Shown: one piece after another, positions 1 through 52,988 of the stretch
Numbering within the stretch: the stretch's first letter is position 1
Layout of the letters: each line of letters starts with the position of its first letter
Source: Clostridiales bacterium
GTDB lineage: Bacteria > Bacillota > Clostridia > Oscillospirales > Oscillospiraceae
NCBI GenBank assembly: GCA_021202775.1
Contig: JAJQCJ010000082.1
Location: 1 to 52,988 of the forward strand
DNA: 52,988 nt
Reading direction: 5' to 3'
Notes under the pieces: model-generated
What the model was told of the DNA's origin: nothing
What the model saw: the letters and a program-made list of their open reading frames with translations, nothing else
Databases searched by the model: none
Made by a program: the position numbers and the translations under genes

Positions 1-32
1 CCGAGGTTCCCGGGGAAAACCCGAAAAAAAGA

Positions 33-61
33 TTGCATTTTCCGGGGAAACATAGTAAAGT
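33..61 (+). promoter_or_regulatory. Possible sigma-A promoter of the LRR gene
   Basis: TTGCAT (33-38), a 17-nt spacer and TAAAGT (56-61). Transcription would begin near 68, almost on the ATG at 70, which would leave no room for a leader if that ATG were the start. It fits better with a start near 142. Confidence 0.35.
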
Positions 62-69
62 ATTAAGTA

Positions 70-2316
70 ATGTCATGCCTGTACTCTGCTGCTCCGGCCG
101 CTGACCCTCTGGCCGGATGTTTCTACAGGAAAAGGAGTGTTCTGGAAATAAAAAAAGGAATTGCATTGCTGGCTGTGCTGGCACTTTGCGTATCCCTGTT
201 TTCCGTGGCCGTCGCCACAGAGGATGTGGACGATGCTGCGGTTGCCGCCGCCGATATGACGGAAGAGGATGACCCCTCCGTCTCCCCAGACGATTCCTCT
301 GAATCGGAGGAGAGCGACGCCACCACCTACACCACGGACAGCGGCTATACTTACACCCTGTCTGGCGGCACCGCCACCGTCACCGACTACGACGGGGCCG
401 GCGGCGCGGTCACCGTTCCGGCCTCCCTGGACAACTACCCCGTGGTGGCCATCGGGGACAGCGCCTTTGCGAAGCAGACTTCCCTGACCTCTGTCACCCT
501 GTCCGAGGGAATCGTATCAGTGGGCCAGTGTGCCTTTGCTGACTGCACCGGCTTAACCTCCGTCACCCTGCCTGACTCCCTGACAACGCTGGGCCGGGAG
601 GCCTTTTTCGGCTGCACCTCCCTGACCTCCCTGACCATTCCCGCCGGTGTGACCAGCATTGGCATGTGGGTGACCGACGGCTGCACCTCCCTGACCAAAA
701 TCCTGGTGGCGGAGGGGAACAGCGTCTATGCCAGCGTGGACGGCGTCCTCTTCAATGCGGCGCTGACAGAGCTGATCTGCTGCCCCTGCGGGTACACGGG
801 GGACTACGCCGTTCCTGACGGCGTCACCGTCCTTGCCGAATCCGCCTTTGAGGACTGCGCCGGGCTGACCTCTGTGACCCTCCCGGACAGCCTGACCGCC
901 ATCGGGGAGAGCGCCTTCCTGGACTGCACCGGCCTTGTCTCCGTCTCTATGGGGAGCGGCGTCACCTCCATCGAGAGCTATGCCTTCTACGGCTGCACCG
1001 CCCTGACGGGGATTGTCCTGCCGGACAGCGTCACCGAGGTGGGGAACTATGTGTTTGAAAGCTGCACCGCCCTGACCTCCGCCCGCCTCCCCGCCGGCCT
1101 GACCGGTATCAGCGCCGGGATGTTCTATGGCTGCACCAGCCTCAGCGACATCACCCTGCCCGACACCGTCACAGAACTCAACGAGTACGCCTTTGGCGAC
1201 TGCGCCTCCCTCACCGCCCTGGCCCTGCCTGACGGCCTGACCTACCTTGGCTACTGCGCCTTTACCGGCTGCACCCGGCTCACCGCCATGGTGCTGCCCG
1301 CCAGCGTCAGCAGCGTTTACGCCTACGCCTTTAAAAACTGCACCGGTCTGGAGACCGTGACCATTTATAACAACAGCATCACCCTGAATGCCAACGTGTT
1401 TTACGGCTGCGACGCCCTGACCATTTACGGCAACAGCGGCTCCTCCGCCGAGCAGTATGCCGACGCCTATGACATCCCCTTTGTGGCCCTGGACACGGTG
1501 GTAACCGTTGACCTGTCCGACTGCACCGTCACCCTGGAGGGGACGGAATTCGTCTGCGACGGAACCGCCCAGGCGCCTGCCGTCACCGTATCCTATGGGG
1601 ACACCGTGCTGGCAGAGGGGACGGACTACACCCTTTCCTACAGCAACAATGTCCAGCCGGGGACGGCCGCCGTGCTGGTCACCGGCGTCGGCAACTACAC
1701 CGGCAGCCTGACGGCCACCTTCTCCATCACCCTGGCCACCCCGGTGCTGGCCGAGCTGCAAAGCAGTGAGGAGGGCATCCTGGTCAGCTGGACGGAGATT
1801 CCCGGCGCGGAGGGGTACATCCTGTCCCGGGCCAGTGACAGCGGAGCCTTCCAGGAGCTGACCATCGTGGCACAGGGCACCGTGTCCTATCTGGATACCG
1901 ATGTGGTGTCCGGCACCCTGTACCGGTACCGTCTGACGGCGGTCTGCGGCGACGTGTACAGCGCCTCCTCCGCCGAGCAGCAGCTGCAATACCTGATCGC
2001 CGTCACCCCCGCCGACCCGGCGGACCCGGAGACCGAAGACGGGGAGGCAGACACGCCGGCAGATACGCCGGAGGACGACACCTCCGCCGATTCCGCGGAA
2101 ACCGGGTCCTCCTCCACGGAGTCCGGCGATGCGGAAACGGATGCCGCTGATACGTCTGACGCCTCCGCTGAGGCCGACGCCGACGGCTCAACCACCGTCA
2201 CCTCCCTGCACACCAGGGATTCGTCCAACCTGATCCTCTGGTGCGGAGCATTGATTCTCTCGGGTGGCATCCTGGCCGCAGCTGCCCTGCTCCATTTTAA
2301 ACGGAACAGGAAGTAA
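70..2316 (+). CDS. BspA-type leucine-rich-repeat cell-surface protein
   Basis: Predicted exported, membrane-anchored surface protein, probably for adhesion or binding. From the ATG at 70 it has 748 residues. In order it shows a hydrophobic signal segment (about 28-49), an acidic Ser/Glu/Asp linker (50-88), about a dozen LRR_5 repeats of the form AFxxCTxLTSVTLP (roughly 118-450), a small beta domain ending GVGNYTGSLTATFSI, a fibronectin-III-like domain (about 550-640), a Thr/Ser/Asp/Glu-rich stalk and a C-terminal membrane helix followed by KRNRK. The ATG at 70 has no ribosome site. A CTG at 142 lies 4 nt after AAAGGAG (131-137) and would start directly at a classic signal peptide, so the true start may be internal. 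The C-terminus resembles a sortase signal but lacks LPXTG. The ligand is unknown. Confidence 0.8.
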   Translation: MSCLYSAAPAADPLAGCFYRKRSVLEIKKGIALLAVLALCVSLFSVAVATEDVDDAAVAAADMTEEDDPSVSPDDSSESEESDATTYTTDSGYTYTLSGGTATVTDYDGAGGAVTVPASLDNYPVVAIGDSAFAKQTSLTSVTLSEGIVSVGQCAFADCTGLTSVTLPDSLTTLGREAFFGCTSLTSLTIPAGVTSIGMWVTDGCTSLTKILVAEGNSVYASVDGVLFNAALTELICCPCGYTGDYAVPDGVTVLAESAFEDCAGLTSVTLPDSLTAIGESAFLDCTGLVSVSMGSGVTSIESYAFYGCTALTGIVLPDSVTEVGNYVFESCTALTSARLPAGLTGISAGMFYGCTSLSDITLPDTVTELNEYAFGDCASLTALALPDGLTYLGYCAFTGCTRLTAMVLPASVSSVYAYAFKNCTGLETVTIYNNSITLNANVFYGCDALTIYGNSGSSAEQYADAYDIPFVALDTVVTVDLSDCTVTLEGTEFVCDGTAQAPAVTVSYGDTVLAEGTDYTLSYSNNVQPGTAAVLVTGVGNYTGSLTATFSITLATPVLAELQSSEEGILVSWTEIPGAEGYILSRASDSGAFQELTIVAQGTVSYLDTDVVSGTLYRYRLTAVCGDVYSASSAEQQLQYLIAVTPADPADPETEDGEADTPADTPEDDTSADSAETGSSSTESGDAETDAADTSDASAEADADGSTTVTSLHTRDSSNLILWCGALILSGGILAAAALLHFKRNRK

Positions 2317-2357
2317 CGGTTTCGGCTGCACTCGTCCACAGGAATGGAGCCTGCGCT

Positions 2358-3161
2358 TTGGAAAAAATAACCAGCCGTACCAATCCCCTTTTGGGGCATT
2401 TCAAAAAACTGCTGCGGGACCGGAGCTATCGCCGTGCCTGCGGAGAATATGTCGGCGACGGGGTCAAACTGCTGGAGGAAGCCATTCGTTGGCAGGCCCC
2501 TCTGACCGCCGTTCTGCTGACGGAGGACGCCGTCTGCCCACCGCTGCCCCAAGGGGTGCGGCGGGCTGTCCTTCCTTTTGATGTGATGGCCTCGGTCTCC
2601 CCCATGAAGGCCCCTCAGGGCGCCCTGTTTTCCCTGAAGCAGCCCGACCTCCGGCCGCCGGAGGCGCTGGAGGGCAGCCGCTACCTGATTCTGGACGGCC
2701 TGCAGGACCCTGGCAATGTGGGGACCATCTGGCGCACCGCCGACGCCTTTGGGGCGGACGGCCTGCTGCTGACCGGCCACTGCGCCGACCCCCTGGGCTG
2801 GAAGGCGGTCCGGGCCAGCATGGGGGCGGCCTTCCGCCTTCCGGTGTGGGAGGCAGAGTATGACGCGCTGCTGCCCCTGTTGGAGAGGAGCGGTCTCCCC
2901 CTGTACGCCACCGCCCTGCGGGAGGATACGGTGGCGCTGCACAACGCCGACCTGTCCCGGTGCGCCGTCGCCATCGGCAGCGAAGGCCACGGCGTCTCTG
3001 ACCGGCTGCTGAACGCCTGCCGGGAGACGGTGAAAATCCCCATGGAGCCCCAATGCGAATCGCTGAACGCGGCCACCGCCGCCGCCGTGGTGCTGTGGGA
3101 GTGGTACCGCAGCGACGCGGGGCAGGAACCGGGGCGGGACGCCCCTTCGTACCGGCTGTAA
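2358..3161 (+). CDS. TrmH/SpoU-family RNA 2'-O-methyltransferase
   Basis: SAM-dependent ribose methyltransferase of the SPOUT class, 267 residues, probably acting on rRNA or tRNA. An N-terminal substrate-binding (SpoU_sub_bind) region is followed by the knotted catalytic domain. Motif 1 is GLQDPGNVGTIWRTADAFG (about residues 115-133), motif 2 is AIGSEGHGVS and motif 3 is IPMEPQCESLNAATAAAV. The start is TTG at 2358, with GGAG at 2346-2349 giving about 8 nt spacing; the nearby ATG at 2344 is out of frame. Only 41 nt separate it from the LRR gene, with no terminator visible between them, so some co-transcription is possible. The exact target nucleotide cannot be told from sequence. Confidence 0.88.
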   Translation: MEKITSRTNPLLGHFKKLLRDRSYRRACGEYVGDGVKLLEEAIRWQAPLTAVLLTEDAVCPPLPQGVRRAVLPFDVMASVSPMKAPQGALFSLKQPDLRPPEALEGSRYLILDGLQDPGNVGTIWRTADAFGADGLLLTGHCADPLGWKAVRASMGAAFRLPVWEAEYDALLPLLERSGLPLYATALREDTVALHNADLSRCAVAIGSEGHGVSDRLLNACRETVKIPMEPQCESLNAATAAAVVLWEWYRSDAGQEPGRDAPSYRL

Positions 3162-3244
3162 CGGGCAACCGTACAGGCCTCCCGCCGGGCCCGGTCCGCC
3201 GGGGGAATAGATCATGTGAAAAAAGGGAAAGTGAGGACTTCATC

Positions 3245-3430
3245 GTGGATAAAAAAAATCTCAACAAAATACTTACCTTTGTCTATATGGCGCTGCTGGC
3301 CATCGGCGTTCTGCTCTTTGTCACCTCCAACTTCCTGACCGGCGACACGGACTATGTCAGGCTGGGGGTCGGTATCGCCTGCGGCCTGCTGTCCAGCTTC
3401 GTGAAAACCTACATCGATATGAACCAGTAA
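3245..3430 (+). CDS. Small two-helix membrane protein, unknown function
   Basis: A 61-residue protein starting at GTG 3245, chosen because GTGAGGA (3231-3237) sits 7 nt upstream; the frame is open further upstream but only over the end of the methyltransferase gene. It has a short polar N-terminus (DKKNLNKIL), a helix FVYMALLAIGVLLFVTSNFL, a polar turn and a second hydrophobic stretch LGVGIACGLLSSF. I do not recognise a family. It lies between an RNA methylase and ecfT, and nothing in the sequence ties it to either. Confidence 0.55.
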   Translation: MDKKNLNKILTFVYMALLAIGVLLFVTSNFLTGDTDYVRLGVGIACGLLSSFVKTYIDMNQ

Positions 3431-3483
3431 ACCAGTAACTTAACGGGCGGCGCGCCTGCGCCTCCGTCCCTGTTTGCGTGGCC

Positions 3484-3509
3484 TGCGGACCCACGGAAAA
3501 TGGTCCGCA
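3484..3509 (+). terminator. Hairpin upstream of ecfT
   Basis: TGCGGACC (3484-3491) pairs perfectly with GGTCCGCA (3502-3509), loop of 10 nt, followed by AATTTATGTTT. It could be a weak terminator for the upstream genes or a leader hairpin of ecfT. Confidence 0.35.
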
Positions 3510-3543
3510 AATTTATGTTTGATTGATAGAAGGAGGGGCCGGT

Positions 3544-4353
3544 ATGCTGAAGGACATTACGCTGGGTCAGTATTTTCCGGGAGATTCTGTGGTGCATCGG
3601 TTAGACCCCAGGACAAAGCTGATTTTGGTGGTGGTCTACATTGTGGCCCTGTTTTTGGCGGAGAGCTTTCTGACCTATGCCATCATGTTCCTGATTCTGG
3701 CCGGTTGTATTCACGCCTCCAAAGTGGGCGTGAAGCCCATCGTCCGGGGCATGCGGCCGGTGCTGATCATTCTGATTTTCACCGGTGTGCTGAACCTGTT
3801 TTACGCCACCGGCGGCGTGGAGCTGGTTCATATCGGATTCATCCACATCTACAGCGACGGCGTCAAGACGGCGGTGTTCATGGTGGCGCGGATCATGATG
3901 CTGATTTCCGGCACCTTCCTGCTGACCTACACCACCTCCCCCATCCAGCTGACGGACGCCATCGAGAGCCTGCTGGGGCCGCTGAAGAAGCTCCATGTGC
4001 CGGTCCACGACCTGGCCATGATGATGTCCATCGCCCTGCGGTTTATCCCCACCCTGATTGAGGAGACGGACAAGATCATGTCCGCCCAGAAGGCCCGCGG
4101 GGCGGACTTTGAGACGGGCAGCCTCATCGACCGGGCCAAGGCCATGGTGCCCCTGCTGGTGCCCCTGTTCATCTCGGCCTTCCGCCGGGCGGACGAACTG
4201 GCCACGGCCATGGAGTGCCGCTGTTATCATGGCGGCCAGGGCCGCACCCGGCTGCGCCAGCTGAAATACGTCAGAAACGATTACGCCGCCCTGGCGGGGG
4301 GCCTGGCCCTGTGCGTCCTGGTGGGGGTGCTGGGCGTGGGTTACGGGCTGTGA
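3544..4353 (+). CDS. ecfT: ECF transporter transmembrane (T) component EcfT
   Basis: Scaffold membrane subunit of energy-coupling-factor transporters, which links substrate-binding S components to the ABC ATPases for vitamin or metal uptake. 269 residues with several hydrophobic helices in the N-terminal half and the coupling region with QKARGAD (first Ala-Arg-Gly motif) and AMECRCY (a degenerate second one, AR replaced by CR). Start ATG 3544 has AAGGAGG about 6 nt upstream; an in-frame TTG at 3523 lacks one. Gene order ecfT-truA is conserved in Firmicutes, but the ecfA1/ecfA2 ATPase genes that normally precede ecfT are absent here. Confidence 0.9.
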   Translation: MLKDITLGQYFPGDSVVHRLDPRTKLILVVVYIVALFLAESFLTYAIMFLILAGCIHASKVGVKPIVRGMRPVLIILIFTGVLNLFYATGGVELVHIGFIHIYSDGVKTAVFMVARIMMLISGTFLLTYTTSPIQLTDAIESLLGPLKKLHVPVHDLAMMMSIALRFIPTLIEETDKIMSAQKARGADFETGSLIDRAKAMVPLLVPLFISAFRRADELATAMECRCYHGGQGRTRLRQLKYVRNDYAALAGGLALCVLVGVLGVGYGL

Positions 4354-4355
4354 CC

Positions 4356-5138
4356 ATGCGGAACATCGCCCTGAAGCTGATGTATGTGGGGACGGCCTAC
4401 CACGGCTGGCAGCGGCAGAAGAACGCCATGACGGTGCAGGAGATGCTGGAGACCTGCGTGGCCAAGGTGGTGAAGCACCCGGTCAAATTCACCGGGGCGG
4501 GGCGGACAGACGCCGGGGTTCACGCGGAGGTCTACATCGCCAACTTCCGCACGGACTGCAGCATTCCCTGCGACCGGATGCCCCTGGCCTTCAACGCCCG
4601 GCTGCCGGGGGACATTGTGGTGCTGGCCGCCCGGCAGGTGTCGGAGGACTTCAACGCCATCGGCTCCTGCCTCCGGAAGGAGTACACCTATCGGGTGTAT
4701 AACTCCCGCATCCGCAACGCCTTTTATGTGGACCGGGCCTGTTTTTATCCCAAGCGGCTGGACGAGGGCTTTTTGCAGGACGCGGCCAGCCGCTTTGTGG
4801 GCACCCACGATTTCAGCGCCGTCCGGGATGTGGGCACCCCCACCCGCACCAACGTCCGCACCATTTTCTACTTCACCGTCAGCCGGAGCGGGGAGCTCAT
4901 CGAGCTGCGGGTCTGCGCCGACGGCTTTTTGTATAACCAGGTGCGGTGCATGGTGGGCACCATCCTCTATGCATCGGAGGGGAAGTTCCGCCCGGAGGAC
5001 ATCGACGGTATTCTGGCCCGAAAAAATCGCACGGAGGCAGGCCCCACCATGCCGCCGGAGGGCCTGTATATGACAAAGCTCTGGTATCGGGAGCCGGTGG
5101 GACTGGAGACGGACCCGACGGAGGACGGGTCGGACTGA
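4356..5138 (+). CDS. truA: tRNA pseudouridine(38-40) synthase TruA
   Basis: Isomerises uridines 38, 39 and 40 in the tRNA anticodon stem-loop to pseudouridine. 260 residues, normal for TruA. The catalytic aspartate lies in GRTDAGVHA (about residue 52), the N-terminal YVGTAYHGWQRQ motif is intact and so is the C-terminal FLYNQVRCMVGT motif. The ATG is only 2 nt after the ecfT stop, indicating translational coupling. The gene neighbourhood is the usual ecfT-truA pair. Confidence 0.95.
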   Translation: MRNIALKLMYVGTAYHGWQRQKNAMTVQEMLETCVAKVVKHPVKFTGAGRTDAGVHAEVYIANFRTDCSIPCDRMPLAFNARLPGDIVVLAARQVSEDFNAIGSCLRKEYTYRVYNSRIRNAFYVDRACFYPKRLDEGFLQDAASRFVGTHDFSAVRDVGTPTRTNVRTIFYFTVSRSGELIELRVCADGFLYNQVRCMVGTILYASEGKFRPEDIDGILARKNRTEAGPTMPPEGLYMTKLWYREPVGLETDPTEDGSD

Positions 5139-5176
5139 GTCGCCGCCTTTCACCGGGCGGGAAAGGGAAGGCAGCT

Positions 5177-6370
5177 ATGACAGCGAAACGACTGAAAAAG
5201 AAAAAAAAGACCGCGACGGAACCCAAGCCGCTGCCCATTCCCGTCCGCGTGCTGGTGCGGCTGATCGCCATCGTCGTGACCTGCATCATGGTGCTGGGGG
5301 CGGTGCTCTTCATCGTGTACCGGGACACCGTCTCCCTGGACGGCGTGGTGCGCTACTTCCTGTATCGGAACATTGAGCGGGACGAGGACGGCGAGGCCCA
5401 GGACTTCACCTTCAGCTCGGATGCAGCGGACGCCTACGCCATGGTGGGGGACAATCTGGTGATCTGCGCCAGCAACTCCGTCCAGGTCTACTCCATCTCC
5501 GGCAGCCAGCTGCTGGAGGAATCGGTGCAGTTCACCACGCCGGTGGCCCTGTCGACGGGGAATACCGCCGTGGTCTACGACCTGGGGGGCAACGACCTGA
5601 TGGTGATTCAGGGGGAGGAGATTGTCTTTTCCTACAGCACGGAATCCAATTACGCCATCCTGGGGGCACGCCTGAACGACAACGGCTACCTGTCGGTGGT
5701 GGAGGAGGCCGCCGGGTACAAGGCGGCTGTCACGGTATTTGATGAGGACTACGACCCGGTGCTGAAGGAGAATATTTCCAGTGCCTACGTCATGGACGCC
5801 CTGGTGTCTCCGGACAACGACACCCTGGCCCTGATCACCATTGGCCAGGAGGACACCTCCTTTGCCAGCTATCTGGAGCTGTACGAGTGCGCCACCGGGG
5901 AGAAGCTGGTGGGCCTGAACCTGGGCACCGACACGGTGCTGGACCTGTACTGGACGGGGGACACCATCCGCATCCAGACGGAGAGCGGCATCCTGCTGGT
6001 GGACGGCAGCGGAACGCTGCTGAACAGCTGGTCGGACAGCACCCAGTATCTGCAAAACTTTGCCCTGGGCGGGGTGAACTTCTCCGTGGAGCTGATGGGA
6101 AAATACCGGGCGGGCAGCATGGGCCAGCTGATGGTCATCGATGAAAACGGAGACGCCTTCGCCTCCCGGGCCATCCGGGAGGAGGTGCTGTCCGTCTCGG
6201 TGGCGGAGCGGTATATCGCCGTGCTGACGGCGAACCGGCTGATGATCTTCACACGGGATCTGGACGAATACGCCTCCATCGCCAACGGCGGCGAGACCAC
6301 GGTGCTGATGCGCTCTGACGGCTCCGCCATGCTGATCGGGGACGGCACCGCTCACCTGTATGTGCCGTAA
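5177..6370 (+). CDS. DUF5711-family membrane-anchored beta-propeller-like protein
   Basis: 397 residues. A lysine-rich cytoplasmic N-terminus (KRLKKKKK) is followed by one membrane helix (about 25-52, VLVRLIAIVVTCIMVLGAV) and a long extracytoplasmic part made of short repeated beta-strand units (for example VGDNLVICAS, TGNTAVVYDL, DNGYLSVVEE), which suggests a WD40/PQQ-like propeller. It matches what I know of DUF5711, a family common in Oscillospirales and without assigned function. The start ATG 5177 was chosen because GGAAGG lies just upstream and the membrane anchor follows directly. It lies 38 nt after truA in the same orientation. Confidence 0.7.
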   Translation: MTAKRLKKKKKTATEPKPLPIPVRVLVRLIAIVVTCIMVLGAVLFIVYRDTVSLDGVVRYFLYRNIERDEDGEAQDFTFSSDAADAYAMVGDNLVICASNSVQVYSISGSQLLEESVQFTTPVALSTGNTAVVYDLGGNDLMVIQGEEIVFSYSTESNYAILGARLNDNGYLSVVEEAAGYKAAVTVFDEDYDPVLKENISSAYVMDALVSPDNDTLALITIGQEDTSFASYLELYECATGEKLVGLNLGTDTVLDLYWTGDTIRIQTESGILLVDGSGTLLNSWSDSTQYLQNFALGGVNFSVELMGKYRAGSMGQLMVIDENGDAFASRAIREEVLSVSVAERYIAVLTANRLMIFTRDLDEYASIANGGETTVLMRSDGSAMLIGDGTAHLYVP

Positions 6371-6445
6371 CGGGGTTGGCGTCGGAAAAGTTCGCAGTTT
6401 TTTTTAGAAAAATTTGCGATTGGACATAAAATATTCATAACCCCG

Positions 6446-6454
6446 TGCTATACT
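6446..6454 (+). promoter_or_regulatory. Extended -10 promoter for clpE
   Basis: TGCTATACT gives an extended -10 (TGn at 6446-6448, TATACT at 6449-6454). No good -35 is found 17 nt upstream. No CtsR heptad repeat or CIRCE element is visible, which is unusual for a Firmicute clp gene. Confidence 0.4.
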
Positions 6455-6518
6455 GGGTAGGAAAACGGGGCAGGGAACCCCAGGTTGTACAGGCGCACAA
6501 ACGCAAGGAGTAATGAAC

Positions 6519-9080
6519 ATGAAACCTACACTTTGCTCAAGATGCAAAAAGAACGTTGCAGTCGTTTTTATCACGCGGCTGGAGAACGGTGAAACAAAGA
6601 ACGAGGGGCTGTGCCTGAAATGCGCAAAAGAGCTGGGCATTCAGCCTGTAAACGAACTGATAGATAAGATGGGCATTTCCGAAGAGGATATGGAGAACCT
6701 GACCGGCGAAATGATGAACGCCTTTGGCGGCCCGGAGGCTTTGGAGGAGATGACGGACGGCGAGGAACGCACGGAAGAGGACGAGGACCATAAAACCGCC
6801 ACCTTCCCCTACCTGAATAAACTCTTTAACCACAACCAGTCCGGCCGCGCCCAGGACGACAGCAGCGGCAGCAGCCGACAGGACCGGAAAAATGAACCCC
6901 CCAGAGACCGCTCCGCCCAGAATCAGAAGGGCGGCAAGCGGAAGTTTTTGGAGAGCTATTGCCAGTCCCTGACCGACCGGGCCAGGGAGGGCAAACTGGA
7001 CAACATCGTTGGCCGCCAGGAGGAGATCAGCCGTGTGATTCAGATTCTGAACCGCCGGCAGAAGAACAATCCCTGCCTGATCGGTGAACCCGGCGTGGGC
7101 AAGACGGCCATCGCCGAGGGCCTGGCCATCCGCATTGTTCAGGGCAACGTCCCCTACAAGCTGCGGGACAAGGAGGTTTATCTGCTGGACCTGACCGCCC
7201 TGGTGGCAGGCACCCAGTTCCGGGGCCAGTTTGAGAGCCGGATGAAGGGCCTGATCGAGGAGATCAAGTCGGTGGGCAATATCATCCTGGTCATTGACGA
7301 GGTACACAACATCGTAGGCGCCGGGGACGCCGAGGGCAGCATGAACGCGGCAAACATCCTGAAGCCCGCCCTGTCCAGGGGGGAGATTCAGGTCATCGGC
7401 GCCACCACCTTTAACGAATACCGCAAGTATATCGAAAAGGACACCGCCCTGGAGCGGCGGTTCCAGCCGGTGACGGTGGCGGAGCCCTCCATTGAGGACG
7501 CCGTTGAGGTCATCCGGGGGGTGGCCCACTACTATGAGGACTATCATCAGGTCATCATCCCCGACGCGGTGGCCAGGGACGCGGTGCTGCTCTCTGAGCG
7601 GTATATCACCGACCGGTACCTGCCGGACAAGGCCATCGACCTGATCGACGAAGCCTGCTCCGATGTGAACCTGCACAACGCCAACCTGGCAAAAATCGCC
7701 GCGCTGGAAAAGGACAAGGCCGACCTGGAGAAGGAGCAGGAGCTGCTCCAGCTCCAGAACAGCCAGCAGAGCGAAACCCATAACAATGAGCTGACCGCCA
7801 ATGAGAAGCAGATTTCCCGCTGCCGTCAGGAGCTGTCCAACCTGAACGCCGCCCGGCAGAATCTGCGGGCCAACACCTCCCTGACAGAGGAGGAGCGGGA
7901 GGAGCGGCTCCGCCAGAACGTGGAACAGACCCAGAAGGTCAAGACGGAGATGGCAAAGCTCCAGGAGCATCGCCGCAAAATCCAGGAGGCCGACGCTGAC
8001 CGCAACTTTGAGCAGCGGGCCATTATCCAGAGCAAAATCCTCCAGACGGAGAATCAGCTCAGTACGTTAAAGGCCATCCCCCGCCCGGAGCTGAGCGTGG
8101 AAAATCTGGCCCGGGTCATTGAGCAATGGACGGACATCCCCGCCAGCCGTATTCAGGAGGTGGAGTTTGCCCGGCTGTCCACCCTGGGTGACCGGCTGAA
8201 GGAGCACATTGTGGGCCAGGACGAGGCGGTGGAGGCTGTCACCGCCGCCATCCGCCGGAACCGTGTGGGTATCTCCCCCAAGCACAAGCCGGTGTCCTTC
8301 ATCTTCGTGGGCTCCACCGGCGTGGGCAAGACGGAGCTGGTGAAGCGTCTGGCGGAGGACCTGTTCAGCACGCCGGACTCCCTGATTCGGCTGGATATGT
8401 CGGAGTATATGGAGACCTATGCGGTGTCCAAGATGATCGGCTCCCCTCCGGGCTATGTGGGCTATGACGAGGCGGGCCAGCTGACGGAGCGGGTGCGCCG
8501 CAAGCCCTATTCCGTCATCCTGTTTGACGAAATCGAGAAGGCCCACCCGGATGTGCTGAACATCATGCTGCAGATTCTGGATGACGGCCAGCTCACCGAC
8601 TCCCATGGCCGCAAGGTGAATTTCGAGAACACGGTGATCGTTATGACCTCCAACGCCGGCAGCAATGAGCAGGTGGGCAGCGTGGGCTTCGGCAAGACGG
8701 TGAACGAGCAGGACAAGGATAAGACCATGAAGGCCCTCCAGGGCTTCTTGCGTCCGGAGTTTCTCAACCGGGTGGATGAGATCATTCACTTCAACCGCCT
8801 CAGCGAGGAGAACTTCCGCGCCATCGCCGGCATCATGCTGGGTGAGCTGCGGGACGCCCTGGCGGAGAAGCGCATCACCTTCACCTGGGACGACAGCCTG
8901 CTGGACTACCTGACGGAGAAATCCTACTCCCTGACCTACGGGGCCAGAAACCTGCGCCGGCTGATTCAGAAGGAGCTGGAGGACTCGATTGCCAGCGTGC
9001 TGATCGAGCAGTATATGACCACCATCACCCGGATGCACGCCAGCGCCGGAGAGAATGGCATTGTGCTCCAGTCCCAGTGA
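6519..9080 (+). CDS. clpE: ClpE-type AAA+ unfoldase with N-terminal zinc finger
   Basis: Hsp100/Clp ATPase, predicted to unfold proteins and feed them to ClpP. 853 residues. A four-cysteine zinc finger (C6, C9, C32, C35) at the N-terminus, typical of ClpE, is followed by an acidic linker. AAA domain 1 has GEPGVGKT (189-196) and Walker B IDE (259-261). A long coiled-coil middle domain (about 390-520) comes next. AAA domain 2 has GSTGVGKT (598-605) and FDE (669-671). A VGF tripeptide (722-724) matches the ClpP-docking loop of ClpC/ClpE. The ATG at 6519 is preferred over 6513 because AAGGAG (6505-6510) is 8 nt away rather than 2. The middle domain looks longer than in ClpC. Confidence 0.88.
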
Positions 9081-9114
9081 CGGGCCGTAAAAGTTGGAAA
9101 GAGAAGTGAGAAAC

Positions 9115-10332
9115 GTGAATGTTTGTGAACGCTTTTTGCGTTATGTGTCCTTTGACACCCAGTCGGACGGGGAGAGTCAGACCGTCCCCAGCACCGCAAA
9201 GCAGCTGGCGCTGGCCGAGGTGCTGCGGCAGGAGCTGGCAGAGCTGGGGCTGGAGGACGTGAAGCTGGACGCCTACGGCCGGGTATACGGCCGCCTCCCC
9301 GCCACCCCCGGCTGTGAAGACCTGCCCGGCCTGGGGCTGATCTCTCACATGGATACGGCGGCGGAGGAGATCGGCGCCAACGTGAAGCCCCGCATTGTGG
9401 ACTACCAGGGGGGCGACATCGTCCTGAATGAAAAGCTGGGCATTGTCCTGTCCCCCAGGGAGTTCCCCAGCCTGAACCGGTATGTGGGGAATCACCTCAT
9501 CGTCACCGACGGCACCACCCTGCTGGGTGCAGACGACAAGGCGGGGGTGGCGGAAATCGTCAGCGCCCTGGCCTGTCTGGTGGAGCATCCTGACCTGGCC
9601 CACCGGGCGGTCTACGTGGCCTTCACCCCGGACGAGGAGATCGGCCGGGGACCGGAGCACTTTGACTTTGACTATTTCCAGGTGCCCTATGCCTATACTG
9701 TGGACGGCGGCGAGCTGGGCGGGCTGGAGTATGAGAACTTCAACGCCGCCTCCGCGAAAATCGTCGTCCACGGCCGGAGCATCCATCCCGGCTCGGCCAA
9801 GAACAAGATGGTGAACGCCGTCCTCCTGGCCACCGAGCTGATTCAGATGCTCCCGCCGGCGGAGACCCCGGCCCACACAGAGGGCTATGAGGGCTTCTAC
9901 CATGTGGGCGGCATCAAGGGGGATACCAGCTCCGCCACAGTGGGCATCATCATCCGGGACCATGACCGGGCCAGCTTCGAGGCCCGGAAAGCCTTCCTGG
10001 AGCAGGTGGTGGCCTTCCTGAACGCCAAGTACGGCGAGGAGCGGTTCACCCTGACCCTGCGGGATTCCTATTACAACATGAAGTCCTGCATTGAGCCCCA
10101 CATGGAGCTGATCGAGCAGGCCAAACGAGCCTTCCTGGAGGCGGGGGTGCAGCCCTGCACCGTCCCCATCCGGGGCGGCACCGACGGCGCACAGCTGAGC
10201 TATCAGGGTCTCCCCTGCCCCAACCTGTCCGTGGGCGGCGTGAACTATCACGGCCTGTACGAGTATATCCCGGTGGAGTCCATGGAGGCCATGGTGCGGG
10301 TGCTGGTGAACCTGGTGCGGGCGGATGGCTGA
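9115..10332 (+). CDS. pepT: Peptidase T (tripeptide aminopeptidase)
   Basis: M20-family dizinc aminopeptidase that releases N-terminal residues from tripeptides in the cytosol. 405 residues. Metal and catalytic motifs are visible in order: SHMDTA, GADDKAG and TPDEEIGRG, then the dimerisation part and the C-terminal VGGVNYHGLYEYIP. The GTG at 9115 gives an N-terminus VCERFLRYVSFDTQSD that aligns with known PepT starts; in-frame TTG 9094 and GTG 9106 are alternatives. It follows clpE by 34 nt, so both may share a transcript for protein turnover. Confidence 0.93.
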   Translation: MNVCERFLRYVSFDTQSDGESQTVPSTAKQLALAEVLRQELAELGLEDVKLDAYGRVYGRLPATPGCEDLPGLGLISHMDTAAEEIGANVKPRIVDYQGGDIVLNEKLGIVLSPREFPSLNRYVGNHLIVTDGTTLLGADDKAGVAEIVSALACLVEHPDLAHRAVYVAFTPDEEIGRGPEHFDFDYFQVPYAYTVDGGELGGLEYENFNAASAKIVVHGRSIHPGSAKNKMVNAVLLATELIQMLPPAETPAHTEGYEGFYHVGGIKGDTSSATVGIIIRDHDRASFEARKAFLEQVVAFLNAKYGEERFTLTLRDSYYNMKSCIEPHMELIEQAKRAFLEAGVQPCTVPIRGGTDGAQLSYQGLPCPNLSVGGVNYHGLYEYIPVESMEAMVRVLVNLVRADG

Positions 10333-11410
10333 TAACAGCGTACTGGTGGGCATGTCCGGAGGTGTGGACAGCTCCGTGGCCGCCGCCCTGCTGCTGGAGC
10401 AGGGGTACGCGGTCACCGGCTGCACCATGCACCTCTTCGGCAATGACGCCCTGGGGCTGGGGCAGGAATCCACCTGCTGCAGCCTCAGCGACGTGGAGGA
10501 CGCCCGCCGGGTGTGCTGGAAGCTGGGAATTGCCCACTATGTGCTGAATTTTAAGGAGCAGTTTCGCCGGGAGGTCATGGCCGACTTTGCGGAAAGCTAC
10601 CTCCGGGGGGAAACCCCCAACCCCTGTATCCGCTGCAACGGCGAACTGAAATTTGGGGCCATGCTCCACCGGGCAGCGGAGCTGGGGCTTAATTATGTCG
10701 CCACGGGGCACTACGCCAGGATTGAACAGTCCGGGGGCCGTTACCTGCTGAAAAAGGCGGCGGACAGCCAAAAGGACCAGACCTATTTTCTCTACAACCT
10801 GACCCAGCCCCAGCTGGCCCATACCCTGATGCCCCTGGGCGCGCTGACCAAGGCCCAGGTGCGGCTTTTGGCGGAGCGGTACGGCTTCCTGAACGCAAAA
10901 AAGGGGGACAGCCAGGACATCTGCTTCGTGCCGGACGGAGACTACGGCGCTTTTATTGAGCGATTTACCGGTCAGTCTTGCCCGCCGGGGGATTTTATTG
11001 ACCGGGACGGCAACGTGCTGGGCAGGCACAGAGGCCATATCCGCTACACCCTGGGCCAGCGGAAGGGGCTGGAAATCGCCCTGGGCCAGCGGGCCTATGT
11101 GACGGCCAAGGACCCGGCCCGGAACACCGTCACCCTGGGGTGCAACGAGGAGCTGTTTTCCGACGGCCTGGCGGCCAGGGATTTGAACCTGATTGCCTGT
11201 GACCGGCTGGATTCCCCCATCCGCTGCACGGCGAAGATTCGCCACAGCCGGCAGGAGGCCCCGGCCACCGCCGTCCAGACCGGGGAGCACACCCTGGAGG
11301 TGCAGTTTGACCAGCCCCAGCGGGCGGTCACGCCGGGGCAGGCGGTGGTGTTGTACGACGGCGAGGTCGTCCTGGGCGGGGCGACCATTGACAGCGCGAT
11401 GCAGCGTTAA
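10325..11410 (+). CDS. mnmA: tRNA-specific 2-thiouridylase MnmA
   Basis: Adenylates and thiolates U34 of tRNA(Lys/Glu/Gln), with sulfur from an IscS-type donor. 361 residues. The PP-loop GMSGGVDSS starts at residue 9, the first catalytic cysteine lies in NPCIRCNGELKFG and the second in SQDICFV. The C-terminal part is the usual beta-barrel. The ATG overlaps the end of pepT by 8 nt, so translation is coupled. Confidence 0.95.
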   Translation: MADNSVLVGMSGGVDSSVAAALLLEQGYAVTGCTMHLFGNDALGLGQESTCCSLSDVEDARRVCWKLGIAHYVLNFKEQFRREVMADFAESYLRGETPNPCIRCNGELKFGAMLHRAAELGLNYVATGHYARIEQSGGRYLLKKAADSQKDQTYFLYNLTQPQLAHTLMPLGALTKAQVRLLAERYGFLNAKKGDSQDICFVPDGDYGAFIERFTGQSCPPGDFIDRDGNVLGRHRGHIRYTLGQRKGLEIALGQRAYVTAKDPARNTVTLGCNEELFSDGLAARDLNLIACDRLDSPIRCTAKIRHSRQEAPATAVQTGEHTLEVQFDQPQRAVTPGQAVVLYDGEVVLGGATIDSAMQR

Positions 11411-11423
11411 GGAGGAATTTGCG

Positions 11424-11999
11424 ATGATGCCCACAAGAGACGAGGCTTTTGCCCTGGTGAAGGAATACAACCAGGAGCCCTTTCACATCCGCCACGCATT
11501 GACTGTGGAGAGCGCTATGCGCTCCTTCGCCCGGAGCCTGGGCTACGGCGATGAGGAGGAGTTCTGGGGCATTGTGGGGCTGACCCACGACCTGGACTTT
11601 GAGCGCTACCCGAAGGAGCACTGCGTTAAGAGCCAGGAGATCATGCGCCAGCATGGCTGGGATGAGCGGTTGATTCACGCCACCGCCAGCCACGGCTACG
11701 GCCTCTGCTGCGACATCAAGCCGGAGCATGAGATGGAAAAGGTGCTGTTCGCCTGCGATGAGCTGACCGGCCTGATCTACGCGGCGGCGCTGATGCGCCC
11801 CAGCAAGAGCGTGCAGGACATGGAGCTGAAAAGCATCAAAAAGAAGTTCAAGGATAAAAAATTTGCCGCCGGATGCAGCCGTGACGTTATCCTCCAGGGC
11901 GCAGAGATGCTGGGCTGGGAGCTTGGCGACCTGATGCAGCGCACCCTGGACGCCATGAAAGAGGGCGAGGCGGCCATCAACGCCTATTTCGAGGCGTAA
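11424..11999 (+). CDS. HD-domain metal-dependent phosphohydrolase-like protein
   Basis: 191 residues. It shows the HD signature expected of a metal-dependent phosphohydrolase: HIRHALTVESAM near the N-terminus, LTHDLDFERYP (the HD pair), SHGYG, and CDELTG further on. The C-terminus carries a basic stretch (KSIKKKFKDKKF) and a helical end. GGAGG at 11411-11415 is 8 nt before the ATG, which follows mnmA closely. The substrate cannot be assigned; related small HD proteins are annotated only as HDIG-type hydrolases. Confidence 0.75.
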   Translation: MMPTRDEAFALVKEYNQEPFHIRHALTVESAMRSFARSLGYGDEEEFWGIVGLTHDLDFERYPKEHCVKSQEIMRQHGWDERLIHATASHGYGLCCDIKPEHEMEKVLFACDELTGLIYAAALMRPSKSVQDMELKSIKKKFKDKKFAAGCSRDVILQGAEMLGWELGDLMQRTLDAMKEGEAAINAYFEA

Positions 12000-12037
12000 G
12001 GGAGTCCTATCCAATACACAGGTACATTGACCAAAAA

Positions 12038-12073
12038 CAACCCCCGCTTCCCTGTCACGGGAAGCGGGGGTTG
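12038..12073 (-). terminator. Terminator of the purine operon
   Basis: Perfect 15-bp stem (12038-12052 with 12059-12073) with a 6-nt loop. On the minus strand it is followed by TTTTTGG, a U-run downstream of purD. It also sits at the end of the converging plus-strand genes but has no T-tract on that strand. Confidence 0.85.
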
Positions 12074-12093
12074 CCGTATTGCCGGGGCAGATA

Positions 12094-13356
12094 TCAGTCC
12101 ACCCACACCTTGCCGATGTCGGTGCGGTACTGCATATCCTTCCAGGTGATGGGTTTGGCGGCGGCGTAGGCGTTGGCCACGGCCTCCTGCAGGGTGTCGC
12201 CCCGGGCGGTGACGCCCAGCACCCGGCCGCCATTGGTCAGGTAAGCGCCGTCGGGGCCAAATTTGGTGCCCGCATGGAACACATAAGCGCCTTCCACCTG
12301 CTCCAGGCCGGAAATGACGTTGCCCTTCTCGTAGGCCATGGGATAGCCTCCGGAGGCCAGCACCAGGCAGCAGGCCGCCCCGTCCTTCCAGCGGATGTCG
12401 ATTTGGTCCAGGGTGCCGTCGATGCAGGCGTTGAAGATGTCAAACAGGTCGCTGTCCAGCAGGTACAGCAGGGGCTGCGTCTCCGGGTCGCCAAAGCGGG
12501 CGTTGTACTCCACCACCTTGGGGCCGTCGGGGGTCAGCATCAGGCCGAAGTAGAGCACGCCGTGGAAGGGGCGGCCCTCTGCCTTCATGGCCTGAATGGT
12601 GGGCTGGAAAATCTCCGCCATGCAGCGCTGAGCGATCTCCTGGGTATAGTTGGGGGAGGGAGCGAAGGCGCCCATGCCGCCGGTGTTGGGGCCCTTGTTG
12701 CCGTCAAAGGCCCGCTTGTGGTCCTGAGAGGACAGCATGGGAACCACGTGTTCCCCGTCCGCGAAGGCCAGCACCGTCACCTCCGGGCCGGTCATGCATT
12801 CCTCGATGACCACGGTGGAGCCGGAGGCGCCGAACTTGCCGTCCTCCATCATCTCCCGGACGGCCTGCTTGGCCTCCTCCACCGTGGCGGCCACGGTGAC
12901 GCCCTTCCCCAGGGCCAGGCCGTCGGCCTTCACCACGATGGGCGCGCCCTGGGCCTCAATATAGTCCAGCGCGGCCTGCTCCTCGGTGAAGGTCTGGTAC
13001 TTTGCGGTGGGGATGTGGTACTTCGCCATCAGATCCTTGGAGAAGGACTTGGACGCCTCGATGATGGCGGCGTTCTTCCGGGGGCCGAAGGCCCGGATGC
13101 CGGCCTCCTCCATGGCGTCCACCATGCCCAGGGCCAGGGGGTCATCCGGGGCCACCATGACAAAGTCCATGGCGTTCTCCTTCGCCCACTGCACCATCTT
13201 TGCCACGTCCGTGGCCCCGATGGGAACGCAGGTGGCCAGCTGGGCGATGCCCGCGTTGCCCGGAGCGCAGTACAGCTCCGTCACCTTGGGGGACTGGGCC
13301 AGCTTCCAGCAGATGGCATGTTCGCGGCCACCGCCGCCGACGACTAATACTTTCAT
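12094..13356 (-). CDS. purD: Phosphoribosylamine-glycine ligase (GARS)
   Basis: ATP-grasp enzyme joining glycine to 5-phosphoribosylamine to form GAR, the second step of de novo purine synthesis. 420 residues, standard length. It begins MKVLVVGGGGREHAICWKL, the hallmark PurD N-terminus, and carries KADGLALGKGV, GPEVTVLAF and NTGGMGAF. It is the last gene of the purine operon, directly before the strong terminator. A normal bacterial PurD; nothing appears damaged. Confidence 0.97.
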   Translation of the reverse strand: MKVLVVGGGGREHAICWKLAQSPKVTELYCAPGNAGIAQLATCVPIGATDVAKMVQWAKENAMDFVMVAPDDPLALGMVDAMEEAGIRAFGPRKNAAIIEASKSFSKDLMAKYHIPTAKYQTFTEEQAALDYIEAQGAPIVVKADGLALGKGVTVAATVEEAKQAVREMMEDGKFGASGSTVVIEECMTGPEVTVLAFADGEHVVPMLSSQDHKRAFDGNKGPNTGGMGAFAPSPNYTQEIAQRCMAEIFQPTIQAMKAEGRPFHGVLYFGLMLTPDGPKVVEYNARFGDPETQPLLYLLDSDLFDIFNACIDGTLDQIDIRWKDGAACCLVLASGGYPMAYEKGNVISGLEQVEGAYVFHAGTKFGPDGAYLTNGGRVLGVTARGDTLQEAVANAYAAAKPITWKDMQYRTDIGKVWVD

Positions 13357-13394
13357 GTTTCACAGCTCCTTTTTATGATTTCGTTATGATAGCC

Positions 13395-14423
13395 TTACTG
13401 TACGCTGACCGTCCCGGCCAGCACCTGCTTATAATCTTCGTAGTTTTTCTCCAGCAGAGTGGGGGTGTCCAGCCCATAGGGGCATTTGCCCTTGCACCTG
13501 CCGCAGTGGAGGCACTGCTCAATGCGCTTCATCTTCTCCTGCCACTCCGGGGTCAGCCAGGACTGGGCGGGGGCCCGCCGCAGCATCAGGGACATCCGGG
13601 CGCAGCTGTTGATCTCGATGCCCACCGGGCAGGGCATACAGTAGCCGCAGCCCCGGCAGAACTCGCCCCGGAGCTGGGCCCGGTCCCGGTCGATCACCGC
13701 CTGCAGCTCCGCCGTCAGGACAGGGGGTTCGTCGATGTAGGAGAGGAACTCGTCCAGCTCCCCTTCCCGCTGCACGCCCCAGATGGGCAGCACGTTGTCA
13801 AACTGGGCCTCAAAGGCGTAGGCCGCGGCGGAGTTGGTGATCAGGCCGCCGGACAGGGCCTTCATGGCGATAAAACCCATGTTTTTCTCCCGGCACAGCT
13901 CCACCAGCTCCAGCTCCTGCTCCCCGGAGATGTAGGAGAAGGGGAATTGCAGCGTCTCGTACAGTCCGGAGGCGATGGCCTCCTTCGCCACCGCCAGGCG
14001 GTGGTTGGTGATGCCGATGTGGCGCACCAGCCCTTTCGCTTTGGCCTCCAGCATGGCCTCGTAGACCCCGGTGCCGTCCCCCGGTTTGGGGCACCAGGAG
14101 GGGTTGTGGAACTGGTAGAGGTCGATATAATCGGTGCGCAGGTTGCCGAGAGAGGTGTTCAAATCCTTCCAGAAGTCCTCCGCCGTCTCGGCGGCGGTTT
14201 TCGTGGCCAGATAGACCTGGTCCCGGATGCCCTCCAGGGCCTGGCCCAGCTTGCATTCGCTGTCGGTATAGAACCGGGCGGTGTCAAAGAAGCGGATTCC
14301 GGCATGGTACGCCTTCCGAATCAGCCGGACGGCGTCCTCCTGGGAGATGCGCTGAATGGGCAGGGCGCCGAAGCCGTTCCTGTTCACGGTGATGCCGGTG
14401 CTGCCCAGGGTGACCATATCCAT
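13395..14423 (-). CDS. Aldo/keto reductase with C-terminal 4Fe-4S ferredoxin domain
   Basis: 342 residues. The N-terminal two-thirds is an AKR barrel with FDTARFYTDSE (catalytic Asp and Tyr), TKTAAET and DYIDLYQFHNP (catalytic His). The C-terminal third has two cysteine clusters, CRGCGYCMPCPVGI and CLHCGRCKGKCPYG, consistent with iron-sulfur binding. Such fused proteins are common in anaerobes; their substrates are mostly unknown. ATG 14423 was chosen over the upstream in-frame Met because GGAGGG lies 6 nt before it. It is embedded between two purine genes with no known role in that pathway. Confidence 0.85.
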   Translation of the reverse strand: MDMVTLGSTGITVNRNGFGALPIQRISQEDAVRLIRKAYHAGIRFFDTARFYTDSECKLGQALEGIRDQVYLATKTAAETAEDFWKDLNTSLGNLRTDYIDLYQFHNPSWCPKPGDGTGVYEAMLEAKAKGLVRHIGITNHRLAVAKEAIASGLYETLQFPFSYISGEQELELVELCREKNMGFIAMKALSGGLITNSAAAYAFEAQFDNVLPIWGVQREGELDEFLSYIDEPPVLTAELQAVIDRDRAQLRGEFCRGCGYCMPCPVGIEINSCARMSLMLRRAPAQSWLTPEWQEKMKRIEQCLHCGRCKGKCPYGLDTPTLLEKNYEDYKQVLAGTVSVQ

Positions 14424-14452
14424 AGCGTTCCCTCCGTTCAAAAGAAAGGCAA

Positions 14453-14484
14453 CGCGCCTGCCGTGGAATTCTGCGGCAGGCGCG
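14453..14484 (-). terminator. Intra-operon hairpin after the AICAR transformylase gene
   Basis: CGCGCCTGCCG (14453-14463) pairs with CGGCAGGCGCG (14474-14484), 11 bp. On the minus strand it is followed by a T-rich stretch (TTGCCTTTCTTTTG). It probably reduces read-through into the reductase and purD, or stabilises the upstream mRNA end. Confidence 0.55.
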
Positions 14485-14492
14485 CTTTGTCA

Positions 14493-15671
14493 TTAGTGAT
14501 GGAACAGCCGCATTCCGGTGAAGCACATGGTAATCCCGTGGCTGTTGCAGGCGGCGATGACGTTATCGTCCCGGATGGAGCCACCCGGCTCGGCGATGTA
14601 CTGGACGCCGGACTTGAAGGCCCGCTCCACATTGTCGCCAAAGGGGAAGAAGGCGTCGCTGCCGCAGGCCACGCCGGACAGCTTGGAGACCCATTCCTTT
14701 TTCTCCGCCTCGGTGAGGGGCTCTGGCTTGACCTTGAAGCTCCCCTGCCACACGCCGTCGGCCAGAATGTCCTCATACTCATTGGAGGTGTAGACGTCGA
14801 TGGCGTTGTCCCGGTCGGGGCGGCGGATGCCGTCCACGAACTGGAGGCCCAGGACCTTCGGGTGCTGGCGCATCCACCAGTTGTTGGCCTTGTCGCCGGC
14901 CAGACGGGTGCAGTGAATGCGGCTCTGCTGGCCCGCCCCCACGCCGATGGTCTGGCCGTCCTTGACGTAGCAGACGGAGTTGGACTGGGTGTATTTCAGG
15001 GTGATGAGGGAGAGGATCAGGTCGGTCTTGGCGCTGTCAGGGAGGGTCTTGTTCTCGGTGACGATGTTGGAGAGCATGGCCTCGTCGATGGTCAGGAAGC
15101 TGTGGCCCTGCTCAAAGACCACGCCGAAGATCTCCCGCCGCTCCTGGGCCTTGGGGACGTAGTTGGGGTCGATCTGAATGACGTTGTAGTTGCCCTTCTT
15201 CTTGGTTTTCAGGATGGCAAGGGCCTCGTCGGTGTAGCCGGGGGCGATGATGCCGTCGGAGACTTCGGCCTTGAGATAGGTTGCAGTGGAGGCGTCGCAG
15301 ACGTCGGACAGGGCAGCCCAGTCGCCATAGGAGCAGAGCCGGTCAGCGCCTCTGGCCCGGATGTATGCGGAGGCGATGGGGGACACTTCGGCGTTCTCCT
15401 CCACAAAGTAGATGTGCCGGTCAATGTCCGTCAGGGGCCTGGCCACGGCGGCTCCGGCGGGGGAAACGTGCTTAAAGGAGGCGGCGGCAGGCAGGCCGGT
15501 GGAGGCTTTCAGCTCGCTGACCAGCTGCCAGGAGTTGAAGGCGTCCATAAAGTTGATATAGCCCGGACGGCCGTTCAGCACGATGATGGGCAGGTCGCCG
15601 CCGTCCGCCATGTAGATTTTAGAGGGCTTTTGGTTGGGGTTCAAGCCGTATTTCAGTTCCAGTTCCTTCAT
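14493..15671 (-). CDS. purH: AICAR transformylase, stand-alone (PurH C-terminal type)
   Basis: Phosphoribosylaminoimidazolecarboxamide formyltransferase, which transfers a formyl group from 10-formyl-THF to AICAR. From the ATG at 15671 it has 392 residues, too short for bifunctional PurH, and it lacks the N-terminal MGS-like IMP cyclohydrolase domain. The Lys-His pair in SFKHVSPAG matches the catalytic residues of the PurH transformylase domain. A GTG at 15677 has better spacing (6 nt) from GAAAGG and is an alternative start. The missing cyclohydrolase step is supplied by the purO gene immediately upstream. Confidence 0.88.
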   Translation of the reverse strand: MKELELKYGLNPNQKPSKIYMADGGDLPIIVLNGRPGYINFMDAFNSWQLVSELKASTGLPAAASFKHVSPAGAAVARPLTDIDRHIYFVEENAEVSPIASAYIRARGADRLCSYGDWAALSDVCDASTATYLKAEVSDGIIAPGYTDEALAILKTKKKGNYNVIQIDPNYVPKAQERREIFGVVFEQGHSFLTIDEAMLSNIVTENKTLPDSAKTDLILSLITLKYTQSNSVCYVKDGQTIGVGAGQQSRIHCTRLAGDKANNWWMRQHPKVLGLQFVDGIRRPDRDNAIDVYTSNEYEDILADGVWQGSFKVKPEPLTEAEKKEWVSKLSGVACGSDAFFPFGDNVERAFKSGVQYIAEPGGSIRDDNVIAACNSHGITMCFTGMRLFHH

Positions 15672-15687
15672 CCTCACACACAACCTT

Positions 15688-16395
15688 TCAACCGTTTACG
15701 TTTTTAATGACATCCTGGGTCTCGCCGGTGGCCAGGTCCAGATAGCGGACAAACAGGCTGACCTTGTTGTCCCTGTTCAGGCTGTTCCACACCAGCTCAG
15801 CGAATTCCTCCGCAGAGGGAGCGTCGATGCTCACCAGCTCCGGCTCCCCTTCAAAGGAGGGCAGGGGGTCGCCGTCCCCCATATAGGTGTGGATGAAGTG
15901 GCCGTACCCAGCCACGGGAGCGTCATACTCGTAGAAGTACCGGCAGGTCTGGGACGGATCGCCCTCAAAGCTCTTGAGGATAGACAGGTTATAGCTGCCG
16001 TCAGGCTTCACCACGCCGGAGATCCGGGGGGTGTAGTTGGGGGCGTCCGGCTCAAAGGTGCGCTGGAGCAGGGCGTGGCGGTAACACTGGCCCTCCTGGA
16101 AGGCGTGCCAGATGGTGTCCGTCTGGTCGCCGTTGGTGACGATGGTCTTGCCCTCGTAGACCCGGACGGGGTGATAGATGATGAGGCTGGGGTCGGTCAT
16201 TTTGGAGGGGTCAAATGCCTCGGTGCGGATGCCGTCCCCGGTGACGGTGAAAACCCGGTTGCGGCTGTTGACGCTGCGGCCCATGATGAAGTAGCCGATG
16301 ACCGCCTTGGTGTTATCGGCGCTGCGGCCCAGGACGATGCCCCGGCCGGGATAGGAATTTGTTTGCAGAAGCTCTGCCAGATTCAAAACCTTCAT
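15688..16395 (-). CDS. purO: IMP cyclohydrolase, PurO type
   Basis: Closes the purine ring of FAICAR to give IMP, the last de novo step. 235 residues. It carries the PurO-like N-terminal pattern SYPGRGIVLGRS, then VIGYFIMGRSVNSRNRVF, and lacks any similarity to the PurH N-terminal domain. PurO was first described in archaea; related proteins occur in Clostridia. AAAGGTGAG lies 7 nt before the ATG. Position next to the stand-alone AICAR transformylase strongly supports the assignment. Catalytic residues could not be verified by eye. Confidence 0.8.
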   Translation of the reverse strand: MKVLNLAELLQTNSYPGRGIVLGRSADNTKAVIGYFIMGRSVNSRNRVFTVTGDGIRTEAFDPSKMTDPSLIIYHPVRVYEGKTIVTNGDQTDTIWHAFQEGQCYRHALLQRTFEPDAPNYTPRISGVVKPDGSYNLSILKSFEGDPSQTCRYFYEYDAPVAGYGHFIHTYMGDGDPLPSFEGEPELVSIDAPSAEEFAELVWNSLNRDNKVSLFVRYLDLATGETQDVIKNVNG

Positions 16396-16411
16396 AAACG
16401 CTCACCTTTCT

Positions 16412-17038
16412 CTACTCTGCGATATGGACGATGCGGCCCTCCACCGAGAGCTTCCCGTCGCAAAAGAGCTGCACCGCCTTCGGCAGCAGCTTCCACTCAC
16501 ATTCCTCCATGATGCGCCGCTGGAGGGTCTCCGGTGTGTCCTCCGGCAGCACGTCCACCGCCTTTTGCAGGATGATGGGGCCGCCGTCGCAGACGGCGGA
16601 GACGAAATGCACCGTGGCCCCGGACACCTTCACGCCGTAGGCCAGGGCCTTTTCGTGGACATGGAGGCCGTAGCATCCCTCCCCGCAGAAGGAGGGGATC
16701 AGGGCGGGGTGGATGTTGATGATGGCGTTGGGGTAGGCGTCCACCAGCTCCGGGGTCAGGACGTACATGAACCCGGCCAGGACGATGAGGCCGATGCCCA
16801 AATCCTTCAGCTGGAGGGCCAGGGCGGCGGTCATCTCCCGGTTGGAGGCATACTCCTTCCGGTTCACCACATAGGTTGGGATACCGGCCCTCTTCGCCCG
16901 CTCCAGAGCGTAGGCGTTGGGGGAGGAGGACACCACGGCGGTCAGCTCCCCGTTGGGGAACATCCCGGCGGCCTGGGCGTCGATCAGGGCCTGCAAATTG
17001 GTGCCGCCGCCGGACACCAGCACGGCGATCTTCACCAT
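16412..17038 (-). CDS. purN: Phosphoribosylglycinamide formyltransferase (GART)
   Basis: Formylates GAR with 10-formyl-THF. 208 residues. N-terminal VLVSGGGTNLQALID is the PurN nucleotide-binding loop; the catalytic Asn-His pair lies in NIHPALIPSF and the Asp in VCDGGPII. The start ATG shares one base with the purM stop (TGATG), so translation is coupled. Confidence 0.95.
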   Translation of the reverse strand: MVKIAVLVSGGGTNLQALIDAQAAGMFPNGELTAVVSSSPNAYALERAKRAGIPTYVVNRKEYASNREMTAALALQLKDLGIGLIVLAGFMYVLTPELVDAYPNAIINIHPALIPSFCGEGCYGLHVHEKALAYGVKVSGATVHFVSAVCDGGPIILQKAVDVLPEDTPETLQRRIMEECEWKLLPKAVQLFCDGKLSVEGRIVHIAE

Positions 17039-18081
17039 CAGTAATTCACCTCGACGGCGTTGTCGCCCTGGCCGATGTGACCGATGATAAAGGCGTGCTG
17101 ACCTGCCCGGACCACGGTGTCCAGGGCCAGGCTGGCCTGGGCTCTGGGGACGGCGATGACCATGCCGATGCCCATGTTAAAGGTGTTGTACATATCCCGG
17201 GTGGGGATGTTGCCCGCCCGCTGGATGATGTCAAAGATGGGGGGGCAGGGGAAGGCGTTGGTGTCGATGACGGCGGTGAGCCCTTCCTTCATCATCCGGG
17301 GAACGTTCTCGTAGAAGCCGCCGCCGGTGATATGGCTGACGCCGTGGATGTCCACCCCGGCGGACATGAGCTGACGGATGGCGTTGACGTAAATGCGGGT
17401 GGGCTTCAACAGCTCCTCGCCGATGGTGCAGCCCAGGGTGTCGGAGTAGTCGGCATAGTGATGCTCCACATCCAGCACCTTTCGCACCAGGGAGAAACCG
17501 TTGGAGTGGACGCCGTTGGAGGTCAGGCCCAGAAGGATGTCGCCGGGGGCCATATGGTCGTGGGTGATGACCTTCTCCCGGTCCACAATGCCCACGGAGA
17601 AGCCCGCCAGGTCGTACTCGTCCTCCGGGTAGAAGCCGGGCATTTCGGCGGTCTCGCCGCCGATGAGGGCGCAGCCCGCCATGCGGCAGCCGTCGGTGAT
17701 GCCCTTCACAATGGCCTCGATGCGGGCGGGGATGTTTTTGCCGCAGGCGATATAGTCCAGGAAGAACATGGGCATGGCCCCGCCGCAGATGATGTCGTTG
17801 ACGCACATGGCCACGCAGTCAATGCCCACCGTGTCATGCTTGTCCATCAGGAAGGCGATTTTCAGCTTGGTGCCCACGCCGTCGGTGCCGGAGACCAGCA
17901 TGGGGGTTTTCATCCCCGTCAGGTCGGGCTGGAACAGGCCGCCGAAGTCCCCAATGCTGCCCACCACGCCTTTGATATAGGTGGACTCCACCAGGGGGCG
18001 GATGCGGTCCACCGCCTCGTAGCCGGCTGTGACGTCTACACCGGCGGCGGCATAGGAGTCAGATTTGCTGTTGGTAATCAT
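17038..18081 (-). CDS. purM: AIR synthetase (phosphoribosylformylglycinamidine cyclo-ligase)
   Basis: ATP-dependent ring closure of FGAM to AIR. 347 residues. SYAAAGVDVTAGYEAVDRI at the N-terminus, SGTDGVGTKLKIA, GGETAEMPGFY and HITGGGFYENVPR are characteristic PurM motifs. The start ATG at 18081 has AGGAGGG 9 nt upstream and overlaps the purF stop as ATGA. The longer open frame upstream is only purF read out of frame. Confidence 0.96.
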   Translation of the reverse strand: MITNSKSDSYAAAGVDVTAGYEAVDRIRPLVESTYIKGVVGSIGDFGGLFQPDLTGMKTPMLVSGTDGVGTKLKIAFLMDKHDTVGIDCVAMCVNDIICGGAMPMFFLDYIACGKNIPARIEAIVKGITDGCRMAGCALIGGETAEMPGFYPEDEYDLAGFSVGIVDREKVITHDHMAPGDILLGLTSNGVHSNGFSLVRKVLDVEHHYADYSDTLGCTIGEELLKPTRIYVNAIRQLMSAGVDIHGVSHITGGGFYENVPRMMKEGLTAVIDTNAFPCPPIFDIIQRAGNIPTRDMYNTFNMGIGMVIAVPRAQASLALDTVVRAGQHAFIIGHIGQGDNAVEVNY

Positions 18082-19544
18082 AACTTTTGTCCCTCCTGGA
18101 AGTGAAGATGTGGAACCGGCAGAATGTAGTTGCCGGTGAAACAGGCGTCGCAATAGTTCAGGTTCAATTTTTCCGACAGGTGCCGCAGCCCCTCCAGGGG
18201 CATATACTGCAGGGAGTCCGCCCCGATCAGGCGGCAGACCTCCTCCTCTGTCCGGTCATAGGCGGCCAGCTGTTCCCCGCTGGGGATGGCGGTGCCGTAA
18301 TAGCAGGGGTGGCGGAACGGGGGCGCGGTGACCTTCATATGCACCTCTGTGGCCCCGGCGTCCCGGAGGAGCTGGACAATCCGGGCGCTGGTCTTGCCCC
18401 GGACGATGGAGTCGTCCACCAGGATGACCCGCTTTCCCTTCACCACGCTGCTGTTGGCGTTCAGCTTGATGCGCAGGGCGTTGCGCCGCTCCCAGGTGCT
18501 GCTCTGGATGAAGGTGCGGGCGATATAGCGGTTCTTCACCAGGCCGATGCCGTAGGGGATGCCGGATTCCCTGGCATAGCCCAGGGCGGCGGCCAGGCCG
18601 GAGTCGGGGACGCCGATGACCAGGTCGCCGTCCACGGTGCTGTTCCGGGCCAGGTAACGCCCGGCCTCCTCCCGCACCATCCCGATGGTGGTGCCGTCGA
18701 TGACGGAGTCCTGACGGGCGAAGTAAATCAGCTCAAACATACAAAGGGCGCTCTTCGCCGCCTTCACCCGGCAGAACTGAGAGGTCACGGCCCCGTTCCG
18801 GACAGAAATCAGCTCGCCGGGGCGCACGTCCCGGATCAGCTCGCCCCCCAGGGCGGCGATGGCGGCGGACTCGCTGGAAAAGACATAGCTGTCCCCCACC
18901 CGGCCCATGCAGAGGGGGCGGAAGCCGTTGGGGTCCCGGAAGGCCACCATTTCGTCCTGGCTCATGACCACCACGGAGTAGGCGCCGATCATATACTCCA
19001 TGGCGTTGATCACCGCATCCTCCAGGGTGTTGGTGCGCAGATGCTCCCGGACGATGAGGTAGGTGATGATCTCGGCGTCGTTGGTGGTCTGGAAGATGGC
19101 CCCCCGGTTTTCCATTTCGATTTTCAGCTGCATATTGTTGACCAGCTTGCCATTGTAGCACAGGGCCAGAGAGCCGCTGGTCCGATGCACCACAATGGGC
19201 TGGGCGTTCAGGGGGTTCACGTCGGCGGTGTTGTTGGCGTGGCGGACGTGGCCGATGGCGGCGGTGGCCCCCAGCAGCCTGTCCATCTCCTTCCGGGAAA
19301 AGACCTCCGGCACCAGCCCCTGATCCTTGTGGAGCCGGATGGAGCCGTCGATGCAGGCGGCGATGCCGCAGGAGTCCTGCCCCCGGTGCTGGAGGGTGTA
19401 AAGGGCGTTGTAGGTGTCGTAGACCGGCTCACGGCTGTCCTGCACTGTGCCCATGAGATTGGAAGGAGCCTTGACAATGCCAAAGACGCCGCATTCCTCA
19501 TGCAGCTCCCCGGCGGGGTCAAGAAACAGGGATGGTGTTTCCAT
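18078..19544 (-). CDS. purF: Amidophosphoribosyltransferase (PRPP amidotransferase)
   Basis: Commits PRPP to purine synthesis by forming phosphoribosylamine from glutamine. 488 residues from ATG 19544, with AGGAG 8 nt upstream. The catalytic cysteine is C18 in HEECGVFGIV, so the protein carries a 17-residue propeptide like the Bacillus-type enzyme. The PRPP motif is VILVDDSIVRGKT. Cysteines in RHPCYYG and CDACFTG are expected ligands of the 4Fe-4S cluster of this class. Allosteric inhibition by purine nucleotides is the family norm. Confidence 0.96.
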   Translation of the reverse strand: METPSLFLDPAGELHEECGVFGIVKAPSNLMGTVQDSREPVYDTYNALYTLQHRGQDSCGIAACIDGSIRLHKDQGLVPEVFSRKEMDRLLGATAAIGHVRHANNTADVNPLNAQPIVVHRTSGSLALCYNGKLVNNMQLKIEMENRGAIFQTTNDAEIITYLIVREHLRTNTLEDAVINAMEYMIGAYSVVVMSQDEMVAFRDPNGFRPLCMGRVGDSYVFSSESAAIAALGGELIRDVRPGELISVRNGAVTSQFCRVKAAKSALCMFELIYFARQDSVIDGTTIGMVREEAGRYLARNSTVDGDLVIGVPDSGLAAALGYARESGIPYGIGLVKNRYIARTFIQSSTWERRNALRIKLNANSSVVKGKRVILVDDSIVRGKTSARIVQLLRDAGATEVHMKVTAPPFRHPCYYGTAIPSGEQLAAYDRTEEEVCRLIGADSLQYMPLEGLRHLSEKLNLNYCDACFTGNYILPVPHLHFQEGQKL

Positions 19545-19578
19545 AGTCACACTCCTGACAGTCAAACTTGAAGGGCGC

Positions 19579-20073
19579 TCATGAAAGCTCTGCCTGAACC
19601 TTCGCGTCCTTGGCCCGGACACCCTCCGCCATCTCGGCCTTAAAGGCGGACAGCTTCGCGGCCAGTTCCTCGTCCTGGAGGGCCAGCATCTGGGCGGCCA
19701 AAATGCCGGCGTTGGCAGCCCCGTTGACCCCAACGGTGGCCACAGGGATACCGGTGGGCATCTGCACGATGGAGAGCAGGCTGTCCAGCCCGCCCATCAT
19801 GCTGGTCTTGATGGGCACGCCGATAACGGGCAGGGTGGTGTAGGCGGCCAGCACGCCCCCCAGATGGGCGGCCTTGCCTGCCCCGGCGATGATGACGCCG
19901 AAGCCGTTTTCCCTGGCGTGGGAGGCGAAGGCCTCCGCGTCGGAGGGGGTGCGGTGGGCGGAGATGACCCGCACCTCATAGGGGATACCAAATTCCTTCA
20001 GTTTGTTGACCGCCTCCAGCATGACGCTGAGATCGCTGTCAGAACCCATAACAACTGCCACTTTCAAAGACAT
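19579..20073 (-). CDS. purE: N5-carboxyaminoimidazole ribonucleotide mutase (class I PurE)
   Basis: Converts N5-CAIR to CAIR. 164 residues. GSDSDLSVM, ISAHRTPSDA and IAGAGKAAHLGGVLA are the PurE active-site loops. First gene of the operon; GGAGGT lies 8 nt before the ATG. No purK lies in the window. The mutase-type sequence suggests that purK or an equivalent is encoded elsewhere. Confidence 0.96.
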   Translation of the reverse strand: MSLKVAVVMGSDSDLSVMLEAVNKLKEFGIPYEVRVISAHRTPSDAEAFASHARENGFGVIIAGAGKAAHLGGVLAAYTTLPVIGVPIKTSMMGGLDSLLSIVQMPTGIPVATVGVNGAANAGILAAQMLALQDEELAAKLSAFKAEMAEGVRAKDAKVQAELS

Positions 20074-20090
20074 ACAGCTTTACCTCCAGT

Positions 20091-20130
20091 AAAAGAAACA
20101 GCAAGCAGAAGATGCGAAGTCTGCCTGCTG
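20091..20130 (-). terminator. Attenuator-like terminator hairpin in the purE leader
   Basis: On the minus strand CAGCAGGCAGA (20130-20120) pairs over 11 bp, with one G-U, with TCTGCTTGCTG (20109-20099) and is followed by TTTCTTTT, just before the purE ribosome site. A second hairpin (GGGGCC/GGCCCC, about 20141-20158) lies upstream. This arrangement suggests transcription attenuation of the purine operon. No known purine or ZTP riboswitch signature was recognised. Confidence 0.6.
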
Positions 20131-20220
20131 CACGGACTGCGGGGCCTCGCCCGGCCCCAAACAAAAGAAAAAGCAGGATGAACGAACTGAACCGACACGC
20201 CCTCCTTCTCTGATAAATAC

Positions 20221-20249
20221 ATTTTAACGGATTCAAAACCTGTTTTCAA
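20221..20249 (-). promoter_or_regulatory. Sigma-A promoter of the purine operon
   Basis: On the minus strand TTGAAA (20249-20244), a 17-nt spacer and TAAAAT (20226-20221). It would give a leader of roughly 140 nt ahead of purE. Confidence 0.75.
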
Positions 20250-20341
20250 GTGAAAACAAGGTGGAATTGGGAACTTTGTCGCCTTCCACAATGGAGGTGC
20301 AGAAAAAGATTTTATCTTTGTGAATCCGTCCAGAATTTTTA

Positions 20342-21454
20342 TTACAGCAGCGCGGTGCCGTGTAAAATGCGGCGGCACTGGGCCAGACGCTCCGACCAGG
20401 ACGCCTCCCCGGCGTAGGTCCTGCGGATGCGGGGCAGCGTCTCCCCCGTCTCCGCCAGCGCCCGGCGGCAGGCGTCCAAAAACTCGATGTCAAAATGAGC
20501 GGGATAGACCACGTCCCCATACTGATCCAGCTCCGGCCCCGCCGTCAGGGTGACGATGGGCCTGCCGGTCTGCAAACAGGCGTAAAAGGTCTCCGGCAAA
20601 ACGCTTTCCGACCCGTCGGAGACGGGCAGGGAGAGGCAGACGTCAAAATGGCCCAGGTAGTGGGGCAGGGAGACGTAAGACTTCTTCCCCAGCACATGCA
20701 CGTTGGGCAGCTGCGCCAGGGCATTGAAGTCCGGGTTGTAGCGGGAGACGCCTCCCGCCAGCACAAAGCTCCAGTCCGGCTGGGCTTTGGCGGCGTAGAT
20801 CAGCGGCGCCAGATTCGTCCCCTCCCCGCAGCTGCCCAGCATCCCGAAGATGGGATGGGGAATGTCGGCCAGGTCGTGGGGGGTGCGCAGGCCGTCGCCG
20901 ATGCTGGGCGCAAAAAGGGCGTCGTCGAAACCGTTGGGCACCAGGGCCAGGTTGTGGCAGAGCGGGGAAAGCTGCTCCTCCAGGAAGGGGGAAGCGGCAA
21001 AGACCACGTCCGCCCCGTCGCACAGCGCCGCCTCCCACTCGCCGGGGGCCAGGCCGTCCCAGCTGCGGTCGCAGTCATAGATCAGCCCGCTGTGGGGGAT
21101 GTCCCCGAAAAATCCGGCGCAGGCGGGGCTGCCGCACCACAGCAGCGGGGCCTCCCAGCCGTACTGGGTCAGGGCAGAGCGGATGAAGGCGCTGATGCGC
21201 TTGCACTCCCCCGGCGCACGGGTTTCATAGTCCTCCGTCACAGAGACGGCACAGGGCAGAGTAAACAGCGTGACCCGTTTATTCAGCCGACAGCCCTCCT
21301 TCGGGTTCCGCCACCGGCGCTCTCCCCAGTCAAAGGGGCCGATGGCCGGTTCAAAGACCATCAGCTCCGCCTCCTCCAGTGCGCCGGGCAGGCGGCGCAG
21401 CCGGGACGGGAACGGCTGCCATCTGTAATTGGGAATGGAAACGATTTGCACCAT
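20342..21454 (-). CDS. Glycosyltransferase, GT4-like, unknown acceptor
   Basis: 370 residues. A Rossmann-type C-terminal half carries GT-B hallmarks: LVPNGFDDALF, then PIFGMLGSCGEG and WSFVLAGG, NVHVLGKKSYVSLPHYL and the nucleotide-sugar loop SVLPETFYACLQTGRPIV. The N-terminal half has an unusual start (IVSIPNYRWQPFPSRLR) and a Cys-rich patch around CGSPACAGFF. It resembles teichuronic acid or exopolysaccharide transferases in general layout, but no acceptor can be assigned. GGGAGG precedes the ATG. It is a single gene; no neighbouring polysaccharide genes. Confidence 0.7.
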   Translation of the reverse strand: MVQIVSIPNYRWQPFPSRLRRLPGALEEAELMVFEPAIGPFDWGERRWRNPKEGCRLNKRVTLFTLPCAVSVTEDYETRAPGECKRISAFIRSALTQYGWEAPLLWCGSPACAGFFGDIPHSGLIYDCDRSWDGLAPGEWEAALCDGADVVFAASPFLEEQLSPLCHNLALVPNGFDDALFAPSIGDGLRTPHDLADIPHPIFGMLGSCGEGTNLAPLIYAAKAQPDWSFVLAGGVSRYNPDFNALAQLPNVHVLGKKSYVSLPHYLGHFDVCLSLPVSDGSESVLPETFYACLQTGRPIVTLTAGPELDQYGDVVYPAHFDIEFLDACRRALAETGETLPRIRRTYAGEASWSERLAQCRRILHGTALL

Positions 21455-21515
21455 GGGAACCTCCCTGGCGGTGTCTGCCGCCGGATGTGCGGAAGCATAT
21501 AGCGTTGTTGTTGTT

Positions 21516-21544
21516 ATTGTATCACATTGTCCACTGGTTTTCCA
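21516..21544 (-). promoter_or_regulatory. Promoter of the glycosyltransferase gene
   Basis: Minus strand TGGAAA (21544-21539), 17-nt spacer, TACAAT (21521-21516). Confidence 0.5.
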
Positions 21545-21603
21545 CCGTTTTTTCCGGTTTTGCCGTGATTCCGCTGATTATCTCCAAATCAAAACGGAAG
21601 GGG

Positions 21604-21632
21604 CTGGCAGAACCGCCCTTTTGTGGTATACT
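21604..21632 (+). promoter_or_regulatory. Promoter of the 78-residue protein gene
   Basis: CTGGCA (21604-21609), 17-nt spacer, TATACT (21627-21632) with an upstream TGG that makes an extended -10. Confidence 0.55.
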
Positions 21633-21661
21633 GTGGTTATAACGATAGGAGGTATACCGTT

Positions 21662-21898
21662 ATGAAACTGAAAGCGAATATTGATTATAAGAAATTTCTG
21701 GCCAGCGTACGCCGCTGCAAGGGCGAGGTGTATTATGATACTGTGGAGGGTGACCGGCTGAACCTGAAATCCACCCTGTCGGAGTACCTGTTCGCCACCG
21801 CCGCCGTGACTTCGGGCATCATTGAGAACAGCGGCGTTGTTTGCCAGCTGGAGGAGGACTATGCCCGGCTGGCCGACTTCGTGGAGGCGGAGGCATAA
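21662..21898 (+). CDS. Small conserved protein, function unknown
   Basis: 78 residues starting at ATG 21662, with AGGAGGT about 9 nt upstream. The sequence MKLKANIDYKKFLASVRRC, then GEVYYDTVEGDRLNLKSTL and a hydrophobic helix SEYLFATAAVTSGII, resembles a short family widespread in Clostridia. Some annotations call it a poly(A) polymerase fragment, which I would not accept: it lacks a nucleotidyltransferase domain. It has its own promoter and is likely real. Confidence 0.65.
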   Translation: MKLKANIDYKKFLASVRRCKGEVYYDTVEGDRLNLKSTLSEYLFATAAVTSGIIENSGVVCQLEEDYARLADFVEAEA

Positions 21899-21932
21899 AG
21901 GGCGGCGAGCTTCCCTGGACTCAATGTCATTA

Positions 21933-22059
21933 CCTTTCAGGGGAGCCACAGACGCAGTCGTTACAACGACCTCTTTCCTCCCCTGAAAGGGGAGGCGGCG
22001 CAAAGCGCCGGAGGGGTTCCTAACAGCTAAGAGCTAACAGCTACATCCCCCTGAAAGGA
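21933..22059. repeat. Palindromic intergenic element before the PAP2 gene
   Basis: A 13-bp perfect inverted repeat (21933-21945 with 21978-21990) encloses a small hairpin GTCGTT/AACGAC (21957-21970). A further hairpin CCTCCCC/GGGGAGG (21977-21995) is followed at once by CGGCGC/GCGCCG (21996-22010). Then TAACAGCTA occurs twice (22021-22029, 22035-22043), and CCCCTGAAAGG appears again next to the PAP2 ribosome site. It resembles dispersed REP- or MITE-like sequences. Confidence 0.6.
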
Positions 22060-22069
22060 GTGTGCCGCC

Positions 22070-22624
22070 GTGTCCCTTTGGTTGGAGCAGTTGGAGGGGC
22101 AGCTTTTGCTTCTGATACAGAATCTGCGCTGCGGGCCACTGTCCGCCGTGCTGGTGACGCTGACCCGGCTTGGGAATTACGGCGGGCTTTGGATCGCCTG
22201 CTCCCTGACCCTGCTGTGCTTCCGGCGCACCCGGCGGGCGGGCATCGCCGGGCTGATTGCCCTGCTGATGAGCCAGCTCATCAACGACCAGCTGCTGAAA
22301 AATCTGGTCTGCCGCCCCAGGCCCTTCACCCAAATTGAGGGGCTGTGGACGCTGGTGGAAGCGCCCACAGACTTCTCCTTCCCGTCGGGGCACAGCTGCT
22401 CCGCCTTTGCCGCCGGGGTGACCTGGTGGCAGACGCTGGACATCCGGTGGCTGAAGCGCCTGCTGATGACGCTGGCCGTGCTGATGGCCCTGTCCCGGCT
22501 CTATGTGGGGGTGCATTATCCCACCGACGTTCTGTGCGGCGCAGCGGAGGGGCTTCTGATCGCCCTGCTGGTATGCCGCGGGCTGGAGGGGCTGGAGTGC
22601 AGACTGCCCCCCAAAAAAGCATAA
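22070..22624 (+). CDS. PAP2-family membrane phosphatase
   Basis: 184 residues, integral membrane. The three acid-phosphatase motifs are present: KNLVCRPRP (about 84-92), PSGHS (about 105) and SRLYVGVHYPTD (about 143). This family dephosphorylates lipid pyrophosphates such as undecaprenyl-PP or phosphatidate analogues on the outer face. Start GTG 22070 follows AAAGGAG (22055-22061); that ribosome site lies inside a copy of the CCCCTGAAAGG repeat unit. The exact substrate is not determinable. Confidence 0.88.
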   Translation: MSLWLEQLEGQLLLLIQNLRCGPLSAVLVTLTRLGNYGGLWIACSLTLLCFRRTRRAGIAGLIALLMSQLINDQLLKNLVCRPRPFTQIEGLWTLVEAPTDFSFPSGHSCSAFAAGVTWWQTLDIRWLKRLLMTLAVLMALSRLYVGVHYPTDVLCGAAEGLLIALLVCRGLEGLECRLPPKKA

Positions 22625-22627
22625 AAA

Positions 22628-22661
22628 CGCAGGCCGGAAGGGATGCTCCTTCCGGCCTGCG
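22628..22661. terminator. Bidirectional terminator between PAP2 and P-loop genes
   Basis: A 14-bp stem (22628-22641 with 22648-22661), loop of 6 nt. The minus side runs into TTTTTATGCTTTTTT, a strong U-tract for the P-loop gene. The plus side has only a weak T-tract. Confidence 0.8.
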
Positions 22662-22684
22662 CTGTTCGTTCCTTCTGCAATCTG

Positions 22685-23233
22685 TCATGACGGTGTTCCC
22701 GTGTCGGCGGGAGGCCCTCCCCGGTCCAGGGCGCGGAGGAAACGGGAAAGTGCCCGGCGATTTTTCAGCACCACCGTTTTGGCAGGGTAAGTGTCCTGCA
22801 CCCAGCGGTAGCGGCCTTTCTTCTGCGGGGTACGCCCATCGTGAAGCACCCACCTGAAAAACGCCCAATCCACCTTCTCCGGGCAGCCGGGGGCTGCGCT
22901 GTCCCGGCTACGGCCCCGAAAGGTAAAATACCGCTTATACACCCGGTACAGGCAGAAAAACCGGCTAAACTGGAAGGAAACGATCAGATCCGCCTCCTCC
23001 ATGCGCTTTGCGTAATCGCAGCCGGAATAGTTCCCGTCCAAGACCCACCCCGCCGGATGGGCGGCGCAGAAGGCCCGATAGTCCGCCAGCATCTCCTCCC
23101 CGGGCCGCTTCACCCAACCGGGGGCAAAGTGAATCGTATCCAGGTGCAGCACCGGGAGGCCGTACCGTTCCCCCAGCGCCGCGGCCAGGGTGGACTTTCC
23201 GGAGCCGCTGTAGCCGATGATGGCAATTTTCAT
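22685..23233 (-). CDS. Adenylate-kinase-like P-loop protein (FlaR/topology-modulation type)
   Basis: 182 residues. Walker A GYSGSGKST begins at about residue 7; LPVLHLDTIHFAPGW and WVLDGNYSG follow, the pattern of the small kinase-like family often annotated as DNA topology modulation protein FlaR or AAA family ATPase. The aromatic and basic segment FSRFFCLYRVYKRYF is also typical. The true substrate is unknown. The gene lies just past the L7/L12 terminator on the same strand, so it may depend on read-through from the ribosomal operon. Confidence 0.75.
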   Translation of the reverse strand: MKIAIIGYSGSGKSTLAAALGERYGLPVLHLDTIHFAPGWVKRPGEEMLADYRAFCAAHPAGWVLDGNYSGCDYAKRMEEADLIVSFQFSRFFCLYRVYKRYFTFRGRSRDSAAPGCPEKVDWAFFRWVLHDGRTPQKKGRYRWVQDTYPAKTVVLKNRRALSRFLRALDRGGPPADTGTPS

Positions 23234-23251
23234 GCAAAAAACCTCAAAAAA

Positions 23252-23277
23252 GGACGGCTATCCGAGGATAGCCGTCC
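23252..23277 (-). terminator. Terminator of the rplJ-rplL operon
   Basis: GGACGGCTATC (23252-23262) pairs perfectly with 23267-23277, four-nt loop. The minus strand continues TTTTTTGAGGTTTTTT, a strong U-tract. Confidence 0.92.
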
Positions 23278-23299
23278 CGTTTGTCTTTGTGTAGAAGAA

Positions 23300-23677
23300 T
23301 TACTTCAGCTCGACCTTGCCGCCGACAGCCTCGATCTTCTCCTTCAGCTCGTCGGCCTCCGCCTTGGCAGCGGCTTCCTTCAGCGTGGTGGGAGCGTTCT
23401 CGACGGCAGCCTTGGCGTCGGCCAGGCCCAGACCGGTGATCTCGCGGACAACCTTGATGACCTTGATCTTGCCCTTGGGGTCAGCCAAGCCAGCCAGGAC
23501 CACGTCAAACTCGGTCTTCTCCTCCACCTCGGGAGCGGCAGCGGCAGCACCGGCAGCGGGAGCAGCCATGGAAGCGGCGGAAACACCGAAGGTCTCCTCC
23601 AGAGCCTTGACCAGTTCGGACAGCTCGAGGACGGAGAGGGACTTCACTTCTTCAACAATCGCATTGATATCAGCCAT
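23300..23677 (-). CDS. rplL: 50S ribosomal protein L7/L12
   Basis: 125 residues, forming the multimeric ribosomal stalk that recruits translation factors. The N-terminal dimerisation helices ([19 protein letters not shown]), the Ala-rich hinge and the C-terminal factor-binding domain with [20 protein letters not shown] are complete. It follows rplJ by 71 nt, under the same promoter. Confidence 0.97.
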
Positions 23678-23748
23678 GATAGTTAGCCTCCTAAAAATAG
23701 AATTGATTCATGTGCGGACAGTGCCTGTCCGGAAAATGGGCCGAACGA

Positions 23749-24294
23749 TTATTCGGCAGCGGGTGCGGCTTCGCCTTCGGGAGCGGCCTCGCCGCCCTCC
23801 TTCTCCACGATGGCGGCGATGACGGCAGCCAGGGAGACGATGGGGGCCTGCATGACGCCCAGCAACTGAGCGATCAGGTCGTTCTTGGAAGACAGGGTGG
23901 ACAGCTGGGCAATCTCCTCCTCGGAGAGGATCTTCCCCTCCAGGAAGGCGGCCTTGATGTGGAACTTGGTGTCAGGGCCAAGCTCCTTGATGGCGTCGGC
24001 GATGGTGCGGATGGGGACAATGGGATCGTCCACGCCGATGGCCAGGGCCGTGTTGCCATGAAGGACGCCGTCCAGCTCAGAGAGGCCGGCATCGTCCAGG
24101 GCGCGGCGCACCATGGTGTTCTTCACCACGCTGTACTGCACACCGGCGGCACGCATCTTGTTGCGCAGGGCGGTGTCCTGGGCGACGGTGATGCCGCTGT
24201 AGTCCACCAGAACGCCGGACTGGGCGTTCTTCATCTGATCCTCCAGGGCGGAAACCACCGCCTTTTTGGACTCCAAAACCTTTGCGTTTGGCAT
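23749..24294 (-). CDS. rplJ: 50S ribosomal protein L10
   Basis: Stalk base protein, 181 residues. N-terminal PNAKVLESKKAVVSALEDQ, VVKNTMVRRAL and FLEGKILS are typical of L10; the C-terminus ends in an Ala/Glu-rich tail for L7/L12 dimers. ATG 24294 was chosen because GAGGTG lies just upstream and the family N-terminus fits; the open frame before it is leader sequence. Autoregulation by an L10 leader is likely (see leader entry). Confidence 0.95.
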   Translation of the reverse strand: MPNAKVLESKKAVVSALEDQMKNAQSGVLVDYSGITVAQDTALRNKMRAAGVQYSVVKNTMVRRALDDAGLSELDGVLHGNTALAIGVDDPIVPIRTIADAIKELGPDTKFHIKAAFLEGKILSEEEIAQLSTLSSKNDLIAQLLGVMQAPIVSLAAVIAAIVEKEGGEAAPEGEAAPAAE

Positions 24295-24435
24295 ACTATG
24301 TTTCACCTCACAAAAGAAAAATCCTCCGCGTCGCAGGACAGGAGGACAGTACAGTAAAACCTTTGCAGTTTTATCAGCACTCTCGGCAGGCGGCATAAGC
24401 CATTAAACGGGGGGTACCTGCTGTCTACGAACGCA
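24295..24435 (-). ncRNA. rplJ 5' leader with attenuator hairpin (L10 leader type)
   Basis: The roughly 140-nt leader between promoter and rplJ ends in a hairpin TCCTCC/GGAGGA (24346-24341 with 24327-24322, inner GTC/GAC pairs) followed by TTTTTCTTTT, an intrinsic-terminator shape just before the start. L10-leader RNAs with such attenuators are known in Firmicutes; I infer the same here from position and shape. Confidence 0.6.
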
Positions 24436-24441
24436 ACCATT

Positions 24442-24470
24442 ATTATAGGTGAGGGGAGGGGATTTGTCAA
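24442..24470 (-). promoter_or_regulatory. Consensus promoter of rplJL
   Basis: Minus strand TTGACA (24470-24465), 17-nt spacer, TATAAT (24447-24442): a full match to the sigma-A consensus. Confidence 0.9.
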
Positions 24471-24502
24471 CCCCCTTCCCCCACAAAAAATGGAGAAATC
24501 AA

Positions 24503-25189
24503 TTACACCAGCTTGGCGGGGTTCACACGGACGCCGGGGCCCATGGTGGAGGCCACGGTGCAGGACTTGATATACTGGCCCTTGGCGGCGGCGGGTTTCG
24601 CCTTGATGATGGCGCCGATGAGGGCGTTGAAGTTCTGCTCCAGCTTCTCGGTGCCGAAGGAGGCCTTGCCGATGGGGCAGTGGATGATGTTGGTCTTGTC
24701 CAGACGGTACTCCACCTTACCGGCCTTCGCCTCGGTGACGGCCTTGGCGGCGTCAGGGGTGACGGTGCCGGACTTGGGGGAGGGCATCAGGCCCTTGGGG
24801 CCCAGCAGCTTACCGAGACGGCCCACGAACCGCATCATGTCGGGGGTGGCGATGACCACGTCGAACTCAAACCAGTTCTCCTTCTGGATCTTCTCCACCA
24901 GGTCCATCTCGCCCACATAGTCCGCGCCGGCGGCCTTGGCGGCCTCGGCCTGGGCGCCCTTGGCAAAGACCAGGACGCGGACGTTCTTGCCGGTGCCGTT
25001 GGGCAGGACGATGGCGCCGCGGACCTGCTGATCAGCGTGACGGCCGTCTACGCCCAGCTTGACGTGAAGCTCAACGGTCTCGTCAAACTTCGCCTTGGCG
25101 GTCTTGACCACCAGATCCAGGGCCTCATTTGTATCGTACAGATTGCCTTTTTCGATGAGCTTCAGGCTATCTTCATATTTTTTACCCAT
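24503..25189 (-). CDS. rplA: 50S ribosomal protein L1
   Basis: 228 residues, L1 stalk protein that helps E-site tRNA release and often acts as a translational repressor of its operon. [18 protein letters not shown] at the start, [33 protein letters not shown] and the C-terminal [11 protein letters not shown] are diagnostic. It follows rplK by 14 nt. No terminator is evident after it, so transcripts may enter rplJL. Confidence 0.97.
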
Positions 25190-25203
25190 AGTTACAAACC
25201 TCC

Positions 25204-25635
25204 TTAGTCGCCAATCGTCACGCCCATGGAGCGGGCAGTGCCAGCAATCATGGACATAGCGGCTTCCAGGGATGCAGCATTCAGGTCGGGCATCTTGGTC
25301 TCGGCGATCTTCTGCAGGTCGGCCTTGGACAGGACGGCCACCTTCTTCTTGTTCGGCTCACCGGAAGCGGTTTCGATGTTGCAGGCCTTCTTAATCAGCA
25401 CAGCAGCAGGGGGGGTCTTGGTCACGAACGTGAAGGAACGGTCGGCATAGACGGTGATCACCACGGGGATGATCAGGCCCATATCCTTCTTGGTCCGCTC
25501 GTTAAATTCCTTGGTAAAGGCAGCAATATTGACACCGTGCTGGCCCAGTGCGGGGCCGACAGGGGGGGCGGGAGTTGCCTTGCCTGCGGGGATCTGCAGC
25601 TTTACATAGCCAGTAATTTTCTTCGCTTTTGCCAC
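25204..25635 (-). CDS. rplK: 50S ribosomal protein L11
   Basis: 143 residues, GTPase-centre protein that binds 23S rRNA and is needed for RelA-type signalling. [32 protein letters not shown] and the Pro-rich KTPPAAVLI are typical. The start is GTG 25635, 7 nt after AGGAGGT; an upstream in-frame GTG would overlap that ribosome site. Confidence 0.96.
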
Positions 25636-25682
25636 GAAGAACACCTCCTAAGAATAGTGAAATAAAAATTGTGATTTGAGTC

Positions 25683-26228
25683 TCAGTCCGGTTCGATCAG
25701 CTCAACCTGATTCAGCTCCAGCTCCACCGGGGTCTCCCGGCCGAACATGGAAACGTTCACGCGGACCTTGCCTTTGCTGATGTCAAGTTCGTCAACCACG
25801 CCGATGAAGGTGTTCAGCGGGCCGTCGGTGATGCGGACAGTGTCACCCATCCCGTAGGCCACAGTGATTTCCTTCTTGTCCACCCCCAGGGCGGCGATCT
25901 CATCATCGGTCAGGGGGATGGCGTTGTTGCCCTCACCCACAAAGCCGGTGACGCCCCGGATATTGCGGACGATATGCCAGGTCTCGTCGGTCATCACCAT
26001 CTTGACCAGCACATAGCCGGGAAACACCTTGCGCTCCACCGTTTTCGGGCCGTTGTCGGTGATCTCGGTGACGGTTTCCATGGGGATGGAAACCATCTGA
26101 ATCACGTCCTGGAGCCCGCGGTTATCAACGTACTTGGTGATCGTGCTGGCCACCGCATTCTCATAACCGGAATAGGTGTGAACCACGTACCACTTCGCTT
26201 CGAAACCCATCTGCGTATTATCAAGCAT
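25683..26228 (-). CDS. nusG: Transcription termination/antitermination protein NusG
   Basis: 181 residues, binds RNA polymerase and modulates pausing and termination. The NGN domain is seen as WYVVHTYSGYENAVASTI and ERKVFPGYVLVKM; the KOW domain is near GMGDTVRITDGPLNTFIG. It starts at ATG 26228, with GAGGTGA about 8 nt upstream. It is between secE and rplK, as usual. Confidence 0.96.
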   Translation of the reverse strand: MLDNTQMGFEAKWYVVHTYSGYENAVASTITKYVDNRGLQDVIQMVSIPMETVTEITDNGPKTVERKVFPGYVLVKMVMTDETWHIVRNIRGVTGFVGEGNNAIPLTDDEIAALGVDKKEITVAYGMGDTVRITDGPLNTFIGVVDELDISKGKVRVNVSMFGRETPVELELNQVELIEPD

Positions 26229-26239
26229 GACCGTTCACC

Positions 26240-26596
26240 TCAGCCCTGGACCAGGTTGACCAGAGCACGGATGATGGCGGCGGCCAGCGCGTCAAAGACC
26301 CAGATGCAGACGCCCACCACCAGGATGCAGACCAGCACCACCAGGCAGTTCTTCAGCAGCTCTTTCCTGGTGGGCCAGTGGACCTTCTTCAGCTCCACCT
26401 TCATGTCATGGCACCAGCTCTTAGCCTTCCGGGCCGTGCGGACAAAGAAGTTGGGCTTCTTCTCGCCCTTGGCGTCCTTTTTGCCGCTGTCGGCCTTTTT
26501 CTTCTCCTTGACGGCTTCTGTTTCGTTCACAGTTTTGGTCTCTTCCGCGACCTCAGGGCTGGATGCGCCCTTGGCTTTTTTTGCGTTTTTCGCCAT
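26240..26596 (-). CDS. secE: Preprotein translocase subunit SecE
   Basis: Essential small subunit of the SecYEG channel. 118 residues: a long Lys/Glu/Ala-rich cytoplasmic N-terminus (about 1-48), the conserved amphipathic KVELKKVHWPTRKELLK and one membrane helix (VVLVCILVVGVCIWVF). The second of two close ATGs (26596) is preferred because AAAGGTG is 7 nt away. The charged N-terminal extension is longer than in Bacillus SecE. Confidence 0.93.
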   Translation of the reverse strand: MAKNAKKAKGASSPEVAEETKTVNETEAVKEKKKADSGKKDAKGEKKPNFFVRTARKAKSWCHDMKVELKKVHWPTRKELLKNCLVVLVCILVVGVCIWVFDALAAAIIRALVNLVQG

Positions 26597-26634
26597 ATTC
26601 ATGCACCTTTCTCGTGAATTTCGCAGTTGACGCC

Positions 26635-26805
26635 TTACTTCGCTTCAACGTGCTCGGTGTGCTTCCGGCAGAAGGGACAGTACTTGTTCATCTTGAGACG
26701 ATCGGGAGTGTTCTTCTTGTTCTTCATGGTGTTGTAGTTTCTCTGCTTGCACTCGGAGCACCGCAAGGTGATCTTTTGCCGTGCGCCAGCCTTCGCTTTT
26801 GCCAT
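26635..26805 (-). CDS. rpmG: 50S ribosomal protein L33, zinc-binding type
   Basis: 56 residues. Four cysteines in two CxxC pairs (RCSECK and YCPFCR) mark the zinc-containing C+ form of L33. It starts at ATG 26805, 7 nt after AAGGAGGTG. It heads the secE-nusG-rplKA unit, as in other Firmicutes. A few residues longer than the usual 49-50, due to the N-terminal AKAKAGA stretch. Confidence 0.95.
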
Positions 26806-26839
26806 TTTCGGCACCTCCTTGGTTTCGTAATTGTGGGTC

Positions 26840-26899
26840 AAAAAAAGCCGGAACCCCGGCAGGCTGACCCGTTACAGGGAATCCCGCCGAACTTCCGGC
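26840..26899 (-). terminator. Terminator-like structure in the rpmG leader
   Basis: Minus strand GCCGGAA (26899-26893) pairs with TTCCGGC (26853-26847), enclosing nested CGGC/GCCG and CCC/GGG pairs, and is followed by seven T residues, only about 35 nt before the rpmG start. It is placed to attenuate the whole rpmG-secE-nusG-rplKA unit or to end a separate short RNA. Confidence 0.65.
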
Positions 26900-27048
26900 C
26901 GAAATGCCGCAGAAACCCCCCGCGGCACAAACAGTCATCAAGCGTTCGGCAGAAGCGCTGCCTCCCTGCTATGGCGCAGCGAATGCGCCCCACAGAGGCG
27001 CCCTCATGCGTAAAAATGCGCATGAAAAGAAAACCCCTGCTCACAGGT
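26840..27048 (-). ncRNA. Structured ~205-nt leader or small RNA upstream of rpmG
   Basis: Between the promoter and the terminator the transcript holds several hairpins: CATGCG/CGCATG, GCGCA/TGCGC, GGCAG/CTGCC and TGCCGC/GCGGCA (26905-26927). No tRNA, SRP RNA or 6S RNA signature could be recognised, and no convincing reading frame. It may be a regulatory leader for ribosomal and Sec genes. Confidence 0.5.
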
Positions 27049-27054
27049 GACATT

Positions 27055-27083
27055 ACTATACCACGCCTGACAGCCGCTGTCAA
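27055..27083 (-). promoter_or_regulatory. Promoter of the rpmG-secE-nusG-rplKA unit
   Basis: Minus strand TTGACA (27083-27078), 17-nt spacer, TATAGT (27060-27055). Confidence 0.85.
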
Positions 27084-27137
27084 GGGCTTTTTTCCAAAAA
27101 AGTAAAGCGCCGCCCCCGGTTTGCTCCGGAAAAGGGG

Positions 27138-27167
27138 TGGACAAAGAGACGGGAAAGATGGTACAAT
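27138..27167 (+). promoter_or_regulatory. Promoter of ruvX-DUF1292
   Basis: TGGACA (27138-27143), 18-nt spacer, TACAAT (27162-27167), ending about 20 nt before the ruvX start. It diverges from the rpmG promoter. Confidence 0.55.
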
Positions 27168-27188
27168 GCAAAGGAAGGATGTGAGACT

Positions 27189-27611
27189 ATGCGCATTATG
27201 GCGATCGACTACGGGGACGCCCGCACCGGTGTGGCCATCTCCGACCCCTTCGGTATGCTGGCGGGCTGGACCACCGTGATCCATTCCTGGCGTCAGGAGG
27301 AAGTTTTAAGCCGGCTCCTGGACATCATCCGGGAGCATGGCGTGGATGAGCTGGTGCTGGGCCTGCCCAAAAACATGAACGACACCTGCGGCCCACGGGT
27401 GGAGAAGAGCCGTCAGCTGGCCACCCTGCTGGAGGAGGCCACCGGCATGGAGGTTCATCTGTGGGATGAGCGGCTGACCACGGTGGACGCCCACCGCATC
27501 CTGTCGGAAAACGGGCGGCGGGGCAGGCAGCGGAAGGAGAAGGTGGACGCTGTGGCCGCCTCCCTGATTCTGGAAGGCTATCTGGGCTGCCGCCGCAGCC
27601 AAAACGGTTAG
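27189..27611 (+). CDS. ruvX: RuvX/YqgF, pre-16S rRNA nuclease and resolvase-like protein
   Basis: 140 residues with the RNase H fold: MAIDYGDARTGVAISD (metal-binding Asp), GLPKNMNDT, WDERLTT and KVDAVAASLILEGYL (acidic C-terminal motif). The family is known for 5' processing of 16S rRNA and was earlier linked to Holliday junctions. AAGGATGTGAG precedes the ATG. It forms a two-gene unit with the DUF1292 gene, an arrangement conserved in Firmicutes. Confidence 0.93.
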   Translation: MRIMAIDYGDARTGVAISDPFGMLAGWTTVIHSWRQEEVLSRLLDIIREHGVDELVLGLPKNMNDTCGPRVEKSRQLATLLEEATGMEVHLWDERLTTVDAHRILSENGRRGRQRKEKVDAVAASLILEGYLGCRRSQNG

Positions 27612-27629
27612 AAGAAAGAGGGAAACACA

Positions 27630-27944
27630 ATGCTGTTTGACACGGATGACAACTCTGTAGTGCTGGAGCTGGAGGACGAGGCCGGGCGCCGCGTCCGCTA
27701 CGAAATGCTGGACCTGGTGGAGTATGGCGGGGATGCCTTTGGCATCTTCCTCCCGGCGGAGGACCACGAGGGAGATGTGGCCATTCTGCGGCTGGCCGGA
27801 GAGGACGCCCAGAAGGCGGAGGGCTACGTCCCGGTGAACGACGAGGCGCTGGAGCAGGCCGTCTTTGACATCTTCCAGATCAAGAACATGGACGCCTTTG
27901 ACTTTGGCGACAGCGCCTTCACCCAGAACGACCTGTTCGCGTAA
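27630..27944 (+). CDS. DUF1292-family protein (YrzB-like)
   Basis: 104 residues, acidic. It shows the DUF1292 pattern: a short beta-rich module VVLELEDEAGRRVRYEMLD, then VEYGGDAFGIFLPAE and a downstream AILRL strand. Unusually it continues with a C-terminal acidic/aromatic tail (AFDFGDSAFTQNDLFA). It follows ruvX by 18 nt. Function is unknown in the family. Confidence 0.8.
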   Translation: MLFDTDDNSVVLELEDEAGRRVRYEMLDLVEYGGDAFGIFLPAEDHEGDVAILRLAGEDAQKAEGYVPVNDEALEQAVFDIFQIKNMDAFDFGDSAFTQNDLFA

Positions 27945-27960
27945 CCTTGCAAAAAACAGG

Positions 27961-27990
27961 AAAAAGGCCCGCTGCACAGCGGGCCTTTTT
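27961..27990. terminator. Bidirectional terminator between DUF1292 gene and rpmB
   Basis: AAAAAGGCCCGCTG, two loop bases, CAGCGGGCCTTTTT: a perfect 14-bp palindrome giving a U-tract on both strands. Confidence 0.95.
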
Positions 27991-28011
27991 CCATGAGCGG
28001 ACGCTCACACG

Positions 28012-28197
28012 TTACGCACGGGTCACTTTCCCGGAACGGAGGCATCTGGAGCAGACATATACGTGAGTGGGAGTGCCCCCCACGATAGCCTTGACGCGCT
28101 TCACGTTGGGCTTCCAGGTGCGGTTGGAGCGACGACGGGAGTGAGAAACCTGAATCCCAAAGGTGACGCCTTTCCCACAAAAATCGCACTTTGCCAT
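28012..28197 (-). CDS. rpmB: 50S ribosomal protein L28
   Basis: 61 residues. MAKCDFCGKGVTFGIQVSHS at the N-terminus, RTWKPNVKRV and CSRCLRSGKV near the end show the zinc-binding (two CxxC) form of L28. ATG 28197 has AAGGAGGTC 7 nt upstream. A stand-alone transcription unit with its own promoter. Confidence 0.96.
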   Translation of the reverse strand: MAKCDFCGKGVTFGIQVSHSRRRSNRTWKPNVKRVKAIVGGTPTHVYVCSRCLRSGKVTRA

Positions 28198-28267
28198 TTT
28201 GCTGACCTCCTTCTCATTCACAATCACTGCTCACGCAAGCGATCAATCTTATGAAACAGCATTGATT

Positions 28268-28296
28268 ATAATACCAGATGGAACGGATAAAATCAA
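28268..28296 (-). promoter_or_regulatory. Promoter of rpmB
   Basis: Minus strand TTGATT (28296-28291), 17-nt spacer, TATTAT (28273-28268). Confidence 0.7.
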
Positions 28297-28387
28297 CCCC
28301 TTTCCCGGATTTTTTTGAAAAAATTTGCATCGCCCCCGAAGGGGCCTGCCTCCGGGACGGGGGCGGCGGCCTGCCGTGAACCGGGCG

Positions 28388-28416
28388 TTGACATCGCAGC
28401 GAAAAACAAATATAAT
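28388..28416 (+). promoter_or_regulatory. Consensus promoter of the histidine kinase gene
   Basis: TTGACA (28388-28393), 17-nt spacer, TATAAT (28411-28416): a perfect sigma-A consensus, surprisingly strong for a sensor gene. The rest of 28198-28511 holds the rpmB promoter, a GCCCC/GGGGC hairpin near 28331 and an untranslated leader of about 85 nt. Confidence 0.85.
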
Positions 28417-28511
28417 TTTACCAGACGATTGGATTCTGCCCGCCAGCCGCAAAACCGGACGGTATCCGTTCCTGCGGCGGCTGACGGATGATTTGGGAGA
28501 GGTGAATCGGT

Positions 28512-29771
28512 ATGGATATGGCGCTGCCCCGTTATGTGCTGCAGTTCATTGCCATTATCGTGCTGCTGACCTGGCACTGCAAAAAGGGAGAGCAGAAATG
28601 GTGGCAGTGGCTGGCGGCCAGCGCGGTGGGCCTGGGCCTGGGCATCTTCTTTGAAAGCTCTTTCGGAGACGCCCCCGTCGGGTTCTATCTGCTGACGGTT
28701 TACCTCCTCCTGGCCTACTGGCGCGTCCTGAAGCTGCCCTTTGAGGAATACATCTTCTACTATTCGGCGGGGATGCTGATTCAGGATGCGGTCTTCAACG
28801 CCTATGTGATTTTTTATTACCTGTTCGCCCTGGAGGCGTCCGCCTGGTGGAACAACGTCGTGTACCTTGCCGTGTTTGCCGCCCTGTACGCCGGGGTATA
28901 CCGCTTTCTCAACTGGTGGCGCAGCCGGGAGGGCGAGCTGCGGATTCAGACCAATGTGACGGTGCTGTCCATTCTGATCTTCCTGATCAATCAGATGAGC
29001 CAGATTTTCATTGTGGTGGACGAGACCTATGACTGGTCCAATCTGGAGCTGCGGCTGTACAGCCTTCTGGTGTGCGTGCTGGCGCTGAGTATTCAGTTCG
29101 GACTGTTTCACAGCAATCAGCTCCAGCGGGACAATGAGGCCATCCGGCTGATCCTCCACAACGAACGGAAACAGCACGCCCTTGCCGCAGAGACGGTGGA
29201 GCTGATCAACCTGAAATGCCATGACCTGAAGCAGCAGATCGCGGCGGTCCGCCGCGCAACCGCCGCCGCGGAGCAGGAACAGGAGCTGCTGCGGGTGGAG
29301 GAGGCCATCAGCTTCTATGACAGCATGCTGAAAACCGGCAGCGACGGACTGGACACCATTCTGGGGGAAAAGCGCCTGATTTGCGAGAAGGCGCAGATTC
29401 GGCTGAACTTTATGGGGGACGGCAGCGCCCTGAACGTCCTGCGGGATGTGGATCTTTACACGCTGATCGGCAACGCCCTGGATAACGCCATAGAATGTGT
29501 CCGGGCCATCGACGATGTGGAAAAGCGGTTCATCCTGTTTGAGGTGAGACGCAGGGCCGGCATGGCCGTGATCCACATCGAGAATTGCTGCGAAACGCCC
29601 CTGCGGTTCCGCAACGGTCTGCCGGAGACCACCAAGGGCGACCGGCGGTATCACGGTTACGGCATGAAGAGCATGCAGTTCATCGCGGCGCAGTACGGCG
29701 GGACGCTGCTGGCCTGCCAGAAGGATGCCCGCTTTGTGTTAAATATCACCATCCCCCTTTCGCAGTCCTGA
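28512..29771 (+). CDS. AgrC-like sensor histidine kinase (GHKL ATPase), orphan
   Basis: 419 residues. Six or so membrane helices fill residues 1-200, a coiled linker follows, then LINLKCHDLKQQI with the putative phosphoacceptor His (about 237), LIGNALDNAIE (N box) and HGYGMKSM (G box). This is the layout of peptide-sensing kinases of the AgrC/HPK10 group. The ATG at 28512 has GAGAGGTGA upstream. No LytTR response regulator, AgrB or AgrD homologue lies next to it, so its partner must be elsewhere. The stimulus is unknown. Confidence 0.85.
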   Translation: MDMALPRYVLQFIAIIVLLTWHCKKGEQKWWQWLAASAVGLGLGIFFESSFGDAPVGFYLLTVYLLLAYWRVLKLPFEEYIFYYSAGMLIQDAVFNAYVIFYYLFALEASAWWNNVVYLAVFAALYAGVYRFLNWWRSREGELRIQTNVTVLSILIFLINQMSQIFIVVDETYDWSNLELRLYSLLVCVLALSIQFGLFHSNQLQRDNEAIRLILHNERKQHALAAETVELINLKCHDLKQQIAAVRRATAAAEQEQELLRVEEAISFYDSMLKTGSDGLDTILGEKRLICEKAQIRLNFMGDGSALNVLRDVDLYTLIGNALDNAIECVRAIDDVEKRFILFEVRRRAGMAVIHIENCCETPLRFRNGLPETTKGDRRYHGYGMKSMQFIAAQYGGTLLACQKDARFVLNITIPLSQS

Positions 29772-29797
29772 CCCCGGAGCGCACCCTCCGCGGCCGC

Positions 29798-29835
29798 AAA
29801 AATCCCCGCCTTCCCTGCGGAAGGCGGGGGTTTTT
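29798..29835. terminator. Bidirectional terminator between kinase gene and scfB
   Basis: AAAAAT then an 11-bp stem (29804-29814 with 29819-29829), four-nt loop, then TTTTT. Works for both converging genes. Confidence 0.92.
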
Positions 29836-29856
29836 ATTTGACCGGCGGGCGCTGTC

Positions 29857-31233
29857 TCAGTCCGCCGCGCTTTCCTCCTGGGTCATGCCCCGGCGCACCG
29901 CCTGAATGGCGATGGCACATTCCAGCCGCTTGCGCTCCAGCTCGCAGGCCACCTTGCTGGGCTTCATGATGTCGCCGTTCACGTTGTAGTTGCAGGCGGA
30001 GCAGCCGCCGGAGCAGTAGAACTTGGCCCAGCAGTTCCGGCAGTCCTCCTTGGTGTAGATGTTCACCCCGGCAAACCGCCCGGCCACCTCCTGGTCAAAG
30101 GTGCCCTCGTACAGGTTGCCGATTTTGAAGTCCGGGTCGCCCACAAACTGATGGCAGGGGTAGATGTCCCCCTCCGGGGTGATGGCCACATATTCGTTGC
30201 CTGCGCCGCAGCCCCGCATCCGCTTGATGACGCAGGGGCCCTGGGACAGGTCCACGTTGAAGTGGAAGAAGTTCACCTCCGGCCGGTCCACCAAAGCCGC
30301 CGCCAGCTTCTCGTACTCCGCGCAGGCGGCGGGCACCTCCTCCTCCGTAATGGCGTAGGGGTCCCCCGGCTTGCCCACGCAGGGCTCCACCGAGACGTTG
30401 CGGAACCCCAGGTCGTCGGTGATGTGCAGCACGTCGGCGGCAAAGTCCAGATTCTCCCGGGTGTAGGTGCCCCGGACATAATATTCCTTGTCCCCCCGGT
30501 CCGCCACCAGCGCCTGGAATTTGGGCAGGATGGCGTCATAGCTGCCGGAGCCGTCCACCTGGACCCGCATACGGTCGTTGACCTCTTTCCGGCCGTCCAG
30601 GGACAGGACGCAGTTTTTCATCTCCTGATTGAAATAGGCGGTGTTCTCCTCATTCAGCAGCATTCCGTTGGTGGTCATGGTAAAGCGGAAGTGCTTGTCA
30701 TGGGTCTTTTCGAGTTCCCGGGCGTACTCCACCGTTTTTTTGCAGGTGTCCAGGGCCATCATGGGCTCCCCGCCGAAGAAGTCCACCTCGATGTTCCGGC
30801 GGCTGCCGGACTTTTCCACCACGAAGTCAATGGCCCGCTTCGCCGTCTCAAAGCTCATCAGCTTCCGGCCGGTGCCGTAGCCCCCCTGGGAGGCGAAGCA
30901 GTACTTGCACCGGAGGTTGCACTCATGGGCCACGTTCAGGCACAGGGCCTTGATGGGGGTGTTCTTCACCACCGCCCAAGACGGGTCGATGTACGTCTCG
31001 TCCTGGTAGAGAAGACCCTGCTCTTTCAGCTCCTTCAGCTCGGCCCAGCACTCCCGCACCTCTTCCTCCGTATAGGCGGGAAGTCCGGCGCACAGGGCCG
31101 CCGCATCGTCGCAGAACTGCGCCTCCCCCATGGCCTGCAGCACGTCATAGCTCATCCGGTCCAGCACATGGACCGCGCCGCTGGCCACATCCAGAGCGAT
31201 ATAGCAGCCCAGCGTCTGAAATGTATGAATCAT
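29857..31233 (-). CDS. scfB: SCIFF peptide maturase, radical SAM/SPASM
   Basis: Installs thioether cross-links in the SCIFF peptide encoded just upstream. 458 residues. The N-terminal ~85 residues form an RRE-like peptide-binding domain; the radical-SAM cluster is CNLRCKYC (C105, C109, C112); the C-terminal SPASM region holds many cysteines, including CGAGNEY, YPCHQF and CRNCWAKFYCSGGCSACNYN, for auxiliary 4Fe-4S clusters. Members of this family are nearly universal in Clostridia, and the physiological role of the product is not established. ATG 31233 follows AGAGGAAT. Confidence 0.95.
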   Translation of the reverse strand: MIHTFQTLGCYIALDVASGAVHVLDRMSYDVLQAMGEAQFCDDAAALCAGLPAYTEEEVRECWAELKELKEQGLLYQDETYIDPSWAVVKNTPIKALCLNVAHECNLRCKYCFASQGGYGTGRKLMSFETAKRAIDFVVEKSGSRRNIEVDFFGGEPMMALDTCKKTVEYARELEKTHDKHFRFTMTTNGMLLNEENTAYFNQEMKNCVLSLDGRKEVNDRMRVQVDGSGSYDAILPKFQALVADRGDKEYYVRGTYTRENLDFAADVLHITDDLGFRNVSVEPCVGKPGDPYAITEEEVPAACAEYEKLAAALVDRPEVNFFHFNVDLSQGPCVIKRMRGCGAGNEYVAITPEGDIYPCHQFVGDPDFKIGNLYEGTFDQEVAGRFAGVNIYTKEDCRNCWAKFYCSGGCSACNYNVNGDIMKPSKVACELERKRLECAIAIQAVRRGMTQEESAAD

Positions 31234-31293
31234 TCTTTGTATTCCTCTCTATTCACCTGAAAACAGGAGATATGAACGCCCTGACGGGCAAAA

Positions 31294-31325
31294 GAAAACT
31301 CCCTGCCGCAGCAACGGGAGTTTTC
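31294..31325 (-). terminator. Terminator-like hairpin between scfA and scfB
   Basis: GAAAACTCCC and GGGAGTTTTC (31294-31303, 31316-31325) form a 10-bp stem with 12-nt loop. The minus strand continues TTTTGCC. Partial termination here would make much more precursor than maturase. Confidence 0.75.
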
Positions 31326-31347
31326 TGGCTAAGCCTTGAGATGTGGC

Positions 31348-31488
31348 TTACTTCTGCTCACACTGCTGGTTGGCAACGGTGCAGGAAGTCTTGCAGGCAG
31401 ACTGGCAGGAAGTCTGGCACTCGCCGCAGCCGCCGTGGGCAGCGCTGTTTTTCAGGGTGGCACCATTCAGCGTCCGGATATGCTTCAT
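31348..31488 (-). CDS. scfA: SCIFF ribosomal peptide precursor (six cysteines in forty-five)
   Basis: A 46-codon gene encoding the substrate of the adjacent maturase. It begins MKHIRTLNGATLKNSAAH, which fits the conserved SCIFF leader, and has six cysteines at 21, 24, 28, 32, 36 and 43, in CGECQTSCQSACKTSC plus QQC near the end. AGGAGGG lies 7 nt before the ATG and there is a good promoter. It is short enough to be skipped by length-limited gene calling. The thioether pattern is inferred from the family. Confidence 0.95.
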   Translation of the reverse strand: MKHIRTLNGATLKNSAAHGGCGECQTSCQSACKTSCTVANQQCEQK

Positions 31489-31521
31489 GTTAATTCCCTC
31501 CTCGTCATAGGTCTTTCTGGT

Positions 31522-31550
31522 ATTCTACCATATTCCTGCGGATAATGCAA
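31522..31550 (-). promoter_or_regulatory. Promoter of scfA-scfB
   Basis: Minus strand TTGCAT (31550-31545), 17-nt spacer, TAGAAT (31527-31522). Confidence 0.7.
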
Positions 31551-31604
31551 TTCTTTTCTGCAAAATTTCAGTCCCTCTTTCCGATATTATTTTGACGATT
31601 CTGC

Positions 31605-31633
31605 TTGACGAAACAAGGAAAAGCGTTTAGAAT
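31605..31633 (+). promoter_or_regulatory. Promoter of the HAD-GH3 operon
   Basis: TTGACG (31605-31610), 17-nt spacer, TAGAAT (31628-31633); diverges from the scfA promoter. Confidence 0.75.
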
Positions 31634-31717
31634 GGAAGCAACTAAAATAAAAGGTGAGTTTGTTTAGTGCGTGCGAACCGTTTTATTTTTGTAAACTATC
31701 TGTAAGGAGGCAGTGCA

Positions 31718-32560
31718 ATGGGCGGCAAATTGGAAACCTTCCAAAAAAAGAAAGATTTTCTGATCTGCGTAGACTCGGACGGATGCGCCATGGATACCAT
31801 GGACATCAAGCACATCCGTTGCTTTGGGCCATGCATGGTGGAGGAATGGGGTCTCCAGGCGTGGGAGGAGCCGATCCTCACCCGCTGGAATGACATCAAC
31901 CTTTACACCATGACCAGGGGCATCAACCGGTTCAAGGGGCTGGCGATGATGCTGCGGGAAATCGACAGCGCATACACCAAAATCGAGGATTTGGAGGTGC
32001 TGGAGCACTGGGTCGCCACCAGTGACGAGCTTTCCAACAGCGCCATCGAAAAGGCCATCGGGGAGACGGACAGCGTCTGCCTGAAAAAGGCCCTCTCCTG
32101 GTCCAAAAGCGTCAACGAAAGCATCAACAACCTGCCCTTTGCCCTGAAAAAGCCCTTTGAAGGCGTCCGGGAGGGGCTGGCCTACGCCAATCAGCGGGCG
32201 GATGTGGTCATCGTCTCCTCCGCCAACCTTCAGGCAGTGATGGAGGAGTGGGAGCTGTACAAGCTGCTGGACCACGTGGATCTGGTGCTGGCCCAGGACA
32301 CCGGCAGCAAAGCCTTCTGCATTCAGGAGCTGCTGAAAAAGGGCTATGACCCCGCCAAGGTGCTGATGACCGGCGACGCCCCCGGCGACTATGACGCCGC
32401 CACCAAAAACGGCGTGTACTACTATCCCATCCTGGTCAGGCATGAGAAAGACTCCTGGACGGAGTTCCGGGAGACCGCCGTGGATAAGCTGCTGGACGGG
32501 ACCTACGGCGGCGCCTATCAGGAGGAAAAGGTCGCGGCCTTCCGGAAGAACCTCTCGTAA
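31718..32560 (+). CDS. HAD-superfamily hydrolase
   Basis: 280 residues, cytoplasmic. Motif I is VDSDGCAMDTMD (nucleophile Asp in DSDG), with VIVSSANLQAV as motif II and MTGDAPGDYDAA as motif IV; a large alpha-helical cap sits between motifs I and II. Related proteins are phosphatases acting on small phosphorylated sugars or nucleotides; a substrate cannot be assigned. AAGGAGG lies upstream of the ATG. It is 74 nt upstream of a GH3 glycosidase gene, so a sugar-phosphate role is a reasonable guess. Confidence 0.8.
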   Translation: MGGKLETFQKKKDFLICVDSDGCAMDTMDIKHIRCFGPCMVEEWGLQAWEEPILTRWNDINLYTMTRGINRFKGLAMMLREIDSAYTKIEDLEVLEHWVATSDELSNSAIEKAIGETDSVCLKKALSWSKSVNESINNLPFALKKPFEGVREGLAYANQRADVVIVSSANLQAVMEEWELYKLLDHVDLVLAQDTGSKAFCIQELLKKGYDPAKVLMTGDAPGDYDAATKNGVYYYPILVRHEKDSWTEFRETAVDKLLDGTYGGAYQEEKVAAFRKNLS

Positions 32561-32634
32561 CGAAACCGCTTCCACCATAACCGGATACAAACCATATGCA
32601 TTGCGGGCAAGACGCCCCGGGAAAGGAGCCTATT

Positions 32635-34404
32635 ATGGTCGATTTGAAAGCCAACCCCTACTACCTCTCTGACGAAGACATCAAGTGGGTGGAGGACACC
32701 ATCGCCTCCATGTCCGACGAGGAAAAGGTGGGCCAGCTGTTCTTCCAGCTGACGGAATCTCAGGACGAGGCCTATCTGAAAAAGCTGATGGAGAAATACC
32801 ATCTGGGCGGCTGCCGCTACAACGGTATGCCCGGCAAGAAGGTGCAGGAGCAGAACTACATCCTGCAAAGCTATGCCAAGGTGCCCATTTTCATCGCCTG
32901 CAACACCGAGGCCGGCGGCGACGGCGCCTGCTCGGACGGCACCGCCATCGGCTCTGGCGTGAAGATCGGCGCCACCGGCAAGGAGGAGTATGCCTACGCC
33001 CTGGGCAAGATGTCCAACGAGGAGGCGGCAGCCATCGGCTGCAACATGGCCTTCGCCCCGGTCTGCGACATCGCCTATAACTGGGAGAATACGGAGATCA
33101 TCACCCGCGCCTTCGGCAACGACCCGGAGCGGGTGGCCAAGATGAGCGCCGCCTATGTCCAGGGCGCCCACACCATCCCCGGCTTTGCCTGCGCCGCCAA
33201 GCACTTCCCCGGCAACGGCCAGGACTTCCGGGACGTCCACCTGTCCAACAACGTCAACTATTTTGACGTAGACCAGTGGGATTCCACCTATGGCCTGGTC
33301 TACAAGACCCTCATCGACAACGGGCTGGACGCCATCATGGCCGGCCACATCATGCTGCCCAAGTACGTTAAGGCCATTAACCCCGACCTGAAGGACGATG
33401 ACATGATGCCCGCCACCCTCAGCCCGGAGATCATGAAGGGGCTGCTGCGGGACAGGCTGGGCTTCAACGGCATGGTGGTCACCGACGCCTCCCATATGGT
33501 GGGCATGACCGACCGTATGACCCGGAAGGAAATGCTCCCCCGCTGCATCAACGCAGGCTGTGATATGTTCCTGTTCTTCAACGACCCGGATGAGGACTTC
33601 GGCACCATGCTGGCCGCCTACCAGGACGGCACCATCAGCGAGGCGCGGATGACGGAGGCCCTGACCCGCATTCTGGGCCTGAAGGCCCATCTGGGGATGC
33701 ACAAAAAGACAGTGGATGAGCTGGTTCCCTCCCTGGAGACGGTGGAGGCCACCCTGGGCAAGGCGGAGTACAAGGCCATGCACAAGGCCATCAGTGAGGA
33801 CGCCATCACCCTGGTGAAGTACAAGGACAAGGATGTGTTGCCCATCACGCCGGAGCGCTACAAGCGCATCATGATCGTCCACATCAAGGCAGCGGAGGGC
33901 GGCATGAGCGTCCTGATGAAGCTGCTGGGTGCGCCTCCCAAAAAGAGCGCCGCCGAGGTGCTGCGGGACAAGCTCATCGAGAAGGGCTTCGACGCCTTTA
34001 TCTATGAAAGCCCCATCGACAAGATCAAGAAGCAGATCGAGGCAGGAGAGCAGCCCAGCCTGAACATTTACTTTGCAGGCAAGAACGCCATTGCCGACTT
34101 TGTCAGCGGCCAGGATCTGATCATCTCCCTCTGCGACGTGTCCAGCGGGCGGCCGGTGTTCGGCCTGTCCAAGGGCGGCGGCGAGATCCCCTGGTATGTG
34201 TTCGAGCTGCCTGTGGTGGCCGTGGGCTGCGGCCAGCCCACCATGCTGGCGGATATCCCCCAGGCCCGCACCTATATCAACACCTACGACGCCAGCAGCG
34301 ACACCTTCGACGCCCTCATCGACGACCTGATGACCGGGCCGGAGGCCTTCAAGGGCAGCGACCCCATCGACAGCTTCTGCGGGCTGTTTGACGCGCGGCT
34401 GTAA
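32635..34404 (+). CDS. Glycoside hydrolase family 3, beta-N-acetylhexosaminidase-like
   Basis: 589 residues, no signal peptide, so probably intracellular. The N-terminal TIM-barrel has KHFPGNGQDFRDVHLSN (the NagZ-type loop with an Asp-x-His dyad) and GMVVTDASHMVGM (candidate nucleophile Asp). The C-terminal part (about 400-589) is an alpha/beta domain ending LCDVSSGRPVFGLSKGGG and FELPVVAVGCGQPTML. The His of the usual KHFPGHG is replaced by Asn. Start ATG 32635 follows GAAAGGAG. Likely function: trimming of N-acetylhexosamine or related beta-glycosides; substrate uncertain. Confidence 0.85.
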   Translation: MVDLKANPYYLSDEDIKWVEDTIASMSDEEKVGQLFFQLTESQDEAYLKKLMEKYHLGGCRYNGMPGKKVQEQNYILQSYAKVPIFIACNTEAGGDGACSDGTAIGSGVKIGATGKEEYAYALGKMSNEEAAAIGCNMAFAPVCDIAYNWENTEIITRAFGNDPERVAKMSAAYVQGAHTIPGFACAAKHFPGNGQDFRDVHLSNNVNYFDVDQWDSTYGLVYKTLIDNGLDAIMAGHIMLPKYVKAINPDLKDDDMMPATLSPEIMKGLLRDRLGFNGMVVTDASHMVGMTDRMTRKEMLPRCINAGCDMFLFFNDPDEDFGTMLAAYQDGTISEARMTEALTRILGLKAHLGMHKKTVDELVPSLETVEATLGKAEYKAMHKAISEDAITLVKYKDKDVLPITPERYKRIMIVHIKAAEGGMSVLMKLLGAPPKKSAAEVLRDKLIEKGFDAFIYESPIDKIKKQIEAGEQPSLNIYFAGKNAIADFVSGQDLIISLCDVSSGRPVFGLSKGGGEIPWYVFELPVVAVGCGQPTMLADIPQARTYINTYDASSDTFDALIDDLMTGPEAFKGSDPIDSFCGLFDARL

Positions 34405-34460
34405 GGACGATTCAGTTCTCCCAATATTCGCCCGGCATTAGCTCTCCTTGGATGAGGCAG

Positions 34461-34743
34461 GATAAAGGAAATACGTTTTGCCCTTGCCAGGGCGGGGCCT
34501 ACTTTTCTTGCTTCGCCAAGAAAAGTAGCAAAAGAAGGCGGCTCAGGAGGGGCCGCTGTGCGTCCCCTCCTAAGGGCCTCCCCTTTGTCCCACCGGCGGC
34601 TCCGCCTTGTCCCTCAATCAGGTGGTCTGTCAGGCAACAGACGATGTGACTTGTTACGCACCAAAGCTGCCGCCGATGGCGGCTGGCAACGATTGCTGCC
34701 TTGTCCCTCGCCTTCGGCGGGACGGGCGGCAATTTTATGGTCC
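34461..34743 (+). repeat. Structured dispersed repeat, copy 1
   Basis: About 283 bp similar to 38401-38680 in the same orientation. Shared blocks: a 13-nt start (GATAAAGGAAATA), a 49-bp identical core (34639-34687) and a 24-bp identical end (34715-34738). Hairpins: a 12-bp perfect stem (34499-34510 with 34517-34528), an 11-bp stem with one mismatch (34542-34552 with 34564-34574), GCCGCC/GGCGGC in the core and a 9-bp terminal stem (34692-34700 with 34725-34733) followed by TTTAT. It fills most of the gene-free gap between the GH3 gene and spoIVA. No transposase. Confidence 0.85.
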
Positions 34744-34824
34744 TTTGGTCGTGGAAATCTGACTGTCCCACCACGGTTTGCTTCTAACGAAAGGATAGAT
34801 TGCATCTTAAGTTAGCCAAAGATT

Positions 34825-34865
34825 ACGCCCCTCACAATGCGGCTTCGCCGCGCTGTGAGGGGCGT
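34825..34865 (-). terminator. Hairpin downstream of spoIVA
   Basis: A 12-bp perfect stem (34825-34836 with 34854-34865) with inner GCGGC/GCCGC pairs. The minus side continues AATCTTT, the plus side TTCGTTTTCC. Probable terminator of the sporulation operon, possibly in both directions. Confidence 0.7.
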
Positions 34866-34877
34866 TTCGTTTTCCTG

Positions 34878-36356
34878 TCACAGGATGATGCAGATCAGCC
34901 CGCCGCTGCCCTCGTTGATGATGCGCTCCAGCGTCTCCCGCAGCTTGCTGCGGGCATCCTCCGGCATCCGCATGAGCTTGCCCTGCAGGTCCTCGTTCAC
35001 CAGCTCGTGAAAGCTCTTGCCGAAGATGTTGGACTCCCAAATCTTCCGGGTGTCCCCCTCGAACTCGGACAGGAGGTAGTTGATCATCTCCTCCGACTGC
35101 TTCTCGCTGCCCACGATGGGGGAGATCACCGTCTCAATGTCCGCCCGCAGCATATGGATGGAGGGGGCGCTGGCCTTCAGTTTCACCCCGTAGCGCCCGC
35201 CCTGGCGGACGATCTCCGGCTCCTCCAGGCTCAGCTCGTCAATGGTGGGGATGACGATGCCGTAACCGCTCTCCCGCACGTCGGCTAGCGCCTGGGAAAC
35301 CTTGTCGTACTCCGCCTTCACCGCCGCCAGCTGGGTCAGCAGGTCCAGAAGGTCGCCGTCGTCCCCGATGGTGAAGCCGGACTGCTGGCTCAGGGTGGCG
35401 TAGAACAGGCTCCGGGGCACGGAGATCTGCACCTGCACCACGCCGGTACCCAGATTCAGCTGGGTCAGGCTGGCGCTGCTGACGGAGGGGCAGCTCTCCA
35501 GAGCGCTGACCGCCCCCTGCACGCTGCTGATGCGCCGGAGGGAGGCCCCCTGCTGGCGGATGGCGGTATATAGCTCCTCCTTGATGGGGTGGCTCACCGG
35601 CAGGGCGTCCACCCAGGGGGGCAGGAACAGGTCCATCTCCCGCAGGGGGAACTCATACAGCACCGCCCGGATGATGTTGGTGATATCCCGCTCCTCCAGC
35701 ATCAGGCAGTTCACCGCAAGGCAGGCCACCCCGTACCGGCTCTCGATGTCCGCCCGGATGGACTCCGCCCGGGGGGAGGTGGGCTCGTCGCTGTTGAGCA
35801 GCACCAGGAAGGGCTTTCCCAGCTCCTGCAGCTCCCGGATGGCCCGCTCCTCCGGCTCCAGATAGTCCTCCCGTGGAATCTCGGTGATGGTGCCGTCGGT
35901 GGTCACCACAATGCCGATGGTGGAGTGCTCCGCAATGACCTTCCGGGTGCCGATCTCCGCCGCCTCGGTCATGGGAATCTCGTGGTCGTACCAGGGGGTG
36001 GTGACCATCCGGGGCTGGTCGTCCTCCATCTGCCCCGCCGCCCCGTTCACCAGGTAGCCCACGCTGTCGATGAGCCGGACGGAGAAGTGGGCGCCACCCT
36101 CCAGCTCCAGCACCGCCGCCTCCTCCGGGATGAACTTGGGCTCCACCGTCATCACCGTCCGGCCGGAGCCGCTCTGGGGCAGCTCGTCCCTGGCCCGCTC
36201 CCGGCGGTACACGTTGTCGATGTTGGGGATCACCAGCGTCTCCATAAACCGCTTGATGAAGGTGGATTTCCCCGTCCGCACCGGCCCCACCACGCCGATG
36301 TAAATATCGCCGTCGGTGCGCCGGGCGATGTCCTCATACAGCTTTTCCGTTTCCAT
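34878..36356 (-). CDS. spoIVA: Stage IV sporulation protein A, coat basement ATPase
   Basis: Polymerises around the forespore on ATP hydrolysis and forms the platform for the spore coat. 492 residues, the usual size. Walker A GPVRTGKS (24-31), a TRAFAC-like GTPase fold with DSVGYLVNG and LLNSDEP, a middle domain, and the conserved C-terminus ending GGLICIIL, which contacts SpoVM in Bacillus. It lies 12 nt after sipL, whose product binds SpoIVA in Clostridioides. Mother-cell (sigma-E) expression is expected from the family; no promoter was identified between the two genes. Confidence 0.97.
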   Translation of the reverse strand: METEKLYEDIARRTDGDIYIGVVGPVRTGKSTFIKRFMETLVIPNIDNVYRRERARDELPQSGSGRTVMTVEPKFIPEEAAVLELEGGAHFSVRLIDSVGYLVNGAAGQMEDDQPRMVTTPWYDHEIPMTEAAEIGTRKVIAEHSTIGIVVTTDGTITEIPREDYLEPEERAIRELQELGKPFLVLLNSDEPTSPRAESIRADIESRYGVACLAVNCLMLEERDITNIIRAVLYEFPLREMDLFLPPWVDALPVSHPIKEELYTAIRQQGASLRRISSVQGAVSALESCPSVSSASLTQLNLGTGVVQVQISVPRSLFYATLSQQSGFTIGDDGDLLDLLTQLAAVKAEYDKVSQALADVRESGYGIVIPTIDELSLEEPEIVRQGGRYGVKLKASAPSIHMLRADIETVISPIVGSEKQSEEMINYLLSEFEGDTRKIWESNIFGKSFHELVNEDLQGKLMRMPEDARSKLRETLERIINEGSGGLICIIL

Positions 36357-36368
36357 ACTGCCCCTCCT

Positions 36369-37892
36369 TCACCGCTTCCGGGGAATCAGCAGCAGCTGCC
36401 CCGCCTGAGGCGTCTCCTCCTCCATGCCGTTGGCGTCCATGATCTCCTGCCGGGTGGTGGAGTAGGTCTTGGCGATCTGCCACAGGGTCTCCCCTGCCCC
36501 CACCTGCCGCAGTACAATGGAGGGCTGCCCCTCAGTGCTTCCCCCGCCGGTCTCCTCCACCGTCAGGGCCGTCACCACCAGGTCCGGCTGCCGCTCCAGC
36601 AGCATCAGGTGGAAGGCCACCGCCGCCCGCAGCTCCAGGCCGCCGCCGGTCTCCACTGCGTCCACCCGCTCCGGCAGCGCGGTGAAGCGGCACTCCGCCC
36701 CCTCCCCTGCCGGAACGCGCACCGTCACCGTCAGCTTCCGGGACAGGGCGTCATACCGCCCCTCGGCCTCCTGCCAGGTGACGCTCACAACGCATTGGGC
36801 GGAGAGGAGCAGCTGCCCCTCCTCCCGCACCGCGCTGTTTTCCGCGATGAGAAGGGCGGTATCGCAGATGCGGCGCACCTGGCCCACGGACTCCACCAGC
36901 GCCCGCTCCGACTGGTGCAGCACCTCCTGGCGCACCAGCTGGGACAGATAGACCCGCTCCACCCTGGGCTGGGTGGCATAACCGGTGCTGTAGGCATCGC
37001 TGAGGAGGGTCAGCTGCCGGGTCTCGCTGACGATGGCCTGGGCCAGCAGCTCCAAATCCAGCTCCAGCGTCCGCCCGTCCAGGGAGGGCCGGCTCAGGTT
37101 CCAGTCGGTCACCAGCAGCTCCAGCTGAAAGACCGCCTGCTCCGGCGCGGCGGGCACATCCAGCACCTGGGAGAGGGGCAGCTCAAACTCCGCCTCCTCC
37201 GTCTCCCCCTCCGGGGTGCGGTAGAGGAGCCGCACCGACGCGCCGCCCTTGAAGATCAGCTTTCCGCCAACCACCCGGGCCTCCCCGGAGAAGGGCTCGC
37301 AGCGAAGGCGCAGCACCTCGTCCATGTCCGGTTTGCTGCCGGGCAGCACCAGGTCGTCGGAGACGCTGAAGGCCCGCTGGGCGTACTCCAGGGCGAAGCA
37401 GCCCTCCCGCCGGGTCAGCAGCTGCTGGATTTTCCAGGTGTCCGGGTCGGCAACGCCGCAGGCCAGGGCGCAGCGCCGCGTCCGGCTGACCTGCACCTCG
37501 ATGGCGACCCCCACCCGCACCAGCACCTTCCGGGGGTTGACGGTGCGGGTCTCCGCGAAGGTCACTCTGGGCACGGCAAAGATGCCGCTGTCCGGGGTGA
37601 TGCCCTCCTGCTCCGCGGTGCAGCGGAAGTCCAGCTCCGTCTCCAGCGCCCGCAGCCCCTGCCAGTTCTCCGGCTGGTAGAGGATGCTGCACCGCACCGT
37701 CCCGCCCAGCAGCACCGTCCCCGCGTCCGCCTCCCGCTGCCGGAGGCAGACGTGGGCCTCGGTGTTCAGCACGGTGTCAATATCCGGGCAGGCGTCCGGC
37801 ACGATGGTCTCCAGCGTCTCCTCCCGGGTCAACACCGTTTCCAGCACCGTTTCACAGTATTGAAACCCGTTGTCATGTAATTCCAGTTCCAA
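36369..37892 (-). CDS. sipL: SipL, SpoIVA-interacting coat morphogenesis protein
   Basis: 507 residues. Two or more SPOCS/DUF3794 domains (for example ETIVPDACPDIDTVLNTEAH and DDLVLPGSKPDMDEVLRLRC) are followed by a C-terminal LysM domain (QVGAGETLWQIAKTYSTTRQ, about 460-505). In Clostridioides difficile the LysM domain of SipL binds SpoIVA. Start is TTG 37892, 8 nt after AAGGAG; the upstream TTG at 37919 lacks a site. A hairpin CCTGCGGC/GCCGCAGG (about 37908-37928) sits just before it. Adjacent to both spoVM and spoIVA. Confidence 0.92.
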   Translation of the reverse strand: MELELHDNGFQYCETVLETVLTREETLETIVPDACPDIDTVLNTEAHVCLRQREADAGTVLLGGTVRCSILYQPENWQGLRALETELDFRCTAEQEGITPDSGIFAVPRVTFAETRTVNPRKVLVRVGVAIEVQVSRTRRCALACGVADPDTWKIQQLLTRREGCFALEYAQRAFSVSDDLVLPGSKPDMDEVLRLRCEPFSGEARVVGGKLIFKGGASVRLLYRTPEGETEEAEFELPLSQVLDVPAAPEQAVFQLELLVTDWNLSRPSLDGRTLELDLELLAQAIVSETRQLTLLSDAYSTGYATQPRVERVYLSQLVRQEVLHQSERALVESVGQVRRICDTALLIAENSAVREEGQLLLSAQCVVSVTWQEAEGRYDALSRKLTVTVRVPAGEGAECRFTALPERVDAVETGGGLELRAAVAFHLMLLERQPDLVVTALTVEETGGGSTEGQPSIVLRQVGAGETLWQIAKTYSTTRQEIMDANGMEEETPQAGQLLLIPRKR

Positions 37893-38002
37893 GGCACAAT
37901 CTCCTTCCCCTGCGGCCAAAAGCCGCAGGACTGTTTATACAGGCGCAGCCCTCCGGCCGTGCCCGGTATAAGACATCCTATGCCCTGTCCCGGAAGGTTA
38001 TG

Positions 38003-38095
38003 TCACCCCGCTTCCTTCCTGACGTTCTTCATATGGAACAACCGGCGCAACAGGCCGGACAGCACCTTTGGCGAACGGATGATCACGATCTTCAC
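38003..38095 (-). CDS. spoVM: SpoVM-like amphipathic sporulation peptide
   Basis: A 30-residue peptide that should bind the convex forespore membrane and anchor SpoIVA. It begins MKIVIIRSPKVLSGLLRRLF, matching SpoVM in length, the MK start, Pro at position 9 followed by Lys, and the amphipathic helix; Bacillus SpoVM begins MKFYTIKLPKFLGGIVRA. Start GTG 38095 has GGAGGT 6 nt upstream. It lies in the same operon as sipL and spoIVA, which strongly supports the call. Too short for routine gene prediction. Confidence 0.85.
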   Translation of the reverse strand: MKIVIIRSPKVLSGLLRRLFHMKNVRKEAG

Positions 38096-38112
38096 ACTCT
38101 CACCTCCCCAGG

Positions 38113-38259
38113 CTACGGCCCCTTCATCCAGGTGACCCCTAAGACGATCAGCGCCACCCCGGTACAAAAGATGATGACGCTGACCGGCAGCACCATAGCC
38201 AGCAGCACACCAACCCCCAGCCCGATGAGGCACTGGCCCCATTTCTTACAGCGGCGCAA
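38113..38259 (-). CDS. Short membrane protein upstream of spoVM
   Basis: A 48-residue protein: a short basic N-terminus (RRCKKWGQ) followed by two hydrophobic stretches (LIGLGVGVLLAMVLP and VIIFCTGVALIVLGV) and WMKGP. Start TTG 38259 has GGGAGG 8 nt upstream. It ends 17 nt before spoVM. I do not recognise a family; the location suggests a sporulation membrane protein. The start is moderately sure, because a strong hairpin overlaps its ribosome site. Confidence 0.5.
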   Translation of the reverse strand: MRRCKKWGQCLIGLGVGVLLAMVLPVSVIIFCTGVALIVLGVTWMKGP

Positions 38260-38264
38260 GAAAA

Positions 38265-38308
38265 CCGCCTCCCCTCTTCCGCATGGTTCAATATACGAGG
38301 GGAGGCGG
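38265..38308 (-). promoter_or_regulatory. 12-bp inverted repeat covering a ribosome site, or terminator
   Basis: CCGCCTCCCCTC and GAGGGGAGGCGG (38265-38276 with 38297-38308) are perfect complements with a 20-nt loop. On the minus strand the 3' arm contains the GGGAGG of the 48-residue gene and is followed by TTTTCTTG. It may hide the ribosome site or act as a terminator. Confidence 0.6.
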
Positions 38309-38400
38309 CGAAATGTGCCAGGTGGATAGGATTTTGTGGGGGCAATCCCCCAGGGCAATGTCATCAAATGGAAGGGGGTTCCTTTCCTTAGGCAAGGATT

Positions 38401-38680
38401 GATAAAGGAAATAAGTGCTTGCCCTCCGGGCGGGCCCCATTTCTTGCTCCGCCAAGAAATGGGGGAAAGAAGGCGGCTTAGGGGGACGCTCGGGGCCTCG
38501 CTCCCCCCTAAGAACCCCTCTCCTATCCCGCTGGGGCTTCGCGCTGTTCAGCCCATAGGTGGTCTATCCCGTTAGAGACGATGTGACTTGTTACGCACCA
38601 AAGCTGCCGCCGATGGCGGCTGGCGGGGATTGCCGCCACATCCCAGCCTGACGGCGGGACGGGCGGCAATTTTATTGTCC
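38401..38680 (+). repeat. Structured dispersed repeat, copy 2
   Basis: Second copy of the element at 34461-34743. It keeps the 49-bp core (38576-38624) and the 24-bp end (38652-38675). Its stems are 38435-38446 with 38453-38464 (12 bp perfect), 38477-38485 with 38504-38512 (9 bp perfect) and 38629-38637 with 38662-38670 (9 bp perfect). The stems hold although many paired bases differ from copy 1. Together with the inverted repeat at 38265-38308 it fills the gene-free gap 38260-38743. Confidence 0.85.
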
Positions 38681-38743
38681 AACGACAGATAACATCTGCC
38701 TGAACCGCAAAGTCACAATTCCGAATCAAAAAGCGCAGTTTCT

Positions 38744-39181
38744 TTATCCTTCCACCATCTCAGCCTGGAAGAACAGCGCTTCCGTTACATTGAGAAAGGT
38801 ATCCTCCTCCTTGATGGCATGGGCTTCGCCCTTCCACCAGACCGTGTCCCGGTTGGCGGAGACAGCGACTGTTTCGCCGGTGGCCATGTCATAGGTAATG
38901 GTCACCAGCGGTTCGCCCTCTGCGTCCGCCTCCGAAAAGAGCTCGTATTTCAGGAATCCGGACAGTTGGATGGCAAGTTCGATGTCCTCCTCCCGGGTCA
39001 GCACCTTCTCCTCCTCTGTGACGGCCGGGTATGCAATCGTGACCTGCTGAACCTCCTCCGCGGCCGGTATGCCGATGAGGTACATCCCTTCCGACCCTAT
39101 CCTGTACGCCATGACAAACGCGGTGCCCAGCAGCGTGCCAACCAGAATACCCACCACTGTTTGAAGCCATCTTCTCTTCAT
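38744..39181 (-). CDS. Membrane-anchored hypothetical protein
   Basis: 145 residues. MKRRWLQTVVGILVGTLLG is an N-terminal anchor or signal peptide; the rest is a small acidic domain with segments LIGIPAAEEVQQVTIAYPAV, EDIELAIQLSGFLKYELF and VTITYDMATGETVAVS. No family recognised. GGAGGAGG precedes the ATG at 39181. It follows thiN by 22 nt and is probably the last gene of the housekeeping cluster. Confidence 0.65.
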   Translation of the reverse strand: MKRRWLQTVVGILVGTLLGTAFVMAYRIGSEGMYLIGIPAAEEVQQVTIAYPAVTEEEKVLTREEDIELAIQLSGFLKYELFSEADAEGEPLVTITYDMATGETVAVSANRDTVWWKGEAHAIKEEDTFLNVTEALFFQAEMVEG

Positions 39182-39203
39182 CTGCGTTTCCTCCTCCGAT
39201 TCC

Positions 39204-39845
39204 CTAAAACTGCGGCACGCTCCGCACCAGCAGGGCGCACCCCGCCCCAATGGAAAGTTCCGCCGGGCCGCCGGGCAGAATCTCATTGCTGACGGTCAGC
39301 GTCCCCCCTCTGGGGACATCCACCCCATCCAGCACATACTTCGTCCCGTGGATGGAGACGTTTTTCAGCACCCTGTCCAGGGGCAGCAGGCCCAGGTACC
39401 GGTAGGGCGGGTCGCTACGCACCACCGTCCGCCCGGCGGTGAGATAGCGAATCTCGTTCATCTCGTCCACCAGCAGACCCCGGCCTCCCCGGTCATGAAT
39501 CTGCTCCAGCAGGCAACAGTTGGACAGATAGTGGTCAAACCGTCCACCGGTGCAGCCGGTCAGCAGCAGCTCGTCACAGCCCAGCCGGAAGGCCAGCGAA
39601 ATGGCGGCCTCCAGGTCAGTGACGTCCTTCTCCTCCGGCAGCACCACCGACTCCAGCCCCTCCGGCCAGCCGCCGGAGTCGCCGTCCCCCACGTACCGGT
39701 CAGGGGTCAGCCCGGCGGCCTGGGCCTGCCGCCTGCCGCCGTCCGCCGCGATGACCCACTCCCCGCCCTGCAGGTAGCGGGTCAGAAAGCCCCAGTCTTT
39801 ACAGGGGGCGGAGCCGAAGATTACCGCTCGTTTGCTTGTTTTCAT
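39204..39845 (-). CDS. thiN: Thiamine pyrophosphokinase
   Basis: Transfers pyrophosphate from ATP to thiamine, making the cofactor TPP. 213 residues. N-terminal RAVIFGSAPCKDW, VIAADGGRRQAQAAGLTPD, VGDGDSGG and LPEEKDVTDLEAAI, then TGCTGGRFDHYLSN, are the TPK catalytic motifs. ATG 39845 was chosen because AGGAGG is 7 nt upstream. It follows rsgA as in other Firmicutes, although the rpe gene usually found between them is absent. Confidence 0.93.
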   Translation of the reverse strand: MKTSKRAVIFGSAPCKDWGFLTRYLQGGEWVIAADGGRRQAQAAGLTPDRYVGDGDSGGWPEGLESVVLPEEKDVTDLEAAISLAFRLGCDELLLTGCTGGRFDHYLSNCCLLEQIHDRGGRGLLVDEMNEIRYLTAGRTVVRSDPPYRYLGLLPLDRVLKNVSIHGTKYVLDGVDVPRGGTLTVSNEILPGGPAELSIGAGCALLVRSVPQF

Positions 39846-39867
39846 CCCTGTTCCTCCTGATGGAAAA

Positions 39868-39902
39868 CGCCATACAAATTGCTGCTGCGGACTTGTATGG
39901 CG
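39868..39902. terminator. Hairpin between rsgA and thiN
   Basis: CGCCATACAA and TTGTATGGCG (10 bp, 15-nt loop). It is followed by CTTTTTT on the plus strand and by TTTTCC on the minus strand. On the minus strand it could reduce read-through into thiN. Confidence 0.6.
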
Positions 39903-39907
39903 CTTTT

Positions 39908-40792
39908 TTAACGTTTTGTCTGTTCCCAGCTGTTGTGTTCCTTCGCCGTCTGGTACAGCCGCACATAGCTGTCGTGGCGGGAGCGGGAGATTTCCCCCGC
40001 CTTCACCGCCGCCAGGACGGCGCAGCCCTTTTCCTTCACATGGGCGCAGCCCACATACCGGCACTGGTCCAGGTAGGGCCGGAACTCCCGGAAGGCCCAG
40101 GCCAGCCGCTCTTTGTCCAGCAACTCCTCCGTCTCGGTGTCAAAGGCGGCAAAGCCCGGCGTGTCCGCGACGATGGCCCCGTTTTTCAGCCGGAACAGCT
40201 CCACATGGCGGGTGGTGTGCCGCCCCCGGCCCAGCTTCTCGCTGACCTCCCCGGTGGGGATGCCGAACGCCGGTTCCAGGGCGTTCAGCAGGGAGGATTT
40301 CCCCACGCCGGAGTTGCCGGTGAACACCACCGTCTTTCCCGCAATCAGCGCCCCCAGTTCAGGGACCCCCTCCCCGGTGCAGGCGCTGACCCGCAGGGTC
40401 TGGAAACCCGCCTGCCGGAACCGCTGATACAGCTCGTCACAGGGGTCCAGGTCGCACTTGTTCAGCACAACGATGGGCTCGCAGTCGTTCAGCTCGGCCA
40501 GGGCCGCCACCCGGTCAATGAGAAAGGGGTCAGTCACCGGGTTGACGTTGGCCCCGATCAGCACCATCTGGTCCATATTGGCCACCGCCGGACGCTGAAA
40601 GCAGTTGCGCCGCTCCAGGATTTTGTCCAGCCGGCCGCTGCCGGCCTCGGTGGGGGTGATCTCCACCCGGTCCCCCACCAGCGGAGAGACCTTTTCATAG
40701 CGGAGCTTCCCTCTGGCCCTGCACCGGTACACCTGCCCGTCACAGTCCACATCGTAGAAGCCGCTGAGCGCTTTTACTATCAGCCCCGTCAT
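39908..40792 (-). CDS. rsgA: Ribosome small-subunit biogenesis GTPase RsgA
   Basis: Circularly permuted GTPase that checks maturation of the 30S subunit. 294 residues. An OB-fold N-terminus is followed by NKCD (G4) before GNSGVGKSS (G1), then GRHTT and DTPG (G3), in the permuted order. A zinc knuckle CRYVGCAHVKEKGC ends the protein. Its ATG overlaps the pknB stop by 4 nt. Confidence 0.96.
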   Translation of the reverse strand: MTGLIVKALSGFYDVDCDGQVYRCRARGKLRYEKVSPLVGDRVEITPTEAGSGRLDKILERRNCFQRPAVANMDQMVLIGANVNPVTDPFLIDRVAALAELNDCEPIVVLNKCDLDPCDELYQRFRQAGFQTLRVSACTGEGVPELGALIAGKTVVFTGNSGVGKSSLLNALEPAFGIPTGEVSEKLGRGRHTTRHVELFRLKNGAIVADTPGFAAFDTETEELLDKERLAWAFREFRPYLDQCRYVGCAHVKEKGCAVLAAVKAGEISRSRHDSYVRLYQTAKEHNSWEQTKR

Positions 40793-43017
40793 GACACCGT
40801 AAAGTTCGTATAGTCCTCGCCGTCCAGGGTGACGGAAACGCTCTCCACATTGCCGGAGATGGTCAGGGTCACCCGGCCGTTTTCCGGTTCAATGGAACCC
40901 TCATAGAGGACGGCGCCGTTCACCGTGACCACCAGATAGGCGTTCTCCGTGCGGCCGTCCGGCAGGGTGACGACGACATAGTGGAGGTTCTCTTCCTCGC
41001 TGCCGGTGTCTTCGCCGCTGCTGCCGGTCTCGCCGCCGGTATCTCCGCCGGTATCGCTGCCGGTGTCGCCGCCTGTGGTGTCATCGCCGCCGGTATCGCC
41101 GTCGTTGTTCCCGGTGTCCGAGCTGTCGGGGTCACTTCCGTCCGTGTTGTTCTGCTGGTCGGAATCCCCTGTTTCGGAGCCGGTGGTGTCGTTGTCCTCC
41201 GGGTCCTCGGTGGTGATGGTGTCGTCATTGTTCGTCTCCGCCGGGCCTGCGCTGACCTGGAGGTTCACGGCGGTGCCCGCATTGACCTCGGTGTTGGTGG
41301 CAATGCTCTGGTACACCACAGTGCCCTTGGCCATGTTGCTGTCCACGGTGACGATTTCACCCACGGTCAGCCCCAGCTCCGTGATTTTTGCCTCGGCCTG
41401 GGCCTGGGTCAACCCCTCTACGGAGATCATGGTCACCTTCTTCACCGCGGGCCCCTTGCTGTAGTACAGCATGACGCTCTGCCCGGCGGTGAGGGTTTCC
41501 CCTGCCACGGGGTCGGTGGAGATGATCTCGTCCTCCTCGTAGTCGTCGGAGGTGCGGGCATCGTACTTGACAATGACGTTGTACTCGTCCTCCAGCTTCG
41601 ACGCCCACTCTCTGTAATTCTCACCGATGATGTTGGGCATCACCATGGTCTCCTCCTCTTCCTCCTCGGCGCAGAGGGTGACGGTGATCTCCGTCACCTC
41701 GCTCTTGGAGGTGGTGCCGCCCGTGGGCGTCTGGGAGACGATTTGCCCGATCTCATAGTTCACATCGTACACCGTCTCCTCGCTGACGGTGAGGGTGAAG
41801 TGCCCGCTGTAGTCCTCATTTTCCAGCAGGTATTCCTCCGCCTCCACCGGGGTCATGCCCAGGAGGGAGGGCACCTCATAGGTCTCTGTCGTCCCCATCA
41901 CGTCGGAGAGCAGGTTTTGCCATACCAGGAAGAACAGCAGGGCGATCACCAGCAGAATCACCGCCACCGTGCCCAGGATGATGGCCAGGCGCTTATTCCT
42001 GGTGGAGTCGTCCTCGGCGTCATCCTCCTCGTTCCCATCTCCTTCCGGCGGGGGGTTCGTCCCGGCGGTCTCCGGCGTTCCTGCCGCCCCGGCGACCACG
42101 GTCCCAGCCTCCGTCACCGCCGGCATATGCAGGACGGTGGCATCGTTGTCGCCGGGAATCCAGGGGTTTTCATAGGGGAAGACGATATCCGGATTCTTGC
42201 GGAAGGCGTCCAGATCGGCCAGCACCTCATCTGCGTTGTTGTAGCGGAGGTCCCGGTTGGGGGCCATGCACTTCATGGTGATCTGCTCAATGCCCACCGG
42301 GATGTCCGCCACCAGCTCCCTGGGGGACAGGGGGATGGAGTTGATGTGCTGCAATGCCACGGAGATGGCGGAATCCCCCTCGTAGGGCAGGCGGCCCGTC
42401 AGCATTTCGTAGAGCACCACACCGGCGGAGTACAGGTCGCTGCGGCCGTCAATGTCGCTGCCCTTGGCCTGCTCCGGGGAGATATAGTGGACGCTGCCCA
42501 AGGTCTCCGTGGTCATGGTGCGCTGGGAGTCGGAGATGCGGGCGATGCCGAAGTCGGCCACCTTCACGCTGCCGTCCCGCAGCACCATGATGTTCTGGGG
42601 CTTGATGTCCCGGTGGACGATGCCCCGGCTGTGGGCGTGTTTCAGGGCCTGGAAAATCTGGGTGCTGAAATGAAGCGCCTCCCGCCAGTTCAGGGCGGCC
42701 CCCCGCTTTTTCATATACTGCTTCAGGGTGATGCCCTCGATCAGCTCCATGACGATATATTCGATGCCCTCTGTCTGGTTCACATCGTAGACGTTGACAA
42801 TGTTGGGATGGCTCATCATGGCCACCGCCTGGGACTCATCATGGAAACGGCTGCGAATCTCCTCGTCCTCCGCCAGCTCCGGCTTCAGTATCTTCACTGC
42901 CACCAGGCGGTTCAGACGATGACATTTCGCCTTGTAGACCACCGCCATGCCGCCCACACCCAGGACGTCCAGTATCTCATAGCGGTCATCCAGCATTTTT
43001 CCTATGTATTCATCCAT
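40789..43017 (-). CDS. pknB: PASTA-domain Ser/Thr protein kinase (PrkC/PknB)
   Basis: Membrane kinase sensing cell-wall fragments and phosphorylating cytoplasmic targets. 742 residues. Kinase domain 12-270 with GVGGMAVVYKA, K42, HRDIKPQN (D137) and DFG (155-157); an acidic linker; membrane helix 343-367; three PASTA repeats (about 379-448, 457-522, 529-591); then an unusual Asp/Thr/Gly/Ser-rich stretch (595-677, many TGGDTG-type units) and a small C-terminal beta domain (678-742) not part of the standard PrkC layout. Partner phosphatase gene lies directly upstream. Confidence 0.95.
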   Translation of the reverse strand: MDEYIGKMLDDRYEILDVLGVGGMAVVYKAKCHRLNRLVAVKILKPELAEDEEIRSRFHDESQAVAMMSHPNIVNVYDVNQTEGIEYIVMELIEGITLKQYMKKRGAALNWREALHFSTQIFQALKHAHSRGIVHRDIKPQNIMVLRDGSVKVADFGIARISDSQRTMTTETLGSVHYISPEQAKGSDIDGRSDLYSAGVVLYEMLTGRLPYEGDSAISVALQHINSIPLSPRELVADIPVGIEQITMKCMAPNRDLRYNNADEVLADLDAFRKNPDIVFPYENPWIPGDNDATVLHMPAVTEAGTVVAGAAGTPETAGTNPPPEGDGNEEDDAEDDSTRNKRLAIILGTVAVILLVIALLFFLVWQNLLSDVMGTTETYEVPSLLGMTPVEAEEYLLENEDYSGHFTLTVSEETVYDVNYEIGQIVSQTPTGGTTSKSEVTEITVTLCAEEEEEETMVMPNIIGENYREWASKLEDEYNVIVKYDARTSDDYEEDEIISTDPVAGETLTAGQSVMLYYSKGPAVKKVTMISVEGLTQAQAEAKITELGLTVGEIVTVDSNMAKGTVVYQSIATNTEVNAGTAVNLQVSAGPAETNNDDTITTEDPEDNDTTGSETGDSDQQNNTDGSDPDSSDTGNNDGDTGGDDTTGGDTGSDTGGDTGGETGSSGEDTGSEEENLHYVVVTLPDGRTENAYLVVTVNGAVLYEGSIEPENGRVTLTISGNVESVSVTLDGEDYTNFTVS

Positions 43018-43035
43018 ATCGAATCCTCCTGTCTG

Positions 43036-43761
43036 TCAGACGCTTTCCGGCGCATTGTCCAGCATGACCACGGTCACGTTGTCCGGCGCGCCCCGCTCCA
43101 GCGCCAACGCCACCAGCCGGGCGCAGCAGTTTGCAACGCTGTCCTCCGTCATGGCGGTTTGCAGCATTTCCTCCGGCGTCACCAGATTGCTCAGCCCGTC
43201 GCTGCACAGCAGCAGCTTACTTTCCTCGCCCAGTTCCGCCTCAAAGACGTCGCCGATCACATTCCGGGCCGTACCCAGCGCCCGGGTGATCACATTGCGG
43301 TTGGGATGGAAGCGGGCCTCTTCCTCCGTGAGCCTGCCGCACTCCACCAGCTCCGCCACCAGGGAGTGGTCCCGGGTCACCTGGCGGATGCGGTCAGGGG
43401 TCAGAAGATAGGCCCGGCTGTCCCCAACGTTGATGAAGTAGGCCCTGCCCTCTCCGGCGAAGGCCGCCACCAGGGTGGTGCCCATCCCCTGACAGGCCGC
43501 ATCCTGGCGGGAGCGGGTATAGACCGCCTCGTTGGCCTGGGCCAGAGCGTCCCGGAGCCGCTCCTGCACAACGCCGTGGGACCGGGCGATGGCCTCGGCA
43601 AACTGCTGCACCGCCAGGGTGCTGGCCACGTTCCCGGCCTTGGCCCCGCCCATGCCGTCACAGACCAGCAAAACAGCGTATGCACCGTCCGTCCATTCAT
43701 AAAAGGCGTCCTGATTCTGCGTTCGGACCCTGCCCTGGTCTGTGATTCCATATATGTTCAT
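43036..43761 (-). CDS. stp: PP2C-family Ser/Thr phosphatase (Stp/PrpC)
   Basis: Reverses phosphorylation by the adjacent PASTA kinase. 241 residues. Metal-binding motifs are visible: VRTQNQDAF, LLVCDGMGGAKAGNVAS, NVGDSRAYL, TRDHSLV, LLCSDGLSNLV and GAPDNVTVV. The gene ends 18 nt before pknB, the usual order. No damaged motif. Confidence 0.96.
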   Translation of the reverse strand: MNIYGITDQGRVRTQNQDAFYEWTDGAYAVLLVCDGMGGAKAGNVASTLAVQQFAEAIARSHGVVQERLRDALAQANEAVYTRSRQDAACQGMGTTLVAAFAGEGRAYFINVGDSRAYLLTPDRIRQVTRDHSLVAELVECGRLTEEEARFHPNRNVITRALGTARNVIGDVFEAELGEESKLLLCSDGLSNLVTPEEMLQTAMTEDSVANCCARLVALALERGAPDNVTVVMLDNAPESV

Positions 43762-43859
43762 GCGTACCCGTCCATTTCCCTGCGCTGTTATGTTCGGCCT
43801 GCTCCGGCGCAGTGCGGAGCAGATGGGCGCTAATCTGATTGCTCACTCAGGGTCATGCT

Positions 43860-44885
43860 TCATTCTTCCAGGTTGAGTGTTTTCCGGCGGAGCTGGCCGC
43901 AGGAGGCGTCGATGTCGCCCCCCAGCTTCCGGCGGACGGTGGCGGTGACCCCCTGGCGCTCCAACCGCTTCTGGAAGGCGGCCACCCGCCTGGAGGGTTT
44001 CAGCGGGCTCTCCCGCACGTCGTTCAGGGGGATCAGGTTCACATGGCCCGGCATCCCCTTCAGATTCTTTACGATGAGGTCGGCCTGCCAGTCGTGGTCG
44101 TTCACCCCGTCGATCATGGCGTATTCAAAGCTGATGCGCCGCCCCGTCTCCTGAAAATAGCGGTGGCAGGCGGCGAACAGCTCCTCCACCGGGTAGGCCC
44201 GGTTCACCGGCATCAGCCGGTTCCGGGTCTCGTTGTCCGGGGCGTGGAGGGAGACGGACAGGGTCAGCTGCAAATCCAGCTCCCCCAGCCGCTGAATCCC
44301 CGGCACAATGCCGCAGGTGGACAGGGAGATGTGCCGCATCCCGATGTTCAGCCCGTCCGGGTCGTTCACCAGCTCCAGGAAGCGCAGCACCGCGTCCAGG
44401 TTGTCCATAGGCTCGCCAATGCCCATCAGCACGATGTTGGAGATGGGCAGTCCGGAGTCCTTTTGGGAGAAGATCACCTGATCCAGAATCTCCGCCGGGG
44501 TGAGCCGCCGCACCAGTCCCCCCACCGTGGAGGCGCAGAAGGCGCAGCCCATCAGGCACCCCACCTCGGAGGAGACACAGACAGTATTCCCATGCTGATA
44601 GCGCATGATAACCGTTTCAATGCAATTTCCGTCGGCCAGCCGCCACAAATATTTGATGGTGCCGTCCAGCCGGGAGACCTGTTTCCGCTCCGCCGCCGGC
44701 ACAGTCAGGGTGCAGCGCTCCGCCAGCTTCTGCCGCAGGGGTTTGGAGAGGTTGGTCATCTCGTCAAAACTTTCCACGCCCTTCTGGAGCCAGGTGAAGA
44801 TCTGTTTTGCGCGGAAGCCCGGTTCCCCCAGCTCCGCCACCAGGGCGGAAAGCTCCGCCCTGCTCAGGGATTTGACGTCTGTCAC
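43860..44885 (-). CDS. rlmN: Dual-specificity RNA methyltransferase RlmN
   Basis: Radical SAM enzyme that makes 2-methyladenosine in 23S rRNA (A2503) and tRNA (A37). 341 residues. The cluster motif is CLMGCAFC, GEPMDN and STCGIVPGI follow, and DASCGQLR near the C-terminus holds a catalytic cysteine. Its ATG overlaps the rsmB stop by 4 nt. About 100 nt separate it from stp, with a small CTGCTCCG/CGGAGCAG hairpin. Confidence 0.96.
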   Translation of the reverse strand: MTDVKSLSRAELSALVAELGEPGFRAKQIFTWLQKGVESFDEMTNLSKPLRQKLAERCTLTVPAAERKQVSRLDGTIKYLWRLADGNCIETVIMRYQHGNTVCVSSEVGCLMGCAFCASTVGGLVRRLTPAEILDQVIFSQKDSGLPISNIVLMGIGEPMDNLDAVLRFLELVNDPDGLNIGMRHISLSTCGIVPGIQRLGELDLQLTLSVSLHAPDNETRNRLMPVNRAYPVEELFAACHRYFQETGRRISFEYAMIDGVNDHDWQADLIVKNLKGMPGHVNLIPLNDVRESPLKPSRRVAAFQKRLERQGVTATVRRKLGGDIDASCGQLRRKTLNLEE

Positions 44886-46237
44886 CTGTCCTCGCTCCTT
44901 TCCCTCCGGCGCAGCTTCGCCATGAAGAAGCCGTCTGTGCCGTGGATGTGGGGCCAGAGGGTCAGCATCCCCGCCTCCACCTGTCCGATGGGCTCTGGCA
45001 GCCGGAAGGGCTCCGGCGCAAAGTCGCCGTGGGACCCCAGGAAGCCCGTCACCACGTCCTCATTCTCCCGTTTCAGCACGGTGCAGGTGGCGTAGAGCAG
45101 GCCGCCCCCCGGCTTCACATACCGGCTGACGTTGTCCAGAATCGCCCGCTGCACCCGGGGCAGCCCGGCCAGCTGCGCCGGGTCCTTGTAGCGGATATCC
45201 GGCTTCTTCCGGATGATGCCCAGGCCGGAGCAGGGGACGTCGGCAATCACCAAATCGAAGGCCCTCTCCAGTTCTGGGTCAAACTCTTTTGCGTTTTGCA
45301 GGCGGGGCTCCACGCTGTTTAGTCCCAGCCGTCTGGCCCCGGTGCGTATCAGCTTCACCTTGCCTGGGTGGATGTCGCAGGAGAGAATCCTGCCCTCGTT
45401 CCCCATCAGCAGAGCGGTCGAGAAGGTCTTACCCCCCGGCGCGCCGCAGCAGTCCAGCACCCGCATCCCGGGCTCCGGCCCCGCCGCCAGCACCGCCAGC
45501 CGCGCCGCTGCGTCCTGGACGAAGAAGTCTCCCCGGCGGAAGGCGTCCAGCCCCTCCAAATCCCCCGTACTGCTGAGCTCCAGACAGCCGGGGAGCCAGG
45601 GGTGGGGCCGGGCCTGCACCCGGGCGCTCTCCAGCGCCGACAGCAGGTCCTCCGGGGTGGTGCGCAGGGTGTTGGTCTGGATGGTGGTTTTGGGCTGGGC
45701 GTTGTTCGCCCGCAGCAGCCCTTCCAGGTCGCCGCCCGCCCCCAGGGCCTCCCCCAGGCAGTCCACCAGCCATTGGGGATGGCTGTAGGCCACGGAGAGG
45801 CTCTCCGGCTGGGGCAGTTCCTCCCGCCTCCGGCAGAAGCTGCGCAAAATCCCGTTGGCCAGCTTGGAGGAGTGGGGGTTCCGGCAGCAGCTTCGGCACA
45901 GCTTCACCGTCTCATTGACGGCGGCACTGTCCGGAATCCGGTCCAGCAGAGCGATCTGGTACAGCCCCATCCACAGCGCCACCCGGAGGGGCGGCTCCAG
46001 CTTTTCCGGCGCAACGGTGGACAGCCAGGCGATCCAGCTGTCCAGCAGCAGTTTGTTCTGCTGGACGCCGTAGCAGATCCGGCTGCACAGGGCGCTGTCC
46101 TGCCGGGACAGGCCCGCCTGCCGGACGGCGTCTTTCAGCGCCGCGTCCGACCAAGCCCCCTGCCCTTCGCACCGCAGCAGCACCTCCAGGGCCACCTGCC
46201 GGGCATTTTTCTGTTTTTCTTCCCGTTTCTCTGCCAT
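44882..46237 (-). CDS. rsmB: 16S rRNA m5C967 methyltransferase RsmB
   Basis: 451 residues. The N-terminal ~140 residues are a NusB-like RNA-binding domain (ARQVALEVLLRCE, VNETVKLCRS); the C-terminal methyltransferase has LDCCGAPGGKT, DVPCSGLG (motif IV cysteine) and YATCTVLKRENED (motif VI cysteine). It lies 2 nt after fmt in the same operon. Confidence 0.95.
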   Translation of the reverse strand: MAEKREEKQKNARQVALEVLLRCEGQGAWSDAALKDAVRQAGLSRQDSALCSRICYGVQQNKLLLDSWIAWLSTVAPEKLEPPLRVALWMGLYQIALLDRIPDSAAVNETVKLCRSCCRNPHSSKLANGILRSFCRRREELPQPESLSVAYSHPQWLVDCLGEALGAGGDLEGLLRANNAQPKTTIQTNTLRTTPEDLLSALESARVQARPHPWLPGCLELSSTGDLEGLDAFRRGDFFVQDAAARLAVLAAGPEPGMRVLDCCGAPGGKTFSTALLMGNEGRILSCDIHPGKVKLIRTGARRLGLNSVEPRLQNAKEFDPELERAFDLVIADVPCSGLGIIRKKPDIRYKDPAQLAGLPRVQRAILDNVSRYVKPGGGLLYATCTVLKRENEDVVTGFLGSHGDFAPEPFRLPEPIGQVEAGMLTLWPHIHGTDGFFMAKLRRRERSEDR

Positions 46238-46239
46238 CG

Positions 46240-47157
46240 TTATCCAAATAGCGGATGCCCTCTCAGGTAATCCGCCGCTTTCATCCGTTTTTTGCCGGGG
46301 GCCTGCACCTCGGTCAGGGTCAGCACCTGGCCGTCCCCGCAGGCCATCCGAATCCCCAGCTTGTCCGCCCCCAGGGCCGTCCCGGCGCTCCGGTTTGTGG
46401 TCTCTCCGGTCAGGGCGGAGGCGTACACCTTAAAGGTGACGCCCTGCACCGTGGCGGTGGTGGCGGGCCAGGGGGTCAGCCCCCGAATCTGGTTATGAAG
46501 CGCCCGTGCGCTTTTGGTAAAGTCCAGGGGGGAAAGCGCCCGGCTCAGCATGGGGGCGTAGGTCTGCCTGGCCTCATCCTGTGGGGTGCGGGTGGCGGTG
46601 CCGGCGGCGATGGCCTGCACAGTCTCTCCCAGCAGCTCGCCTCCCAGCTCCGCCAGCCGGTCGTGGAGGGTCTCCACGCTCTCGTCCGGGTCGATGGGGG
46701 TGGCGGCCTGGGTGATGATATCCCCCGTGTCCAGCGTCTCGGCCATATACATGATGGTCACGCCGGTCTCCTCCTCCCCGTTGATGACCGCCCAATTGAT
46801 GGGGGCGGCCCCCCGGTATTTGGGCAGGAGGGAGGAATGGACGTTGATGCAGCCGTAATGGGGCAGCTCCAGCACCTCTTTCGGCAGAATCTTGCCGTAG
46901 GCCGCCACCACGATCAGCTCCGGTGCCAGCTCTGCCAGAGCCTGCTGCACCGCCTCATCCCGGAGGGTTTTGGGCTGATAAACCGGCACCCCGGCCTCCA
47001 GCGCCGCCGCCTTCACCGGGCTGGCCGTCAGCTTCATACCCCGGTTCTTGGGCTTATCCGGCTGGGTGTATACCCCAACGATCTGGTGTCCGTCGGCCAG
47101 CAGCCGCCGGAAGGACGGCACGGCGAACTCCGGCGTCCCCATAAATACGATACGCAA
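46240..47157 (-). CDS. fmt: Methionyl-tRNA formyltransferase
   Basis: Formylates initiator Met-tRNA. 305 residues. RIVFMGTPEFAVPSF, CINVHSSLLPKYRGAAPIN (catalytic Asn and His) and LDTGDIITQ (Asp) are complete, with a C-terminal OB-like domain ending in KAADYLRGHPLFG. It is next to def, the enzyme that removes the formyl group, as in most bacteria. Confidence 0.97.
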   Translation of the reverse strand: MRIVFMGTPEFAVPSFRRLLADGHQIVGVYTQPDKPKNRGMKLTASPVKAAALEAGVPVYQPKTLRDEAVQQALAELAPELIVVAAYGKILPKEVLELPHYGCINVHSSLLPKYRGAAPINWAVINGEEETGVTIMYMAETLDTGDIITQAATPIDPDESVETLHDRLAELGGELLGETVQAIAAGTATRTPQDEARQTYAPMLSRALSPLDFTKSARALHNQIRGLTPWPATTATVQGVTFKVYASALTGETTNRSAGTALGADKLGIRMACGDGQVLTLTEVQAPGKKRMKAADYLRGHPLFG

Positions 47158-47190
47158 TGTTTCTTCCCCCTTGCCGCTGCTCCGACGGTG

Positions 47191-47700
47191 TCAGTCCTCT
47201 ATCTGGTCCTGCTGGGCCTCATGGGCGGCCCGGTACTCGTCCACCTCTTCACTGGAGTAGAGGCGGTCGCACAGCTCGTCAAACATATGCCCGTCCAGAT
47301 GGGCCAGCTCATGGCAGAAGCAGCGGGCGGTGAGGCCGGAATCCTCCACCTCGAACCAGTTGCCCTTACGGTCCTGGGCCCGGACGCGGACGGTCATGGG
47401 CCGCTTCACCATGCCGTATTTGCCGGGGAGGGACAGGCAGCCTTCAAAGTCCTCCTGCTCCCCGGAGGCGGCGACGATCTCCGGGTTCACCAGCTCGTGA
47501 ATCTCCTCCGCCTCGTTCATCACCACCACCACACGGCGGCAGATGCCGATCTGGGGGGCGGCCAGCCCTACGCCGCCGGAGTCCAGCAGCGTCTCCCGCA
47601 GGTCGTCCAGCAGCCTGCCCAGCCGCCAGTCGAACCGGGTCACCGGATGGCAGGTCTTGGTCAAAATCTTGTCGCCCTTTTTCACAATCTCACGAATCAT
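47191..47700 (-). CDS. def: Peptide deformylase
   Basis: Removes the formyl group from nascent proteins. 169 residues. GVGLAAPQIG (motif 1), EGCLSLPG (motif 2, metal Cys) and HELAHLDGHMF (motif 3, metal His and catalytic Glu). The family consensus is HExxHLDG, so all essential residues are kept. Confidence 0.96.
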   Translation of the reverse strand: MIREIVKKGDKILTKTCHPVTRFDWRLGRLLDDLRETLLDSGGVGLAAPQIGICRRVVVVMNEAEEIHELVNPEIVAASGEQEDFEGCLSLPGKYGMVKRPMTVRVRAQDRKGNWFEVEDSGLTARCFCHELAHLDGHMFDELCDRLYSSEEVDEYRAAHEAQQDQIED

Positions 47701-47737
47701 CGTCTGTGCGTCCTTTCTTTCTTCTTGCTCGCGGCGG

Positions 47738-50206
47738 TCAGTCCATGGGGTTCAGGTCCACGGAGAGGGACACGCCGCGGTTCATCTTCTCTGTCATAAA
47801 CGCCTTTTGCAGGGCGGCCAGCATCCGCCGGACGGCGGCGCTGTCCCGGCAGGTCAGCGTCAGCTGATAGCGGTACCGCCCCATCACCCGCAGCACCGGG
47901 GCGGAGGCAGGGCCCAGCACCTCAAAGGGGTTTTCCCGGAACTCCGGCTGGCCACGCCAGCTCTTCAGCCCCTCCCGGAGACGGATGCAGCTCTCCACCA
48001 CGTCGGTCTGCCGCTGGCCGGAGCAGGTCAGGAGATACAGGTCCCGAAAGGGCGGGAACCCCCTGGCCTGCCGCAGCTCCAGCTCCGAGGCGTAGAAGCT
48101 GTCGTAATCCTGGGCGGCGGCGAAGCGGATGGTGTCGTTCTTGGGGGTGTAGGTCTGAATCACTGCCGTCCCCGTTTTGCCGCCCCGCCCGGCCCGGCCC
48201 ACCACCTGGGTCAGCAGGGAAAAGGTGCGCTCCGCCGCCCGGTAGCTCTCGTTGAACAGGGCCAGGTCGGCGTCAATGACCCCCACCAGGGTCACATTTT
48301 CAAAGTCCAGCCCCTTGGTCACCATCTGGGTGCCGATGAGGATGGGGATTTTCTCCCGTTCAAACCTGGACAGGATCTTTTCATGGCTGTTGGAGGCGGA
48401 CACCGTGTCCGCGTCCATCCGCAGGATCTCCGTGTCGGGGAACAGGTCGGTCAGCTCCTGCTGCACCTTCTGAATCCCCACCCCGGCAAAGGTCAGCGGG
48501 CTGGTGCAGGATGGACAGACCTTCGGCACCTCCTGGGAGAAGCCGCAGTAGTGGCACATCAGCCGCCCGTTGTCCCCGTGATAGGTCAGCTTCACGCTGC
48601 AATTTGGGCACTCCGGCGTGTATCCGCACGCCGGACAGACCACCAGGCGGCTGGTGCCCCGCCGGTTCAGAAAGAGGATGGTCTGCTCCCCCTTTTCCAG
48701 GTTGATGCCGATGAGCTTTTGCAGGCCGCGGCTGATGGCCCGGTCGTTGCCGCTGCGCAGCTCCTGCTTTAAGTCCGCCACATAGACCTTCGGCAGTGCC
48801 TGCTCGTTATACCGCTCCCGCAGCCGGAAGAGGTGATAGCGGCCCTGCCGGGCCTGATACATGGTCTCAATGCAGGGGGTGGCGGACCCCAGCACCAGGG
48901 TGGCCCCGGTCTGCTTGCAGCGGTACTTGGCGATGTCCCTGGCGTGGTAGCGGGGCAGGGTCTCCGACTTGTAGCTGGCCTCCTGCTCCTCGTCCAGGAT
49001 GATGAGGCCAAGCCCCTCCAGAGGGGCAAAGATGGCCGACCGGGTGCCGATGACCACCTGGGCCCTGCCGCTTTTGGCCCGCTTCCACTCGTCATACCGC
49101 TCCCCCACGGAGAGGGCGGAGTGGAGCACCGCCACCCGCTCCCCAAACTGGGCCTGAAAGCGGCGGAGCATCTGGGGGGTCAGGGCGATCTCCGGCACCA
49201 GCATCAGGGCGGTTTTCCCCTCCGCCAGGGCCTTGTGGATCAATTTGATATACACCAGGGTCTTGCCGCTGCCGGTGACGCCGTACAGCAGGGCGCAGGC
49301 GGGCCGCCCGGCGTCCATCAGCGCGGCGATGCCCCGGAAGGCGGCCTCCTGTTCGGTGTTCAGGACGGGGACGCTCTGCCGCTCCACCGCCTGCCGCCCC
49401 TCCCGGCGGAACACTTCCCGGTGAAACAGGGCCACCAGCCCCTTCTTCTCCAAAGCAGTGAGGGTGGCCTTTTTCGCGCCGGTAAAATAGTTGATGTCTT
49501 TCAGGGAGGCCCCGCCGCCCACCTGGGCCAGAAAGCGCACCACGGCCCGCTGGGCCTTGGCACCCGGTTTCAGCTGGGCCAGTGCCTCCTCCTCCGGGCA
49601 GGTCAGCTCCGCCACCTGCTCGGTTTTGTCGCCAATGCCCCGGGCGGAGCTGGTCTCCAACTGAATGAGGCCCTTTTCCTGCAGGGCCCGCAGGGCCTGG
49701 GTGGGGCTTTTCTTCTCAAATGCGGCATAGATGGCCTGCCGCTCCGCCATGCCGCCACCGGCCAGCAGCACCTCCACCACCCGCCGCTGGGCGGAGGCGT
49801 GGGCGGTCTCGGCAAGGGCCCTGGCCTCGTCCACCCCGGCGCAGAGGGAGAAGTTGTCCCGCAGGGCGTAGTACAGCCCTGTGGGGAGCATGGCCTTGGC
49901 CCCGTCATACACGGTGCAGAAGTACCGCTGCTGCATCCAAAGGGCCAGCTCCAGCATGGCCTCGTCCAGCACCGGCTGCTCGTCCAGCAGCTGGAGCACC
50001 TGCTTGAGCCGGGGGAGCTTCTCCCCCTGCCAGACCCGGAGCAGGATGCCCTCCACCCGCCGGTTGCCCTGGCTGAAGGGGACGATGCACCGCATCCCCG
50101 GCCTGGCCGCCTCCAGCAGCCCCTCCGGGACGAGGTAGGTGTAGGGCTTATCGATGGCATAGGTGGCCGCCGACACGGCCACCTGGCAAAGCGTTACGAC
50201 CTCCAC
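47738..50206 (-). CDS. priA: Replication restart helicase PriA
   Basis: 3'-5' DNA helicase that reloads the replisome at stalled forks. 822 residues from GTG 50206, which follows GGAGG by 7 nt. An N-terminal DNA-binding domain, GVTGSGKT (Walker A), LDEEQEASYK (motif II, Gln in place of the usual His), the zinc-binding cysteine cluster CPACGYTPECPNCS ... CHYCGF ... CPSC, and ATPCIETMYQARQGRYH, QVVGRAGRGG in the C-terminal helicase lobe. Intact, no sign of damage. Confidence 0.95.
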   Translation of the reverse strand: MEVVTLCQVAVSAATYAIDKPYTYLVPEGLLEAARPGMRCIVPFSQGNRRVEGILLRVWQGEKLPRLKQVLQLLDEQPVLDEAMLELALWMQQRYFCTVYDGAKAMLPTGLYYALRDNFSLCAGVDEARALAETAHASAQRRVVEVLLAGGGMAERQAIYAAFEKKSPTQALRALQEKGLIQLETSSARGIGDKTEQVAELTCPEEEALAQLKPGAKAQRAVVRFLAQVGGGASLKDINYFTGAKKATLTALEKKGLVALFHREVFRREGRQAVERQSVPVLNTEQEAAFRGIAALMDAGRPACALLYGVTGSGKTLVYIKLIHKALAEGKTALMLVPEIALTPQMLRRFQAQFGERVAVLHSALSVGERYDEWKRAKSGRAQVVIGTRSAIFAPLEGLGLIILDEEQEASYKSETLPRYHARDIAKYRCKQTGATLVLGSATPCIETMYQARQGRYHLFRLRERYNEQALPKVYVADLKQELRSGNDRAISRGLQKLIGINLEKGEQTILFLNRRGTSRLVVCPACGYTPECPNCSVKLTYHGDNGRLMCHYCGFSQEVPKVCPSCTSPLTFAGVGIQKVQQELTDLFPDTEILRMDADTVSASNSHEKILSRFEREKIPILIGTQMVTKGLDFENVTLVGVIDADLALFNESYRAAERTFSLLTQVVGRAGRGGKTGTAVIQTYTPKNDTIRFAAAQDYDSFYASELELRQARGFPPFRDLYLLTCSGQRQTDVVESCIRLREGLKSWRGQPEFRENPFEVLGPASAPVLRVMGRYRYQLTLTCRDSAAVRRMLAALQKAFMTEKMNRGVSLSVDLNPMD

Positions 50207-50337
50207 CCTGGCTCCTCCCTTCTCCAACCATCAGGAAAGGCAACAGCGCACAACTCCCGGCCGCCCGGTTTGCACACACCGGCAACCTGAGTGATACGGT
50301 GTTGCCTTACATAAACGTTTTCTTCTTCGAAGCGGAT

Positions 50338-50619
50338 TCACTCCGCCTCTTCCGGCGCCTCGTCCGCTTCCTCTGCTTCCTCCGGAGCCGCGGCCTCGTC
50401 TTCCGCCGGGGCGGCTTCCGTCTCCTCTTCCTCCGGCTCCGGCACCAGCTCTCCCGCCCAGACCTCGTTCAGGGCGATGGTCACCGGCTTCTCCTTCAGC
50501 GGGGTATGCTCCCGCTCCGCCTCGCCGGACAGCTGCCGCGCCCGGTGGGCCACCAGATTCACCAGCTCATAACGGCTGGAAACGTTGGTCAGCAACTCAT
50601 TCATGGGATATAAAATCAT
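50338..50619 (-). CDS. rpoZ: RNA polymerase omega subunit
   Basis: 93 residues. MNELLTNVSSRYELVNLVAHRARQL is the conserved omega core; KPVTIALNEVWAGEL follows. The C-terminus is an extended Glu/Ala/Pro tail (about 62-93), longer and more acidic than in Bacillus. It sits between gmk and priA, as expected; the coaBC gene often found after rpoZ is absent. Confidence 0.93.
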   Translation of the reverse strand: MILYPMNELLTNVSSRYELVNLVAHRARQLSGEAEREHTPLKEKPVTIALNEVWAGELVPEPEEEETEAAPAEDEAAAPEEAEEADEAPEEAE

Positions 50620-50645
50620 AACGAATCCTTCCTTTCAAACGGCTG

Positions 50646-51293
50646 TCACATCTGCTCTGCCGGTTCGTCCTCCGCAAAGGAACGTTCATACCGCCCAATC
50701 ACCTCCTGCATATAGCAGCTTTTGTGGCTGGCGGCCCGGAGAATCTCATTCAGTTCATTCACCGCCAGGGCCACCTGGCAGTTCACCACCACGAAGTCAT
50801 ACTTCGGGATATAGGGCAAGTCCTTCTTCGCCTGGGCCAGGCGCTTGCGGATGGTGGCCTCGTCCTCCGTCCTGCGGCCGTACAGGCGGGCCTTCAACTC
50901 CCCATAGGAGGGGGGCAGAATGTAAATCAGGGTGGCGTCCGGACGGCGCTCCCGCACCTGCATGGCCCCCTTGGTCTCAATATCCAGGATGACGGTCTGG
51001 CCCCGGCGCAGCATGGCATCCACTTGGCTCCGGGAGGTGCCGTAGGCGTTGTCCGCATAACCGGCATACTCCAGGAAGTCCCCTTCCTCCACCCGGCGCT
51101 GGAACTCCTGCTGGGTGACAAAGAAGTAATGTTTGCCGTCCACCTCGTTTACCCGGGGGGGCCGGGTGGTATAGGAAACGGAAAAGCCCAAATCGTCCCT
51201 CCGCTTTTGCAGCTCCTCGATCAGCGTCCCCTTGCCCACTCCGGAGGGCCCGGAGATGACGATCAGCTGCCCCTGCTTCTCTCCCTCAGTCAT
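50646..51293 (-). CDS. gmk: Guanylate kinase
   Basis: Phosphorylates GMP to GDP. 215 residues. [16 protein letters not shown] (Walker A), [19 protein letters not shown] (GMP binding) and [13 protein letters not shown]. The start overlaps the remA stop by 8 nt. The C-terminus carries a short acidic extension. Confidence 0.97.
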
Positions 51294-51555
51294 GCGTTTC
51301 CTCCGTCTCCGGGCCGGGGTCTCTGCCGTTGACCCGGCCCGCGATTGTCTCCGGCTGTACCGCCGACAGAATCACATGGTCAGAATCCGTGACGATTACG
51401 CTGCGGGTGCGTCGGCCATAGGTGGCGTCGATGAGGACGCCCCTGTCCCGGCCCTCCTGCACCAGCCGCTTGATGGGGGCGGAGTCCGGGCTGACCACCG
51501 TGACAATCCGCTCTGCCGAAACCATGTTCCCAAAGCCAATATTCACCAGTTTCAA
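51286..51555 (-). CDS. remA: RemA/YlzA, DUF370 regulator
   Basis: 89 residues. [17 protein letters not shown], then [18 protein letters not shown] and [15 protein letters not shown], are nearly invariant in this family. RemA in Bacillus subtilis activates biofilm matrix and osmoprotection genes by binding DNA. Start TTG 51555 follows GGAGGG by 6 nt; the longer open frame upstream lacks a site. The C-terminus continues with a short Pro/Glu tail. Confidence 0.9.
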
Positions 51556-51575
51556 AGGATTCCCTCCCCCATACG

Positions 51576-52454
51576 TCACTCCACGTTCTGCACCTGTTCC
51601 CGGATTTTTTCCAGCTCCGCCTTCATGTCCACCACCACGGTGGACAGCTCCAGGTCGTTGCACTTGGAGCCGATGGTATTGGTCTCCCGGTTCATCTCCT
51701 GAATCAGGAAGTCCAGCTTGCGGCCGATGGGCTGTCCGCTCTCCATCATGGTGCGGAACTGGGCGATGTGGCTGGTCAGCCGTACCGTCTCCTCCGCCAC
51801 GGCCACCTTGTCGGCAAAGATGGCCACCTCGGTCAGCACCCGGCCCTCGTCGATCTGCCGGTCGGCCAGGGTCTCCTGGATGCGGGCATAGAGCCGCTCC
51901 CGGTACGCGGCCACCGTCTCCGGGGAGCGGCGCTCCACCACGGACACAAAGCCCTCCATGGTGTCCAGTCGCTGGGACAGGTCCTCATAGAGCTTCTGCC
52001 CCTCCCGGCTGCGCATGGCGTCAAAGTCCGCCAGGGCGGCCCGGGTCGCCGCCAGCAGGTCCTCCGTCAGCTCCTCCAGGTTTTCCGGCGCCTTCTCCAC
52101 CTGCACCACATCCGGCATACGGGCGATCAGGTCCAGGGAGACCTCTCCCGCCAGATGATACTGCTCCGCCATGGACCGGAAGGCGGCCACATAGCCCGCC
52201 GCCATGGCCTCGTTCACCCGGACGGCCACCGCTTCGGCGGCCTCCTGCTCCACCGTGACGAACACATCCACCTTGCCTCTGGAGACGGCGCCTTTCACCG
52301 CCCGCTGGATGCCGTCCTCCGCGCAGGCATAGGCCTTGGGCAGACGGATGTTGCAGTCCAGATAGCGGTTATTGACGCTGCGCACCTCCACCGTGATGGA
52401 GCGGCCGTGGAGGGTCAGCTCCCCGCGTCCGTAGCCTGTCATACTCTTTAGCAT
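51576..52454 (-). CDS. yicC: YicC-family endoribonuclease (YicC/YloC)
   Basis: 292 residues. [11 protein letters not shown] at the N-terminus, [17 protein letters not shown] and the C-terminal [21 protein letters not shown] are diagnostic. Members have been reported as endoribonucleases. ATG 52454 has GGGAGG 6 nt upstream. It is the first gene of the cluster yicC-remA-gmk-rpoZ-priA. Confidence 0.94.
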
Positions 52455-52470
52455 GGTATTCCTCCCGCCC

Positions 52471-52500
52471 ACCGCCTCCTGCGCAGGGCGCAGAGGCGGT
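52471..52500 (-). promoter_or_regulatory. Strong leader hairpin before yicC
   Basis: ACCGCCTC plus TGCGC pair with GCGCA plus GAGGCGGT, 13 bp with one bulged base and a tiny loop, directly upstream of the yicC ribosome site. It has no U-tract, so it is not a terminator. Confidence 0.5.
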
Positions 52501-52579
52501 TTCGGGTGGACGCTGCGGTTTTTGCTTCGCTTTCCGGAAGACCACAGCGCCCGCCACCGAATTACAGTCTCATTTTTCT

Positions 52580-52608
52580 ATTATACCCCCATTTTCAAGG
52601 GCCGTCAA
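52580..52608 (-). promoter_or_regulatory. Promoter of the yicC-to-thiN cluster
   Basis: Minus strand TTGACG (52608-52603), 17-nt spacer, TATAAT (52585-52580). It lies in the 327-nt gap 52455-52781, which otherwise holds only the leader hairpin and the terminator at 52732-52761. Confidence 0.85.
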
Positions 52609-52731
52609 CGGTTTTTGTGCCTGCCAAAACGGCGGGTTCCCGCGCTTTTTCAGAAAATTCTCACAGTGGGAAAGAAAGCTGCCGCACTCCAAGGGGCCTC
52701 CTTAAATGATTGGTTTGAACCAGAAAGAACA

Positions 52732-52761
52732 AGCCCCCGAAAGCAGATGCTTTCGGGGGCT
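52732..52761 (-). terminator. Terminator of the gene at the right edge
   Basis: A perfect 14-bp stem (52732-52745 with 52748-52761) with a 2-nt loop. The minus strand continues TTGTTCTTTC. Confidence 0.75.
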
Positions 52762-52781
52762 GCGTCAAGTCACGGCTCTAT

Positions 52782-52988
52782 TTACCAAAATTTTGTAAAC
52801 AGGTTGGAGAATACCGTAAAAAGACGATTCATAAAGTTAGACATGATGTTGGACAACAGGTTGGACATCGCATCCGAACCGCTCCATCCGGGCCATCCGC
52901 TCCATCCGGAGCCGCCGCCCGCGCCGGGCTGCGCCGCGCCGCAGACGGTGCAGACGCCGTTCACATAATGGTGACCGGTAGCCTCGGT
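52782..52988 (-). CDS. 3' end of a gene extending past the window, zinc-ribbon-like
   Basis: The frame is open to the window end. It reads TGHHYVNGVCTVCGAAQPG near the edge, a CxxC motif often seen in small zinc ribbons and in surface proteins, then a Gly/Ser/Trp-rich linker (GGSGWSGWPGWSGS) and an amphipathic tail rich in Asn, Leu and Phe (SNLLSNIMSNFMNRLF). A GTG at 52964 could also be an internal start. The N-terminus is outside the window, so the family cannot be named. Confidence 0.5.
   Translation of the reverse strand, partial: TEATGHHYVNGVCTVCGAAQPGAGGGSGWSGWPGWSGSDAMSNLLSNIMSNFMNRLFTVFSNLFTKFW

Follow-up and report, generated by a model that had tools for sequence, protein, structure and literature searches.

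What is the sequence that occurs twice in this Oscillospiraceae contig, and is the fold suggested by its paired base changes really maintained? The window, that is the whole stretch of 52,988 nucleotides analysed here, carries related segments at 34461-34743 and 38401-38680 (76.6% in a BLAST comparison). From these two copies alone, an earlier note had deduced a conserved fold and had proposed either a non-coding RNA or a mobile sequence of the MITE or REPIN type.

The two copies in the window

The reported details were recovered exactly. The identical 49-bp core lies at 34639 and 38576 and the identical 24-bp stretch at 34715 and 38652. Copy 1 has the stem-1 arms CTACTTTTCTTG/CAAGAAAAGTAG, copy 2 has CCCCATTTCTTG/CAAGAAATGGGG, and all three differences between them are compensated (T-A to C-G, A-T to C-G and T-A to A-T). 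In stem 2 an A-T to G-C change is compensated and the C.A mismatch of copy 1 is a T-A pair in copy 2, while a U.G pair of the last stem becomes C-G. The coordinates originally given missed the ends of the element: the left end repeat of copy 2 begins at 38354-38356, 247 nt upstream of the core. The features of both copies are as follows.

34442..34813, + strand: copy 1 of the element (5' unit of the CTCCTTGG type, modules A and B, core, terminal hairpin, decayed right end)
within 34442..34813, + strand: decayed right end of copy 1, ..TTGCATCTTAAGTT, by our reading of the sequence
34499..34542, + strand: copy 1 module A
34499-34509 and 34518-34528, + strand: 5' and 3' arms of S1, copy 1 module A
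34513-34517 and 34537-34541, + strand: 5' and 3' strands of S2, copy 1 module A
34531-34536, + strand: third strand AAAGAA, copy 1 module A
34542..34584, + strand: copy 1 module B (purine arm 34542-34552, pyrimidine arm 34564-34574)
34577-34584, + strand: mirror third strand CCTCCCCT, copy 1 module B
34664..34685, + strand: copy 1 core hairpin, GCTGCCGCC-GAT-GGCGGC
34692..34733, + strand: copy 1 terminal hairpin, ATTGCTGCC...GGCGGCAAT, then a T run (from the sequence and the aligned copies)
38356..38373, + strand: decayed left terminal inverted repeat of copy 2, CAATGTCATCAAATGGAA (end-repeat scan, 4 mismatches)
38374..38680, + strand: copy 2 body
38435..38476, + strand: copy 2 module A
38435-38445 and 38454-38464, + strand: 5' and 3' arms of S1, copy 2 module A
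38449-38453 and 38472-38476, + strand: 5' and 3' strands of S2, copy 2 module A
38466-38471, + strand: third strand AAAGAA, copy 2 module A
38445, 38454 and 38471, + strand: covarying positions, copy 2 module A
38477..38522, + strand: copy 2 module B (purine arm 38477-38487, pyrimidine arm 38503-38512)
38515-38522, + strand: mirror third strand CCCCTCTC, copy 2 module B
38601..38622, + strand: copy 2 core hairpin
38629..38670, + strand: copy 2 terminal hairpin, ATTGCCGCC...GGCGGCAAT, then TTTTATTG (from the sequence and the aligned copies)
38675..38751, + strand: right side of copy 2, a CCAACG-type end with a remnant of the central spacer known from inverted pairs

The orthologous locus of a close relative (L111) carries a longer version of this right side. 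For copy 1, a scan allowing up to 5 mismatches gave no end repeat.

Copy number and distribution

A core-pattern search of the genome (a 2.52-Mb draft) detected 94 copies, and the reversed control pattern matched nowhere, which puts the repeat well beyond chance. Each of six further genomes of the same genus contains 56-109 copies, so that 7 of the 32 genomes examined in the genus are carriers. In other genera of the family, one of 342 sampled genomes gave a single weak match. Distant blastn searches of plasmid and phage collections yielded no match to the element; in viral contigs the core pattern was not matched exactly, and the end repeat had one match (L288), where no transposase was recognised by eye among the enclosed frames. 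Among the genomes sampled, the element is thus restricted to part of one genus.

The 207 rows used below as copies represent 204 distinct ones, after removal of two chance core matches (L114 and L163) and of a locus entered twice (L111 and L260, on the same contig); they comprise all 94 copies of the genome itself and samples from the six other carriers. By our estimate the element makes up about 1-1.5% of the genome (94 x ~0.3-0.4 kb in 2.52 Mb, truncated copies being counted whole).

Ends, target duplications and a candidate transposase

Inverted ends of 18 bp, CAATGTCATCAACTTAAG, were found at fixed offsets and bound 25 intervals of 218-719 bp, 22 of which contain the core (377-719 bp). These intervals are therefore too short for a transposase of 427 codons such as the one described below. 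Many copies lack one end or both. A 10-bp target duplication with at most one mismatch flanks 9 of the 25 intervals (4 perfectly), compared with a mean of 1.78 after shuffling of the partners; a 9-bp duplication was seen in one interval and duplications of 7, 8 or 11-14 bp in none, leaving 15 intervals without a recognisable 9-10-bp duplication. One site shared by two genomes (L193 and L261) has no duplication. The preferred target is palindromic (CCTTTCAGG/CCTGAAAGG): the motif adjoins 46 of 102 distinct ends on their outer side, compared with 129 of 20,000 random 14-mers, and the 10-bp duplication is also present in 3 of 9 intervals without a palindromic target. The element is present here and absent from the equivalent site of a close relative, L111 being empty of copy 1; no duplication could be read there because the junction is not clean. 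Inverted ends at both termini, duplications of constant length, the lack of a transposase of their own and the many copies support the assignment of the copies with both ends to the MITEs, i.e. non-autonomous transposons, one of the types first proposed.

A transposase fragment beside such ends in G127 (L297) matched nothing in plasmids, phages, NCBIfam or viral contigs but, used as a query, led to a locus of a related genus (L319). In this locus an IS4-family transposase (427-codon frame; NF033592, 176 bits; PF01609) lies between ends GGCAATGCTGTCAACTTAAG that match those of the element at 17 of 20 bases (3 of 20 differ), the right IS end being cut by the locus edge. Matches came from 3 of 399 genomes, the other two (L320 and L321) being other proteins. 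The ends of the element also fit the pattern -AATR--------WTW tabulated for the IS4 subgroup, and its 10-bp duplication falls within the 10-13 bp range given there (PMC2266710, table). The element is thus like the IS4 subgroup in its end pattern, duplication and related transposase-bearing IS, but contains no transposase. A PF01609 search of six carriers (all but G012) returned six places, none with ends of this type when up to 6 mismatches were allowed, and hence no autonomous partner. An IS4-type enzyme would mobilise the elements in trans.

Other bacterial MITEs (Correia/NEMIS, ERIC and RUP among others), as presented in PMC2229807, are likewise non-coding and primarily intergenic, with terminal inverted repeats, a foldable body and, in several families, a target duplication. 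At 377-719 bp for the core-bearing intervals, the present element is longer than the ~100-200 bp MITEs described there and, unlike them, it consists of modules that each occur in several alleles and shows pseudoknot-like pairing and third-strand covariation.

The hairpin arms covary

Arm-to-arm pairing was analysed in 43 distinct stem-1 modules from the seven carrier genomes and two named contigs. For the 11 pairs left free by the search pattern, 97.8% of the cells were paired, compared with 85.6% after shuffling (a value reached in 0 of 500 shuffles) and with 28.3-73.1% in slid registers; the figure rises to 98.5% when the five pattern-fixed pairs are included. Double changes numbered 67 against 20.0 in shuffled sets. 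One of five measures was less clear, the number of further pair types (17 versus 14.8, reached in 29 of 500 shuffles). With so small a number of alleles, there are few independent events.

The body of the element is built as a mosaic: its hairpin modules, each with several alleles, are reassorted among copies, and module swaps were seen at an orthologous site in close genomes. As whole modules are exchanged in this way, two copies alone were too little to count as direct evidence of a fold. The fold itself was upheld by the many-copy tests on arms and third strands, which go further than the initial claim. These comparisons of alleles support the view that the hairpins are maintained. The reassortment, which may proceed by gene conversion or recombination between copies, leaves both arm-arm pairing and third-strand agreement intact.

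A third strand agrees with the duplex in modules A and B

In module A, three positions (y, r and t) read T-A..A or C-G..G in 148 of 150 modules. The strict pattern used fixes TTTCT, AGAAA and AAAGA and allows C/T at y and A/G at r and t; the covariation of module A is therefore carried by a single triple position. A looser pattern with the three letters free gave 150 of 152 in agreement and no further letters at y, r and t. The 150 modules come from the 207 rows (149 if the beginning of module B is required as well, 151 in the column-pair ranking); among the 57 other rows, 17 are cut by contig ends and the rest have different 5' modules or do not fit the pattern. Association between r and t is nearly complete (V 0.99) but low between r and the outer arm (V 0.18), so that the y, r, t agreement holds across an outer stem whose alleles combine with it almost freely. 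Within G020, taken by itself, inner positions and outer arm are linked (V 0.61 over 18 modules). When variable columns 4 or more apart are compared pairwise, r-t ranks third. S2 pairing is kept across CCGCC/GGCGG, TCGTC/GACGA and TCGCC/GGCGA, and the y-r pair and t are located at the predicted S1/S2 junction, positions that are also compatible with an H-type pseudoknot. Two folds may be envisaged for module A: a purine-type triplex, or a CCGCC/GGCGG pseudoknot that has a base triple at its junction.

In module B (156 of 207 rows), the pyrimidine tract is a mirror of the 3' arm, with z 9.5 in this register and at most 2.1 in any other. Where the arms disagree, the third strand sides with the 3' arm in 36 cases and with the 5' purine arm in 5. 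Linkage alone would give this result, which is not what a triplex built around the purine arm predicts best. Watson-Crick pairing of the third strand with the 5' arm was considered and rejected (mean longest match 4.9 versus 5.6 for the parallel complement in 51 unique pairs), a modest difference compared with that of the register test. Module B would form a hairpin with a parallel pyrimidine third strand.

Both the pseudoknot-like pairing and the third-strand covariation had escaped the earlier note. That hairpin arms and third strand are kept matched suggests that an unusual three-strand fold is maintained, in which one strand would fold into a hairpin plus a third strand.

DNA fold, RNA fold or no selection

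A DNA-level intrastrand triplex or cruciform, in which the strand folds back twice during replication, transposition or supercoiling, in the way suggested for triplex motifs of bacteria, and promotes module exchange or blocks a polymerase, comes near to an even chance in our judgement. The hairpin with a mirror third strand in modules A and B and the in situ exchange of modules between close genomes argue for it. According to PMC4666352, purine-type triplexes cannot form in RNA, and classical triplexes of the + strand in both modules would therefore be restricted to DNA. However, the loops (~8 nt in A, ~8-11 nt in B) exceed the 1-6 nt limit of the ITxF search described in the same paper, and the 5' purine arm of module B shows the least agreement with the other two strands.

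We regard it as rather unlikely that the body is a structured RNA (an H-type pseudoknot with a junction triple, hairpins and a terminal hairpin with a U run) which is transcribed and influences either the mRNAs next to it or its own element, mobility being incidental. This reading draws on S2 pairing kept through three allele pairs, on the y-r pair and t at the predicted junction and on the influence on adjacent mRNAs reported for MITE RNAs in PMC2229807. Against it, Rfam gave no match in the window at gathering score, the best permissive matches being far below it, and neither copy has a promoter-like site in a simple sigma-70 scan. Terminator-like sites lie in the 5' part of each copy, with none at the terminal hairpin; a further one at 34850-34865 is past the end of copy 1. 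If the + strand acted as RNA, G.T would be expected to be better tolerated than A.C. Among unique alleles, the G.T to A.C ratio is nevertheless 5:44 in module B and 3:9 in the terminal hairpin (rows roughly aligned), with 3:3 in S1 and 5:2 in S2 of module A. Mean folding energy is alike on both strands (-140.9 and -143.4; 80 of 175 copies). Judged by the pair changes, the + strand does not stand out as an RNA.

It is improbable that the fold is under no selection at all, templated repair equalising the arms and modules spreading as linked blocks. Block-wise movement of few alleles, the many copies with identical arms and a module B third strand that follows the adjacent 3' arm are in line with this, but a mirror (same-strand, reversed) third strand is, to our knowledge, not a product of arm-templated repair, and linkage hardly explains a V(r,t) of 0.99 across an outer arm with a V of 0.18. 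A REPIN moved by a RAYT (Y1) transposase, as also proposed at first, hardly deserves credence: hairpins, high copy number and inverted pairs would suit it, but the long inverted ends and 10-bp duplications do not, and of five carriers searched G000, G006, G016 and G011 had no Y1 match and G020 had one.

Discussion

With good confidence, we explain the element as a high-copy modular MITE that would be moved in trans by an IS4-family transposase and whose fold is kept. As single-stranded or supercoiled DNA, or less probably as a transcript, the fold would be of use to the element or to its recombination. BOX and bcr1 elements are modular or structured repeats with mobile-element traits in different hosts, and we know of no third-strand covariation in them.

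A structural parallel is provided by the intrastrand triplex motifs of bacteria (BoxC/PIT/TM; Holder et al. 2015, PMC4666352), which, like the present element, combine a hairpin arm with a one-strand mirror third strand and are described there as reaching high copy in some genomes with few or none in close relatives. In the present element, the third strand mirrors an arm in module B (z 9.5), and in module A one variable position agrees (148 of 150). It differs from these motifs by its longer loops, its carriage on a MITE and its covariation; the main text of PMC4666352 reports the E. coli motif without a transposon link and does not contain the string "covaria". In the open-access literature searched, we found neither triplex covariation nor the present MITE family.

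Triplex-forming motifs are common in bacterial genomes and may be maintained by selection in cells. With about a hundred recombining copies in each genome and several alleles of every strand, the element supplies natural mutants, and selection on a third strand is therefore directly testable. An IS4-type MITE has been amplified to ~1-1.5% of the genome in only some species of one genus. We tentatively propose, at somewhat less than even probability, that this mobile element has a single strand kept as a base-triple fold, with a third strand covarying with the duplex in two modules. It would then offer comparative evidence that an intrastrand triplex or triple-bearing pseudoknot forms and matters in living bacteria, where it may drive the shuffling of alleles among transposon copies.

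The two copies and their genomic context

Copy 1 of the repeat occupies 34442..34813 (+). Copy 2 comprises a left terminal inverted repeat (38356..38373) and a body (38374..38680, +) made of modules A and B, the core and a terminal hairpin. Neighbouring genes are:

32596-34404, + strand, GH3-family gene, on one side of copy 1
34878-36356, - strand, spoIVA, on the other side of copy 1
36369-37919, - strand, SipL/LysM-domain gene; copy 2 lies beyond it, past small open frames as well
38744-39286, - strand, open frame without known Pfam family, after copy 2

The identities claimed in the earlier note are present (49 bp at 34639/38576, 24 bp at 34715/38652), and the compensated changes that it named are correct when read on the sequence.

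Copy number and distribution

The core was detected 94 times in the own genome, G000 (≤3 mismatches; reversed control, 0). The search of relatives that the earlier note had proposed matched 14 of the 32 genomes of the genus. Seven carriers hold 56-109 copies (G000 94, G006 109, G010 59, G011 107, G012 56, G016 82, G020 89) and seven further genomes have 1-2 matches each, some of which may reflect chance; the control pattern gave one match in the 32 genomes, in G024. A family-wide draw of 350 genomes spanning 106 genera, 8 of these genomes belonging to this genus, yielded six with a match: five from the genus and one from another genus, the latter by a lone match with one mismatch. No element match was found in the plasmid and phage collections searched. 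Of the 94 core copies in G000, 18 begin within 300 bases of a contig's start (e.g. C3, C55, C101, C103). The assembly is therefore probably broken up by the repeat, and true copy numbers may be higher than those counted.

Among 80 named relatives of the spoIVA locus, one copy each was found in L111 and L113 (SpoIVA 99% and 98% identical), and two partial matches, both to the element's 5' part, in L115 (96%). No copy was detected within the stretch available for L112 and L114 (98% and 97%), whose contigs stop before the copy-2 site; the L113 contig also stops short of it.

The repeat is a MITE

The end sequence GGCAATGTCATCAACTTAAG has 72 sites in the own genome (≤3 mismatches; control, 0), many at fixed offsets from the core: either some 250 bases upstream or, inverted, some 141-181 downstream. 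We examined 25 intervals with inverted ends on both sides, the core being present in 22. A 10-bp direct repeat (≤1 mismatch) flanks nine of the 25, four perfectly, and a 9-bp repeat flanks one; repeats of 7, 8 or 11-14 bp flank none. Partner shuffling gave 1.78 expected 10-bp duplications, because the targets resemble one another; the duplication was also seen in three of the nine intervals without the palindromic target, once perfectly (TGTGCAGGAT, L068). The 25 intervals include two nested ones of L110 and one site counted in two genomes (L193, L261), all without duplication. Directly outside 46 of 102 distinct ends we found CCTTTCAGG or CCTGAAAGG (≤1 mismatch), a target motif present in 129 of 20,000 random 14-mers from own-genome loci.

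In G339, from another genus of the family, a 427-codon open frame between ends GGCAATGCTGTCAACTTAAG encodes an IS4-family transposase (NCBIfam NF033592, 176 bits, cut-off 115; also PF01609); its left flank, CCTCCCTCACTGAGG, resembles half a palindrome and its right flank is cut off. No insertion sequence with such ends was found in the six carriers searched. Because draft metagenome assemblies frequently drop multi-copy elements, this negative result argues only weakly for absence. Among 300 genomes drawn, the end repeat also occurred in genomes of two other genera (g97, g12), with palindromic flanks at most loci read. The element's ends and duplication length agree with those of the IS4 subgroup, as tabulated in PMC2266710. 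Together, the inverted ends, the 10-bp duplications and the IS4-family element with similar ends bear out the earlier suggestion that the repeat is a MITE; its REPIN alternative is not supported, a Y1/RAYT transposase match having been found in one (G020) of the five carrier genomes searched.

In G127, a genome of another genus, GGCAATGTCATCAACTTAAG ends with palindromic flanks lie near contig ends (L289, L297, L303, L308, L313) and probably represent collapsed insertion sequences; in L297, an open frame resembles the C-terminal part of a transposase. At L103:2022-2239, a 218-bp element without the core combines the same inverted ends with different palindromic modules (CTCCCCTTTCAGGGGAG type); cargo thus varies between elements that share these ends.

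A modular body, with probable exchange of modules

In aligned copies each hairpin has discrete alleles, combined in many ways. Some copies are joined to unrelated 5' modules, and inverted pairs of copies occur about 110-120 bp apart. Several copies (L046:547-1209, also L040 and L045) have another 5' module, about CCGGCTAAAAATGTGC...GGACGCCGTAAATTACTCCGCC, in place of module A's first arm. Inverted pairs in the own genome (L033, L047, L089, L097) share an A/T-rich centre, with a CCTTTGG-type end on one partner and a CCAACG-type end on the other. At L019:1380-1490, tandem copies of a roughly 50-bp 5' unit (CTCCTTAG..AAGG..GCCC) stand upstream of the element.

An insertion also occupies the copy-2 position in L111, with flanks 97.0% identical on the spoIVA side (3,336 aligned bases) and 90.6% on the other (552). 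There, module B and the adjoining stretch belong to a different allele (element identity 89.8%, 55 gap columns). In L113 (flank 91.3% identical over 3,329), the element at the copy-1 site has module A replaced whole, outer stem together with all three inner positions; the remainder aligns with scattered differences (88.2% overall). Either modules were swapped in place or the sites were independently filled by different copies, the second being less likely for copy 1 because the rest of that copy matches.

Module A: pairing and a covarying third strand

Module A comprises stem S1, a predicted pseudoknot helix and a candidate third strand. Covariation, for which the earlier note wanted a statistical test, was scored in 43 distinct sequences over five pseudoknot pairs and the six S1 pairs unfixed by the search pattern, one of the latter in the 15 longer sequences only, owing to a gap. 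Paired cells reached 97.8% vs 85.6% after shuffling (28.3-73.1% in slid registers), and cells changed on both sides 67 vs 20.0; further pair types numbered 17 vs 14.8, 29 of 500 shuffles reaching 17. In 150 intact modules the pseudoknot helix is CCGCC/GGCGG (124), TCGTC/GACGA (10), TCGCC/GGCGA (7) or contains a G.U or mismatched pair (9).

The top S1 pair (y-r) and the base immediately preceding the pseudoknot strand (t) covary as T-A..A (81) or C-G..G (67), with 2 others among 150 modules; with these three letters left free in the pattern, 150 of 152 agree. Although the outer 3' arm sits between r and t, it assorts almost independently of both. Over 149 modules, Cramer's V is 0.99 between r and t, 0.18 between r and the outer arm, and 0.16 between t and the outer arm (0.95, 0.15 and 0.11 on 43 unique modules). 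Per genome, r-outer arm V is 0.30 (G000), 0.23 (G006) and 0.26 (G016), with G020 as an exception (0.61, 18 modules). After APC correction r-t ranks third (202 variable columns, 151 copies, pairs ≥4 columns apart).

Module B: a mirror tract

The tract after the module B hairpin reads as the 3' arm backwards at 160 of 182 positions (26 unique allele pairs), whereas 20,000 shuffles averaged 124.8 and never exceeded 143. In a set of 42 unique longer pairs, z is 9.5 for the mirror register and between -4.1 and 2.1 for the nine other registers and directions tested. Where the arms disagree, the tract matches the 3' arm in 36 cases, the 5' arm in 5 and neither arm in 2. That it follows the 3' arm speaks against a simple triplex, and block inheritance would give the same.

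DNA or RNA as the folding molecule

Read on the + strand, module A would form a purine-type and module B a pyrimidine-type triplex. Purine-type triplexes cannot form in RNA, according to PMC4666352, so classical triplexes in both modules would need DNA, which we tentatively put forward as the folded form. The earlier note named a non-coding RNA as one possibility; as RNA, module A would adopt a pseudoknot carrying a junction triple. Departures from pairing do not favour a + strand transcript: G.T-type vs A.C-type counts are 3:3 and 5:2 for the two stems of module A, 5:44 for module B and 3:9 for the terminal hairpin (unique alleles, which are not independent). We retain RNA as a possible, less likely folded form.

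Relation to known elements

There are precedents for MITEs, IS4 ends and intrastrand triplex motifs; searches of one open-access library returned no report of third-strand covariation on a recombining MITE. For the intrastrand triplex motif of E. coli, PMC4666352 reports no association with transposons, whereas here the motif rides on a MITE.
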